The notes under the pieces: generated by a model | The model's database searches: none | What the model was told of the DNA's origin: nothing | What the model saw: the letters and a program-made list of their open reading frames with translations, nothing else | Shown here: piece by piece, positions 1 to 36,229 of the stretch | Position numbering within the stretch: the stretch's first letter is position 1 | Layout of the letters: each line of letters begins with the position of its first letter | Source of the DNA: a virus | Direction: 5' to 3' (one strand) | DNA length: 36,229 nucleotides | IMG/VR virus record: IMGVR_UViG_3300005253_003518 | Coordinates: 1 to 36,229 of that record | Program-made: the position numbers and the translations under genes

Positions 1-1077
1 CTATTGTTCTTTCTTTTTGATCTGCACGACCTTGGGTTTTCGGGTCCGCTCTTCTCCCCCAGACAGTATGCCAATCTGGTCGGCTGCACGCGTATAATGT
101 GCAATTTCTGACAGGCTAGCATGGCCAGTCCACGCACCGATCTGGTGGGTGGTTGCGCCTGTTTCGGCGAGGGCGGCCGCTCGTGCGGATCTCAGGCCGT
201 GCGCGGTGCAATGACCTGGCAGGCCGGCTTCGCTGGCAAGTCGGCTCATCCACTGAGATAGGCCTTTCACGCTGCGAGGTTTTCCTGAAGACGTCACTAT
301 CCATTGAATGCGATCGGAGGGTAGGCAAGCGAGAAAATACCCATGATCTTCAGCAAGGCCGCGGCACCAAGTGGGCAAGCTTGTGATAGGGCACGTCGCG
401 GGCCCGCCTGTCTTGACCTGGATAAATGACAGCCATCCATCCTGCACCATTTGGGTGCCGAGGCGCACTGCGTCGACGCACCGTGTGCCGGTCCAGTAAA
501 TCACCTCCATCGCTGTGCGCTCGGGCGTTCCGATGGGCCAATGTGTCCTGAAGGTCTTAATCTCGGATTCCGTCCATTGGTGGCGCGAAACCGTTACGCT
601 GTCCGGAGCGCGTACGTCGCGTGCGGGGTTTGTTTCGATTAGGCCATCATCGACAGCGAATTTCAGGATCGCCCGCCATGCCTTAAGCCTGTTCGACGCG
701 GCACCTGGTGTCAGGCTCCGGACGTCTTTGCGCACATGATCGGGGCGCAAATCCTTGAGCATGCCTGTGCCACGCTTCTGGCTGATCTGATCCACGATGA
801 GCCGCCGGACATTTCGGGTGCTTGGTGCGTTCTTCTTGAATGCGCCCGAACCTAAATAGGCCTCGCACAGCGTCGCGATCGATCCTGCCTTGTGCTTGCT
901 TTTGAATTTGGGCTCGACCTCTCCAGCTGCTGCGTAAGCCGCAAGGAATGCCGGGTGGTTTTCTGGCAGGTCGGGCAACGGAATAAGGGAAGATCCAACA
1001 CGTCGATAAATATATCGATTGCCGTTCGGCTTGGTTATGACCTTTATGCCCTTCAATCGCTGAATACCGCGTCGCAT
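1..1077 (-). CDS. int: Phage tyrosine integrase
   Basis: Site-specific recombinase that inserts and excises the prophage at attachment sites. The 358-aa length is normal for phage integrases. The C-terminal catalytic domain shows the family residues: Arg199 in WTGTRC, a likely Lys222, His293 and Arg296 in HGLR, His319 in WTGH and nucleophile Tyr328 in HYTR. The N-terminal part (about 60-155) fits a SAM-like core-binding domain. A GGGAG ribosome site lies 8 bases before this ATG. The start overlaps the end of the excisionase gene by 25 bases, so the two are probably translationally coupled. It is the last gene of the leftward operon. The stop codon is the first base triplet of the window, so the attachment site must lie outside. 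Confidence 0.97.
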   Translation of the reverse strand: MRRGIQRLKGIKVITKPNGNRYIYRRVGSSLIPLPDLPENHPAFLAAYAAAGEVEPKFKSKHKAGSIATLCEAYLGSGAFKKNAPSTRNVRRLIVDQISQKRGTGMLKDLRPDHVRKDVRSLTPGAASNRLKAWRAILKFAVDDGLIETNPARDVRAPDSVTVSRHQWTESEIKTFRTHWPIGTPERTAMEVIYWTGTRCVDAVRLGTQMVQDGWLSFIQVKTGGPATCPITSLPTWCRGLAEDHGYFLACLPSDRIQWIVTSSGKPRSVKGLSQWMSRLASEAGLPGHCTAHGLRSARAAALAETGATTHQIGAWTGHASLSEIAHYTRAADQIGILSGGEERTRKPKVVQIKKKEQ

Positions 1078-1274
1078 GTGTTTTCTCCCGTTTGGCCCTC
1101 ATAGGGCAGCGCGTCGACATAATCGTCAAGGTCGCGCTTGTCATAGAGACGCTTGGTGCCGTTCTCTTTTCGCGGGATAGGGAGAGTTCGAAGGGTGCTG
1201 GCTGACACGCCGATATAGTGTGCCGCCTGCGGTGCTGGCATCAGTCTTGGTGCGAAATCAAGAGTGACGGGCAT
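1053..1274 (-). CDS. xis: Excisionase-like MerR-type helix-turn-helix protein
   Basis: A 73-aa protein whose residues 12-60 look like the winged helix of MerR/excisionase (HTH_17) proteins: a short helix, an AAHYIGVSASTLR recognition segment and a RLYDKRDLDDYVDAL wing and helix. Such proteins bend DNA at attachment sites and steer the integrase toward excision. Its place directly upstream of, and overlapping, the integrase gene supports this role. The start follows the previous stop by 3 bases. The family call is firm; the recombination-directionality role is inferred from position. Confidence 0.85.
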   Translation of the reverse strand: MPVTLDFAPRLMPAPQAAHYIGVSASTLRTLPIPRKENGTKRLYDKRDLDDYVDALPYEGQTGENTCDAVFSD

Positions 1275-1277
1275 TGT

Positions 1278-1979
1278 TCAGGTGTCCTGCATCTGGTCGA
1301 TATTGCCCCGGTGAACGTCAAACGAGTACGCAACCAGCCATGGGTTAACGTCCCAAGCGTCAGGGCCGTGCAGGCTGTTCCAGAGCTTGTGAAACGCATC
1401 CACTGGTCCTTTCAGCGGCATCATTTCATGCTCCGTCCCGTTCGGTCCTTTGTGAATGTGCGGATCGTTTTCATCGAAAAATGGTCGGCACCCTTCGTCA
1501 ATTGCATCCGCCTCGATGATATCCTGCAACCGCTGCACCCGCGCATCCGTGACCGTCAGCGTTAGGCGGCTTGCCCAGCGTGGCATGTGCATACCCTGAC
1601 GGAAACGGCCCCACGCGGCTTGATTTGGCCAACCCCATGTCTGCTCTGAACCGTCTGCGCAATAATGGACTGGCTCCTCACCTCCCATCTGGCTCGGTGA
1701 GAGGTCATCGTAAATCAGGTCTGACTTCCAATGCTCCCGCACATAGAGACGATCCCTTGATTGGATCCGAAGCATGCCAAGCATTTTATCATGCTCATAG
1801 TCTTCCCAGACATGGTCAGCGCGTCGGAAGGTCCAGTCGTATCCTTTCGTGTCGGATACCCCGAACTGGAAGAAACCCTTATATCCCTTGATCTTCAGCA
1901 CTCGCCGCGTCTGCGTCTTGCGGCCGTCTAGTAAGGCGCGGACCATAGAGGCGCTGAACAGGATAGGTTTATCAGCCAT
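1278..1979 (-). CDS. ASCH-domain-like phage protein
   Basis: A 233-aa protein. Its N terminus (PILFSASMVRALLDGRKTQT, then RR) is a signature common in phage and prophage proteins usually annotated as ASCH-like or of unknown function. ASCH domains are beta-barrel folds related to PUA that are thought to bind RNA or modified nucleotides. Several Trp residues and a DAxDEG segment (about 158-164) fit that family. A GGAG ribosome site lies about 7 bases before the ATG. It sits in the leftward operon between an unknown gene and excisionase. The biochemical function in phage is not known. Confidence 0.7.
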   Translation of the reverse strand: MADKPILFSASMVRALLDGRKTQTRRVLKIKGYKGFFQFGVSDTKGYDWTFRRADHVWEDYEHDKMLGMLRIQSRDRLYVREHWKSDLIYDDLSPSQMGGEEPVHYCADGSEQTWGWPNQAAWGRFRQGMHMPRWASRLTLTVTDARVQRLQDIIEADAIDEGCRPFFDENDPHIHKGPNGTEHEMMPLKGPVDAFHKLWNSLHGPDAWDVNPWLVAYSFDVHRGNIDQMQDT

Positions 1980-1994
1980 CTTTCTACTCCAATA

Positions 1995-2279
1995 TCAGGC
2001 GCGACCGGCGCGCTCGTGGGCAGGTGCGGCGCGGCCATGCTTGTCGGGCCAAAGTGCATCTGCGCCTGTCTGCTGTTTTAGAATTCCCGACACCGCGTCA
2101 CGCATGAGCGCCATGAAGATCTGTTTCGCGCTTTCATCCTGAACAAAGGCCATCTGTATCGAGCCCAAAAAGATTGCGTCTTTCATCGTGTTGGGCAGTG
2201 CGTAGTATGCGACCCAAAGGTCACCCTCGACACGCATGGCGAGGCGTCCGATTTGGGTTTTGTCATTTGATTTGGTCAT
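1995..2279 (-). CDS. Unknown phage protein
   Basis: A 94-aa protein with no domain I recognise. The start at 2279 is chosen because it makes an ATGA overlap with the stop of the upstream DUF5131 gene; a start six codons further upstream also exists. The sequence has a mixed alpha/beta look, with a central segment WVAYYALPNTMKDAIFLGSI and no signal peptide or membrane segment. Close coupling to its neighbours says it belongs to the leftward early operon. No function can be assigned. Confidence 0.7.
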   Translation of the reverse strand: MTKSNDKTQIGRLAMRVEGDLWVAYYALPNTMKDAIFLGSIQMAFVQDESAKQIFMALMRDAVSGILKQQTGADALWPDKHGRAAPAHERAGRA

Positions 2280-3205
2280 GTCGGCACCCCGTCCCACGTC
2301 CTGCCATCCAGCAGGCGACCGGCAGCTTTCTTGCCGATCTTGAAAACAGCACGATCAGTCTCGTTTCCTGCGGGATCGAACGGTGCAAATTCGCCCCATT
2401 GCTTGAAAAGAAACGGTGTGCCAGATGCCTCGCATTGGTCGCGCAGGCTGCGGATCCAGTCGGGATGCGTCGGGCGCGCGTGGTGGCCGCTCTCGCCGCC
2501 GACGATCACCCAGTCGATCGCCACGTCGCGCCAAGGGCCGTCGCCTGATAAGGACGGACCTTCACCGAACAACGTGTAATAGTCGCCGGTCGTCAGGCAA
2601 TCAAACGTCCAGCCGTCGTAATTTTCACCCCAGTTTTTGGGGCTAACAATGCGATCAAGCCGAACCGGCCCCAGCAGAGGCTCCATTGAAAGGCCAACCC
2701 ACGAAATTCCAAGCTTTGCCTTCAGGTCTAACAGCTTCGGAATATCCCGATCGGCTTCGGCTTGATTAACGACTGTGATCATCAGCCCGATATGCCGTGG
2801 CCAGTGCATTGCCCACGATTGTGGGATCATCTGAAACACGTTGCCGACGCGCTTTGTCAGCAGCTGTGGCCGGGTGTCGGTTGCCTGCTCTAATGCGCTG
2901 AAAGCTTCCAACCGCCACGCTTTGTCAACGGCATTGTCGAAGATGTCCGACAGACTAGAGCAGAACACGCGCGGCCAATGACCGTTCTCTTCGTGGAACT
3001 TCTCAGCACCCCGATTGATTTTGTGCAGTTTGGCAATGCCGCCTTTGACGTATCGTCTCGGCTTGCCTGGTCCCCAGTTATCGCCGTGAAAGCGCTGGTT
3101 GCGCGCCTCGGCATAACAGTGGTCGCATCCTGGTCCCACCTTCTGACAGCCTTCCCAAAAGTTAACCGTGAAGTCTGTCCATTCAATTTTAGTTTGCTGG
3201 GTCAT
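2276..3205 (-). CDS. DUF5131 / phage Gp37-Gp68 family protein
   Basis: A 309-aa protein that opens with the family signature KIEWTDFTVNFWEGC, then Cys27 and Cys30 in GCDHCYAE. The Cys20-x6-Cys27-x2-Cys30 pattern resembles iron-sulfur or radical-SAM-type cysteine motifs. An FCSSLSDIFD segment follows further on. This family is widespread in actinobacteriophages and proteobacterial prophages and is mostly unstudied. Both ends overlap neighbours by 4 bases (ATGA), so it is coupled to the ParB-like gene before it and the small gene after it. A metal-dependent enzymatic role is only an inference from the cysteines. Confidence 0.85.
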   Translation of the reverse strand: MTQQTKIEWTDFTVNFWEGCQKVGPGCDHCYAEARNQRFHGDNWGPGKPRRYVKGGIAKLHKINRGAEKFHEENGHWPRVFCSSLSDIFDNAVDKAWRLEAFSALEQATDTRPQLLTKRVGNVFQMIPQSWAMHWPRHIGLMITVVNQAEADRDIPKLLDLKAKLGISWVGLSMEPLLGPVRLDRIVSPKNWGENYDGWTFDCLTTGDYYTLFGEGPSLSGDGPWRDVAIDWVIVGGESGHHARPTHPDWIRSLRDQCEASGTPFLFKQWGEFAPFDPAGNETDRAVFKIGKKAAGRLLDGRTWDGVPT

Positions 3206-5034
3206 GCCGCATCCCCCGCGATTTCATCGGGCAACCAGGCGTCGATCGCGGCGATCTGGTCGCGGGTCAATAGCAGGGCTTCTTGTGTCGATGCGTCGTT
3301 GAATAATGCTTCAAGTTCTTTGGTCTTTTCGCCCTTCTTGAGATTTCCGAACCGCTGCATCTCACTGTCGTCTTCGCCGTCTTGAATAACCAGCTTGCGC
3401 CAGATGCTGTCCAGCAGCTCAGCGCGGCAGGCCTTGAAGAAATTATCGGCTGACGGTGTCCAGATCGAGCGGGGGCTAACGCCGAGCTTGGTCATAAGGG
3501 CAAGGTTAATTTGGCTGCCGAAAGGCGCATTCATCGTGCGGACCAGTGCCTGTGACAGGACGGTGTTGCGGTGTTTCTTGCCCATGTCCTGAAACGTCTG
3601 GAAGGCCGCTTCGACATCACCGCCAAGATCGTTGATGCCACTTTTCAGGCGGGCGTCGAGATGCACATTGTCGACACTGCCGGGCGGCGTGTTTTGATCG
3701 GACACAGTGACATTGAAGGGGCCGGAATAACTGTAGATATCGTGGGACAGCTGGAAGGCTAGCAGATCCAGCGCCAGTTCTGGGTGCTTGAGCATTTCGG
3801 TCTGAAACGCGGCGCGCTGGATGATGCGCAGATCAGCGATGCCGGTCTGTGTCACCGGCGGCTTCGGTGCCACTGGAGAGGCGCTGTCGCCAGCGCCCGC
3901 AGCATTGCGGTTCTCCCGTTCCATGTAGGGGCGGCTTACCTCGATCGTTCCTTTATGCTCCACGTTAATGAACAGCGTGGCTTCGGCATATTCGTTTGCG
4001 TCGAAGTCCCCCAGCATGCGCTCTTCTAGCGCATCGATCTCGGCCAATTCCGCCTCGGAAAAGATCTCGTCGCCACCTTTTTCCATAAGACGATCATAAC
4101 GGGCTTGATCGGCTTCAGGCAGATCGACTGGATCGCGGTAAAGCTGCTGCATGCCATCAAAATGCTGATAGCCTACATAGCTCTCAAAGATCGGGATCAC
4201 ACGGGCAACACCCGCGCTTGCTTGCAGATCCTCAGCCTTCTTTGTCAACTTGGCTTTGAATAGCGTATCAATCAAATCAGCGTTGTGCAGGCGGGATTGG
4301 TCGGAGAATAGATCTTCGTCCAGTGTGCCGCCTTCTGCCAGATAGAGGACGAGACCGATGAAAATTACGCGTCGATCGTCAGACGGCACGTTGCCCTCCA
4401 TAAGCTGGCGGCGTAATTGGCTGGCGTTAAAGTTTCGGTCGGTGGCAAGCATCAAGGCATCTTGTTGTCGATCAGGTGCGCCGACGAGTGTCAGCACCTG
4501 AGCAACGTCGAGGCTAATCAAGTTGCGGCGCAGCGCGTCGATCGAGGATGGTGACAGACTGGCCAGCTTAAGGCGTCGCATCACGTGGGTTCGCGTCTGG
4601 CCGAATGCAGCAGCGATCAATTCGGGAGTGTTGCCCTGGTCTGCCATTGCAGCATAGGCGCGGATTTCTTCGGCGGGGTGGAGCGGGCGTTGCGTGGCAC
4701 CTTCAGCACCAGCCCAGCTTCGCGCCATCGTTTCATCGGTCGTGACGTGGATGGGGATTGCATCAAAGTCGATCAGTGCGCCATTTTCCAGGGCTGTGCC
4801 GTCTTTTGTGAGCAGCTCCAATGCGCGTAGTCGCCGGCCGCCAGCGACCACGCCCAGACCTTCAGAGTTTTCAAGAACATTAAGGTTCTGCATGATCCCG
4901 TTGATTTCAAGAGACTTAGCGAGGGCGGCTATATCATCCGCATCGTGGTCTTGGCGGGGGTTCAGTGGTGAAAGGTGCAGCGCGCTAAGCGGCACGGTGC
5001 GCGTGGCTTGATTGAGCGGGGTTTGGTCATTCAT
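3202..5034 (-). CDS. ParB/RepB/Spo0J-family nuclease-like DNA-binding protein
   Basis: About 610 aa. The N-terminal third is a ParB domain with NPRQDHDADDIAALAKSL followed by the ParB box VVAGGRRLRAL. A helix-turn-helix follows (NTPELIAAAFGQTRTHVMRR). This order is that of plasmid and phage ParB-like proteins, which bind DNA and use CTP in the studied members. The C-terminal half is long and acidic and I do not recognise it. The start at 5034 is preferred over an upstream ATG at 5118, which would run through the stop region of the previous gene. No partner ParA ATPase is present, so plasmid-like partition is unlikely; a regulatory or DNA-processing role in the excision operon is possible. Confidence 0.85.
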   Translation of the reverse strand: MNDQTPLNQATRTVPLSALHLSPLNPRQDHDADDIAALAKSLEINGIMQNLNVLENSEGLGVVAGGRRLRALELLTKDGTALENGALIDFDAIPIHVTTDETMARSWAGAEGATQRPLHPAEEIRAYAAMADQGNTPELIAAAFGQTRTHVMRRLKLASLSPSSIDALRRNLISLDVAQVLTLVGAPDRQQDALMLATDRNFNASQLRRQLMEGNVPSDDRRVIFIGLVLYLAEGGTLDEDLFSDQSRLHNADLIDTLFKAKLTKKAEDLQASAGVARVIPIFESYVGYQHFDGMQQLYRDPVDLPEADQARYDRLMEKGGDEIFSEAELAEIDALEERMLGDFDANEYAEATLFINVEHKGTIEVSRPYMERENRNAAGAGDSASPVAPKPPVTQTGIADLRIIQRAAFQTEMLKHPELALDLLAFQLSHDIYSYSGPFNVTVSDQNTPPGSVDNVHLDARLKSGINDLGGDVEAAFQTFQDMGKKHRNTVLSQALVRTMNAPFGSQINLALMTKLGVSPRSIWTPSADNFFKACRAELLDSIWRKLVIQDGEDDSEMQRFGNLKKGEKTKELEALFNDASTQEALLLTRDQIAAIDAWLPDEIAGDAA

Positions 5035-5044
5035 GGCAGCGATC

Positions 5045-5320
5045 CTATCTCGGGGTTGCGATTTTGCCGGTCCACGCGTCGAAATCAGTGCGCAAGGCGG
5101 CAAGCTTGGTTTGGGCATTGGCGCTGGTGTTCAGCATCTTGCGACTGGGTATTTGGCAGCAGTCGCGCAGGTATTGGGCAGTTGCGCTGGTGGTGAACTG
5201 TTTACCGGGCAGCCCGCAGCGCATCGCCGCGAAGCGTTGGAACCGGGGGTCATTGCACAAAATGCCCGCTTGCTGCGCCGGTGGCATGTCCCCCAGCTTT
5301 TGACGGGACGGAGCGTTCAT
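5045..5320 (-). CDS. Unknown phage protein
   Basis: A 91-aa protein of mostly helical character, with two segments that look like short DNA- or protein-binding helices (QKLGDMPPAQQAGILC and AQYLRDCCQI). It ends 10 bases before the ParB-like gene and its ATG overlaps the stop of the preceding small gene (ATGA). It looks like a conserved Rhodobacteraceae phage protein, but I cannot name a family. Its position next to the ParB-like gene suggests a helper role, which is inference only. Confidence 0.7.
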   Translation of the reverse strand: MNAPSRQKLGDMPPAQQAGILCNDPRFQRFAAMRCGLPGKQFTTSATAQYLRDCCQIPSRKMLNTSANAQTKLAALRTDFDAWTGKIATPR

Positions 5321-5481
5321 TTCTGTCCCTCTAAGGACCGAAGGCCCGGGCAGTCTGGACGCGTTGTACCGTCAGGGCAGTTGCAATGCGGCCATTTCGG
5401 GCATTCGAATGTGATCGCCGTCGCCTGTGGGTTATTTGGCTTCGGGAAGAGTGCTTTGCGTAGTGACATGAGGACTGACAT
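5317..5481 (-). CDS. Small cysteine-rich protein
   Basis: A 54-aa protein with four clustered cysteines in ECPKWPHCNCPDGTTRPDC, a likely small zinc-binding knuckle. The start at 5481 follows an ACAGGA ribosome site; a longer reading from 5544 is open but would use an unlikely arginine-rich leader. It overlaps the next gene by 4 bases. No function is known. Confidence 0.6.
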   Translation of the reverse strand: MSVLMSLRKALFPKPNNPQATAITFECPKWPHCNCPDGTTRPDCPGLRSLEGQK

Positions 5482-5575
5482 GTTCCGATCCTGTATTGTC
5501 TGAAAAAGGCCGGCGGGTCTGGCCCGCCGGCAAGGGTGCGGCACCGGAGGAATTGTGCCGCAGCAGGTAACGGGT

Positions 5576-5989
5576 TCAGCGACTGCCAGATGGCAAAGAA
5601 GCTGGGTTCAGGATCAATGATCCCGTAATTTGATTGCCCCGATCGGGAAGTGCATTGGTGATTTCTTCGGCATGATTGCGGGGGATACCGCAGGGCGGGT
5701 AAACGCTGATGAAGCCGTCACCCTCGATCTCCGCGCCGGACGAATTCACCAGCTGCACTGTCGCAGCCATGCGCCAATTGCGTATTGCCAGCAGTTCGGA
5801 TGGTCCGATTGCGCAGATGCCATGCACGCAAATCTCGAACATATGGGGCTGGTCGTCATGCGGCCGGTCATACTTCCCGCCGTTTTCGATCACCTCATTC
5901 ATGAACGCGTCTTTCAGCGTTTCGGTGTCTCGCCCTGAAAGGTTATCGACAAAGGCGAAAAGGCGGTTGTGGAGCGCATCTATCACCAT
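5576..5989 (-). CDS. Unknown phage protein
   Basis: A 137-aa protein without a domain I recognise. The start at 5989 is chosen because it shares a base with the stop of the upstream gene (TGATG), the usual coupling in this operon; the frame is open further upstream but overlaps that gene wholly. The sequence is acidic, with a beta-rich middle part (ICAIGPSELLAIRNWRMAA). It lacks a signal peptide or membrane segment. It is the second gene of the leftward early operon. Confidence 0.65.
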   Translation of the reverse strand: MVIDALHNRLFAFVDNLSGRDTETLKDAFMNEVIENGGKYDRPHDDQPHMFEICVHGICAIGPSELLAIRNWRMAATVQLVNSSGAEIEGDGFISVYPPCGIPRNHAEEITNALPDRGNQITGSLILNPASLPSGSR

Positions 5990-6252
5990 CACGCAGCATC
6001 CGGTGGCAGGTCGTAACCCTTTCGTGCGGCAATCTGACGGACAACGCCGGGAATGCGAGCGCTGCGCGCAGCTGCAATACTGGGGCACTCCGGCCCAACG
6101 ACATAGCAGGGCGGGCCGATCCGGTTATAGTTGACGGTTTGGCCGCGTGCTGCTTTTAGTCGTTCCCAGTTGATCGCCAGCACGGCGGTATTGCGCAAGT
6201 GGTGCTGCGGATGGGTCACGACGTGGTGCGCTTGGGTGAGGGGTGTTTGCAT
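5989..6252 (-). CDS. Unknown protein, first gene of the leftward early operon
   Basis: An 87-aa basic protein. The ATG at 6252 is fixed by a strong AGGAGG ribosome site 7 bases upstream. It contains an INWERLKAARGQTVNYNRIG segment that might be a degenerate helix-turn-helix, though I am not sure. As the first gene after the repressor-controlled left promoter, it would be the first leftward product after induction. Its ribosome site lies inside a perfect 11-bp inverted repeat, which could control its translation. Confidence 0.65.
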   Translation of the reverse strand: MQTPLTQAHHVVTHPQHHLRNTAVLAINWERLKAARGQTVNYNRIGPPCYVVGPECPSIAAARSARIPGVVRQIAARKGYDLPPDAA

Positions 6253-6280
6253 ATCAGCCTCCTGTGAATGAGGCTGATAT
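6251..6280 (-). repeat. Perfect 11-bp inverted repeat covering a ribosome-binding site
   Basis: The arms ATATCAGCCTC (6251-6261) and GAGGCTGATAT (6270-6280) are perfect complements around an 8-base loop. In minus-strand RNA the 3' arm contains the GAGG of the ribosome site and reaches into the ATG of the gene starting at 6252, so the hairpin would block translation. The left promoter is predicted to start RNA near 6272, which would remove most of the 5' arm. Confidence 0.8.
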
Positions 6281-6306
6281 TTAATTGGGTAATAACCCAA
6301 TGTCAA
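6279..6306 (-). promoter_or_regulatory. Leftward early promoter (PL-like)
   Basis: On the minus strand a perfect -35 box TTGACA (6306-6301) is followed 16 bases later by TTAAAT (6284-6279), or 17 bases later by TAAATA. The spacer is almost entirely the operator at 6284-6301, so repressor binding would block polymerase. The predicted start of RNA is near 6272. It would drive the operon running from 6252 down to the integrase. Confidence 0.75.
6284..6301. promoter_or_regulatory. Repressor operator, left pair, copy 1
   Basis: The 18-mer ATTGGGTAATAACCCAAT is a dyad with perfect 7-base arms. It lies between the -35 and -10 boxes of the left promoter. Similar 18-mers occur at 6313, 7389 and 7413, giving the shared pattern AWTGGGWWATWRCCCAWT. 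Confidence 0.8.
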
Positions 6307-6312
6307 AGGCAT

Positions 6313-6330
6313 AATGGGATATTACCCAAT
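6313..6330. promoter_or_regulatory. Repressor operator, left pair, copy 2
   Basis: The 18-mer AATGGGATATTACCCAAT matches the other three operators closely. Its centre is 29 bp from copy 1. It lies just upstream of the left promoter's -35 box. Confidence 0.75.
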
Positions 6331-6373
6331 TTTGCCATGCTAAGGCGATGAATCGTTTCGGCAGGGCGCTTCT

Positions 6374-6898
6374 TTACTGTTCTTCGTTGCCGTCAGTTGT
6401 TCTGATCGCTGTACCTATGCATGTGGCAAGTATTGCGGTGCCCTTGTTGCCATAGTCTGAAAAATGGAGGCCGACGCCGATGACCATATTGGCACCTTTG
6501 CGGTAGGCTTGCTGCTGCAGGTCTTCGAACAATTCTTCTTTGATGTCTCCTATGGCTTTTTGGGTGGTTTTGCTCCGTCCGCCGACCACATCCCTCACGC
6601 CTGTCATCATGTCTTTGACAATATTCATCCCAGCAATGATTTCCGCTGAAACCAACCCCAGTCTAGCATTGATTTTTATGTCTAGGGCGGTTTCGGTAGT
6701 GAGTGTGATTGCTTTAGTATCCCGCTTTTGGCGTAGCGGGTCTGGGAGAGATTGTTTCGAAGGAAGAGAAGGAGTGGATTGTGTCGAAGAGGCATTTCTT
6801 CTCATGTGAGATCGTTCTTGCTGGCACTTTATGCAATATCCTCCGGTACTAAGCTCGGAAAATTCGACATCGGAATAGCACCCACGGCATACAGACAT
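6374..6898 (-). CDS. YbjQ-family (DUF74) protein with N-terminal zinc-ribbon-like motif
   Basis: A 174-aa protein. Residues about 62-168 match the YbjQ/UPF0145 family, small pentameric proteins once called heavy-metal binding: an ALDIKINARLGLVSAEIIAG opening, a KAIGDIKEELFEDLQQQA helix and a GANMVIGVGLHF strand. Residues 1-30 carry a CxxC...CxxC pair (Cys4, Cys7, Cys22, Cys25) typical of a zinc ribbon, joined by a Ser/Pro-rich linker (about 35-55). It is not a known phage replication or structural protein. It lies downstream of the repressor on the same strand, so it is probably expressed in the lysogen as a passenger gene. Its function is unknown. Confidence 0.8.
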   Translation of the reverse strand: MSVCRGCYSDVEFSELSTGGYCIKCQQERSHMRRNASSTQSTPSLPSKQSLPDPLRQKRDTKAITLTTETALDIKINARLGLVSAEIIAGMNIVKDMMTGVRDVVGGRSKTTQKAIGDIKEELFEDLQQQAYRKGANMVIGVGLHFSDYGNKGTAILATCIGTAIRTTDGNEEQ

Positions 6899-6991
6899 AT
6901 CTTGCCCTACAACTTTGTTCTGGTATCGTTCTCTTTATGGTAGATTCACCCAACGAACTGAACAGACTTTCACAACTAGATGAGCTGACTG

Positions 6992-7354
6992 CTAGCCAGG
7001 CTCTTCTTCTTCTATGGCATCTCGAGCTTCTGCCACCTGATGATCATAGATATCAGAGAGAATTGCATCTAGCGAAGCCTCAAGTATTGCCTGCTCTCGG
7101 GAAGAAAGCCGGGCTACTTTTTCAGCAAGAGTAGAACGGATTTGCGCCTCGCTTAGACCTAAAAACTCCTCAACTTTTTTACCAAAAACAGCTGCAACTC
7201 TGATCGCATCATCAACGGCCATGTTTTGGGACTTGCCGTATTTCAAGCTGTAGAGGGCGTCCTTAGACACCCCTGCACGAATGGCAATTTCTGTTACCTT
7301 CAGGTCCGATTGTTCAAGATGCTCAATAAAAGCTTGGGAGAAGGTTTTTTGCAT
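6992..7354 (-). CDS. Cro/CI-type phage repressor (XRE helix-turn-helix)
   Basis: A 120-aa protein with an XRE helix-turn-helix at residues 10-62: LKVTEIAIRAGVSKDALYSL followed by a KSQNMAVDDAIRVAAVFGKK helix pair. The C-terminal half is an acidic helical tail (SREQAILEASLDAILSDIYD), too short for a LexA-type self-cleaving domain. Induction therefore probably does not use classic RecA-stimulated cleavage of this protein. It is transcribed away from the right operators, and identical operators flank the other side of its transcription unit. This is the position of a CI-type lysogeny repressor. Binding of these operators is inferred. Confidence 0.88.
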   Translation of the reverse strand: MQKTFSQAFIEHLEQSDLKVTEIAIRAGVSKDALYSLKYGKSQNMAVDDAIRVAAVFGKKVEEFLGLSEAQIRSTLAEKVARLSSREQAILEASLDAILSDIYDHQVAEARDAIEEEEPG

Positions 7355-7388
7355 GGTGTTAGTTTACTTTTAAGGCTCGCCAAATTCG

Positions 7389-7406
7389 AATGGGAAATTG
7401 CCCATT
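7389..7406. promoter_or_regulatory. Repressor operator, right pair, copy 1
   Basis: The 18-mer AATGGGAAATTGCCCATT has 6-base arms AATGGG and CCCATT. It touches the -35 box of the right promoter and lies 35 bp upstream of the repressor ATG, so it may also autoregulate the repressor. Confidence 0.78.
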
Positions 7407-7433
7407 GACGTAAATGGGAAATTACCCAATAAA
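7405..7433 (+). promoter_or_regulatory. Rightward early promoter (PR-like)
   Basis: A -35 box TTGACG (7405-7410) is followed after 17 bases by AATAAA (7428-7433). The spacer is filled by the operator at 7413-7430, the same geometry as the left promoter. RNA is predicted to start at about 7440, one or two bases before the ATG at 7442, so the message may be leaderless. Confidence 0.7.
7413..7430. promoter_or_regulatory. Repressor operator, right pair, copy 2
   Basis: The 18-mer AATGGGAAATTACCCAAT lies between the -35 and -10 boxes of the right promoter, 24 bp centre to centre from its partner. Confidence 0.78.
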
Positions 7434-7441
7434 GCGTAGCT

Positions 7442-7651
7442 ATGAGCTACAAAACTATCCTCACTGAACTTGAAGCATATTGCGGAAAGACCGGCCTTAA
7501 GCCGTCGACGGTCTGCGTTCGCGCGTTGAACGACAGTCGATATGTCACTCGGCATCTGCGTCGTATCGCTGCCTTGGATAAAGACGCTCAAAAAATCAGG
7601 AACTATATGGCCGCTCATCCGGCCCCAGAAGCACAAGAGGACGCAGCATGA
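7442..7651 (+). CDS. Small protein in Cro position
   Basis: A 69-aa protein, the first gene of the rightward early operon. It is helical, with a central segment LKPSTVCVRALNDSRYVTRH that could be a helix-turn-helix, though the match is not clear. Its position, divergent from the repressor with operators between, is that of a Cro-type regulator. No ribosome site is visible before the ATG, which fits a leaderless transcript from the promoter at 7405-7433. Its stop overlaps the next short frame (ATGA). Confidence 0.7.
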   Translation: MSYKTILTELEAYCGKTGLKPSTVCVRALNDSRYVTRHLRRIAALDKDAQKIRNYMAAHPAPEAQEDAA

Positions 7652-7761
7652 CTGTCGCGGCTTCTCGTTCTTTTCTCCACTCTGAACCACTGAACTCTTC
7701 ACGGTTCAAAGATTGCTCAGAATGGCCCTTTCACCAAGAAAACAGGGTTTCCCATGCGTAA
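7648..7761 (+). CDS. Possible 37-aa small ORF bridging two genes
   Basis: This short open frame starts in an ATGA overlap with the previous stop and ends 7 bases after the next ATG at 7754, so it would couple translation of its neighbours. The product (MTVAASRSFLHSEPLNSSRF...) has no recognisable feature. Without it there would be a 100-base gap in an otherwise tightly packed operon. It could equally be a non-coding leader. Confidence 0.35.
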   Translation: MTVAASRSFLHSEPLNSSRFKDCSEWPFHQENRVSHA

Positions 7762-8176
7762 TGTTTATGAAGGTGCTGCCATCCGATCGCTCTATCGTCA
7801 GTTGGTCGATGATTTCGGCGGGTTTGATGCGGCTGCGACCTTTCTCAAATGTTCCAAGGGCACATTGTCAAAACAGTGCCACGGTGACGCGGCCATTGGA
7901 CCAGAGCATTTTGGTGCGCTGGAAGACGCGGTAGGGCGCTGGCCCATCACGCGGCTGCTGTTTGGGCGGCTGGCTGACGGCGGCTTTTCTGTCTCGCTGA
8001 GCCGTCAGGCGCAAGACACCCTGCGCGAGGCCGCTGATCTGACGCCCGCAATCTTCGCGCTGCTGATCAACGGCGATGCGGGGCCGATCCTGAAAGAGGG
8101 GCCCGAAGCGATCGCGGCCCTGGCAGATCTTCTGCGCGCGGTCGACGCTGATCCGGCAGAGGGCAGGGGCCAATGA
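7754..8176 (+). CDS. CII-like helix-turn-helix regulator candidate
   Basis: A 140-aa protein. Residues 20-62 (FGGFDAAATFLKCSKGTLSK followed by a GALEDAVGRWP helix) resemble the lambda-repressor-like DNA-binding fold found in phage CII-type and related early regulators. The C-terminal half is helical (LTPAIFALLINGD, ALADLLRAVDADP). A weak AGGG precedes the ATG. It is the second or third gene after the right promoter, the usual place for an early regulator. The regulatory role is inferred from fold pattern and position. Confidence 0.65.
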   Translation: MRNVYEGAAIRSLYRQLVDDFGGFDAAATFLKCSKGTLSKQCHGDAAIGPEHFGALEDAVGRWPITRLLFGRLADGGFSVSLSRQAQDTLREAADLTPAIFALLINGDAGPILKEGPEAIAALADLLRAVDADPAEGRGQ

Positions 8177-8451
8177 CACCACGTGGCCACGCTATCGCTT
8201 TTCGTATCTGGCAATTATGCAAGCCGCTGGGGTGGGATTGTACCCAATCGGAGATCGCAGATGCCTTGGGAGAACCGGTCGGGACTGTACGGAATGTAAT
8301 TAAGCTGAAAAACTGGGGCGGGCGTTTGCGTGGCACCAATGCGCAGTATCGCAGTACAGGGGGTAATTCATATGCCATCGCTGCTGATAACGCCTTGGAT
8401 GGTTACAGCAATCACCGGGTGGTCGAGCAGCTGATCGGCGGTGCGCTGTGA
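8173..8451 (+). CDS. Small helix-turn-helix phage protein
   Basis: A 92-aa protein. Residues 20-55 form a winged-helix type pattern (WDCTQSEIADALGEPVGTVR, then NVIKLKNWGGRLRG). I associate this layout with early regions of Rhodobacteraceae phages. The ATG overlaps the previous stop (ATGA). An operator-like 18-mer lies inside the gene at 8231-8248. The protein probably binds DNA; its target is unknown. Confidence 0.7.
   Translation: MTPRGHAIAFRIWQLCKPLGWDCTQSEIADALGEPVGTVRNVIKLKNWGGRLRGTNAQYRSTGGNSYAIAADNALDGYSNHRVVEQLIGGAL
8231..8248. promoter_or_regulatory. Operator-like 18-mer inside a coding region
   Basis: GGTGGGATTGTACCCAAT matches the four-copy operator pattern AWTGGGWWATWRCCCAWT at 14 of 18 positions, with both GGG and CCCAAT cores intact and correctly spaced. 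It could be a secondary repressor site or chance. Confidence 0.35.
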
Positions 8452-8642
8452 GCGTCGGCACATCATACAAGATTGGACGGGCGGATGCCTTGGGGCGGTT
8501 TGGCAGTAGCGACCTCACAGCGCGACCCTCGGCCATAAGGCGCGGCAGAGTTGTCCGACTCCTCGCCGCGCCTGCTATTTTGGCGAGAGAGCGTTCTGCT
8601 GTGCGCCTTTTCCCATCAGCATCTTTGACGATCGGACGCTGA
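8448..8642 (+). CDS. Possible small arginine-rich protein
   Basis: A 64-aa frame starting with GTG in a GTGA overlap with the previous gene and ending 4 bases before the methyltransferase ATG. It is Arg-rich (RARPSAIRRGRVVRLL-like composition), with several codons rare in this region (ATA, AGG, AGA). The fit between neighbours favours a gene; the composition argues against it. No domain is visible. Confidence 0.38.
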   Translation: MSVGTSYKIGRADALGRFGSSDLTARPSAIRRGRVVRLLAAPAILARERSAVRLFPSASLTIGR

Positions 8643-8646
8643 ACTG

Positions 8647-9375
8647 ATGTGCATTGAGCGTGATATCACCATCGGCGTCTGCCGCCTGATCCAGGGCGAT
8701 GCACGGGCAGTGTTGCCGGCGTTGGATTTGCAGGCTGACCTGTGTGTCACTGATCCACCCTACGCGCTGTCCTCTGGCGGGTCTCGTCCTGGTGCCATGG
8801 GCGGCAAGTTTTCCAGCGATGTCTATGACAACTCTGGACTGCTGATGGATGTGGTCGGCTGGCATGAAATAGGCGGCCCGATCTATCGCGCACTGAAGCC
8901 TGATGCCGACTGCTACGTCATGTCCGACGATAGCAATCTGTTCAGCGCACATGGTGGTTTCATCGGAGCTGGGTTCAAGTTTCACGCGCTGCTGGTCTGG
9001 GATAAGATCGTCCCGAACCGGACGCGGTACTACATGAAAGACAGTGAATTCACATTGTACCTGTGGAAAGGCCGTGCTGTCGATATTCGCCACGGTGGCA
9101 GTAAGCGGGTCGTACGCTTGGCGCGGCCCGATGGGGCCGTCCACCCAACGCAGAAGCCTGTTGAGCTGATGCAACTTTATATCGAGAACTCATCGCTGCC
9201 TGGGCAACTGGTACTGGACCCGTTCATGGGGTCGGGCACCACATTGGTTGCGGCGATCCAAGCGGGCCGCCGGGTGATCGGGATCGAGAAATCACCAAAG
9301 CATTTTGAAGCGGCCTGTGCGCGTGTGCGGGCTGCTGTTAGCGGCGAAATCCAAAATATGGAGCATGTGATATGA
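8647..9375 (+). CDS. DNA methyltransferase, beta-class amino-methyltransferase
   Basis: A 242-aa enzyme that would transfer a methyl group from S-adenosylmethionine to adenine N6 or cytosine N4 in DNA. The catalytic motif IV is DPPY at residues 36-39. The SAM-binding motif I is FMGSGTT at 193-199, preceded by a HPTQKPVELM segment. Motif IV before motif I is the beta-class order, as in CcrM and many phage orphan enzymes. There is no neighbouring restriction endonuclease, so it probably protects phage DNA or regulates genes. Its target sequence cannot be read from the protein. It overlaps the next gene by 4 bases. Confidence 0.92.
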   Translation: MCIERDITIGVCRLIQGDARAVLPALDLQADLCVTDPPYALSSGGSRPGAMGGKFSSDVYDNSGLLMDVVGWHEIGGPIYRALKPDADCYVMSDDSNLFSAHGGFIGAGFKFHALLVWDKIVPNRTRYYMKDSEFTLYLWKGRAVDIRHGGSKRVVRLARPDGAVHPTQKPVELMQLYIENSSLPGQLVLDPFMGSGTTLVAAIQAGRRVIGIEKSPKHFEAACARVRAAVSGEIQNMEHVI

Positions 9376-10265
9376 GCGTGATTGAACAGCTTGAAGGCTT
9401 GCGTAACAAGCGGGCCGATTCCTTGGTAGCTTTGCAGGCAGATGCCGCGAATTTAGCTAAAGCGGTCAAACAGGTCGACGATGCGGTGCTTTTCTTGCGT
9501 GGTGCTAGTGATGATCTGGGTCGGATCGGGTTTGCCCCTGAAATAGCTTTTGGTGACGGCGGAAAAGTCTCGGTAACTTTCATGTTGCCGGCTGTGGTTT
9601 CATCACCTGATGACGTGACAGCGAATGGGCCGGATCCTGTAGCCGAAATCTTGCAGGAAACGACCGCTCAGAATGAGAGCGCTGCGCCCCCAATTGCCGA
9701 TATGGACGCGTCTCCGGCTGTCGCTGAACCTGAGTATAAGGTCGGGCGATGGACCGATGAAGAACTTCGGATGGTCACGGCTGCAGTTGCGAACGGCAAA
9801 ACCTGTAAGGAAATCTCGGTTGTCTTAAATCGCAGCGAAATCGGGGTTGGCATGAAGATGCAAGCCATCGCGCGTAAAGACGCTGTGCCGCTCGTCAAAA
9901 AGGCTGACAAGCCCGCAGCCGACAAGGTACCTAAGTCTGCCGTTAAACCCATGCAGGATGAGGTTAAGCAAAAGAAACGCGCAGACAGTGTGCCCAAAGT
10001 TTCGGAACAATCGCTGTCCAGCGAGGATCGCGCTGTAAACACACATTTGGACGCAGTTGGGTATAGTGGCGGCTGGTCGAAAATTAAAGATTTTGAGGTG
10101 TTGGCGGGTCTTGTGAAGGGCAAAGCTGCGGCGTTGGTTGCGGATGAAATGGGTGTGGAGACCGGCGACGTGGTTACCCGGTTTCGGGCGTTGAATACCA
10201 AGGTCGGCGATATGGGGCATCAAACCCGACTGCTGCGGATATTGCGGATGCGGGCAGGGGTCTGA
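9372..10265 (+). CDS. Myb/GcrA-like helix-turn-helix protein, unknown role
   Basis: A 297-aa protein. Residues 1-45 form a likely coiled coil, and about 75-120 is an acidic linker. Residues 124-169 (GRWTDEELRMVTAAVANGKT, then CKEISVVLNRS) look like a Myb/SANT or GcrA-type helix-turn-helix. A Lys-rich linker (170-215) leads to a C-terminal domain (216-297) with a second helix-turn-helix-like pattern (VKGKAAALVADEMGVETGD). It is coupled to the methyltransferase by an ATGA overlap. DNA binding is likely. A link to methylated sites, as with GcrA and CcrM in Caulobacter, is speculation from the adjacency. Confidence 0.65.
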   Translation: MSVIEQLEGLRNKRADSLVALQADAANLAKAVKQVDDAVLFLRGASDDLGRIGFAPEIAFGDGGKVSVTFMLPAVVSSPDDVTANGPDPVAEILQETTAQNESAAPPIADMDASPAVAEPEYKVGRWTDEELRMVTAAVANGKTCKEISVVLNRSEIGVGMKMQAIARKDAVPLVKKADKPAADKVPKSAVKPMQDEVKQKKRADSVPKVSEQSLSSEDRAVNTHLDAVGYSGGWSKIKDFEVLAGLVKGKAAALVADEMGVETGDVVTRFRALNTKVGDMGHQTRLLRILRMRAGV

Positions 10266-10267
10266 TC

Positions 10268-10912
10268 GTGCCGATTATTGCTTCATCTGGGCGGCTCGCA
10301 CTAATTGATACGTCAGATATCGAAGAATACCCGCTCACGCGGGATGATCGTCTGAACAGCCATTTCTTCATGGTATGGGAGCGACGGCGCTGGTTGAACT
10401 CAGACATGCGTTTAAAAGGTCGGGCGGAATGCCGTGCGCTATATTTCGATCTGATCAATATAGCATGCGACCAGTCGCCCGTCGGCACCATACCAAACGA
10501 TATGGAAGTGTTGGCAAAGCTTCTGATGATTTCAGAATCCGAGTTAAAGACCCTGTGTCAGCTTGAATACGGGCCGCTACATAAGTGGCGACCGTGTCGC
10601 TGCGGTGACGAGGTGCGCCTGATGCATCCTGTCGTCCTGGACATGCTGATTGAGGCGGTTTCGCGTAAAGAAGACAATCGCGCCAAGATGGAAGCGGCGA
10701 ACACCGTGAAGCGTGTGCAGCGTCTGAGGTCTACTGTGGCTGGGCTTCATACGGACCTAAGCAAGAACGACGCAGCTGTAAAATGGATGGATGAATGGCT
10801 GGTGAAGCAGGCCGTCGGCTATCGGAATACCAGCTGGGTCGAGCAAGCAATCATGGCTTGGTCAGACCATCGGATGGACCTTCAACGTGTGCCGCGTCGG
10901 GGGGCAATGTGA
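10268..10912 (+). CDS. DUF1376-like replication-region protein
   Basis: A 214-aa protein starting with GTG after an AGGGG ribosome site. Residues 30-90 (HFFMVWERRRWLNSDMRLKG, then ECRALYFDLINIACDQSPVG) follow the pattern of DUF1376-type proteins, which sit in the position of the replication initiator or lambda O-like protein in many phages. A Cys pair (PCRCG) lies near residue 112. The C terminus is basic and helical. The gene is followed at once by a repeat cluster, as expected if it binds an origin. The initiator role is inferred. Confidence 0.6.
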   Translation: MPIIASSGRLALIDTSDIEEYPLTRDDRLNSHFFMVWERRRWLNSDMRLKGRAECRALYFDLINIACDQSPVGTIPNDMEVLAKLLMISESELKTLCQLEYGPLHKWRPCRCGDEVRLMHPVVLDMLIEAVSRKEDNRAKMEAANTVKRVQRLRSTVAGLHTDLSKNDAAVKWMDEWLVKQAVGYRNTSWVEQAIMAWSDHRMDLQRVPRRGAM

Positions 10913-11097
10913 TGACTGTCACAGACTGTCCACAGGACACTTTCAAGACATTTACAGGACAGTTCAAGGACACTCTTTTGGGATTGTTCAAGCAATTCAA
11001 CGGTTTCGCAACTCTGTCCTCAAGTGTCCTACACGACAGGGACATAGACAGAGACATAACAGAGAAAAAGGCACAGCTGCGACGGTACGGGTGTTGA
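10912..11097 (+). CDS. Possible small protein over the origin-like repeats
   Basis: A 61-aa frame starting in a TGATG overlap with the DUF1376-like gene. The product has FK/FN-type repeats (DTFKTFTGQFKDTL and GLFKQFNGF) that simply reflect the DNA repeats TTCAAG and GGACA beneath it. Its coding status is uncertain; the repeats may be the real functional element. Confidence 0.4.
   Translation: MTVTDCPQDTFKTFTGQFKDTLLGLFKQFNGFATLSSSVLHDRDIDRDITEKKAQLRRYGC
10927..11044. repeat. GGACA/TTCAAG repeat cluster, candidate replication origin
   Basis: Within 118 bases the pentamer GGACA or its complement TGTCC occurs seven times (10927, 10935, 10957, 10968, 11015, 11025, 11040), where about 0.2 would be expected by chance. 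TTCAAG occurs at 10942, 10963 and 10987. The cluster follows the replication-type gene, as lambda's iterons lie within its O gene. Confidence 0.5.
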
Positions 11098-11130
11098 GAC
11101 GGGATTAGGCTGAGAAAAAGGGGAATGGCG

Positions 11131-11724
11131 ATGGATGGTGATACGGTAGAAACAAAACGCGACCGGGTACGCAGGTTGCTGCTTAATCCCCTTAAGGCTG
11201 ACGGGTTTCGGTTTGCAAAGGGTGTGAAGGCTGAAGATGCTCAGACGCGGCTTGATCGGATGGCAGATGATTTGGCTTATTTGAATGATGATGGGCTGAT
11301 TGCGCTGCGCATATCACTTCGAACCAAAGGCGAAGGAAGTGCGCGTTGCTTCTGGCCGATGCCGGCGACTGTGTTGGGATTGGCTGAAAGCTTCCAGCGT
11401 CGACCTCTTGATGAGCTACCGCAATTGCTGCGATGGTTTGCATCAGCGGCTGGCGGTGCCGCGCTGCTGGGAGATCGACTGGTTGCCGAGTATTGGTTCT
11501 GGACCATGCATAAGCGGCCCCCTGTGAAGCCGATGGATAAGAAGATCGTTGCGGATAAAGCAGCCGATTGGCGGCGCAGGGTCGAGTTGGCAGAAGATCG
11601 TATCCAGCGCGGTCGCACTATCCCTGATGATGACGTTCAATGGCTTGAGTGGTACCGCGGTAAGGTGACCTATGTTGAGGGGCTGGTTGGAAACCGTGCC
11701 GGTGTGACGGAGGATGCTGCATGA
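11131..11724 (+). CDS. Conserved phage protein of unknown function
   Basis: A 197-aa protein, largely helical and rich in charged residues. The ATG at 11131 is chosen because the AAGGGGA ribosome site is 6 bases before it; the ATG two codons earlier (11125) would be too close. A basic N terminus (KRDRVRRLLLNPLKADGFRF) and an FASAAGGAALLGDRLVAEYW segment are visible, but no family is recognised. Its place between the replication gene and another unknown suggests a role in replication or recombination, which is inference. Confidence 0.7.
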   Translation: MDGDTVETKRDRVRRLLLNPLKADGFRFAKGVKAEDAQTRLDRMADDLAYLNDDGLIALRISLRTKGEGSARCFWPMPATVLGLAESFQRRPLDELPQLLRWFASAAGGAALLGDRLVAEYWFWTMHKRPPVKPMDKKIVADKAADWRRRVELAEDRIQRGRTIPDDDVQWLEWYRGKVTYVEGLVGNRAGVTEDAA

Positions 11725-12437
11725 TGGTGCACCGCGCGTTTCAATCGGGCCGTCGCATGGGCAAGACGATGGTAGCTCAGACGTCACCGGATGGCCTTGG
11801 GCGCATGCGCAGACCGATCAGCATCCAGTCGTTGTTGGAATGGGCTTTTGCCGATGAGTGCGCCTCGATTGACTTTGAAGACGAGGGCACGTTGGCGGCG
11901 GGGTATGGTGCTGTTGGGAATGCCTATCTGATGGCACAGCGTGGCGCGCTTGGCTGTCGGGTTGATGGCGGTGGTCGATCGTTACCTGATCACGATGCGG
12001 ATCTGGTCGCTGCTGCTGTCGCCGTGTTGCCCGAAGGCTGCGGCGGTCGGCGTATGGCCGTACAGATTGCAGAAATGGCACGGGCTCGGGCGGTACCAGA
12101 TGCGTTCGTAGGTGCGGAGCCGCGGTGCGAGCCGAAAGGCTGGCGTATCAATCAGTTCGGCCGAAAAGCCGAAACAGATAGTATTGGGTTCGAGATTGAT
12201 TCTTCTGGTTTACGACCACGGCGCCACGATGTGCGCATCTGTCCGGTAGTCTACCGCCCAGATGGTCAGCAGGTTGCAGCTGCTCGTCGCAATTATTTGC
12301 AGTGGTGGTCTGCATTAAGTGAGTTGCGTATCACCTTTGAAATACATGAAAATCTATCTAGATGGGTGGTAAGTGACAGGATGCCAGCACAACAGCCTTG
12401 GAAGAAAGTTGTTGCGCCTCAGGTCTGCCCCCCCTAG
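11721..12437 (+). CDS. Conserved phage protein of unknown function
   Basis: A 238-aa protein, coupled to the previous gene by ATGA. The middle region (ISIQSLLEWAFADECASIDF and a DADLVAAAVAVLPEGCGGRR segment) looks like a conserved Rhodobacteraceae prophage protein. The C-terminal part (RNYLQWWSALSELRITFEIH) is more aromatic. No catalytic motif is clear. It is the last gene of the early operon before a hairpin and the packaging genes, the place where late regulators sit in other phages, but there is no sequence evidence for that. Confidence 0.65.
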   Translation: MMVHRAFQSGRRMGKTMVAQTSPDGLGRMRRPISIQSLLEWAFADECASIDFEDEGTLAAGYGAVGNAYLMAQRGALGCRVDGGGRSLPDHDADLVAAAVAVLPEGCGGRRMAVQIAEMARARAVPDAFVGAEPRCEPKGWRINQFGRKAETDSIGFEIDSSGLRPRRHDVRICPVVYRPDGQQVAAARRNYLQWWSALSELRITFEIHENLSRWVVSDRMPAQQPWKKVVAPQVCPP

Positions 12438-12459
12438 ACATGGTGCCAACAACGCTTCT

Positions 12460-12489
12460 GCGCCCGGACGGTAAACCCGCTCCGGGCGC
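12460..12489 (+). terminator. Hairpin at the early/late boundary
   Basis: Perfect 9-bp stem GCGCCCGGA (12460-12468) / TCCGGGCGC (12481-12489) with a 12-base loop, followed by a modest T-containing stretch (TTTGCGTTT). It separates the early operon from the HNH/terminase genes. The weak T tract means it may be an antitermination target or attenuator rather than a full terminator. Confidence 0.55.
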
Positions 12490-12519
12490 TTTGCGTTTGG
12501 CCAAGCGGTAGGGGGATAA

Positions 12520-12873
12520 ATGGGTAAGCTTAGACAGTTGCCTGATCGCCTTCATCGTGTTGCTCCAAGTCTTGGGTACCTAGTACCGCAGACGCGTGCT
12601 GATCAAAGCAGGGAAAGAGATAAGCGACTGGCGTGGCGTGGCTGGTATAAGACCGCACGTTGGCAACGGTTGCGCTGGTCGGTTCTGGTACGGGACTGCT
12701 TTACCTGTCGCATGTGCAGCATTGTTAAATCCGACACGTCGCAGCTGGTAGCAGACCACACGATCAGACACGGCGGCGATGCGGCGTTGTTCTGGGATGA
12801 GCGGAATCTGCAATGCCTTTGTTCAACGTGCCATAATAGTCACAAACAGCGTGCCGAACGATCGGCATCATAA
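12520..12873 (+). CDS. HNH endonuclease
   Basis: A 117-aa nuclease. The Cys63/Cys66 (CRMC) and Cys101/Cys104 (CSTC) pairs would bind structural zinc. The HNH residues are Asp79-His80 (ADH), Asn96 and His105, ending in CHNSHK. A GGGGG ribosome site precedes the ATG. In HK97-type phages an HNH protein encoded beside the terminase works with the large terminase in cutting at cos. The gene order HNH, small terminase, large terminase here supports that role. Confidence 0.93.
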   Translation: MGKLRQLPDRLHRVAPSLGYLVPQTRADQSRERDKRLAWRGWYKTARWQRLRWSVLVRDCFTCRMCSIVKSDTSQLVADHTIRHGGDAALFWDERNLQCLCSTCHNSHKQRAERSAS

Positions 12874-12963
12874 CCAGTCGCTGGAAAGGGAGGGGGGGTC
12901 CAATCCCTACAGCCTGATCCAGACCTAGACCGGCTCCTTCCCTCACGCGGAGAATTTTTTTCG
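12874..12963. other. Non-coding gap, candidate cos region
   Basis: Ninety bases between the HNH gene and the small terminase with no open frame of note. It holds purine-rich GGGAGGGGGGG, a GATCCAGACC segment and the ribosome site of the next gene (GGAGA). In cos-type phages with this gene order the packaging site usually lies here. There is no direct sequence proof. Confidence 0.35.
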
Positions 12964-13443
12964 GTGGATGAACTTTTTGACCTCTTTGGTAACCCATCTC
13001 AGCCTGGTCTCGGGCAGAAAGGGCGACCAAGATATCAGGCAACCGATAAAGATCGTAATAAAGTCAAGATGTTACTGGCTTTGGGCTGGGGCAATCAGCG
13101 TATCGCCAACGCCTTGGATGTGTCTCTGGCCACGCTGAAACGCTATTTTAGAGCCGATCTGAAAATACGGGACGTGATGCGAGACCGTCTGGTTGCGCGT
13201 CAATTTGAAATCGCACTTGAGCAGGCGAACGCGGGCAACATGACTGCGCTCAAACTCCTAGATCAAATGATGGACAAAAACGATCGCATGTATGCCGAGC
13301 GCAGACTTGAGCGTGCGCAGACCGATGATGATCCCAAAGAAAAACTCGGTAAGAAGCAACGCGCTGCGATGGAAGCAGAAGAAGCTGCTGGAAGTCCCGC
13401 CTGGGGAGATGATCTTCAGTTTGGTGACGGGCAAACGCACTAA
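12964..13443 (+). CDS. terS: Terminase small subunit
   Basis: A 159-aa protein starting with GTG after GGAGA. Residues 30-62 (DRNKVKMLLALGWGNQRIAN followed by ALDVSLATLKRYF) are the helix-turn-helix that binds the packaging site. A central helical segment (QFEIALEQANAGNMTALKLL) would oligomerise, and a Lys/Glu-rich tail contacts the large subunit in relatives. It overlaps the large terminase gene (TAATG). The family is judged from pattern and from adjacency to a clear large terminase. Confidence 0.88.
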   Translation: MDELFDLFGNPSQPGLGQKGRPRYQATDKDRNKVKMLLALGWGNQRIANALDVSLATLKRYFRADLKIRDVMRDRLVARQFEIALEQANAGNMTALKLLDQMMDKNDRMYAERRLERAQTDDDPKEKLGKKQRAAMEAEEAAGSPAWGDDLQFGDGQTH

Positions 13444-15143
13444 TGCTGGATCAGATGCCAGATGAGCAGACCAACTGGTCAACTGCTGTTCCGGACTGGG
13501 AAGAAAGGATCATGCAGGGCCGGTCTCTTATACCGGATTTACCGCTCTTTGATGCTGTAGCTGATAAGGCGCTGCGGATATTCAAGCGCCTCAGGGTGCC
13601 GGATATCATCGGAACACCGTCGTATGGCGAGGCCTGTGATGAATGGGTCTTCTCATTCGTTCGGGCGATCTTTGGATCTTACGATCCAGTAACAAAGCGC
13701 CGCATGATCCGCGAATTCTTCATGATGGTGCCGAAGAAGAACGGTAAGTCGAGCATCGCCGCGGCAATCATCGTGACCGCCGCGATCATGAACGAGCGCC
13801 CTGAAGCCGAGCTGCTGTTGATCGCGCCGACAAAGACGATTGCTTCGATCGCGTTCAAGCAGGCAAAGGGTATCATTCGCCTCGATGTAGATTTGACACG
13901 CACGTTTCACCTTCAGGACCATCTGAAGAAAATCACACATCGCATCTCTCTGGCAGAGATCGTGATCAAGGCAGCAGATACCGACGCGATTACGGGCGGC
14001 AAATCGACGTTCACGCTGATCGATGAGACGCATGAGTTCGCGACCAAATCGAAAGCCGATGCGGTATTTATCGAGGTCCGAGGAGCGCTGGCAGCGCGGC
14101 CTGATGGCTTCTTGTTGCAAATTACGACGCAGTCGAAAGCACCGCCGGCCGGGGTGTTCAAGAAAGAGCTAGACCGTGCCCGCGCAGTGCGCGACGGCGA
14201 GTTGGTTCTGCCGCTGCTGGCCGTTCTTTATGAGTTACCGCCAAAGGTGCAAAAGTCCGGTGGATGGAAAGACGCAAAAACTTGGGGCCTGGTAAATCCA
14301 AACCTCAACAGATCCGTTGATGAAGCGTTTTTGGCGGATCAGCTGACATCGGCGCTGCGTGATGGCCCAGCCGAGCTTGCGCTTCTGGCATCTCAGCACT
14401 TCAATGTCCAGATTGGTCTCGGCCTCAAGTCAAATAGCTGGGTTGGCGCAAACTATTGGGAAGGGGCTGCTGAGCAGGGCCTCGACTTGAATGAACTGAT
14501 TACCCGCTGTGAGGTTGCTGTGGTCGGCATCGATGGCGGTGGTTTGGACGATCTGATGGGGCTGGCCGTCATTGGACGCGATCGCGCTACTAAGGATTGG
14601 CTGCATTGGGCGAAGGCTTGGGCGCACCCGGAAGTGTTCAAACGCAAAGAAATCGCGCCAACGTTGCAGGATTTTGCAGCAGCTGGTGATTTGGTCACCG
14701 TTGGAGACGACGAGCCGACCAGAGACATTGTCGAGGTCGCAGACATTGTCGAGCAGCTGCTGGATTCTGGGCTGCTGCCCGAAGAGGGCGCGGTTGGTCT
14801 CGATCCAATGGGGGTGAGCGCGTTGGTCGACGAAATGGCGTCGCGTGGTGTCGAGCACAAGATGATGGTGGCCGTAGGGCAGGGGTATCGATTGACCCCG
14901 GCCATTAACGGCATGGAACGCAAGCTGAAGAACGGGACTTTTCGCCACTGCGGATCGCCGATGATGGCTTGGGTTCTGGGTAATGCCAAAACAGAACAAC
15001 GGGGAAACGCGGTTTTGATCACCAAAGAGACAGCCGGTAAGGCAAAGATCGACCCGCTCATGGCGACCTTCGATGCCTTTATGATGATGTCGCGCAATCC
15101 GGTGGCCGCCGGCGCACGTGCATTCGAGTACACAGGGATCTGA
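13443..15143 (+). CDS. terL: Terminase large subunit
   Basis: A 566-aa packaging motor. The ATPase has a Walker A VPKKNGKSS at 96-104 and a Walker B TLIDETHE at 191-198. The nuclease domain starts with VGIDGGGLDD (Asp364 and Asp369/370) and has a further acidic site near residue 550 (TFDAFMMM). This is the Terminase_1 / HK97-type layout at full length. It pumps DNA into the prohead and cuts the genome ends. It overlaps the small subunit gene and is followed after 2 bases by the portal gene. Confidence 0.97.
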   Translation: MLDQMPDEQTNWSTAVPDWEERIMQGRSLIPDLPLFDAVADKALRIFKRLRVPDIIGTPSYGEACDEWVFSFVRAIFGSYDPVTKRRMIREFFMMVPKKNGKSSIAAAIIVTAAIMNERPEAELLLIAPTKTIASIAFKQAKGIIRLDVDLTRTFHLQDHLKKITHRISLAEIVIKAADTDAITGGKSTFTLIDETHEFATKSKADAVFIEVRGALAARPDGFLLQITTQSKAPPAGVFKKELDRARAVRDGELVLPLLAVLYELPPKVQKSGGWKDAKTWGLVNPNLNRSVDEAFLADQLTSALRDGPAELALLASQHFNVQIGLGLKSNSWVGANYWEGAAEQGLDLNELITRCEVAVVGIDGGGLDDLMGLAVIGRDRATKDWLHWAKAWAHPEVFKRKEIAPTLQDFAAAGDLVTVGDDEPTRDIVEVADIVEQLLDSGLLPEEGAVGLDPMGVSALVDEMASRGVEHKMMVAVGQGYRLTPAINGMERKLKNGTFRHCGSPMMAWVLGNAKTEQRGNAVLITKETAGKAKIDPLMATFDAFMMMSRNPVAAGARAFEYTGI

Positions 15144-15145
15144 TC

Positions 15146-16414
15146 ATGGGCATTATGGACTTCTTGAGGCCTGCTCGCGGGCAGGTTACGCAATCGGTGC
15201 GCGCTGAACCTCCGCTTCAGGCATCCGGTGCCGATGTCCAGAGCGAACGGCACTGGAACGGCATCGTGACAGCCGGACGCTCCAAAACCGGTGTTCGCGT
15301 CGACGAAAAGAGCGCACTGTCAATTCCGGCCACGCTGCAGGCACTGCGGATCCTGACTGGTGTCTTTGCGATGACACCGTTGCACTATTACGAGCGTCGG
15401 CAAGGTGGCCGCTTTGCCGCCTTGGAGGAGACCGAAGGCAAGCTCTTCAAGGTTTCGCCGAACAGCCATCAGACGCCATTTGCGTTCCTTGAACTGCTCA
15501 TGGCCGACATCCTTCTGGCCGGTGATTTCTATGCCTATGTCAGTCGGGGCGCGGACGGACGGGCAAAAGTGCTGACGCGGCTCAAACCAGGCACGGTGCT
15601 GGTGGCTGAATACTTCGATCGGCAAGAGGGCACGATCCTCTTTTACGACGCCACCCTGCCTGATGGGTCGCACGAGCGGTTCCCGGCGCGGGACATCTTT
15701 CACGTGCCGGGGTTCTCCCGCAATGGATTGAACGGCCTGAACCCGATCCAGTATGCGCGTGACGCCCTTGGAGGTGCAATCGCCACGTCTGACCACACCT
15801 CACGGTTCTGGAACAAGGGCGGCAGACCCTCGACCGTTCTATCGACTGAACAGAAAGTCGGACCAGAGGACAAGCGTCGCATCAAAGATGACTGGTCAAA
15901 ACTTTACGCTGGCCAAGACGGTGAAATGATCGCTGTTCTTGATCAGGACTTGAAGGCGAACTTCCTCACTCATGACATGCGCCAAAGCCAATTTCTCGAA
16001 ACACGACAGTTTCAGGTGGTTGATCTTGCACGCATCTGGGGCGTGCCGCCGCATCTGATCTTCGATCTGTCGAAGGCGACTTTTGGCAATATCGAACAAC
16101 AATCGCTTGAGTTCGTAATCTATCACCTCGGGCCGCATTACGCGCGGTTGGCACAGGCGGCCACCAAGGCCTTTGCGCGCGAAGGGTTCTACTTCGAACA
16201 CGTAACCGACGCGCTTGTAAAAGGCGACCTCAAGAGCCGGATGGAAGCGTTCTGGCTGCAGCGTCAGATGGGCATGGTCAACGGCAACGAGCTGCGCAGC
16301 TACGAGAACAAGCCGGACATCCAAGGCGCAGCAGGCACCGATTACTGGATGCCGTCTAACTTTCAAGTGGCTGGCAAGACTGCCGACAGCCCCCCTGCAA
16401 ATGGAGATAACTAG
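15146..16414 (+). CDS. Portal protein, HK97 family
   Basis: A 422-aa protein that would form the dodecameric ring through which DNA enters the head. The N-terminal pattern (SIPATLQALRILTGVFAMTP followed by LHYYER), the central FHVPGFSRNGLNGLNPIQYA and the ARIWGVPPHLIFDLSK segment with GNIEQQSLEF are typical of HK97-type portals. Size is normal. It sits between the large terminase and the protease, as in HK97. The stop overlaps the next start (TAGTG). Confidence 0.96.
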   Translation: MGIMDFLRPARGQVTQSVRAEPPLQASGADVQSERHWNGIVTAGRSKTGVRVDEKSALSIPATLQALRILTGVFAMTPLHYYERRQGGRFAALEETEGKLFKVSPNSHQTPFAFLELLMADILLAGDFYAYVSRGADGRAKVLTRLKPGTVLVAEYFDRQEGTILFYDATLPDGSHERFPARDIFHVPGFSRNGLNGLNPIQYARDALGGAIATSDHTSRFWNKGGRPSTVLSTEQKVGPEDKRRIKDDWSKLYAGQDGEMIAVLDQDLKANFLTHDMRQSQFLETRQFQVVDLARIWGVPPHLIFDLSKATFGNIEQQSLEFVIYHLGPHYARLAQAATKAFAREGFYFEHVTDALVKGDLKSRMEAFWLQRQMGMVNGNELRSYENKPDIQGAAGTDYWMPSNFQVAGKTADSPPANGDN

Positions 16415-17358
16415 TGAGCAAAGATCTGACTGCACTGATTGCAGCTATCCGGTCGCAGCCGTGGGCAATCCTTCCCGACTATCTCGCTGCGATCGAGGCC
16501 ATCGCGGCGCGTGCGCTGGATGATGACGTACTCGAACGCATTGCGCGCGATGGTCATATCGAGAACGTCGATGCGTCCAAGATGGCAATAGCAGCTGTGG
16601 GCACCCGGCTGGAAGGCGCACGGATGTCGACCATTCGTGACGGCTGCGCGGTGATACCTGTGATTGGTGCGATCTTCCCGCGGGCAAGCATGGTTGGCGC
16701 ATCGACGGATGGCACCTCACTGGATGCGGTCATGCGGGATCATCGTGTGGCATTGGCGTCAGCTGACGTCGAGCGGATCGTCATGCTGTTCGACAGCCCC
16801 GGTGGCGTTGTGTCAGGTCTTGGCGAGGCTGCTGAGATGCTGCGCGCGTCTACCAAGCCGATCACGGCGTTCATCACCGGTAACGGCGCGTCGGCTGCAT
16901 ATTGGCTGGCATCGCAGGCCAGCGAGATAGTGATGGATCGATCTGCAGCTGTGGGCTCGATCGGGGTTGTCGCTTCGATGACCCGTCAAGAAGCACCGGA
17001 TGCCAACGGTCGCCGCTCCTATGAAGTGGTGAGCACCGGTGCGCCAATGAAGCGTCCAGACCCCAGCACCGAAGAAGGCAAGGCCGCCATTCAACGTGAC
17101 ATCGACGCAATCGAAGAGATTTTCATCGCCGATGTCGCCGCCGGGCGCAAAGTGACCGAAGCGCGGGTTCGCGCCGAATTCGGGCAAGGGGCGATGCTTT
17201 CCGCTGCCCGTGCTGTGGCGGCGGGTATGGCTGACCGTATGGGTACCCTTGAGGCGCTGCTGTCAGAGAAATCCGGGCGCACCCGGCAACCAGTGGTGGG
17301 AAGCCGTGCGCGTGCTTCTACCGACATTGAAACGCGGCGTGCCGCAATAAGGAGCTGA
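16414..17358 (+). CDS. S49 (SppA/ClpP-fold) prohead protease
   Basis: A 314-aa protease starting with GTG. The S49 fold shows in VMLFDSPGGVVSG (124-136) and the nucleophile Ser160 in TGNGASAAYWLAS. A likely general base is Lys213 in GAPMKRP, 53 residues later, as in SppA-type Ser-Lys enzymes. It would trim capsid subunits and scaffold during maturation, as lambda gpC does. It lies between portal and capsid. The variable C-terminal tail after about residue 280 is Arg-rich. The family call is firm; the base residue is inferred. Confidence 0.94.
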   Translation: MSKDLTALIAAIRSQPWAILPDYLAAIEAIAARALDDDVLERIARDGHIENVDASKMAIAAVGTRLEGARMSTIRDGCAVIPVIGAIFPRASMVGASTDGTSLDAVMRDHRVALASADVERIVMLFDSPGGVVSGLGEAAEMLRASTKPITAFITGNGASAAYWLASQASEIVMDRSAAVGSIGVVASMTRQEAPDANGRRSYEVVSTGAPMKRPDPSTEEGKAAIQRDIDAIEEIFIADVAAGRKVTEARVRAEFGQGAMLSAARAVAAGMADRMGTLEALLSEKSGRTRQPVVGSRARASTDIETRRAAIRS

Positions 17359-17360
17359 TC

Positions 17361-18671
17361 ATGGATAAAATCCTTGAGCTGAGAACCCGCCGCGCGGGTA
17401 TTATCGACCAGATGGATGCGCTGCTCGCATCTGTGCCCGATGGTGACGATATGACTGCCGAACAGGTAACTGCTTTTGATGCGCTGAAAGCGCAGGATGA
17501 CAAAGCAGCGACTGAACTGACACGCCTCGAAGATCTTGAGCGCCGTCGCGCCGCCGCTGCGCGCACGCCTGAGCCACTTCCCGGTAGCGCCGCGCCGGTT
17601 GCTGGCACCACGCCTGCAAAACCAGCCGAAAAGGGTCTGACCTTTGGCCGCATGGTCCGCACGATCGCGGCTGCGGGTGGCAATCACTACGTCGCGCAGC
17701 AGCTGGCCGAAGCCAGCGGCGACAGCGGTCTCTTTGCCAACCAGAACATGAGCACCGGTACCGCTGGCGGTTTCCTTGTGCCCGAAGATGTATCGACCGA
17801 AGTGATCGAGCTTCTGCGTCCCGTCAGCGTTGTGACTGCAATGGGCCCACGCATCGTGCCGATGCCCAACGGTAACATGACCACCAACCGCCGCGTTAGC
17901 GGTGCCAATTTCGGCTATGGTGGCGAGCAGGAAGATGCGCCGGCAACCGGCTACGAATACGGGCAGGTCAAGCTGTCTGCGAAGAAGCTGAGCGGGATCA
18001 TTCCGGTATCGAACGATCTGCTGCGCTCCAGCTCGACAGCTGTGGATCGGATGATCCGCGATGATGCGGTCGAAGACGCCGCGCAAATTCAGGATCGTCA
18101 CTTCCTGCGCGGTGCTGGCACTGAATACAAGCCCAAGGGGTTCCGTTACCAACATATAGGCACCCCATTCGAAGCAACGCACATCCTGACCATGACAGCG
18201 ATTCCTGATGTGCAGAAGGTCGATAATGACCTCGGCGCGATGGAGCTTGCCCTTGGTAATAACAACATAGTCTACACTGGCGCGCATTGGATCATGTCGC
18301 CCCGGTCGGCGATGTTCCTGACCAACCTGCGCGACGGCAATGGCAACAAGGTCTATCCAGAGATGGGGGACAACATGTTGCGCAAGAAACCTGTGCACAT
18401 CACGACCGAAATCCCGGACAATCTCGGCGGTACCGGTGTCGCCTCCGAGATCATGCTTGTTCACCCTGCGCATGTCATGGTTGGCGAACACATGGGCATC
18501 GAAATCGCCATGTCGACAGAGGCGGCGTACAAGGACGCCAGCGGAACCATGCAGGCAGCATTCAGCCGCGACGAAACTTTGATGCGCATGATCATGCAGC
18601 ATGACATTGGCCTGCGCCATCTGGCTGCGCTGTCCATCATGACCGGCGTCACGTGGGGCGCACCCGGCTAA
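17361..18671 (+). CDS. Major capsid protein, HK97 fold
   Basis: A 436-aa protein. Residues 1-75 are a charged coiled coil (scaffolding delta domain) likely removed by the protease, followed by a Pro/Ala linker (76-105). The mature part has the TGTAGGFLVPEDVSTEVIEL start and the GIIPVSNDLLRSSS spine-helix region typical of the HK97 family. It forms the icosahedral shell. It follows the protease gene after 2 bases. A long antisense open frame over this gene is a codon-bias shadow. Confidence 0.96.
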   Translation: MDKILELRTRRAGIIDQMDALLASVPDGDDMTAEQVTAFDALKAQDDKAATELTRLEDLERRRAAAARTPEPLPGSAAPVAGTTPAKPAEKGLTFGRMVRTIAAAGGNHYVAQQLAEASGDSGLFANQNMSTGTAGGFLVPEDVSTEVIELLRPVSVVTAMGPRIVPMPNGNMTTNRRVSGANFGYGGEQEDAPATGYEYGQVKLSAKKLSGIIPVSNDLLRSSSTAVDRMIRDDAVEDAAQIQDRHFLRGAGTEYKPKGFRYQHIGTPFEATHILTMTAIPDVQKVDNDLGAMELALGNNNIVYTGAHWIMSPRSAMFLTNLRDGNGNKVYPEMGDNMLRKKPVHITTEIPDNLGGTGVASEIMLVHPAHVMVGEHMGIEIAMSTEAAYKDASGTMQAAFSRDETLMRMIMQHDIGLRHLAALSIMTGVTWGAPG

Positions 18672-18702
18672 TTTTCACCTGATCGACTTCTGAACCAAAC
18701 AC

Positions 18703-18731
18703 GCTTCGGCTTGGGTGAATCCAGCCGAAGC
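18703..18731 (+). other. Hairpin after the capsid gene
   Basis: Perfect 9-bp stem GCTTCGGCT (18703-18711) / AGCCGAAGC (18723-18731) with an 11-base loop and no T tract. It lies between the capsid gene and the next ribosome site. It could protect capsid message 3' ends or lower downstream expression; it does not look like a terminator. Confidence 0.55.
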
Positions 18732-18762
18732 CCAGATGGGCCTTGCCCAAGGAGAAAGTAAG

Positions 18763-19224
18763 ATGACCACTCAATTGCGAAACATCGGCGCGCTTATCGC
18801 AGTAATGGGCGCATCGGCAAATGCCGCGGCCACGGCCGGCGGTGCCGGAGACGCAACGGCCGTCACGGGCGTGATCTTTGACCGAACTGCGATCGGAAAT
18901 CCGCAGTCTGGGGTCGTGGCAATTCCGTTTTCTGCTACGTTGGCGGCTGCGGAAACGCTGTCGATCGGATATAGTGTACAGAGCGGTAACGCCGATGACC
19001 TTGTCGACGCGTCGCCCCTTAAGTCCGCCGCCAGTGCAGTTGTTGCCACGGGCCCAGTCGGAGGCGGGACTGTAACTGGTACGTTCGAAATTGATTTGTC
19101 CCTGGCTGGGGCGGGCCGTTATGTCCGGTTAACCTTTACGCCTGACCTAAGCGCAGCAACCACCGACACGGCGGCGCTTTCGTCTGTGATGGTATTCGGC
19201 GGTTTTGACCGCCTGCCGCAATGA
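18763..19224 (+). CDS. Possible head decoration protein
   Basis: A 153-aa protein rich in Ala, Gly, Thr and Val with alternating beta-strand patterns (GRYVRLTFTPDLSAATTDTA) and few charges. The start at 18763 follows AAGGAG; an upstream in-frame ATG would leave the ribosome site inside the gene. Small beta-rich proteins right after the capsid gene are often decoration or stabilising proteins. I cannot name a family, so the role rests on position and composition. Confidence 0.6.
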   Translation: MTTQLRNIGALIAVMGASANAAATAGGAGDATAVTGVIFDRTAIGNPQSGVVAIPFSATLAAAETLSIGYSVQSGNADDLVDASPLKSAASAVVATGPVGGGTVTGTFEIDLSLAGAGRYVRLTFTPDLSAATTDTAALSSVMVFGGFDRLPQ

Positions 19225-19451
19225 TGGTGATACGCCTGGTCAAGGCGTATAAAATGTATCAGGCCGGTGAGACTGCTGGTTTCAGCGAAAAGCTCGCTGC
19301 GGAGTTGATTGCGTCGAAAATCGGAATTGATCCATTGGAAGAAGCCAAGGCGAAGGCCGACGCTGACGCCAAGGCGAAAGCCGATGCAGACGTCAAGGCG
19401 AAGGCCGACGCTGACGCCAAGGTCGAAGTCACCCCAGGCAAGAAAGCTTAA
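19221..19451 (+). CDS. Small protein with AKAKADAD repeats
   Basis: A 76-aa protein, coupled to the previous gene by ATGA. Residues 1-40 hold a KAYKMYQAGETAGFSEKLAA helix, as in small phage head-tail linker proteins that begin with a VKMYNPGE-type motif. The C-terminal half is three 8-residue units of AKAKADAD type encoded by 24-base DNA repeats, followed by VEVTPGKKA. The tail is probably an extended charged helix. The exact role is unknown; its position says head or connector assembly. Confidence 0.65.
   Translation: MMVIRLVKAYKMYQAGETAGFSEKLAAELIASKIGIDPLEEAKAKADADAKAKADADVKAKADADAKVEVTPGKKA
19344..19427 (+). repeat. Three 24-base tandem repeats in a coding region
   Basis: Units start at 19344, 19368 and 19392, with a partial fourth from 19416. 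Units 1 and 3 differ by one base; unit 2 differs at a few positions. The period of 24 keeps frame, so copy changes would lengthen or shorten the protein by 8 residues. Confidence 0.85.
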
Positions 19452-19454
19452 TCA

Positions 19455-20030
19455 ATGCGGCTGACACGCATAATCGAACCAACTGAGCTACCGGTTTCGC
19501 TTGAGGAGGTTAAGCTGCATTGCCGTGTCGATCATAACGACGAAGACACACTTCTGACATCGTTGATAGCAGCCGCAACTGACTATCTTGATGGTCCGTC
19601 TGGAATTTTGGGACGGGCCATCATCAACCAAGAGTGGCTGATCGAGCTGGATGAGTGGCCAATTTATCTGGTGCTCCCGATCGAGCCAATCCAAACTGTC
19701 TTGGTTAAATACAATAATGAAGCGGGTATCGAGACTACGATAGCAGGCTCAGATATTATTCTGATAAACAATCCTTCAGCCCGGAGTATCCTCGAATGGG
19801 TTGATGGATTTTCGTTCCCTAAATTGAACGCTTCACGTTACCCGATCGGGATCACACTAAGTGCAGGTTTCGGAGCGGCAGCTGAAATTCCAGAATCCAT
19901 CAAGGTGGCAATTCAAATGATTGTAGGGAATTGGTATGAAAATCGGGAAGCCACCGTTGTAGGGATGTCGGTAGTAGATTTGCCCATGGCCGTTAATGCC
20001 TTGTTGGCCAGATGGCGGGTGCTTCTGTGA
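19455..20030 (+). CDS. Head-tail connector protein, HK97 gp6-like
   Basis: A 191-aa protein. The N-terminal LPVSLEEVKLHCRVDHNDED and the following LIAAATDYLDGPSG helix are the hallmark of gp6-like connectors, which form the ring under the portal. The later SIKVAIQMIVGNWYENRE helix and a C-terminal LPMAVNALLARWR are also family-typical. It lies in the expected place before head closure and tail genes. Confidence is high from the pattern and gene order. Confidence 0.92.
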   Translation: MRLTRIIEPTELPVSLEEVKLHCRVDHNDEDTLLTSLIAAATDYLDGPSGILGRAIINQEWLIELDEWPIYLVLPIEPIQTVLVKYNNEAGIETTIAGSDIILINNPSARSILEWVDGFSFPKLNASRYPIGITLSAGFGAAAEIPESIKVAIQMIVGNWYENREATVVGMSVVDLPMAVNALLARWRVLL

Positions 20031-20359
20031 GGGCGGGTAGACTTAGGCACCGGGTGGCATTCAACCGTCAGGCAACCGTTCCAGACGGATATGGCAATGT
20101 GACAGGGGAGTTTGCACCACTGTTCACAGTCTGGGGCAACGTACGCGAAACCACGGGCAAAGAACGGGTAGCGGCGGGGTCGGTCGAGAACACACGCACG
20201 GCGACAATTCGCATTCGTGCCAGCTCGCAATCGAACGGATTGACCGAAGCTGATCAGGCTGTGGCGCGTGGTGAAACATGGAACATTCGCGGCATTGCGC
20301 AGGCTGACGACAAGGGCGCGATGCTGGATCTTCTGGTTGAAGCGGGCGGTGCGCAATGA
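20027..20359 (+). CDS. Head closure protein, SPP1 gp16 / HK97 gp7-like
   Basis: A 110-aa beta-barrel type protein that would seal the connector. The family start is a short MRAGRLRHRVAF-type peptide, which fixes the GTG at 20027 with a GTGA overlap; an in-frame ATG at 20012 would add five residues. The middle shows VWGNVRETTGKE and the IRGIAQADDKG C-terminal strand typical of head closure and head-tail joining proteins. It sits between connector and gp10-like genes. Confidence 0.88.
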   Translation: MRAGRLRHRVAFNRQATVPDGYGNVTGEFAPLFTVWGNVRETTGKERVAAGSVENTRTATIRIRASSQSNGLTEADQAVARGETWNIRGIAQADDKGAMLDLLVEAGGAQ

Positions 20360-20694
20360 AGAAATCCGGGTTCACGGCAACAAAGTCCATGCTCAACAGG
20401 GTAACGCCCGAAGTAGAAGCACAATTTGAGGCGGCGAACCGTGACAACGCGGAAATGATTGTAGATCTGGCGAAGGTGCTTATCCCCGAGAAAACCGGCA
20501 CGAACCGCGCGCTGATCCGCAACATACCCGGCGAGGATGGTTCCCAACTAATCGACTTCGGGCCGAAAGCTAAGGTTATCGAGGGCAAGCGCGGGCCGCG
20601 TCCATTCGTGAACCCTGCACTTGCGGCGACGAAGAAAAAGCGAGTTGCGCGGAATCGCAAGGCGATCAAGAAAGCAATTAAGGCGGTGAGTTGA
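20356..20694 (+). CDS. HK97 gp10-family tail completion protein
   Basis: A 112-aa basic protein. The LIPEKTGTNRALIRN segment and the RPFVNPAL motif near residue 80 are typical of HK97 gp10 proteins. The C terminus is Lys/Arg-rich. These proteins act where the tail joins the head. It overlaps the gene before (ATGA) and after (TGATG). Confidence 0.9.
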   Translation: MKKSGFTATKSMLNRVTPEVEAQFEAANRDNAEMIVDLAKVLIPEKTGTNRALIRNIPGEDGSQLIDFGPKAKVIEGKRGPRPFVNPALAATKKKRVARNRKAIKKAIKAVS

Positions 20695-21104
20695 TGGCTG
20701 ACGGTTACGCACTAGCCTTGCAGAAGGCACTTGTCGCAGCGCTCAAGAGCAACGCAACCGTAATGGCGCTTGTTGAGACACGGGTTTACGACCAACCACC
20801 GCAAAGCGCAGCGCGGCCATATATCCGCATAGGCGGGATTGAACCGCGCCCGGTTCGAACTGATGGCAAAGCAGCTGCGTCCCTGACGTTCGGAATTGAG
20901 GCGCACAGCCGCCCCGTAACGTCTGGGCGTATAGAGGCTACCAGATGCGCAGAAGCTATCGTAGCCACGCTAGATAATGCCGCGTTGACGGTCACCGGCT
21001 TCACGTCTGTTCAGGTTCACTGGCAGACCCAAACGGTCGCGCAAGACAGCGATGGGGAGAGTTATACGGCCATCGTGGCGTTCACGACGCTGCTGGATGG
21101 CTAA
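20694..21104 (+). CDS. DUF3168-family tail terminator
   Basis: A 136-aa protein. The opening ALQKALVAALKSNATVMALV, the PYIRIGG strand and the IEAHSRPVTSGRIEATRCAE segment fit DUF3168 tail terminators, which cap the tail tube and set its end. The ATG at 20694 is preferred over the TTG one codon earlier. The stop overlaps, by 3 bases, the stop of a lipoprotein gene on the other strand. Confidence 0.88.
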   Translation: MADGYALALQKALVAALKSNATVMALVETRVYDQPPQSAARPYIRIGGIEPRPVRTDGKAAASLTFGIEAHSRPVTSGRIEATRCAEAIVATLDNAALTVTGFTSVQVHWQTQTVAQDSDGESYTAIVAFTTLLDG

Positions 21105-21559
21105 ATCTGACTGATCAACCAGGACATATGGCTCTGACCGTTAATGTAAACATTGGGCTTCCACTTCGCCCCTGTATCAACAGGGTGCACAATCAGGCAG
21201 GTTACAGCTGATCGGAGGTCAACCCCGAAACTGTTCTTGGCCTCGTAAGTGACCTGAAATTCGGAGATTGTGTATTCACCAGTTTCCTCCATGCGCTTTG
21301 ACATGGCAATTAAGGATTCACGCAACTCGCGCCGCCTCTTATCGGTGACGGGTTTGTATCTGTCAGTTTTATGGGCAATGCGGGAGTGGGTGTAAGGTTC
21401 GGACCTGACCTTGAATCGTTCAATCTCTGAGAAGCTGGACGGCGATTTGAGGCGTTTCTGTATGGCCTCATGACAGCCTGTCACCAACCTATCTTCTTGG
21501 CTTTCGCACCCGGCTAAACCCGATGCGGCCAATAGCGCGGCAACAGCTGTGTATTTCAT
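21101..21559 (-). CDS. Prophage lipoprotein on the antisense strand of the late operon
   Basis: A 152-aa protein with a lipoprotein signal peptide: a Lys near the start, hydrophobic AAVAALLAASG and lipobox LAGC (Cys18), so it should be lipidated and held in a membrane. The mature part starts with a CHEAIQKRLKSPSSF pattern seen in small secreted proteins of unknown function. An AAGGAAA ribosome site precedes the ATG at 21559; frames further upstream are less likely. It is the only minus-strand gene inside the structural operon, between tail terminator and tail tube genes. This is the profile of a lysogenic-conversion (moron) gene, perhaps blocking superinfection; the role is inferred. Confidence 0.8.
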   Translation of the reverse strand: MKYTAVAALLAASGLAGCESQEDRLVTGCHEAIQKRLKSPSSFSEIERFKVRSEPYTHSRIAHKTDRYKPVTDKRRRELRESLIAMSKRMEETGEYTISEFQVTYEAKNSFGVDLRSAVTCLIVHPVDTGAKWKPNVYINGQSHMSWLISQI

Positions 21560-21645
21560 AGAATTTCCTTTGTGCATAATGCGCGAGGGTAAGCCCTTAA
21601 ACCCGCTCTGGGCAAGCAATTGATACCCACAAAAGGAGCCTACCC

Positions 21646-22092
21646 ATGGCAAAGCAACAAGGCAAACTGCTGCTAGTTAAGATCGGTGATGGCGCTGCAA
21701 CTGAGCTGTTTTCTACTCTTTGCGGCCTACAATCTAAAACCCTTACTGTGAACAACAACAGCTTTGACGTTACCACCCAAGACTGCACCGCCCCTGGTGG
21801 GCAGCTCTGGCAGGAACTCATGACCGGGATGCGGTCTGTCGAGGTGTCCGGCAATGGGGTGTTCGAGGGCGGCACTACGCTGGATCGATTCATTGCGATC
21901 GCATACGGATCTGGCGCTGTTGACACCGCAGACGCTATCGGCAACTTCGAAGTGATTGTTCCAGATCTCGGCACCTTTGCAGGCGCGTTCCATGTGAACA
22001 GTACAGAATACGGCGGTGAACAAGAGGGCGCGGCAACGTACTCCTTTAGCTTGGCGTCGTCGGGTGCTGTTACCTTCACTGCTGCTGTATAA
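21646..22092 (+). CDS. Major tail tube protein
   Basis: A 148-aa protein of the TP901-1/GTA type. The pattern GKLLLVKIGDG near the start, SKTLTVNNNSFDVTTQD, the WQELMTGMRSVEVSGNGVFE segment and the C-terminal beta hairpins fit tail tube subunits that stack as hexamers. A strong AAAGGAG ribosome site suits a highly expressed protein. It follows the tail terminator, as usual, but with a lipoprotein gene inserted between. Confidence 0.93.
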   Translation: MAKQQGKLLLVKIGDGAATELFSTLCGLQSKTLTVNNNSFDVTTQDCTAPGGQLWQELMTGMRSVEVSGNGVFEGGTTLDRFIAIAYGSGAVDTADAIGNFEVIVPDLGTFAGAFHVNSTEYGGEQEGAATYSFSLASSGAVTFTAAV

Positions 22093-22520
22093 TGCCTATC
22101 ACAGCAGACGCCCCTGCGGGGGGCACGCTTGAACAATTGGGCGGCGAAGGTCGCCCGCTTGTTCTGCGCAATGGTGAGATTGAGCGCTTTGAACGTCAGC
22201 ACGGCTTGGGCATATTTGCGATGCTTGACCAATTGTTAGGCCGTGGCGAACCGCAAGCGCGGCATTGCCGCGACTTGCTAGCTTTAGGGTTGGTCGGCGG
22301 CGGTTTGAATGACAAGTCTGCGGACAAGTTGATCGACGATCTACCCCCAAGCGAAAACCACAGAATTAGGTCGATGGCGCAAGACCTTCTCTTGGCTGCT
22401 TTCATCCCGCCTGACGCTGGTAAAAAAAAAGCCGACGATTTAGTTGGGTCGTCCGCACCGAGCGTCCGGACAAGTACGAAGCGCAAGCTAAAATCAAAAG
22501 CGCCATCAGCGCAGGCTTAA
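22092..22520 (+). CDS. Tail assembly chaperone, zero-frame product (G-like)
   Basis: A 142-aa protein, start coupled to the tail tube gene (TAATG). The core GEIERFERQHGLGIFAMLDQ and the RDLLALGLVGGG segment match the GTA gp10 / TAC type of tail chaperone, which coats the tape measure protein during tail building. At residues 111-113 the message runs through nine A bases (KKK). The remaining 29 residues are a disordered basic tail. As in lambda G and GT, a -1 shift there would give a longer form. Confidence 0.87.
   Translation: MPITADAPAGGTLEQLGGEGRPLVLRNGEIERFERQHGLGIFAMLDQLLGRGEPQARHCRDLLALGLVGGGLNDKSADKLIDDLPPSENHRIRSMAQDLLLAAFIPPDAGKKKADDLVGSSAPSVRTSTKRKLKSKAPSAQA
22422..22430 (+). other. 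A9 slippery site for -1 frameshifting
   Basis: Nine A bases, read as AAA AAA AAA in the zero frame, between GGT and GCC. The -1 frame is open from here to the TGA at 22655-22657 and encodes a second chaperone-like domain; the +1 frame hits TAG within five codons. This matches the known programmed slip in phage tail chaperone genes. Confidence 0.75.
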
Positions 22521-22657
22521 GCATGTCCGATTGGCGGCAAATGACACCCGCCGATTGGTCCCTCTTTGTTGAGGGGTGGAATGAATCACACGCAAGCGAA
22601 ACGACTGCCCCGCCAACATGGGAGCAGTTCGAAGAATTGAAGGCAAAGCATGGCTGA
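22430..22657 (+). CDS. Tail assembly chaperone, -1 frame extension (T-like)
   Basis: Seventy-five codons in the -1 frame after the A9 site, giving SRRFSWVV and, further on, SDWRQMTPADWSLFVEGWNE. The MTP-x-x-W-x-x-F pattern is that of the small second tail chaperone (GTA orf10.1, Phage_TAC type). Made by frameshift it would be a G-T fusion of about 190 aa. It might also be made alone from the ATG at 22523, two bases after the zero-frame stop (44 aa). The stop overlaps the tape measure start by 8 bases. Confidence 0.75.
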   Translation, partial: SRRFSWVVRTERPDKYEAQAKIKSAISAGLSMSDWRQMTPADWSLFVEGWNESHASETTAPPTWEQFEELKAKHG

Positions 22658-24860
22658 ACCAACCGAACGCATTGCGATCCTGCTTGAATTGCAGCAGCAG
22701 GAATTTGAACGCAAAGCCAAGTCAGCGGGCGCATTGATTGATCGGCTTGAGCGCAAGTTTAACCCTTTGGCGGCTGCTGAGACTCGACTGACTAAAGAGC
22801 AGTTGCGCGTTAATGCCGCTCTTGAGGCTGGTACGATTGATGCGGCACAGCACGCCAAGGGTCTGAGCCTTTTGCAGCGCCAGTACGACCAGACGGTTGC
22901 CAGAGTAAACGGCGCACGCGGCTCGGTTATTGCGATGAACAGCAGTGTTGCCGCGCAAACGGGATTTATGACGCGGAACCGTCACATCTTCCAGCAGGGT
23001 GGCTATCAGGTAGGCGACTTCGCGGTTCAGGTTCAGGGCGGCACGTCAGCGCTTACAGCATTCACACAGCAGGGTTCCCAGCTTCTTGGCATATTCGGCC
23101 CAATGGGCGCGGTTCTCGGCGCTGTGCTGGCCGTGGGTGCGCCACTGGCGGGCTATTTCCTTGCCACGGGTGAGGCAGCAGCATCTCTGGACGATCAGTT
23201 GAAGGCACTGAAGGAAAGCATCCAAGCGGTGCAGGCTGCGGAATCGTTGTCTGGCGTTGATATGGTGGCGGAGTTCGGCGCACTTGCCAGCGAAGCCGAA
23301 AAGATATTCGAGATTAACCGCAAGATTGCCGCAATCAGGGCGTCTAGCGCACTGGATAGCGCAGCGCGGGGTATCGCGGGCGAGCTTGGCGTCGAAGGTG
23401 TGTTCGGTTTCACGCCGGAGCAAGTGCGTGAGCTTGGGCAGACGATTGCCGAAATCCAAGGCCAGATTGACCAACTCAACCGACCCTCTGAGATGTCTGA
23501 CAGCCAGTTTGCCGCAGCCAGTCGCGAATTGGGCGAATTGAATGAGCGCCTTTCTGACCTGAAAAGCGTATCTCGCAATATTGACAATCTGGGTGAAGAA
23601 CTCGGCATTACGGCAGAGCAGGCCAGTGAAGTGGTCGCACAGTTTGCCGCTATTGGTCAGGCAAAAGGCCCACAAGAGCAAGCCGACGCGATGGCAACGC
23701 TTGCCGATTACATTATCGGCGCAACTGAAAACCTTGAGAATGCCAGCGACGAGGGTAAGGCGTTCTATGAACAATTGCTAGAAGCCACAATTCAGGCCCT
23801 CAATCTAGCAAAGGTGGATATGGCGTCTAATATTGGCGCGGGTGCTGACGAGGCGGCTCGGCTGGCCTCAAACCTTGGTATTTCTCTTGGTATTGCTCAA
23901 AAGCTGGCTGCTGCACGGGCGGCGGAAACACGGGCAAACGAGGTCAACAATAACGGGCTTGATGCCGAAGACCCTCGCAACCCGAACAACACGCGCGGGA
24001 CGGTCTGGGATCAGGGTTACGATACATCATGGAAGCCGTGGGAGCCAAAGAAGACCAAGGGCAAAAGCGGCACCAAGGGAACGAAAGGCGGCAGGGGAAA
24101 GAAAGGTCGCGGCGGGCGTGAGGAAGAACCGTTTTTCTCAATCTCCCAAGACGAACTGGATAAGCTGCGCCTGCAAGTGTCGCTTCTCGGCAAATCCAAG
24201 GGCGAAATCGCAGCGTTAACCGTAAAGCATAAGTTGCTAGACGAAGCGAAAAAGCGTGGCCTAGACCTCACCGATGAACTGGCTGCAAAGATCGACGAGG
24301 AATCGGCGGCTGTTGGCAAGCTGGCCGAGGAATATGACCTGGCCCGCGACAAGATCGCGGCAATGGAGAAGATCCAAGGCGAGTTCAAGGATAGCGTGAT
24401 CGACGCGGCGATGGGCGGCGCAAATGCCATGGACGCATTTACGAACAGTATCAAGCGGGCTGCGCTTGAATATCTGCTGTTTGGTGAGGGCATGTTCGCG
24501 GGCGGCGGCGGCAAGTCGGGCGGCGGCTTTGGCGGCCTGCTTGGCGGTGTCTTCGCTGGCATGTTCGACAAGGGCGGCAAAATTCCCTCTGGCAAGTTCG
24601 GTATTGCGGGCGAGAACGGTCCCGAAATCGTGCGCGGCCCCGCTATGGTCACATCGACCAGAGCAACGGCGGCTGCGATGCAGAGCGGCGGTGGTCAAAT
24701 GGACGTGCGCGTGTACGTCGATGATGATGGCAACTGGCAAGCCAAGGTCGAGCAGATCAGCGGCGGCGTAGTGCAGAACGCGGCCCCCAGAATTGTCGGG
24801 CAATCAGTCAACGCTTCGCAGCGATCCTTTAAGAACAGCAAATCGGGGTGGTCACCATGA
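22650..24860 (+). CDS. Tail tape measure protein
   Basis: A 736-aa protein that sets tail length; at about 0.15 nm per residue it predicts a tail near 110 nm. The N-terminal 100 residues are a coiled coil. A hydrophobic stretch near 150-175 (MGAVLGAVLAVGAPLAGYFL) may cross the host membrane at infection. A Lys/Gly-rich linker (about 470-495) and a Gly-rich part precede the FGIAGENGPEIVRGP motif typical of tape measure C-termini. AAGG precedes the ATG. Confidence 0.95.
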   Translation: MAEPTERIAILLELQQQEFERKAKSAGALIDRLERKFNPLAAAETRLTKEQLRVNAALEAGTIDAAQHAKGLSLLQRQYDQTVARVNGARGSVIAMNSSVAAQTGFMTRNRHIFQQGGYQVGDFAVQVQGGTSALTAFTQQGSQLLGIFGPMGAVLGAVLAVGAPLAGYFLATGEAAASLDDQLKALKESIQAVQAAESLSGVDMVAEFGALASEAEKIFEINRKIAAIRASSALDSAARGIAGELGVEGVFGFTPEQVRELGQTIAEIQGQIDQLNRPSEMSDSQFAAASRELGELNERLSDLKSVSRNIDNLGEELGITAEQASEVVAQFAAIGQAKGPQEQADAMATLADYIIGATENLENASDEGKAFYEQLLEATIQALNLAKVDMASNIGAGADEAARLASNLGISLGIAQKLAAARAAETRANEVNNNGLDAEDPRNPNNTRGTVWDQGYDTSWKPWEPKKTKGKSGTKGTKGGRGKKGRGGREEEPFFSISQDELDKLRLQVSLLGKSKGEIAALTVKHKLLDEAKKRGLDLTDELAAKIDEESAAVGKLAEEYDLARDKIAAMEKIQGEFKDSVIDAAMGGANAMDAFTNSIKRAALEYLLFGEGMFAGGGGKSGGGFGGLLGGVFAGMFDKGGKIPSGKFGIAGENGPEIVRGPAMVTSTRATAAAMQSGGGQMDVRVYVDDDGNWQAKVEQISGGVVQNAAPRIVGQSVNASQRSFKNSKSGWSP

Positions 24861-25024
24861 TCTTATCAGCTTTATTCGCAATTCAGGCCCTACTCTTTAT
24901 CGGTCAGATTGCCATTGTTTTCTGGGTCCTGAAGTACGTCAGAGACGCGCAGAAGGTCACTATTTCTTTGTCCTCTAAGGCGGTCAAAAATAGTCAAAGG
25001 TCATCGAAGGCGTGGTCGCCATAA
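24857..25024 (+). CDS. Small single-span membrane protein
   Basis: A 55-aa protein joined by ATGA to the tape measure gene and by TAATG to the next. Residues 2-27 form one strong membrane helix (SALFAIQALLFIGQIAIVFW), followed by a basic Ser/Lys-rich tail. It sits in the tail-tip gene block, where most products are structural. A role in DNA entry or membrane insertion of the tail tip is possible but not shown. Confidence 0.7.
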   Translation: MILSALFAIQALLFIGQIAIVFWVLKYVRDAQKVTISLSSKAVKNSQRSSKAWSP

Positions 25025-25779
25025 TGACAGACGTTATCGCATGGCCACCCTTTGACCTGACGGGCTGGGAACTGGACGAGGTCTACCCTCAGTCGCGTTC
25101 GGTAGGCCTGATCGAGGGCAGGCCCCGCACGTCATCGGCGCAACGGGCGCGGCGCGTAGCGACTGCAAATATAACCGGCATCGGTAAACAGCAAGCGGGC
25201 GCTGGCTATGTGCGGATGCTGAACCGGCTTTGGGCTGGACGCCCCAACCTTACGCGAATTGAAGCGTGTTCTACGCTTTGGTACCCTTACCGGGGCGGCT
25301 ATGACTTGCGGAATAACGTGCTTGAATGGACGGACGACGGCACAGAGTTGTTGTGGACTGAGGGTTCGGCAACACTGCTTTGGGGCGACGGTGCCTATGC
25401 GTTATCTGGCGTACCTGCGGCCGATGGCGCTTGGTACGCACTGACGGTTTCCGGCTTGCCACCATCGCGCATTGTTGCGCGGCCATCCGAGCTGATCAGT
25501 GTAACAGACACCACAGGGGCAACAGAAACCGCATACATCCTGACTGTTATCCGTTCAAATGTCGATGGGGTTGCGACGATACGCACAGATAAGGCAACGG
25601 CTTTCACGCTCTCGGGGCTTGTCAGCATTGGGCATGCAGAAAGCATTGTATTTGAGGCCCAGGGTGTCCCCCGTTCGGTGCAGGGCGTGACAGGAACCTT
25701 TGGCTATCAATGGGACTTTCGAGAAGTGTTCGTTGATGAATATTCAGACGGCTGGACAGAGATAGACCCATGGGCCTAA
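25024..25779 (+). CDS. Minor tail protein, tail-tip block
   Basis: A 251-aa protein. The ATG at 25024 is chosen for its TAATG overlap; a GTG four codons earlier is in frame. The sequence is beta-rich, with Trp-rich segments (LEWTDDGTELLWTEGSATLL) and ends in WTEIDPWA. I do not recognise a named domain. Its place after the tape measure is that of the distal tail or lambda M/L-type proteins. Confidence 0.7.
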   Translation: MTDVIAWPPFDLTGWELDEVYPQSRSVGLIEGRPRTSSAQRARRVATANITGIGKQQAGAGYVRMLNRLWAGRPNLTRIEACSTLWYPYRGGYDLRNNVLEWTDDGTELLWTEGSATLLWGDGAYALSGVPAADGAWYALTVSGLPPSRIVARPSELISVTDTTGATETAYILTVIRSNVDGVATIRTDKATAFTLSGLVSIGHAESIVFEAQGVPRSVQGVTGTFGYQWDFREVFVDEYSDGWTEIDPWA

Positions 25780-26351
25780 CGCGCGGTGCAACAACTGCCC
25801 TGATTAATGACCTCAAGGGCCATTTTCACCCGGTTCTGTTAACATATGCCGATTGGCCGGGGGAGGAAATCCGCATTCATACCGGCGCGGGTAATCTGTC
25901 TTGGGGTGGCTATACATGGCTCGGTGCTGGAAAGCTCGTGCAGTTCTCGGCACCCCAAGAGGCGGGTGGACTGGCAACATCTGAGGCAACTGTTCGTGTT
26001 GCCGCTACAGTTGAAAACATGCTTGCGGAACGCGGCAAGATCATTCGAAACCGCAACCTTACGGTGTGGTTTGCGACAACCACGAAAGGGGGCGGCAACA
26101 TCCTGAAAGCTGACCCGGTTGAGCTATTCAATGGGTACTTCGACAGCCGGACGGGGATGTTGACGCGGGCAGACGGTGGCTTGGCTCATGATATGGTCCT
26201 TGGCCTTGGCGTGGGACCATCGGCGCGGGCGTCGGCGTCCATCACCCATAGTTACGAAGACCAGATTGCCAAATATCCGGGAGATACGGCGGGTCGGCAC
26301 GTCCAGAACGCCAATAAGTTAAAGTTCAACCCTCAGCAGTGGCCCGAATAA
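25770..26351 (+). CDS. Minor tail protein, DUF2163-like
   Basis: A 193-aa protein. The strand YTWLGAGKLVQFSAPQEAGG followed by a beta stretch with ENMLAERGKIIRNR resembles DUF2163-type tail proteins (GTA gp13-like) that join the baseplate hub to the distal tail. It overlaps the previous gene by 10 bases and the next by 13. The family match is weak; the gene order (hub, peptidase, tip) supports it. Confidence 0.62.
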   Translation: MGLTRGATTALINDLKGHFHPVLLTYADWPGEEIRIHTGAGNLSWGGYTWLGAGKLVQFSAPQEAGGLATSEATVRVAATVENMLAERGKIIRNRNLTVWFATTTKGGGNILKADPVELFNGYFDSRTGMLTRADGGLAHDMVLGLGVGPSARASASITHSYEDQIAKYPGDTAGRHVQNANKLKFNPQQWPE

Positions 26352-26743
26352 CAGAACGGGCGGCTTTCGACGCCGCCCTTAATTACTTGCGCCAACCGTT
26401 CGCGTGGCGACTTAGGCGCGACTGTACGGCGGCTTGCGTGGCCTTCGACGCATTGCACGGCACCGACCCCCTTGAGGGCGGTGTTGATGCCTACAGCACT
26501 GCGCTAGGCGCAGCGCGAATACTAAAGCGGGCAGGCGGCTACCTCGCATGGTGCGAGGCGACGTTCGACCTGCCCAGAACCACTAAACCCACAGCGGGTG
26601 ATTTAGCCCTGATTACCAGCGCAGATACGTTCGCCGCGGCTTTGGCGATCTGTGTAAAACCCGGCGAATACGCCAGTAAGACGGAAACCGGAATGATTAT
26701 CACAAAGGCCAATATTTTGGGGGCTTGGACATGCCGTTTCTAG
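26339..26743 (+). CDS. NlpC/P60-like tail peptidase (DUF6950 type)
   Basis: A 134-aa protein starting with GTG. The segment PFAWRLRRDCTAACVAFDAL has the DC catalytic cysteine of NlpC/P60-like phage peptidases, followed by GTDPLEGGVDAYSTALGAAR and ILKRAGGY. The partner His is not obvious, so activity is uncertain. Such proteins cut peptidoglycan crosslinks at the tail tip during entry, like lambda gpK. It lies just before the tip protein gene, as in lambda K-I-J order. Confidence 0.72.
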   Translation: MARITERAAFDAALNYLRQPFAWRLRRDCTAACVAFDALHGTDPLEGGVDAYSTALGAARILKRAGGYLAWCEATFDLPRTTKPTAGDLALITSADTFAAALAICVKPGEYASKTETGMIITKANILGAWTCRF

Positions 26744-28887
26744 CCCCACTGGTCGCGTCGATTACATCTGGCATATCATCAGTTGCAACGGCTCTAGGCT
26801 TTAGCGCTGCGACATCGGCAACTATTGCTTCTAGTGTAGTAAAATTCGGTGCTTCCTTCCTAATTAACAGCGCAATTTCTGCGATATTTGGAAAGAAGCC
26901 TAAAGCCCAAGACGTGGCACGTGATTTAGCACAGCCTACCACGGCCCCGGCATATCGGTTCGTATATGGGGAGTGTCGCGCAACAGGAACGCCGGTTGGT
27001 ACGCCGGTTAATGGTGCGAAAATATATGGTGCATGGCTGCTTAATTCTCGGGCATCCGATCTATCTACCTTCACGCTGTATCTTGATAAGCGCGAAGTCG
27101 TTTTGACGGGCAATGCGTTCGATCTGACAGGGGCAGGGGCAACCGCAACAGAAGCGCCTTTTTTGAACCATGTTAACGTATGGGTCAGCCGGGGCGATCA
27201 TACGGCACCGCCGACTGAGTTCACCACAGACGCGGCGTATGTTGGCGGCACGGCCGAGCACTTGTGGAAAACGACAGATGCATGGAAGGGCCGCACGATG
27301 ATCTGGCTTAAGCTAGATGCCGGTGCATCTGGTGAGCGGCAAGAGCGTTGGCCTTCTACGCCCCCATTGGTTGAGGTCGAAGGGCAATGGTCGCTGATCG
27401 AAGACCCGCGCACCGGCACGACGGCATGGTCTGAAAACCATGCTCTATGTTGTCGCGATGCTTTGATGAACAACCCAATTCGCGGCTATCAGTCTGGACA
27501 GATTCACGCATCTTTCGATCTGGACGGACCCAACGCTTGTGATGAAGTCGTAGCGCTCAATTCTGGTGGCAGCGAGGCGCGTTATACCTGTGCTGGTACG
27601 CTCGTTTTTAGCGATGGTGAAATCGAAGACCAGCTTAACCCGATGATGATGAGCGGTGCGGCTGATTTTATTCGCATTGGCGGAAAGTTGGGCTATGCGG
27701 CTGGCGTGTATCGCGCACCGACAGAGACACTTACCTACCTTCTAGGTGATAGCTTTGAATTCCCCGACATGCTGCCGGGGTCAGAATTGGTTAACCAACT
27801 TCGCGTCACTTATTTATCGCCGGCGCGAGGGTTTGAGACTGCGGAACTAACGCCATTGGATATACCGGGCGCACTGGATTCTGATGGTGGTGTATCTGCG
27901 GTCAAAACGATGGATCTGCCGTTTTGCCCCTCAGCAACCCAAGCAATGCGGGTTCGCAAGATCACGGGACTGCGGCTGCGCAGACAGGAGCGCATTCAGG
28001 GCGGGACGTTGCCACCTGAAGCGTTTAACTTGGTAGGCGGCGCCACAGCCGCCATCGCATTACCAGCGCCCTATGATGCCCTAAACGGTGTTTATGAGAT
28101 TGAAGGCATCCACCCCGGTTTTGACCCTATCGGCGAAAGCGGCGAAGTTGCCATGCGCATGCCCGCTTCATTGGTTAAGCACGATGCGACGATATACGAT
28201 TGGACCCCAGCGACTGACGAAGAGGAAGTCTTCAACGTCACCTATGACAGCACCCGCACAGGAACGGCAAGCCCAGGCTCAATCAGCGTCACAACTGGCG
28301 ATGCGGTCAATCTAAGTACCGGAGGCGGTATTATCCCTCGCATTCGGTTCGCCTTCGATCCATCCACGTCAAGTATTACGGCCTATGAGTGGCAGTACCG
28401 TGAAACTGCTGGCGATTACCAGTCGGGTAATTTGATAGGTCAGGAAGTGCGTGATGGATCAGGAAAGGTCTTTGACTATCTGACGGGCACTCCCGGTCAA
28501 ACTTACGAAATACGCGTCCGGGCTATTGGTCCAAATGGCACGTCTGGGTGGGTAGAAATCACGGGCGTCACGCCTGTGGTTAATATCACAATTGATATCC
28601 CCATTGAAGGCGCGGCTGTCGGTGGGGCTGGTCAAATCACAGTCAGCTTTAGAACGCCAAATGACGCCGACTTTAGAGCGATTGAATTCTACGGCAGCAA
28701 CACAAACGACAGTGGAGCAGCCAGCCTGATCGGCACTGCCATTTACACCAGCCAAAACACAATTGTCAGCATTACTGAAAGCAGTCTCGGCACTTCTGTA
28801 ACCCGATATTATTTCGCGCGTTCGCGTGGTGATTACAACAGCGCTTCGGCATTCACCGCCAGCGTTTCAGCGACAACAGACCCATAA
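26731..28887 (+). CDS. Tail-tip attachment protein (gpJ-like)
   Basis: A 718-aa protein. The ATG at 26731 follows a GGGGG ribosome site; a TTG two codons earlier is less likely. The N-terminal 50 residues are hydrophobic and Ala/Ser-rich. The middle has family segments such as NHALCCRDALMNNPIRGYQS and the DLPFCPSATQAMRVRKITGL loop. The C-terminal third has fibronectin type III-like repeats (YEIRVRAIGPNGTSGW, then FRTPNDADFRAIEF). It should contact the host surface at the tail tip. The peptidase gene overlaps its start. Confidence 0.86.
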   Translation: MPFLAPLVASITSGISSVATALGFSAATSATIASSVVKFGASFLINSAISAIFGKKPKAQDVARDLAQPTTAPAYRFVYGECRATGTPVGTPVNGAKIYGAWLLNSRASDLSTFTLYLDKREVVLTGNAFDLTGAGATATEAPFLNHVNVWVSRGDHTAPPTEFTTDAAYVGGTAEHLWKTTDAWKGRTMIWLKLDAGASGERQERWPSTPPLVEVEGQWSLIEDPRTGTTAWSENHALCCRDALMNNPIRGYQSGQIHASFDLDGPNACDEVVALNSGGSEARYTCAGTLVFSDGEIEDQLNPMMMSGAADFIRIGGKLGYAAGVYRAPTETLTYLLGDSFEFPDMLPGSELVNQLRVTYLSPARGFETAELTPLDIPGALDSDGGVSAVKTMDLPFCPSATQAMRVRKITGLRLRRQERIQGGTLPPEAFNLVGGATAAIALPAPYDALNGVYEIEGIHPGFDPIGESGEVAMRMPASLVKHDATIYDWTPATDEEEVFNVTYDSTRTGTASPGSISVTTGDAVNLSTGGGIIPRIRFAFDPSTSSITAYEWQYRETAGDYQSGNLIGQEVRDGSGKVFDYLTGTPGQTYEIRVRAIGPNGTSGWVEITGVTPVVNITIDIPIEGAAVGGAGQITVSFRTPNDADFRAIEFYGSNTNDSGAASLIGTAIYTSQNTIVSITESSLGTSVTRYYFARSRGDYNSASAFTASVSATTDP

Positions 28888-28897
28888 GGAAAATCAA

Positions 28898-31162
28898 ATG
28901 AGCCTTCCAGTATTTAGCCTTCCCACGACTGGGACGGCCCCAAAAGCGACGACTAAGCAAGTGCTTGAAGACAACGTGAACGCCGCTCTTTCTTCGATTT
29001 ATACAGAAGTTGGCGCGGGTGTCAGTGGGCTTAACCCGAGGGGCAATTGGGATGCATCAAGCGGCGCATTTCCATCTGGCTCAGCGAAGGGTGACTTCTG
29101 GATAGTATCGGTTGCAGGAACGGTCGACGGACAAGCATTTGTTAAGGGTGATTGGCTCGTGTCGTCGGTTGTCAACGCGTCAACTGCGATATTTGCGGCT
29201 AATTGGTTCAGAGGTGATTATTCACAGCTTGATCGGCGTGAGTTTGCATCCATCACTGCTGCTGCGGCATCCACCTCCCTAATTGATGGGGTCACCTATG
29301 CCGTAACCAGCGGCGAAAACAGCGAACGCGAAGACTTCACATACGTTGCAGCAAGCACCCTGACCGCAGACGGTGCGTTGGTCGTTACCGCAACCGGCAT
29401 GGGCGCGGGACGGTTAATAAGCACGCGGACAGTCTATGCGGATTGGGCGAAGTTCAATGCAGATGTTCGCCCATTGGATATCGGACTGTCGCTCACAGTG
29501 CGAGGCGCTGGTGGGTTCACTATTGTTGCGTCTGGGGAGCATTTTACGACGGCTGGCGGCCTAAAGGTCGTGATTGCAGATGATCAAGCAAAGCCGCAAC
29601 ACTACGGAACACCAAACGCCGCAGCATTCACGGCGCTATTTGCCAACCACTTGAACATCACAATCCCTTTTCAGGTTGCGGAGTATTTTTGCGGTGCATT
29701 GTCTATTCGTGACGGGCACAACATCACGTTTCAGGCTGGCGCTAAGGTTAAGCAGGCAACCTCCGGTGAACGTTTATTCTCTGCAATTGGTGTAAGCAAC
29801 TTTCGCATCAACCGGCCTGAGTTCGTCGGCACACTTACCGAAGCTCCTACATCGGCACTATTCTTGGGTGCAACACACGAAGGCGAACCATTATCGCTTG
29901 GCTGGGGTCTCTATCTTCAGAACTGCGCACGGTATGTTGTTAATAGTCCGAAGGCGACCAAATTTGCGGGCCATGGAATATACACTGCCGGGGGCACACT
30001 TAACGGGACGCTACGCGGCGATAAAGGGCAGATTATCGCGGCATCTGCGCATGAATGTGCAATCGGTCTACGTGCTGACGCAGGTTCGGGCGGTGAGTAT
30101 GTAAACTGGTCAATCCCTGATTCATCCGGCAATTTTGTCGGTTTTAGAATGTCCGCAGGTAATCATACAGTCAGCGGCGGCAATATCGTTGATAATAATG
30201 TAAATGTGTTTCTGTCGGCTGGTGGGGTTGTGGACAACCATCTTCACGGAATATTTTCAGCAGTGAACATAAACCATGCCACAGTATACAACATTCACGC
30301 AAAAGGCGTGATCAACGGTCATAGCTTTGAGGGCTGTCATCTATACGGCAACGGCGGTGCATTAGGGGCGATATTCTTCGAGAATAGCAAAGGCATTGTG
30401 CTTGACGGTGGCCACCTTGATTGTTTTGCTTACAATTACGAAGGGCCAAACAGCGGCAAGAACTACATCAAAAATATGTACTGCCCCGGATCATACGGAA
30501 TAGTGCAGCGTTATGACAGCCTAGACCTAACGCCCTACAACCTGATTATCACAGACTGCTACGGCCCAGGCGCGATAATCGAGGAAGGCGTCAATAGTTT
30601 CGACATTAACAACGGGCAGTTGCGCATCCACTTTCTAGGCGCTGCATCAAAGCGTGGGGGTTCCCCTGGTGTTACTGTCGAGCGCACACCGAGCGGTGTT
30701 GCTGTTGGTGATTATGTGATCAGGTTGCCGCGCAGGGTAGCTAACTTCCCAACGCTATCGGTCTCAGTCGAACACCTCTCGCGCACGCCGGGGAACTACT
30801 TCATCACCCAGTATAACGGCACGGCGATTGAAGCGACAACCGACGCCACCGGCTATGCCATCGGTGACACAGGTGCCCCGACAATCACCCTGGCCGCTGC
30901 TGGTTCGGGCGCAATACTGGCTGGCGATAAGATATCATTCGCTGGCGACGATAAGGTCTATTCGGTAACTACCGGCGATGCAGATGTTTCGGGCGGCGGT
31001 TCAATCGTTCTGTCCACTGATCTTGCAAAAGCGATTCCGGCATCTGCGACAGCTATCACAGTGCATAACGCTTACCGCCTTGAGACGTATACGCAGAACG
31101 GCGGAACACAAACCCAAGCCGACCCGGTTAACGCGCAAATTGTAGTGTTCGGCGATCTTTGA
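28898..31162 (+). CDS. Tailspike with beta-helix domain
   Basis: A 754-aa protein, starting after AAGGAAA. The first 115 residues (including GNWDASSGAFPSGSAKGDFW) are an adaptor that would attach to the tail. From about 220 to 610 there are many short Gly/Asn-rich turns and hydrophobic strands (VNINHATVYNIHAKGVINGH), the look of a right-handed beta-helix seen in tailspikes and pectate lyase folds. The C-terminal 150 residues form a separate beta domain. It likely binds or degrades surface polysaccharide, which sets host range. Confidence 0.85.
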   Translation: MSLPVFSLPTTGTAPKATTKQVLEDNVNAALSSIYTEVGAGVSGLNPRGNWDASSGAFPSGSAKGDFWIVSVAGTVDGQAFVKGDWLVSSVVNASTAIFAANWFRGDYSQLDRREFASITAAAASTSLIDGVTYAVTSGENSEREDFTYVAASTLTADGALVVTATGMGAGRLISTRTVYADWAKFNADVRPLDIGLSLTVRGAGGFTIVASGEHFTTAGGLKVVIADDQAKPQHYGTPNAAAFTALFANHLNITIPFQVAEYFCGALSIRDGHNITFQAGAKVKQATSGERLFSAIGVSNFRINRPEFVGTLTEAPTSALFLGATHEGEPLSLGWGLYLQNCARYVVNSPKATKFAGHGIYTAGGTLNGTLRGDKGQIIAASAHECAIGLRADAGSGGEYVNWSIPDSSGNFVGFRMSAGNHTVSGGNIVDNNVNVFLSAGGVVDNHLHGIFSAVNINHATVYNIHAKGVINGHSFEGCHLYGNGGALGAIFFENSKGIVLDGGHLDCFAYNYEGPNSGKNYIKNMYCPGSYGIVQRYDSLDLTPYNLIITDCYGPGAIIEEGVNSFDINNGQLRIHFLGAASKRGGSPGVTVERTPSGVAVGDYVIRLPRRVANFPTLSVSVEHLSRTPGNYFITQYNGTAIEATTDATGYAIGDTGAPTITLAAAGSGAILAGDKISFAGDDKVYSVTTGDADVSGGGSIVLSTDLAKAIPASATAITVHNAYRLETYTQNGGTQTQADPVNAQIVVFGDL

Positions 31163-31227
31163 CACAAATGCTGCCAAAGTGCGTTCCATGCCCCTGTCCT
31201 AACATCCCAAAATTCGGATAATAGCCC

Positions 31228-31803
31228 ATGACATCTGACGAATTTCCCCACAGCCTTGCGGGGCGAATAGTTGAGCTTGCGAAAGTGCTTGGGTCGATCA
31301 GCATAATCGTAAGTTTTTGCACTGTCATCTGGGCCTTCACCTATGGTCCGGTCGCATCGTTTCTGGATCAGTGGAGCAGGATGCAAAATAGCATTGCTGA
31401 GCTACAACAAAAAATGGCGGTGGTGCAGGGCGAGGACAGGGTGATCCGAGAGGTGCCTGGCCTGACCTATGTGTCAGAGCCAGTCTATGAGGGCGAGAAT
31501 ATCGTCTTCAACATGGTGGCAGAACGCACCCGTCTTGGACTGAACTGTGTGCTGCAATACTCACAGCCGATATTCACCGACATGCTGAATATACCTACGC
31601 CCGGTTTGCGACGTGAAGCTGCCCGTCAAATCAGAGATGACCCGACGCCTTTGCGGCCCGGATACACGCCACCGCCAAACCTTCGACCAGGTCGGGTCAC
31701 GGTTTATCTCATCCTTGCGTACACATGCGACGGCAAAACCGTGTTCGACCAGACCAGCACCGCAGCCTTTGAGATCATCGAAGGCCCGCGTCCCCTGAAC
31801 TAA
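31228..31803 (+). CDS. Single-span membrane protein, unknown
   Basis: A 191-aa protein. Residues 18-40 form a membrane helix (VLGSISIIVSFCTVIWAFTY), followed by a short coiled coil (MQNSIAELQQKM) and a beta-rich outside domain with two cysteines. The N-terminus is likely inside the cell. It lies between tailspike and lysis genes and is followed by a terminator. No family is recognised. A role in lysis or in superinfection control is possible. Confidence 0.7.
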   Translation: MTSDEFPHSLAGRIVELAKVLGSISIIVSFCTVIWAFTYGPVASFLDQWSRMQNSIAELQQKMAVVQGEDRVIREVPGLTYVSEPVYEGENIVFNMVAERTRLGLNCVLQYSQPIFTDMLNIPTPGLRREAARQIRDDPTPLRPGYTPPPNLRPGRVTVYLILAYTCDGKTVFDQTSTAAFEIIEGPRPLN

Positions 31804-31829
31804 CGCCCCTCAAAACTTAACCCACCATG

Positions 31830-31849
31830 CCCCGCCTGCGGGGTTTTTT
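31830..31849 (+). terminator. Rho-independent terminator
   Basis: Stem CCCCG/CGGGG with loop CCTG, followed by six T bases. It lies after the membrane protein gene and just before the lysozyme gene, so the lysis genes may need read-through or their own promoter. Confidence 0.85.
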
Positions 31850-31864
31850 GCATTGGAGAATGAA

Positions 31865-32722
31865 ATGAAGTTTATCCCTAACGCGAGATCTAAGATGCGA
31901 GCTTACAGCATTTGCACGTTGATCTTGATCGCATTGGTTTTATACGGACCTGAGCAATATCTCGCAATCACTGGCGACGTAATCGACCCTTATCACGTGG
32001 GTTACGTGATGCTGTTCCTGATCGTCTTCGGCATTATTGGCTGGTTCATCGACCAAACCCTGCCAAGTATTCTGCGCACCTTGAAACTGGCGGCGATCAG
32101 CGCTGTTATCACGGCGGCTTTGCTTTGGCTTGTGTCTGCACCGGCCTTTGCGATGGGGGATGTTCCAGCAACAAAAGTTGGCACCTCCTTCCAGTCAGGC
32201 TCAAGCCTTCCAGCATGGGAGGAAACTGCTGTTTATGCGATCCCGCTCACGAAGCAATGGGAGGGGACTGGACCCACCTTCAAATGTTCGCGAAGCGCAC
32301 GAGGCATCTGTGTGCGAGCCTACCTTGATAAAATTCCAGAGCCTGACCTGCCCACGATTTGCTACGGTGAAACAAGCCTCACCGGGACGCGGGTGGCGAT
32401 GGGTGACACGCGCACGATCGAGCAATGTGAGGCAGGGTTGTCCCGAATTATGCGTGACCTGTATTGGACCAAGTATCGCTCAGGCGTCACGATCAAATAT
32501 ATGCCGCCTCAAGTCGATGCGGTATTCACCGATCTGTCTTGGAACGTGGGCCCATTTGCCGTTCTGAAGTCGTCTGCGTTAAAAAGCGCGAACCGCGGTG
32601 ACTTCGCCGATGCTTGCTATCGTCACACCTTTTACAACAAGTCAGGTGGTCTGGTTGTGCGTGGGTTGGCTCTCCGCAGGTCGGCTGGCTATGACGTCTG
32701 CATGTCAGGTGTAGGCGCATGA
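31865..32722 (+). CDS. GH24-type lysozyme fused to three membrane segments
   Basis: A 285-aa endolysin. The C-terminal part fits T4/P22-type lysozyme: Glu133 in QWEG, Asp155 in YLDK and Thr164 in TICYGET would be the catalytic triad, followed by DAVFTDLSWNVG. It should cut the sugar backbone of peptidoglycan. The N-terminal 97 residues hold three hydrophobic helices (about 12-28, 45-62, 75-95), the last ending in AFA, a possible signal peptidase site. An insertion with two cysteines separates Glu133 and Asp155. The ATG at 31865 follows GGAG. Classical phage lysozymes lack this membrane part. Confidence 0.87.
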   Translation: MKFIPNARSKMRAYSICTLILIALVLYGPEQYLAITGDVIDPYHVGYVMLFLIVFGIIGWFIDQTLPSILRTLKLAAISAVITAALLWLVSAPAFAMGDVPATKVGTSFQSGSSLPAWEETAVYAIPLTKQWEGTGPTFKCSRSARGICVRAYLDKIPEPDLPTICYGETSLTGTRVAMGDTRTIEQCEAGLSRIMRDLYWTKYRSGVTIKYMPPQVDAVFTDLSWNVGPFAVLKSSALKSANRGDFADACYRHTFYNKSGGLVVRGLALRRSAGYDVCMSGVGA

Positions 32723-33030
32723 TGGGCCAATTTTCAACAATCGAGATTGCCACAGCGGCCGTGTTCCTGCTCCTGCAAATCGCGGATGTTTGGACCACCA
32801 TGCAAACGCTCAAAACAGGTGCCACAGAGGCCAACCCCGCGATGGCATGGATCATGGCGCGTACCGGCAAGGCTTGGCCCTTTGTGAAGATGGCACTGGC
32901 GCTTGGCGGGGCCTATCTACTGTGGGTCGAGGACTTGCTTTGGGCAATCTGGTTGCTCTGCGCGATCTATACGATCGTCGTTATCAGTAACTGGACCATC
33001 CTAAAGGATCGCTGGAGCCGGGGGTTGTGA
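32719..33030 (+). CDS. Small multi-span membrane protein, holin candidate
   Basis: A 103-aa protein with three likely membrane helices (about 8-24, 52-70, 72-93) and a polar ATEANPAMAW turn like that of DUF5658-type membrane proteins. The C-terminal end is charged (KDRWSRG). It overlaps both the lysozyme (ATGA) and Rz (GTGA) genes. Its position and size are those of a holin, which would open the inner membrane at lysis. This is inference. Confidence 0.68.
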   Translation: MMGQFSTIEIATAAVFLLLQIADVWTTMQTLKTGATEANPAMAWIMARTGKAWPFVKMALALGGAYLLWVEDLLWAIWLLCAIYTIVVISNWTILKDRWSRGL

Positions 33031-33365
33031 ACCAGATGACCCTCTGGGCGCTGTGTGCCGCGCTGCTGGCCTGTCTGGGACTTGCTGGTGCCCTGTGGTG
33101 GCAGTCGGGAACGGTCAGCGACCTGACAGCCGAAAACGGGCGTCTCACGCGAGGTCTTGCGGCTATGCAGTTGCAGGCCGACCAGTCGCGCCTTGCCGCT
33201 AACGTGGCTGCTGCGCGCGCCACGCGCGCCAGTCTGATGACGATCGAGGCAAACGCGACGATCGAGGCTATTCGAAACCTTCAACTTGGGGAGTGCGCCG
33301 ATGCGCCGATTGATCCTGACCTTGCCGTTATTCTTGGCCGCCGGAATGTGCAGCCCGAAAATTGA
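33027..33365 (+). CDS. Rz-type inner-membrane spanin
   Basis: A 112-aa protein starting with GTG. Residues 5-25 form one membrane helix, followed by a long coiled coil (VSDLTAENGRLTRGLAAMQL). The C-terminal part (DAPIDPDLAVIL) resembles the end of other Rz proteins. It would pair with Rz1 to fuse the membranes at the last step of lysis. An outer-membrane partner gene starts inside it in another frame, the classic arrangement. Confidence 0.82.
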   Translation: MNQMTLWALCAALLACLGLAGALWWQSGTVSDLTAENGRLTRGLAAMQLQADQSRLAANVAAARATRASLMTIEANATIEAIRNLQLGECADAPIDPDLAVILGRRNVQPEN

Positions 33366-33537
33366 ATACGTCCCGGTAAAGCCGTCTGTCCCGGCGCAGC
33401 TGCTGGAACCGACCCCTATCTCGACCCGCCAGCCCGCGACCTATCGGGATCTGGCTATCCTAGCGACTGAGCACCTGAACAGCGCGCAACAGGCAAACGC
33501 TGACAAGGCCGCGATCAAGGAAATTTTGGCGGAGTAG
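33301..33537 (+). CDS. Rz1-type outer-membrane spanin
   Basis: A 78-aa protein starting inside the Rz gene in the +1 frame relative to it. It has an Arg-Arg start, a hydrophobic LILTLPLFLAAG stretch and Cys17, then a Pro-rich part (VPVKPSVPAQLLEPTPI) as in Rz1 proteins. The lipobox is unusual: the residue before Cys is Met (AAGMC) instead of Gly/Ala/Ser. It would be lipidated and span from the outer membrane. The 3' end overlaps a minus-strand gene. Confidence 0.78.
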   Translation: MRRLILTLPLFLAAGMCSPKIEYVPVKPSVPAQLLEPTPISTRQPATYRDLAILATEHLNSAQQANADKAAIKEILAE

Positions 33538-33663
33538 GTGCATAATCGTTTCGTAAATGATCGAGTGAAAGCAATAGATAGCCCGCCCGCCGTCATTGTT
33601 AGCTTGATCCAGCGCTTCGGCACCGGCGCGCATGAGCGATACTAAGTTATATTTCATGCCCAT
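33460..33663 (-). CDS. Small unknown protein, last of the accessory operon
   Basis: A 67-aa protein with a strong GGGAGG ribosome site 5 bases before the ATG at 33663. It is helical (YNLVSLMRAGAEALDQANND, then YCFHSIIYETIMHLLRQNFL). Its 3' end overlaps the Rz1 gene by 78 bases in the opposite direction, so the late and accessory transcripts collide here. No family is known. Confidence 0.55.
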   Translation of the reverse strand: MGMKYNLVSLMRAGAEALDQANNDGGRAIYCFHSIIYETIMHLLRQNFLDRGLVSVCLLRAVQVLSR

Positions 33664-33683
33664 TAGTGCCTCCCGTGGGTTTT

Positions 33684-33896
33684 TCAGACAGCTTGCGTCT
33701 GAGTGTTGATGTAAGCCTTTCGGCGCGGGCAGTATGCTACCCAGTCAGGGTTTTCCTCAGCCACGTTGGTCAGATCGTGACCCGCTGATTGGCTGCTGCA
33801 TCCAAACTTCGCAACGATGTGGCTGCGGTTGATGAATCCGTAAATCTGGAGCATTTCGCAGATCCAGTTGCGGCGCTGCTCAACGTACCAATTCAT
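33684..33896 (-). CDS. Small helix-turn-helix protein, paralogue A
   Basis: A 70-aa protein: a helix (WICEMLQIYGFINRSHIVAK) followed by KFGCSSQSAGHDLTNV and a strand pair near NPDWVAYCPRRKAYI. This is the layout of small DeoR-type winged helix domains. It is 46% identical (30 of 65 aligned positions, no gaps) to the protein at 34676-34903. It overlaps the gene before it by ATGA. It should bind DNA; the target is unknown. Confidence 0.72.
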   Translation of the reverse strand: MNWYVEQRRNWICEMLQIYGFINRSHIVAKFGCSSQSAGHDLTNVAEENPDWVAYCPRRKAYINTQTQAV

Positions 33897-34081
33897 GCGT
33901 CTTCACCGTCGGATAGCGAACGCATGTCAGAGGCAACTAGCCTATAAGCTGCGCCGAGGGCGAGGCGCTGTGCTACCATCGGATTAGTGGGACCAAGCGG
34001 ACAACCTATCAGCTTTTCGTCGGCAATTTCGTTCAGGTATTCAGCAAGTTTTCGTTGTTGACCGCGTGTGATTTCTGCCAT
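33893..34081 (-). CDS. Unknown small protein
   Basis: A 62-aa protein with a basic N-terminal helix (TRGQQRKLAEYLNEIADEKL) and an AQRLALGAAYRLVASDM helix. No recognised domain. It is coupled to paralogue A by ATGA and lies four bases after a short membrane-type frame. It is part of the leftward accessory operon. Confidence 0.62.
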   Translation of the reverse strand: MAEITRGQQRKLAEYLNEIADEKLIGCPLGPTNPMVAQRLALGAAYRLVASDMRSLSDGEDA

Positions 34082-34084
34082 GGA

Positions 34085-34177
34085 TCAGACCCCGCTAAAA
34101 TATTTGATTAGTACGGCGAAAAGACCGAAGCCAGAGCCGATAAACGATGCTTGAAGCCATGGTGGCATTTTGGACAT
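34085..34177 (-). CDS. Possible 30-aa membrane peptide
   Basis: An open frame with one strong membrane stretch (WLQASFIGSGFGLFAVLIKY). An AAGGA lies right before its first ATG and 9 bases before a second ATG at 34168, which gives a 27-aa form. It fits exactly between its neighbours in the operon. It may act in the membrane, but short length keeps confidence low. Confidence 0.45.
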   Translation of the reverse strand: MSKMPPWLQASFIGSGFGLFAVLIKYFSGV

Positions 34178-34191
34178 TCCTTCGATTTGGG

Positions 34192-34389
34192 TTATTTGGA
34201 TTTGGGCCAGATCGTGACCGTCATGCCCCGTTCTGTTTCTTCGCGGACGTACTCTGCAATGCTGGCATCATCTTCAAAGGGGGCGTGCTGGGTCGCAAGG
34301 TGGCCATCGGCATCGCGGCTTTCAGCCTGCCAGCCAAGCGCGCGGCTTTCCTCTGGCGTCATAAGGTTTACCGGGCTGGGGTTCTGCAT
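34192..34389 (-). CDS. Unknown small acidic protein
   Basis: A 65-aa protein. The ATG at 34389 follows AAAGGGA; the frame is open to 34422. Segments LMTPEESRALGWQAESRDAD and IAEYVREETERGMTVTIWP are visible, with no known family. It lies in the leftward accessory operon. Confidence 0.6.
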   Translation of the reverse strand: MQNPSPVNLMTPEESRALGWQAESRDADGHLATQHAPFEDDASIAEYVREETERGMTVTIWPKSK

Positions 34390-34432
34390 GGTGGTCCCTT
34401 TCTTGGGTTTTATGGACTGCAACAGGCAGTCC

Positions 34433-34642
34433 TTAACTGTTGTGAAAATCTAGCAACGCATTAAGCGCCTGCTCGCATTCGTCCGCACGTTGGTGCATCA
34501 CGTCTGACATCGGGCCTTTGCTGCCGCGCATTTCAGCAATCGCCGCGCGCGTGCTGTTCTGCGTGTAACCCAGAATGGTTTTATGATGGGTGAGTGCGAT
34601 GTTTTGCAGGCGCATTGTTTCAAGGTCTTCTCGCCAAGTCAT
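34433..34642 (-). CDS. Unknown small helical protein
   Basis: A 69-aa protein, probably two helices (MTWREDLETMRLQNIALTHH and MHQRADECEQALNALLDFHN) that could pair as a coiled coil. AAAGGA lies 8 bases before the ATG. No family is known. It is part of the accessory operon, next to paralogue B. Confidence 0.62.
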   Translation of the reverse strand: MTWREDLETMRLQNIALTHHKTILGYTQNSTRAAIAEMRGSKGPMSDVMHQRADECEQALNALLDFHNS

Positions 34643-34675
34643 GTCATTGATCCTTTCGGGGGTTATTTGGATTTA

Positions 34676-34903
34676 TTAGGTGTTGTCGATCAGCGCCTTC
34701 GGGGCGTCTGTCGCATAGTATATTTTCTTTCGCGCGTCGTACTTCATCGCGTCGGGATTGTTCTCGTGAAATGCCCTGAAGTCATTCGCTGCTTGCGCGG
34801 TCGAAATTCCAAATTTGCGCGCCAGATGAAATCTGTTGATGAATCCGTAGACACGCAACATATCTGCTATCCACTCTTGGCGATGTGATGCAAACCAGTT
34901 CAT
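34676..34903 (-). CDS. Small helix-turn-helix protein, paralogue B
   Basis: A 75-aa protein sharing MNW, YGFINR, KFG and ENNPD-type blocks with the protein at 33684-33896 (30 of 65 residues identical). The segment HLARKFGISTAQAANDFRAF is the likely recognition helix pair. GAGG precedes the ATG. Two diverged copies in one short operon suggest duplication and separate DNA targets. Confidence 0.72.
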   Translation of the reverse strand: MNWFASHRQEWIADMLRVYGFINRFHLARKFGISTAQAANDFRAFHENNPDAMKYDARKKIYYATDAPKALIDNT

Positions 34904-34904
34904 C

Positions 34905-35261
34905 TCAGCAGACCTCGCCAGTGCCGCAATCTAGGCCGCTCTCGTCATGGTAATCGTTTGGCGCAAAGTGATTGCAGTGGACGCAGGTTGGCCAGCCTGC
35001 GTCTGTGTTACGGCCGTATTCGTGATCCTCACAGCAATCCGGGCATACTGTTTCGGCTGGATCGGCAGCAGCTAACTGAGTGTCGGCCCCGCACTTTGCG
35101 CATTTGAAAATTGGCGCGGCCAAGCCCAATGTTTCCTGTTCAGCGTTGCAGGTGCGCATTTCCTTACCGCGCCGGAATGGGTCTGCATGGATTTCTCGCT
35201 CAACAAGTAGGCACTTGGTCTCGCAGCTTATGCAGTCAAATGTGGTCTTGGGGCAAATCAT
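34905..35261 (-). CDS. Cysteine-rich zinc-ribbon protein
   Basis: A 118-aa protein with 14 cysteines. The clearest unit is CAKC (54-57) paired with CPDC (73-76), a zinc ribbon. Others are CISC (10-13) and CVHC (93-96) with nearby His. It should bind two or more metal ions and may act on nucleic acid or protein partners. A strong GGAGG ribosome site precedes the ATG. The upstream gene ends in an ATGA overlap right after a run of 12 C bases on this strand. Confidence 0.7.
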   Translation of the reverse strand: MICPKTTFDCISCETKCLLVEREIHADPFRRGKEMRTCNAEQETLGLAAPIFKCAKCGADTQLAAADPAETVCPDCCEDHEYGRNTDAGWPTCVHCNHFAPNDYHDESGLDCGTGEVC

Positions 35262-35458
35262 GTGGACCTCCGGGGGGGGGGGGTGGATTGCAACATTTCA
35301 AAGTCGATGTGGCGGTCAAGGTCGTCGCCATTGAGGACCACGTTGTCTGGCGTCAATCCCGCAAAAACGCCGCCCTGATGAATGGCATCCAAGTCTCGCG
35401 ACTTGAGCCACCGGTATCGCGCAGCATCGAGTTCTAAGCTTTCCATTTCATCGGCCAT
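35258..35458 (-). CDS. Small conserved phage protein with C-tract near its end
   Basis: A 66-aa protein. The ATG at 35458 is chosen because GAGG lies 6 bases upstream; starts at 35470 and 35503 are also open. The core LDAARYRWLKSRDLDAIHQG and FAGLTPDNVVLNGDDLDRHI are a pattern I know from many phages, without known function. Residues near the end (TPPPR) are encoded by a 12-base C run. It is the first gene of the leftward accessory operon. Confidence 0.68.
   Translation of the reverse strand: MADEMESLELDAARYRWLKSRDLDAIHQGGVFAGLTPDNVVLNGDDLDRHIDFEMLQSTPPPRRST
35272..35283 (+). repeat. Homopolymer of 12 G
   Basis: Twelve G bases on the plus strand (C on the coding strand), directly before the ribosome site of the zinc-ribbon gene. 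Homopolymers of this length slip easily during replication. One extra base would fuse the two minus-strand genes in frame; one base less would give a 12-codon out-of-frame end. It may also be a sequencing artefact. Confidence 0.8.
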
Positions 35459-35475
35459 TTCTTGCCTCATACAAA

Positions 35476-35551
35476 TTCCATAAATCGTTCCATAAAATAC
35501 CATACGATTTAATCTCTGTCTATTGATTTATTCCATATTACGTTCCATAAA
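35476..35551 (+). repeat. TTCCATAAA repeat cluster before the serine recombinase
   Basis: TTCCATAAA occurs at 35476, 35488 and 35543, with variants TTCCATATT at 35531 and TACCATACG at 35498. Two pairs have a 12-bp period. The area is AT-rich and divergent between the accessory operon and the recombinase gene. It could be binding or crossover sites of the recombinase, or an operator and promoter region. Confidence 0.6.
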
Positions 35552-35584
35552 GTCACAAGCTTGAATGGACGGGGTGTAGAGTAA

Positions 35585-36229
35585 GTGGCCGATAAATCCA
35601 AAAACGAACCCCGAAAGATCGGCTACGCTCGGGTTTCAACGGCAGACCAAAACCTTGCAATGCAGGTTGATGCTTTAAAGCGTTACGGAGTGCAGGAAGA
35701 ATACATTTTCACTGACAAGATGAGCGGCAAGAGCCAAAGCCGCCCAGGCTTAACCAAGGCGCTCAAAACCGCGCAGCACTCTGATAGCGAGTTCGTCGTT
35801 TGGAAACTTGACCGGCTGGGGCGCAGTCTTCTGGGCATCCTTGATACGGTGCAGCTGTTCTCTGATCGAGGTGTGCGGCTGGTCAGTTTGACCGAGGGCT
35901 TGGACCTTGGAACCCCTATGGGGCGGATGATCCTGCACATTATGGCATCGCTGGCGGAATATGAGCGTGAATTGATCCGGGAACGCACTATGGCAGGATT
36001 GCGCCAAGCGAAAGAGGATGGCCGCGCCCATGGTCGGCCTGCATCTATGACAGATGAGCGGTGCCAGAAGGCTGCGGACATGCTGACCGATGGTGCCCAT
36101 GTCGTGAAAGAAATACTGCCTGCGCTGCAAAAGCTGGCTGGCCCACCGATTAAGCGGGCTGCGCTTTACAAGTGGGTGCAGGATCACAAGGCGGCAACGC
36201 CACCAGAGGAAAGCACCGATGATCGGTAA
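35585..36229 (+). CDS. Serine recombinase, resolvase/invertase type
   Basis: A 214-aa protein starting with GTG. The catalytic domain opens with IGYARVSTADQNLAMQ, where Ser18 is the nucleophile and Arg16 supports it, and goes on with FVVWKLDRLGRSL and GRMILHIMASLAEYEREL. A long helix (ERTMAGLRQAKEDG) leads to a C-terminal DNA-binding part (about 150-205) that differs from the usual helix-turn-helix. Such enzymes resolve or invert DNA between short sites. It lies at the end opposite to the tyrosine integrase, next to a repeat cluster. It could belong to the phage or to the host side; the boundary cannot be set. Confidence 0.9.
   Translation: MADKSKNEPRKIGYARVSTADQNLAMQVDALKRYGVQEEYIFTDKMSGKSQSRPGLTKALKTAQHSDSEFVVWKLDRLGRSLLGILDTVQLFSDRGVRLVSLTEGLDLGTPMGRMILHIMASLAEYERELIRERTMAGLRQAKEDGRAHGRPASMTDERCQKAADMLTDGAHVVKEILPALQKLAGPPIKRAALYKWVQDHKAATPPEESTDDR

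Follow-up and report, generated by a model that had tools for sequence, protein, structure and literature searches.

The run of 12 C residues that is located at the junction of two small accessory genes in the virus genome analyzed here (IMG/VR record IMGVR_UViG_3300005253_003518, the full 36,229 nucleotides of which are referred to as the window) is probably a slippage-prone homopolymer in a permissive gene junction that was not selected as a switch. New in this analysis is the finding that the same integrated prophage is present in the Roseobacter MAG HyVt-317, where the tract consists of 11 residues. The existence of the tract is not in doubt, whereas its length may vary or may have been miscounted, as the counts of 11 and 12 fit both possibilities.

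A long G/C tract at the junction of genes 1 and 2

The window sequence and the list of its runs place 12 consecutive G residues at positions 35272–35283 of the plus strand, which corresponds to C12 in the mRNA. This is the only G/C run of at least 8 residues in the 36-kb window, the second longest having 7, and a first-order Markov model predicts only about 0.0044 G/C runs of at least 12 residues per window (0.0041 for G and 0.0003 for C). As in phase-variable loci, the tract lies inside a reading frame, namely close to the 3′ end of gene 1, among its last codons. Gene 1 (35258..35458, minus strand, with an alternative start at 35503) encodes a protein of 66 aa from a phage domain family, and its conserved part ends with DLDRHID before the tract. 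Gene 2 (34905..35261, minus strand) encodes a Cys-rich protein of 118 aa with 14 Cys residues, which we designate zinc-ribbon-like on the basis of its sequence and of weak, sub-threshold zinc-ribbon matches. Neither gene could be named from solved structures or curated families. A GGAGG Shine-Dalgarno-like (SD) site for gene 2 (35267..35271, minus strand) is positioned between the tract and the start codon, 5 bases from the ATG.

With 12 C residues, gene 1 ends with the sequence QSTPPPRRST and a TGA codon at 35258–35260, which is embedded in an ATGA stop/start overlap with gene 2 (35258..35261, minus strand). This arrangement had been described in the first-pass annotation and is confirmed in the sequence. 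The frame one base over reads through PPPPEVHMICPK into gene 2, with PEVHMICPK following the tract, and the fusion of the two genes would comprise 66 + 118 = 184 aa, close to the earlier estimate of about 190 aa for the product made with one extra base. The third frame ends with GGPHDLPQDHI at a stop codon (35236..35238, minus strand) that terminates gene 1 when the tract has 11 residues, as it does in the MAG copy. The earlier statement that this stop lies 12 codons further on is correct when counted from the tract, but it lies only about 7 codons past the stop that is used with 12 C residues.

Apart from the homopolymer, nothing about this junction is special. Among the 50 same-strand neighbor pairs in a list of 53 genes compiled by hand, 13 overlap by exactly four bases (10 ATGA, 2 GTGA and 1 TTGA), genes 1 and 2 included. 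Because gene 2 sits in the frame that is entered after one extra base at the ATGA overlap, a single-base insertion late in gene 1 joins the two reading frames, barring a stop codon. The property that one base more fuses two genes is thus automatic at any ATGA-type overlap, which is a caution for all phage genes that overlap in this way. The position of GGAGG between the tract and the ATG also makes the SD spacing of gene 2 independent of tract length, so that gene 2 has its own GGAGG with the same spacing at every length. Since gene 2 keeps its own ribosome site and the tract codes only for an unconserved tail of gene 1 (see below), a change in tract length is predicted to turn off neither of the two genes.

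A second copy of the prophage in the Roseobacter MAG HyVt-317

Our scan of genome contigs identified the zinc-ribbon gene also in the Roseobacter MAG HyVt-317 (L002). Three contigs of this MAG cover the window, namely C255 (from its base 3978), C89 and C266, and since the MAG contigs carry sequence past both ends of the window, the virus is an integrated prophage. When C89 was compared with the window, the first 5.4 kb contained 0 mismatches and a single one-base gap, located in the tract, which has 11 residues in C89 versus 12 in the window. Across the whole prophage this is the sole difference between the window and the MAG, apart from differences confined to a tandem repeat near 19340–19406, where two contigs end. 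The tandem repeat (window positions 19320–19440) codes for a KADADAKAKADAD-like sequence.

The best surviving alternative to an accidental, slippage-prone run, though in our view a rather unlikely one, is that the tract does not vary at all, being an ordinary run of fixed length, and that the difference between 11 and 12 is a counting error of sequencing or assembly. Consistent with this, contigs C89 and C266 stop at 35322 and 35318, respectively, with 5 bases common to both and about 35 bases from the tract, which implies that the reads at this place are thin or conflicting. Moreover, the MAG contains no G/C run longer than 11, and the HyVt MAGs are reported to have been re-assembled from public short reads of 150 bases with MEGAHIT at k values of up to 145 (PMC6946796). 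On the other hand, a run of 11 to 12 residues was recovered at the same place by two assemblies, and the window record contains 12 residues with no sign that this number exceeds the data. It should be noted here that the values of 11 and 12 represent two assemblies, and that the window record and the MAG may or may not go back to the same source reads. The earlier proposal of an unstable tract or an assembly artefact is therefore upheld as a pair of alternatives, as the 11 residues in the second assembly fit either of them, and the tract is indeed unusual for this prophage. Where two assemblies disagree on the length of a tract, read data are called for before the tract is interpreted as a switch.

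Absence of the tract from relatives of gene 1

The gene 1 domain was detected by tblastn in 33 phage records, all of them from Pseudomonas phages, and in 5 plasmids, and a scan of IMG/VR yielded 110 relatives, 80 of which were retained. Together with the window, L014 and L016–L019, these 80 loci formed a family set of 86 sequences, which includes near-duplicates and contains 53 distinct pairs of tail and context. A match to the domain was found in 85 of the 86 sequences, the exception being L014. The domain stands alone in the closest relatives of gene 1 (L005/L060) and in L141, which is from the same genus as the MAG, and it forms the end of a longer protein in other family members. It ends at the motif DLDxxID, beyond which the sequence varies; the tails are unrelated and, in 83 of the 85 members, at most 23 aa long. 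Conservation in the family stops before the tract and, because the domain ends there and the following sequence varies, the tract encodes only an unconserved tail, which is the only part of gene 1 that a length change alters in sequence. The AlphaFold model of gene 1 was poor (pLDDT 62, pTM 0.40), with pLDDT values below 50 for residues 60–66.

No C run longer than 6 was present near the end of the gene in 84 of the 85 family members, the window being the exception; the tract is absent from L005/L060 and from L141, and its retention in homologous loci, as in phase-variable loci, was not observed. Likewise, no further copies of the tract were detected in IMG/VR with a flanking-pattern scan or in phages with blastn of the region. 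Matches were obtained in 3 of 62 same-genus genomes, namely the MAG itself, L141 (gene-1-like, no tract) and one genome with a 29-base match. The comparison with relatives, for which the first-pass annotation had called, hence counts against a conserved device.

Relatives of gene 2 and a natural fusion of the gene 1 domain

In searches for relatives of gene 2, the genome contigs gave a single weak Cys-rich match in addition to the MAG copy, IMG/VR one weak match, the 394 family genomes one weak match apart from the MAG, and phages none. Long tails behind the gene 1 domain are found in 2 of the 85 family sequences (L065 and L128). In L065 (3001–3390), a long phage protein terminates with the domain fused to a CxxC-rich tail of 78 residues. 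This sequence shows that natural proteins exist in which the gene 1 domain is linked to a zinc-finger-like piece. The L065 tail is not clearly homologous to the product of gene 2 (E 0.06), and there is no homopolymer at the fusion junction. The tail of L128 has 67 residues and is devoid of CxxC motifs. The gene that follows the domain in L005 begins with a CxxC pair as well, yet it shows no convincing homology to gene 2.

G/C runs in the host background

To judge from the host MAG of 4.1 Mb, which contains 11 G/C runs of at least 9 residues (three of 11 and none of 12), there is no clear host-wide excess of long G/C runs; the numbers expected by chance, when extrapolated from the Markov rates of the window, are about 28 runs of at least 9 and about 2 of at least 11. 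Some of the host runs are located in coding linkers or between genes. These include a C11 run in the N-terminal linker of a ParB-like frame (L058, 1499–1509), a G9 run in a ScpB-like N-terminus (L048, 1501–1509), and a G11 run just upstream of a glycosyltransferase-like frame (L055, 1499–1509), all three frames having been named by eye. Runs of at least 12 were present in 175 of the 394 family genomes, but this number provides no clean baseline, as overlapping matches were counted and some genomes have very many; the very high counts in some of these genomes may represent poly-G sequencing artefacts.

Origin and possible roles of the tract

An accident is more likely than a genetic switch, because a change in length mostly alters the dispensable tail of gene 1. 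A long G/C homopolymer would have arisen among the codons for the unconserved tail of gene 1, upstream of the ribosome site of gene 2, and replication slippage could then give rise to real length variation in the population. The effect would be limited to the choice of the short gene 1 tail, namely RRST, GGPHDLPQDHI or an occasional run-on into gene 2, and the tract would persist as an accident, without selection as a switch. A comparable situation has been described for Propionibacterium acnes, where polymorphic runs are almost only G/C, are located between genes or affect reading frames, and are described as building up slowly along clades (PMC4746626); unlike the present case of one prophage in two copies, that study concerned cellular genes in many strains. 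Two points speak against an accident. With an expected number of about 0.004 in 36 kb, such a run is unlikely to be due to chance, so that a selected role keeps some weight, and the L065 protein is a natural fusion of the same domain to a Cys-rich tail.

It is improbable that the tract serves a selected C-terminal phase variation, by which gene 1 would toggle between a free protein, a protein with a longer tail and a fusion with the zinc ribbon. Such a switch, as suggested in the first-pass annotation, would be of an already published kind. Eight CDSs of Helicobacter canadensis are reported to carry variable 3′ poly-G tracts that are interpreted as C-terminal phase variation, and one of them, HCAN_0660, might be joined to the CDS that follows it, which the authors regarded as perhaps unprecedented (PMC2823697). 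The prophage tract matches those of HCAN_0660/0661 in length and base type: in both cases a poly-G of at least 10 residues is located at the 3′ end, a change of frame would merge a small downstream CDS, and both CDSs are of unknown function. The two lengths in two assemblies and the natural fusion in L065 are also compatible with phase variation. However, H. canadensis has many tracts with ranges of length in the reads, whereas we have a single long prophage tract in two assemblies that are one base apart; neither of the two lengths is the fused state, and the tract is not conserved. Furthermore, the L065 tail is not clearly related to gene 2, and translation of gene 2 would begin at its own start codon whatever the tract length. 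The idea of a selected phase or frameshift switch has thus lost ground, as relatives lack the tract, neither gene is turned off and the geometry of the fusion is generic. In the open-licence literature on phage homopolymer switches, surveyed mostly at title level, we found no phage tract that merges genes.

We regard it as quite improbable that slippage in this prophage lets the small phage domain alternate between a free form and one that is covalently fused to the neighboring zinc-ribbon protein, with L065 as a comparable fusion that was made permanent. If true, gene merger by C-terminal phase variation, as proposed for Helicobacter, would also occur in a marine prophage.

Possible frameshifting and transcriptional slippage on the tract

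The tract contains two overlapping C_CCC_CCC heptamers in the 0 frame of gene 1 (35282–35276 and 35279–35273, within 35273..35282, minus strand), which are potential −1 slip sites ahead of an overlapping −1 frame that is open and enters gene 2. This resembles the X_XXZ_ZZN motifs studied in Escherichia coli, where C_CCC_CCC is reported to be among the more efficient −1 motifs (PMC4066793), and some low-level slipping of ribosomes on the C run is plausible. Unlike the E. coli motifs, however, the site in the prophage has no stimulator that we could find and is not conserved among relatives. Folds of the RNA from the SD site onwards gave z-scores between −1.2 and +1.3 over ten lengths, the fold around the C run and the SD was less stable than its shuffled counterparts (z +1.7), and there was no GGAG-like upstream stimulator in the bases before the tract. 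One fold with a z-score of −2.4 was considered as a candidate stimulator and rejected, as it was lost when start and length were varied and is not rare in the prophage, where 9 of the 242 windows folded reach this value. The motif was found at the tract position in none of the 85 family sequences besides the window. A programmed −1 frameshift that yields a fixed share of the 184-aa fusion is therefore the least probable of the readings, with an in-frame motif that is relatively efficient in E. coli and leads into gene 2 on its side, and against it the missing stimulator and the absence of the motif from relatives. Slippage of RNA polymerase on the C run is unlikely, because homopolymer insertions have been reported exclusively for A/T runs in E. 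coli and Buchnera (PMC5574713).

Neighboring accessory genes

Two small HTH-like genes in the window (34676–34903 and 33684–33896) have similar products, starting with MNWFASHRQEW and MNWYVEQRRNW, respectively, and are likely paralogues. The first of these (34676–34903) has a match with 75% DNA identity on two Phaeobacter plasmids. A prophage gene of 233 aa (window positions 1278–1979) resembles a gene on the Phaeobacter inhibens plasmid pP24_g (L144, 1520–2251). Because the latter is located close to the shared HTH gene, the sequences suggest that accessory genes have been exchanged between the prophage and Roseobacter plasmids.
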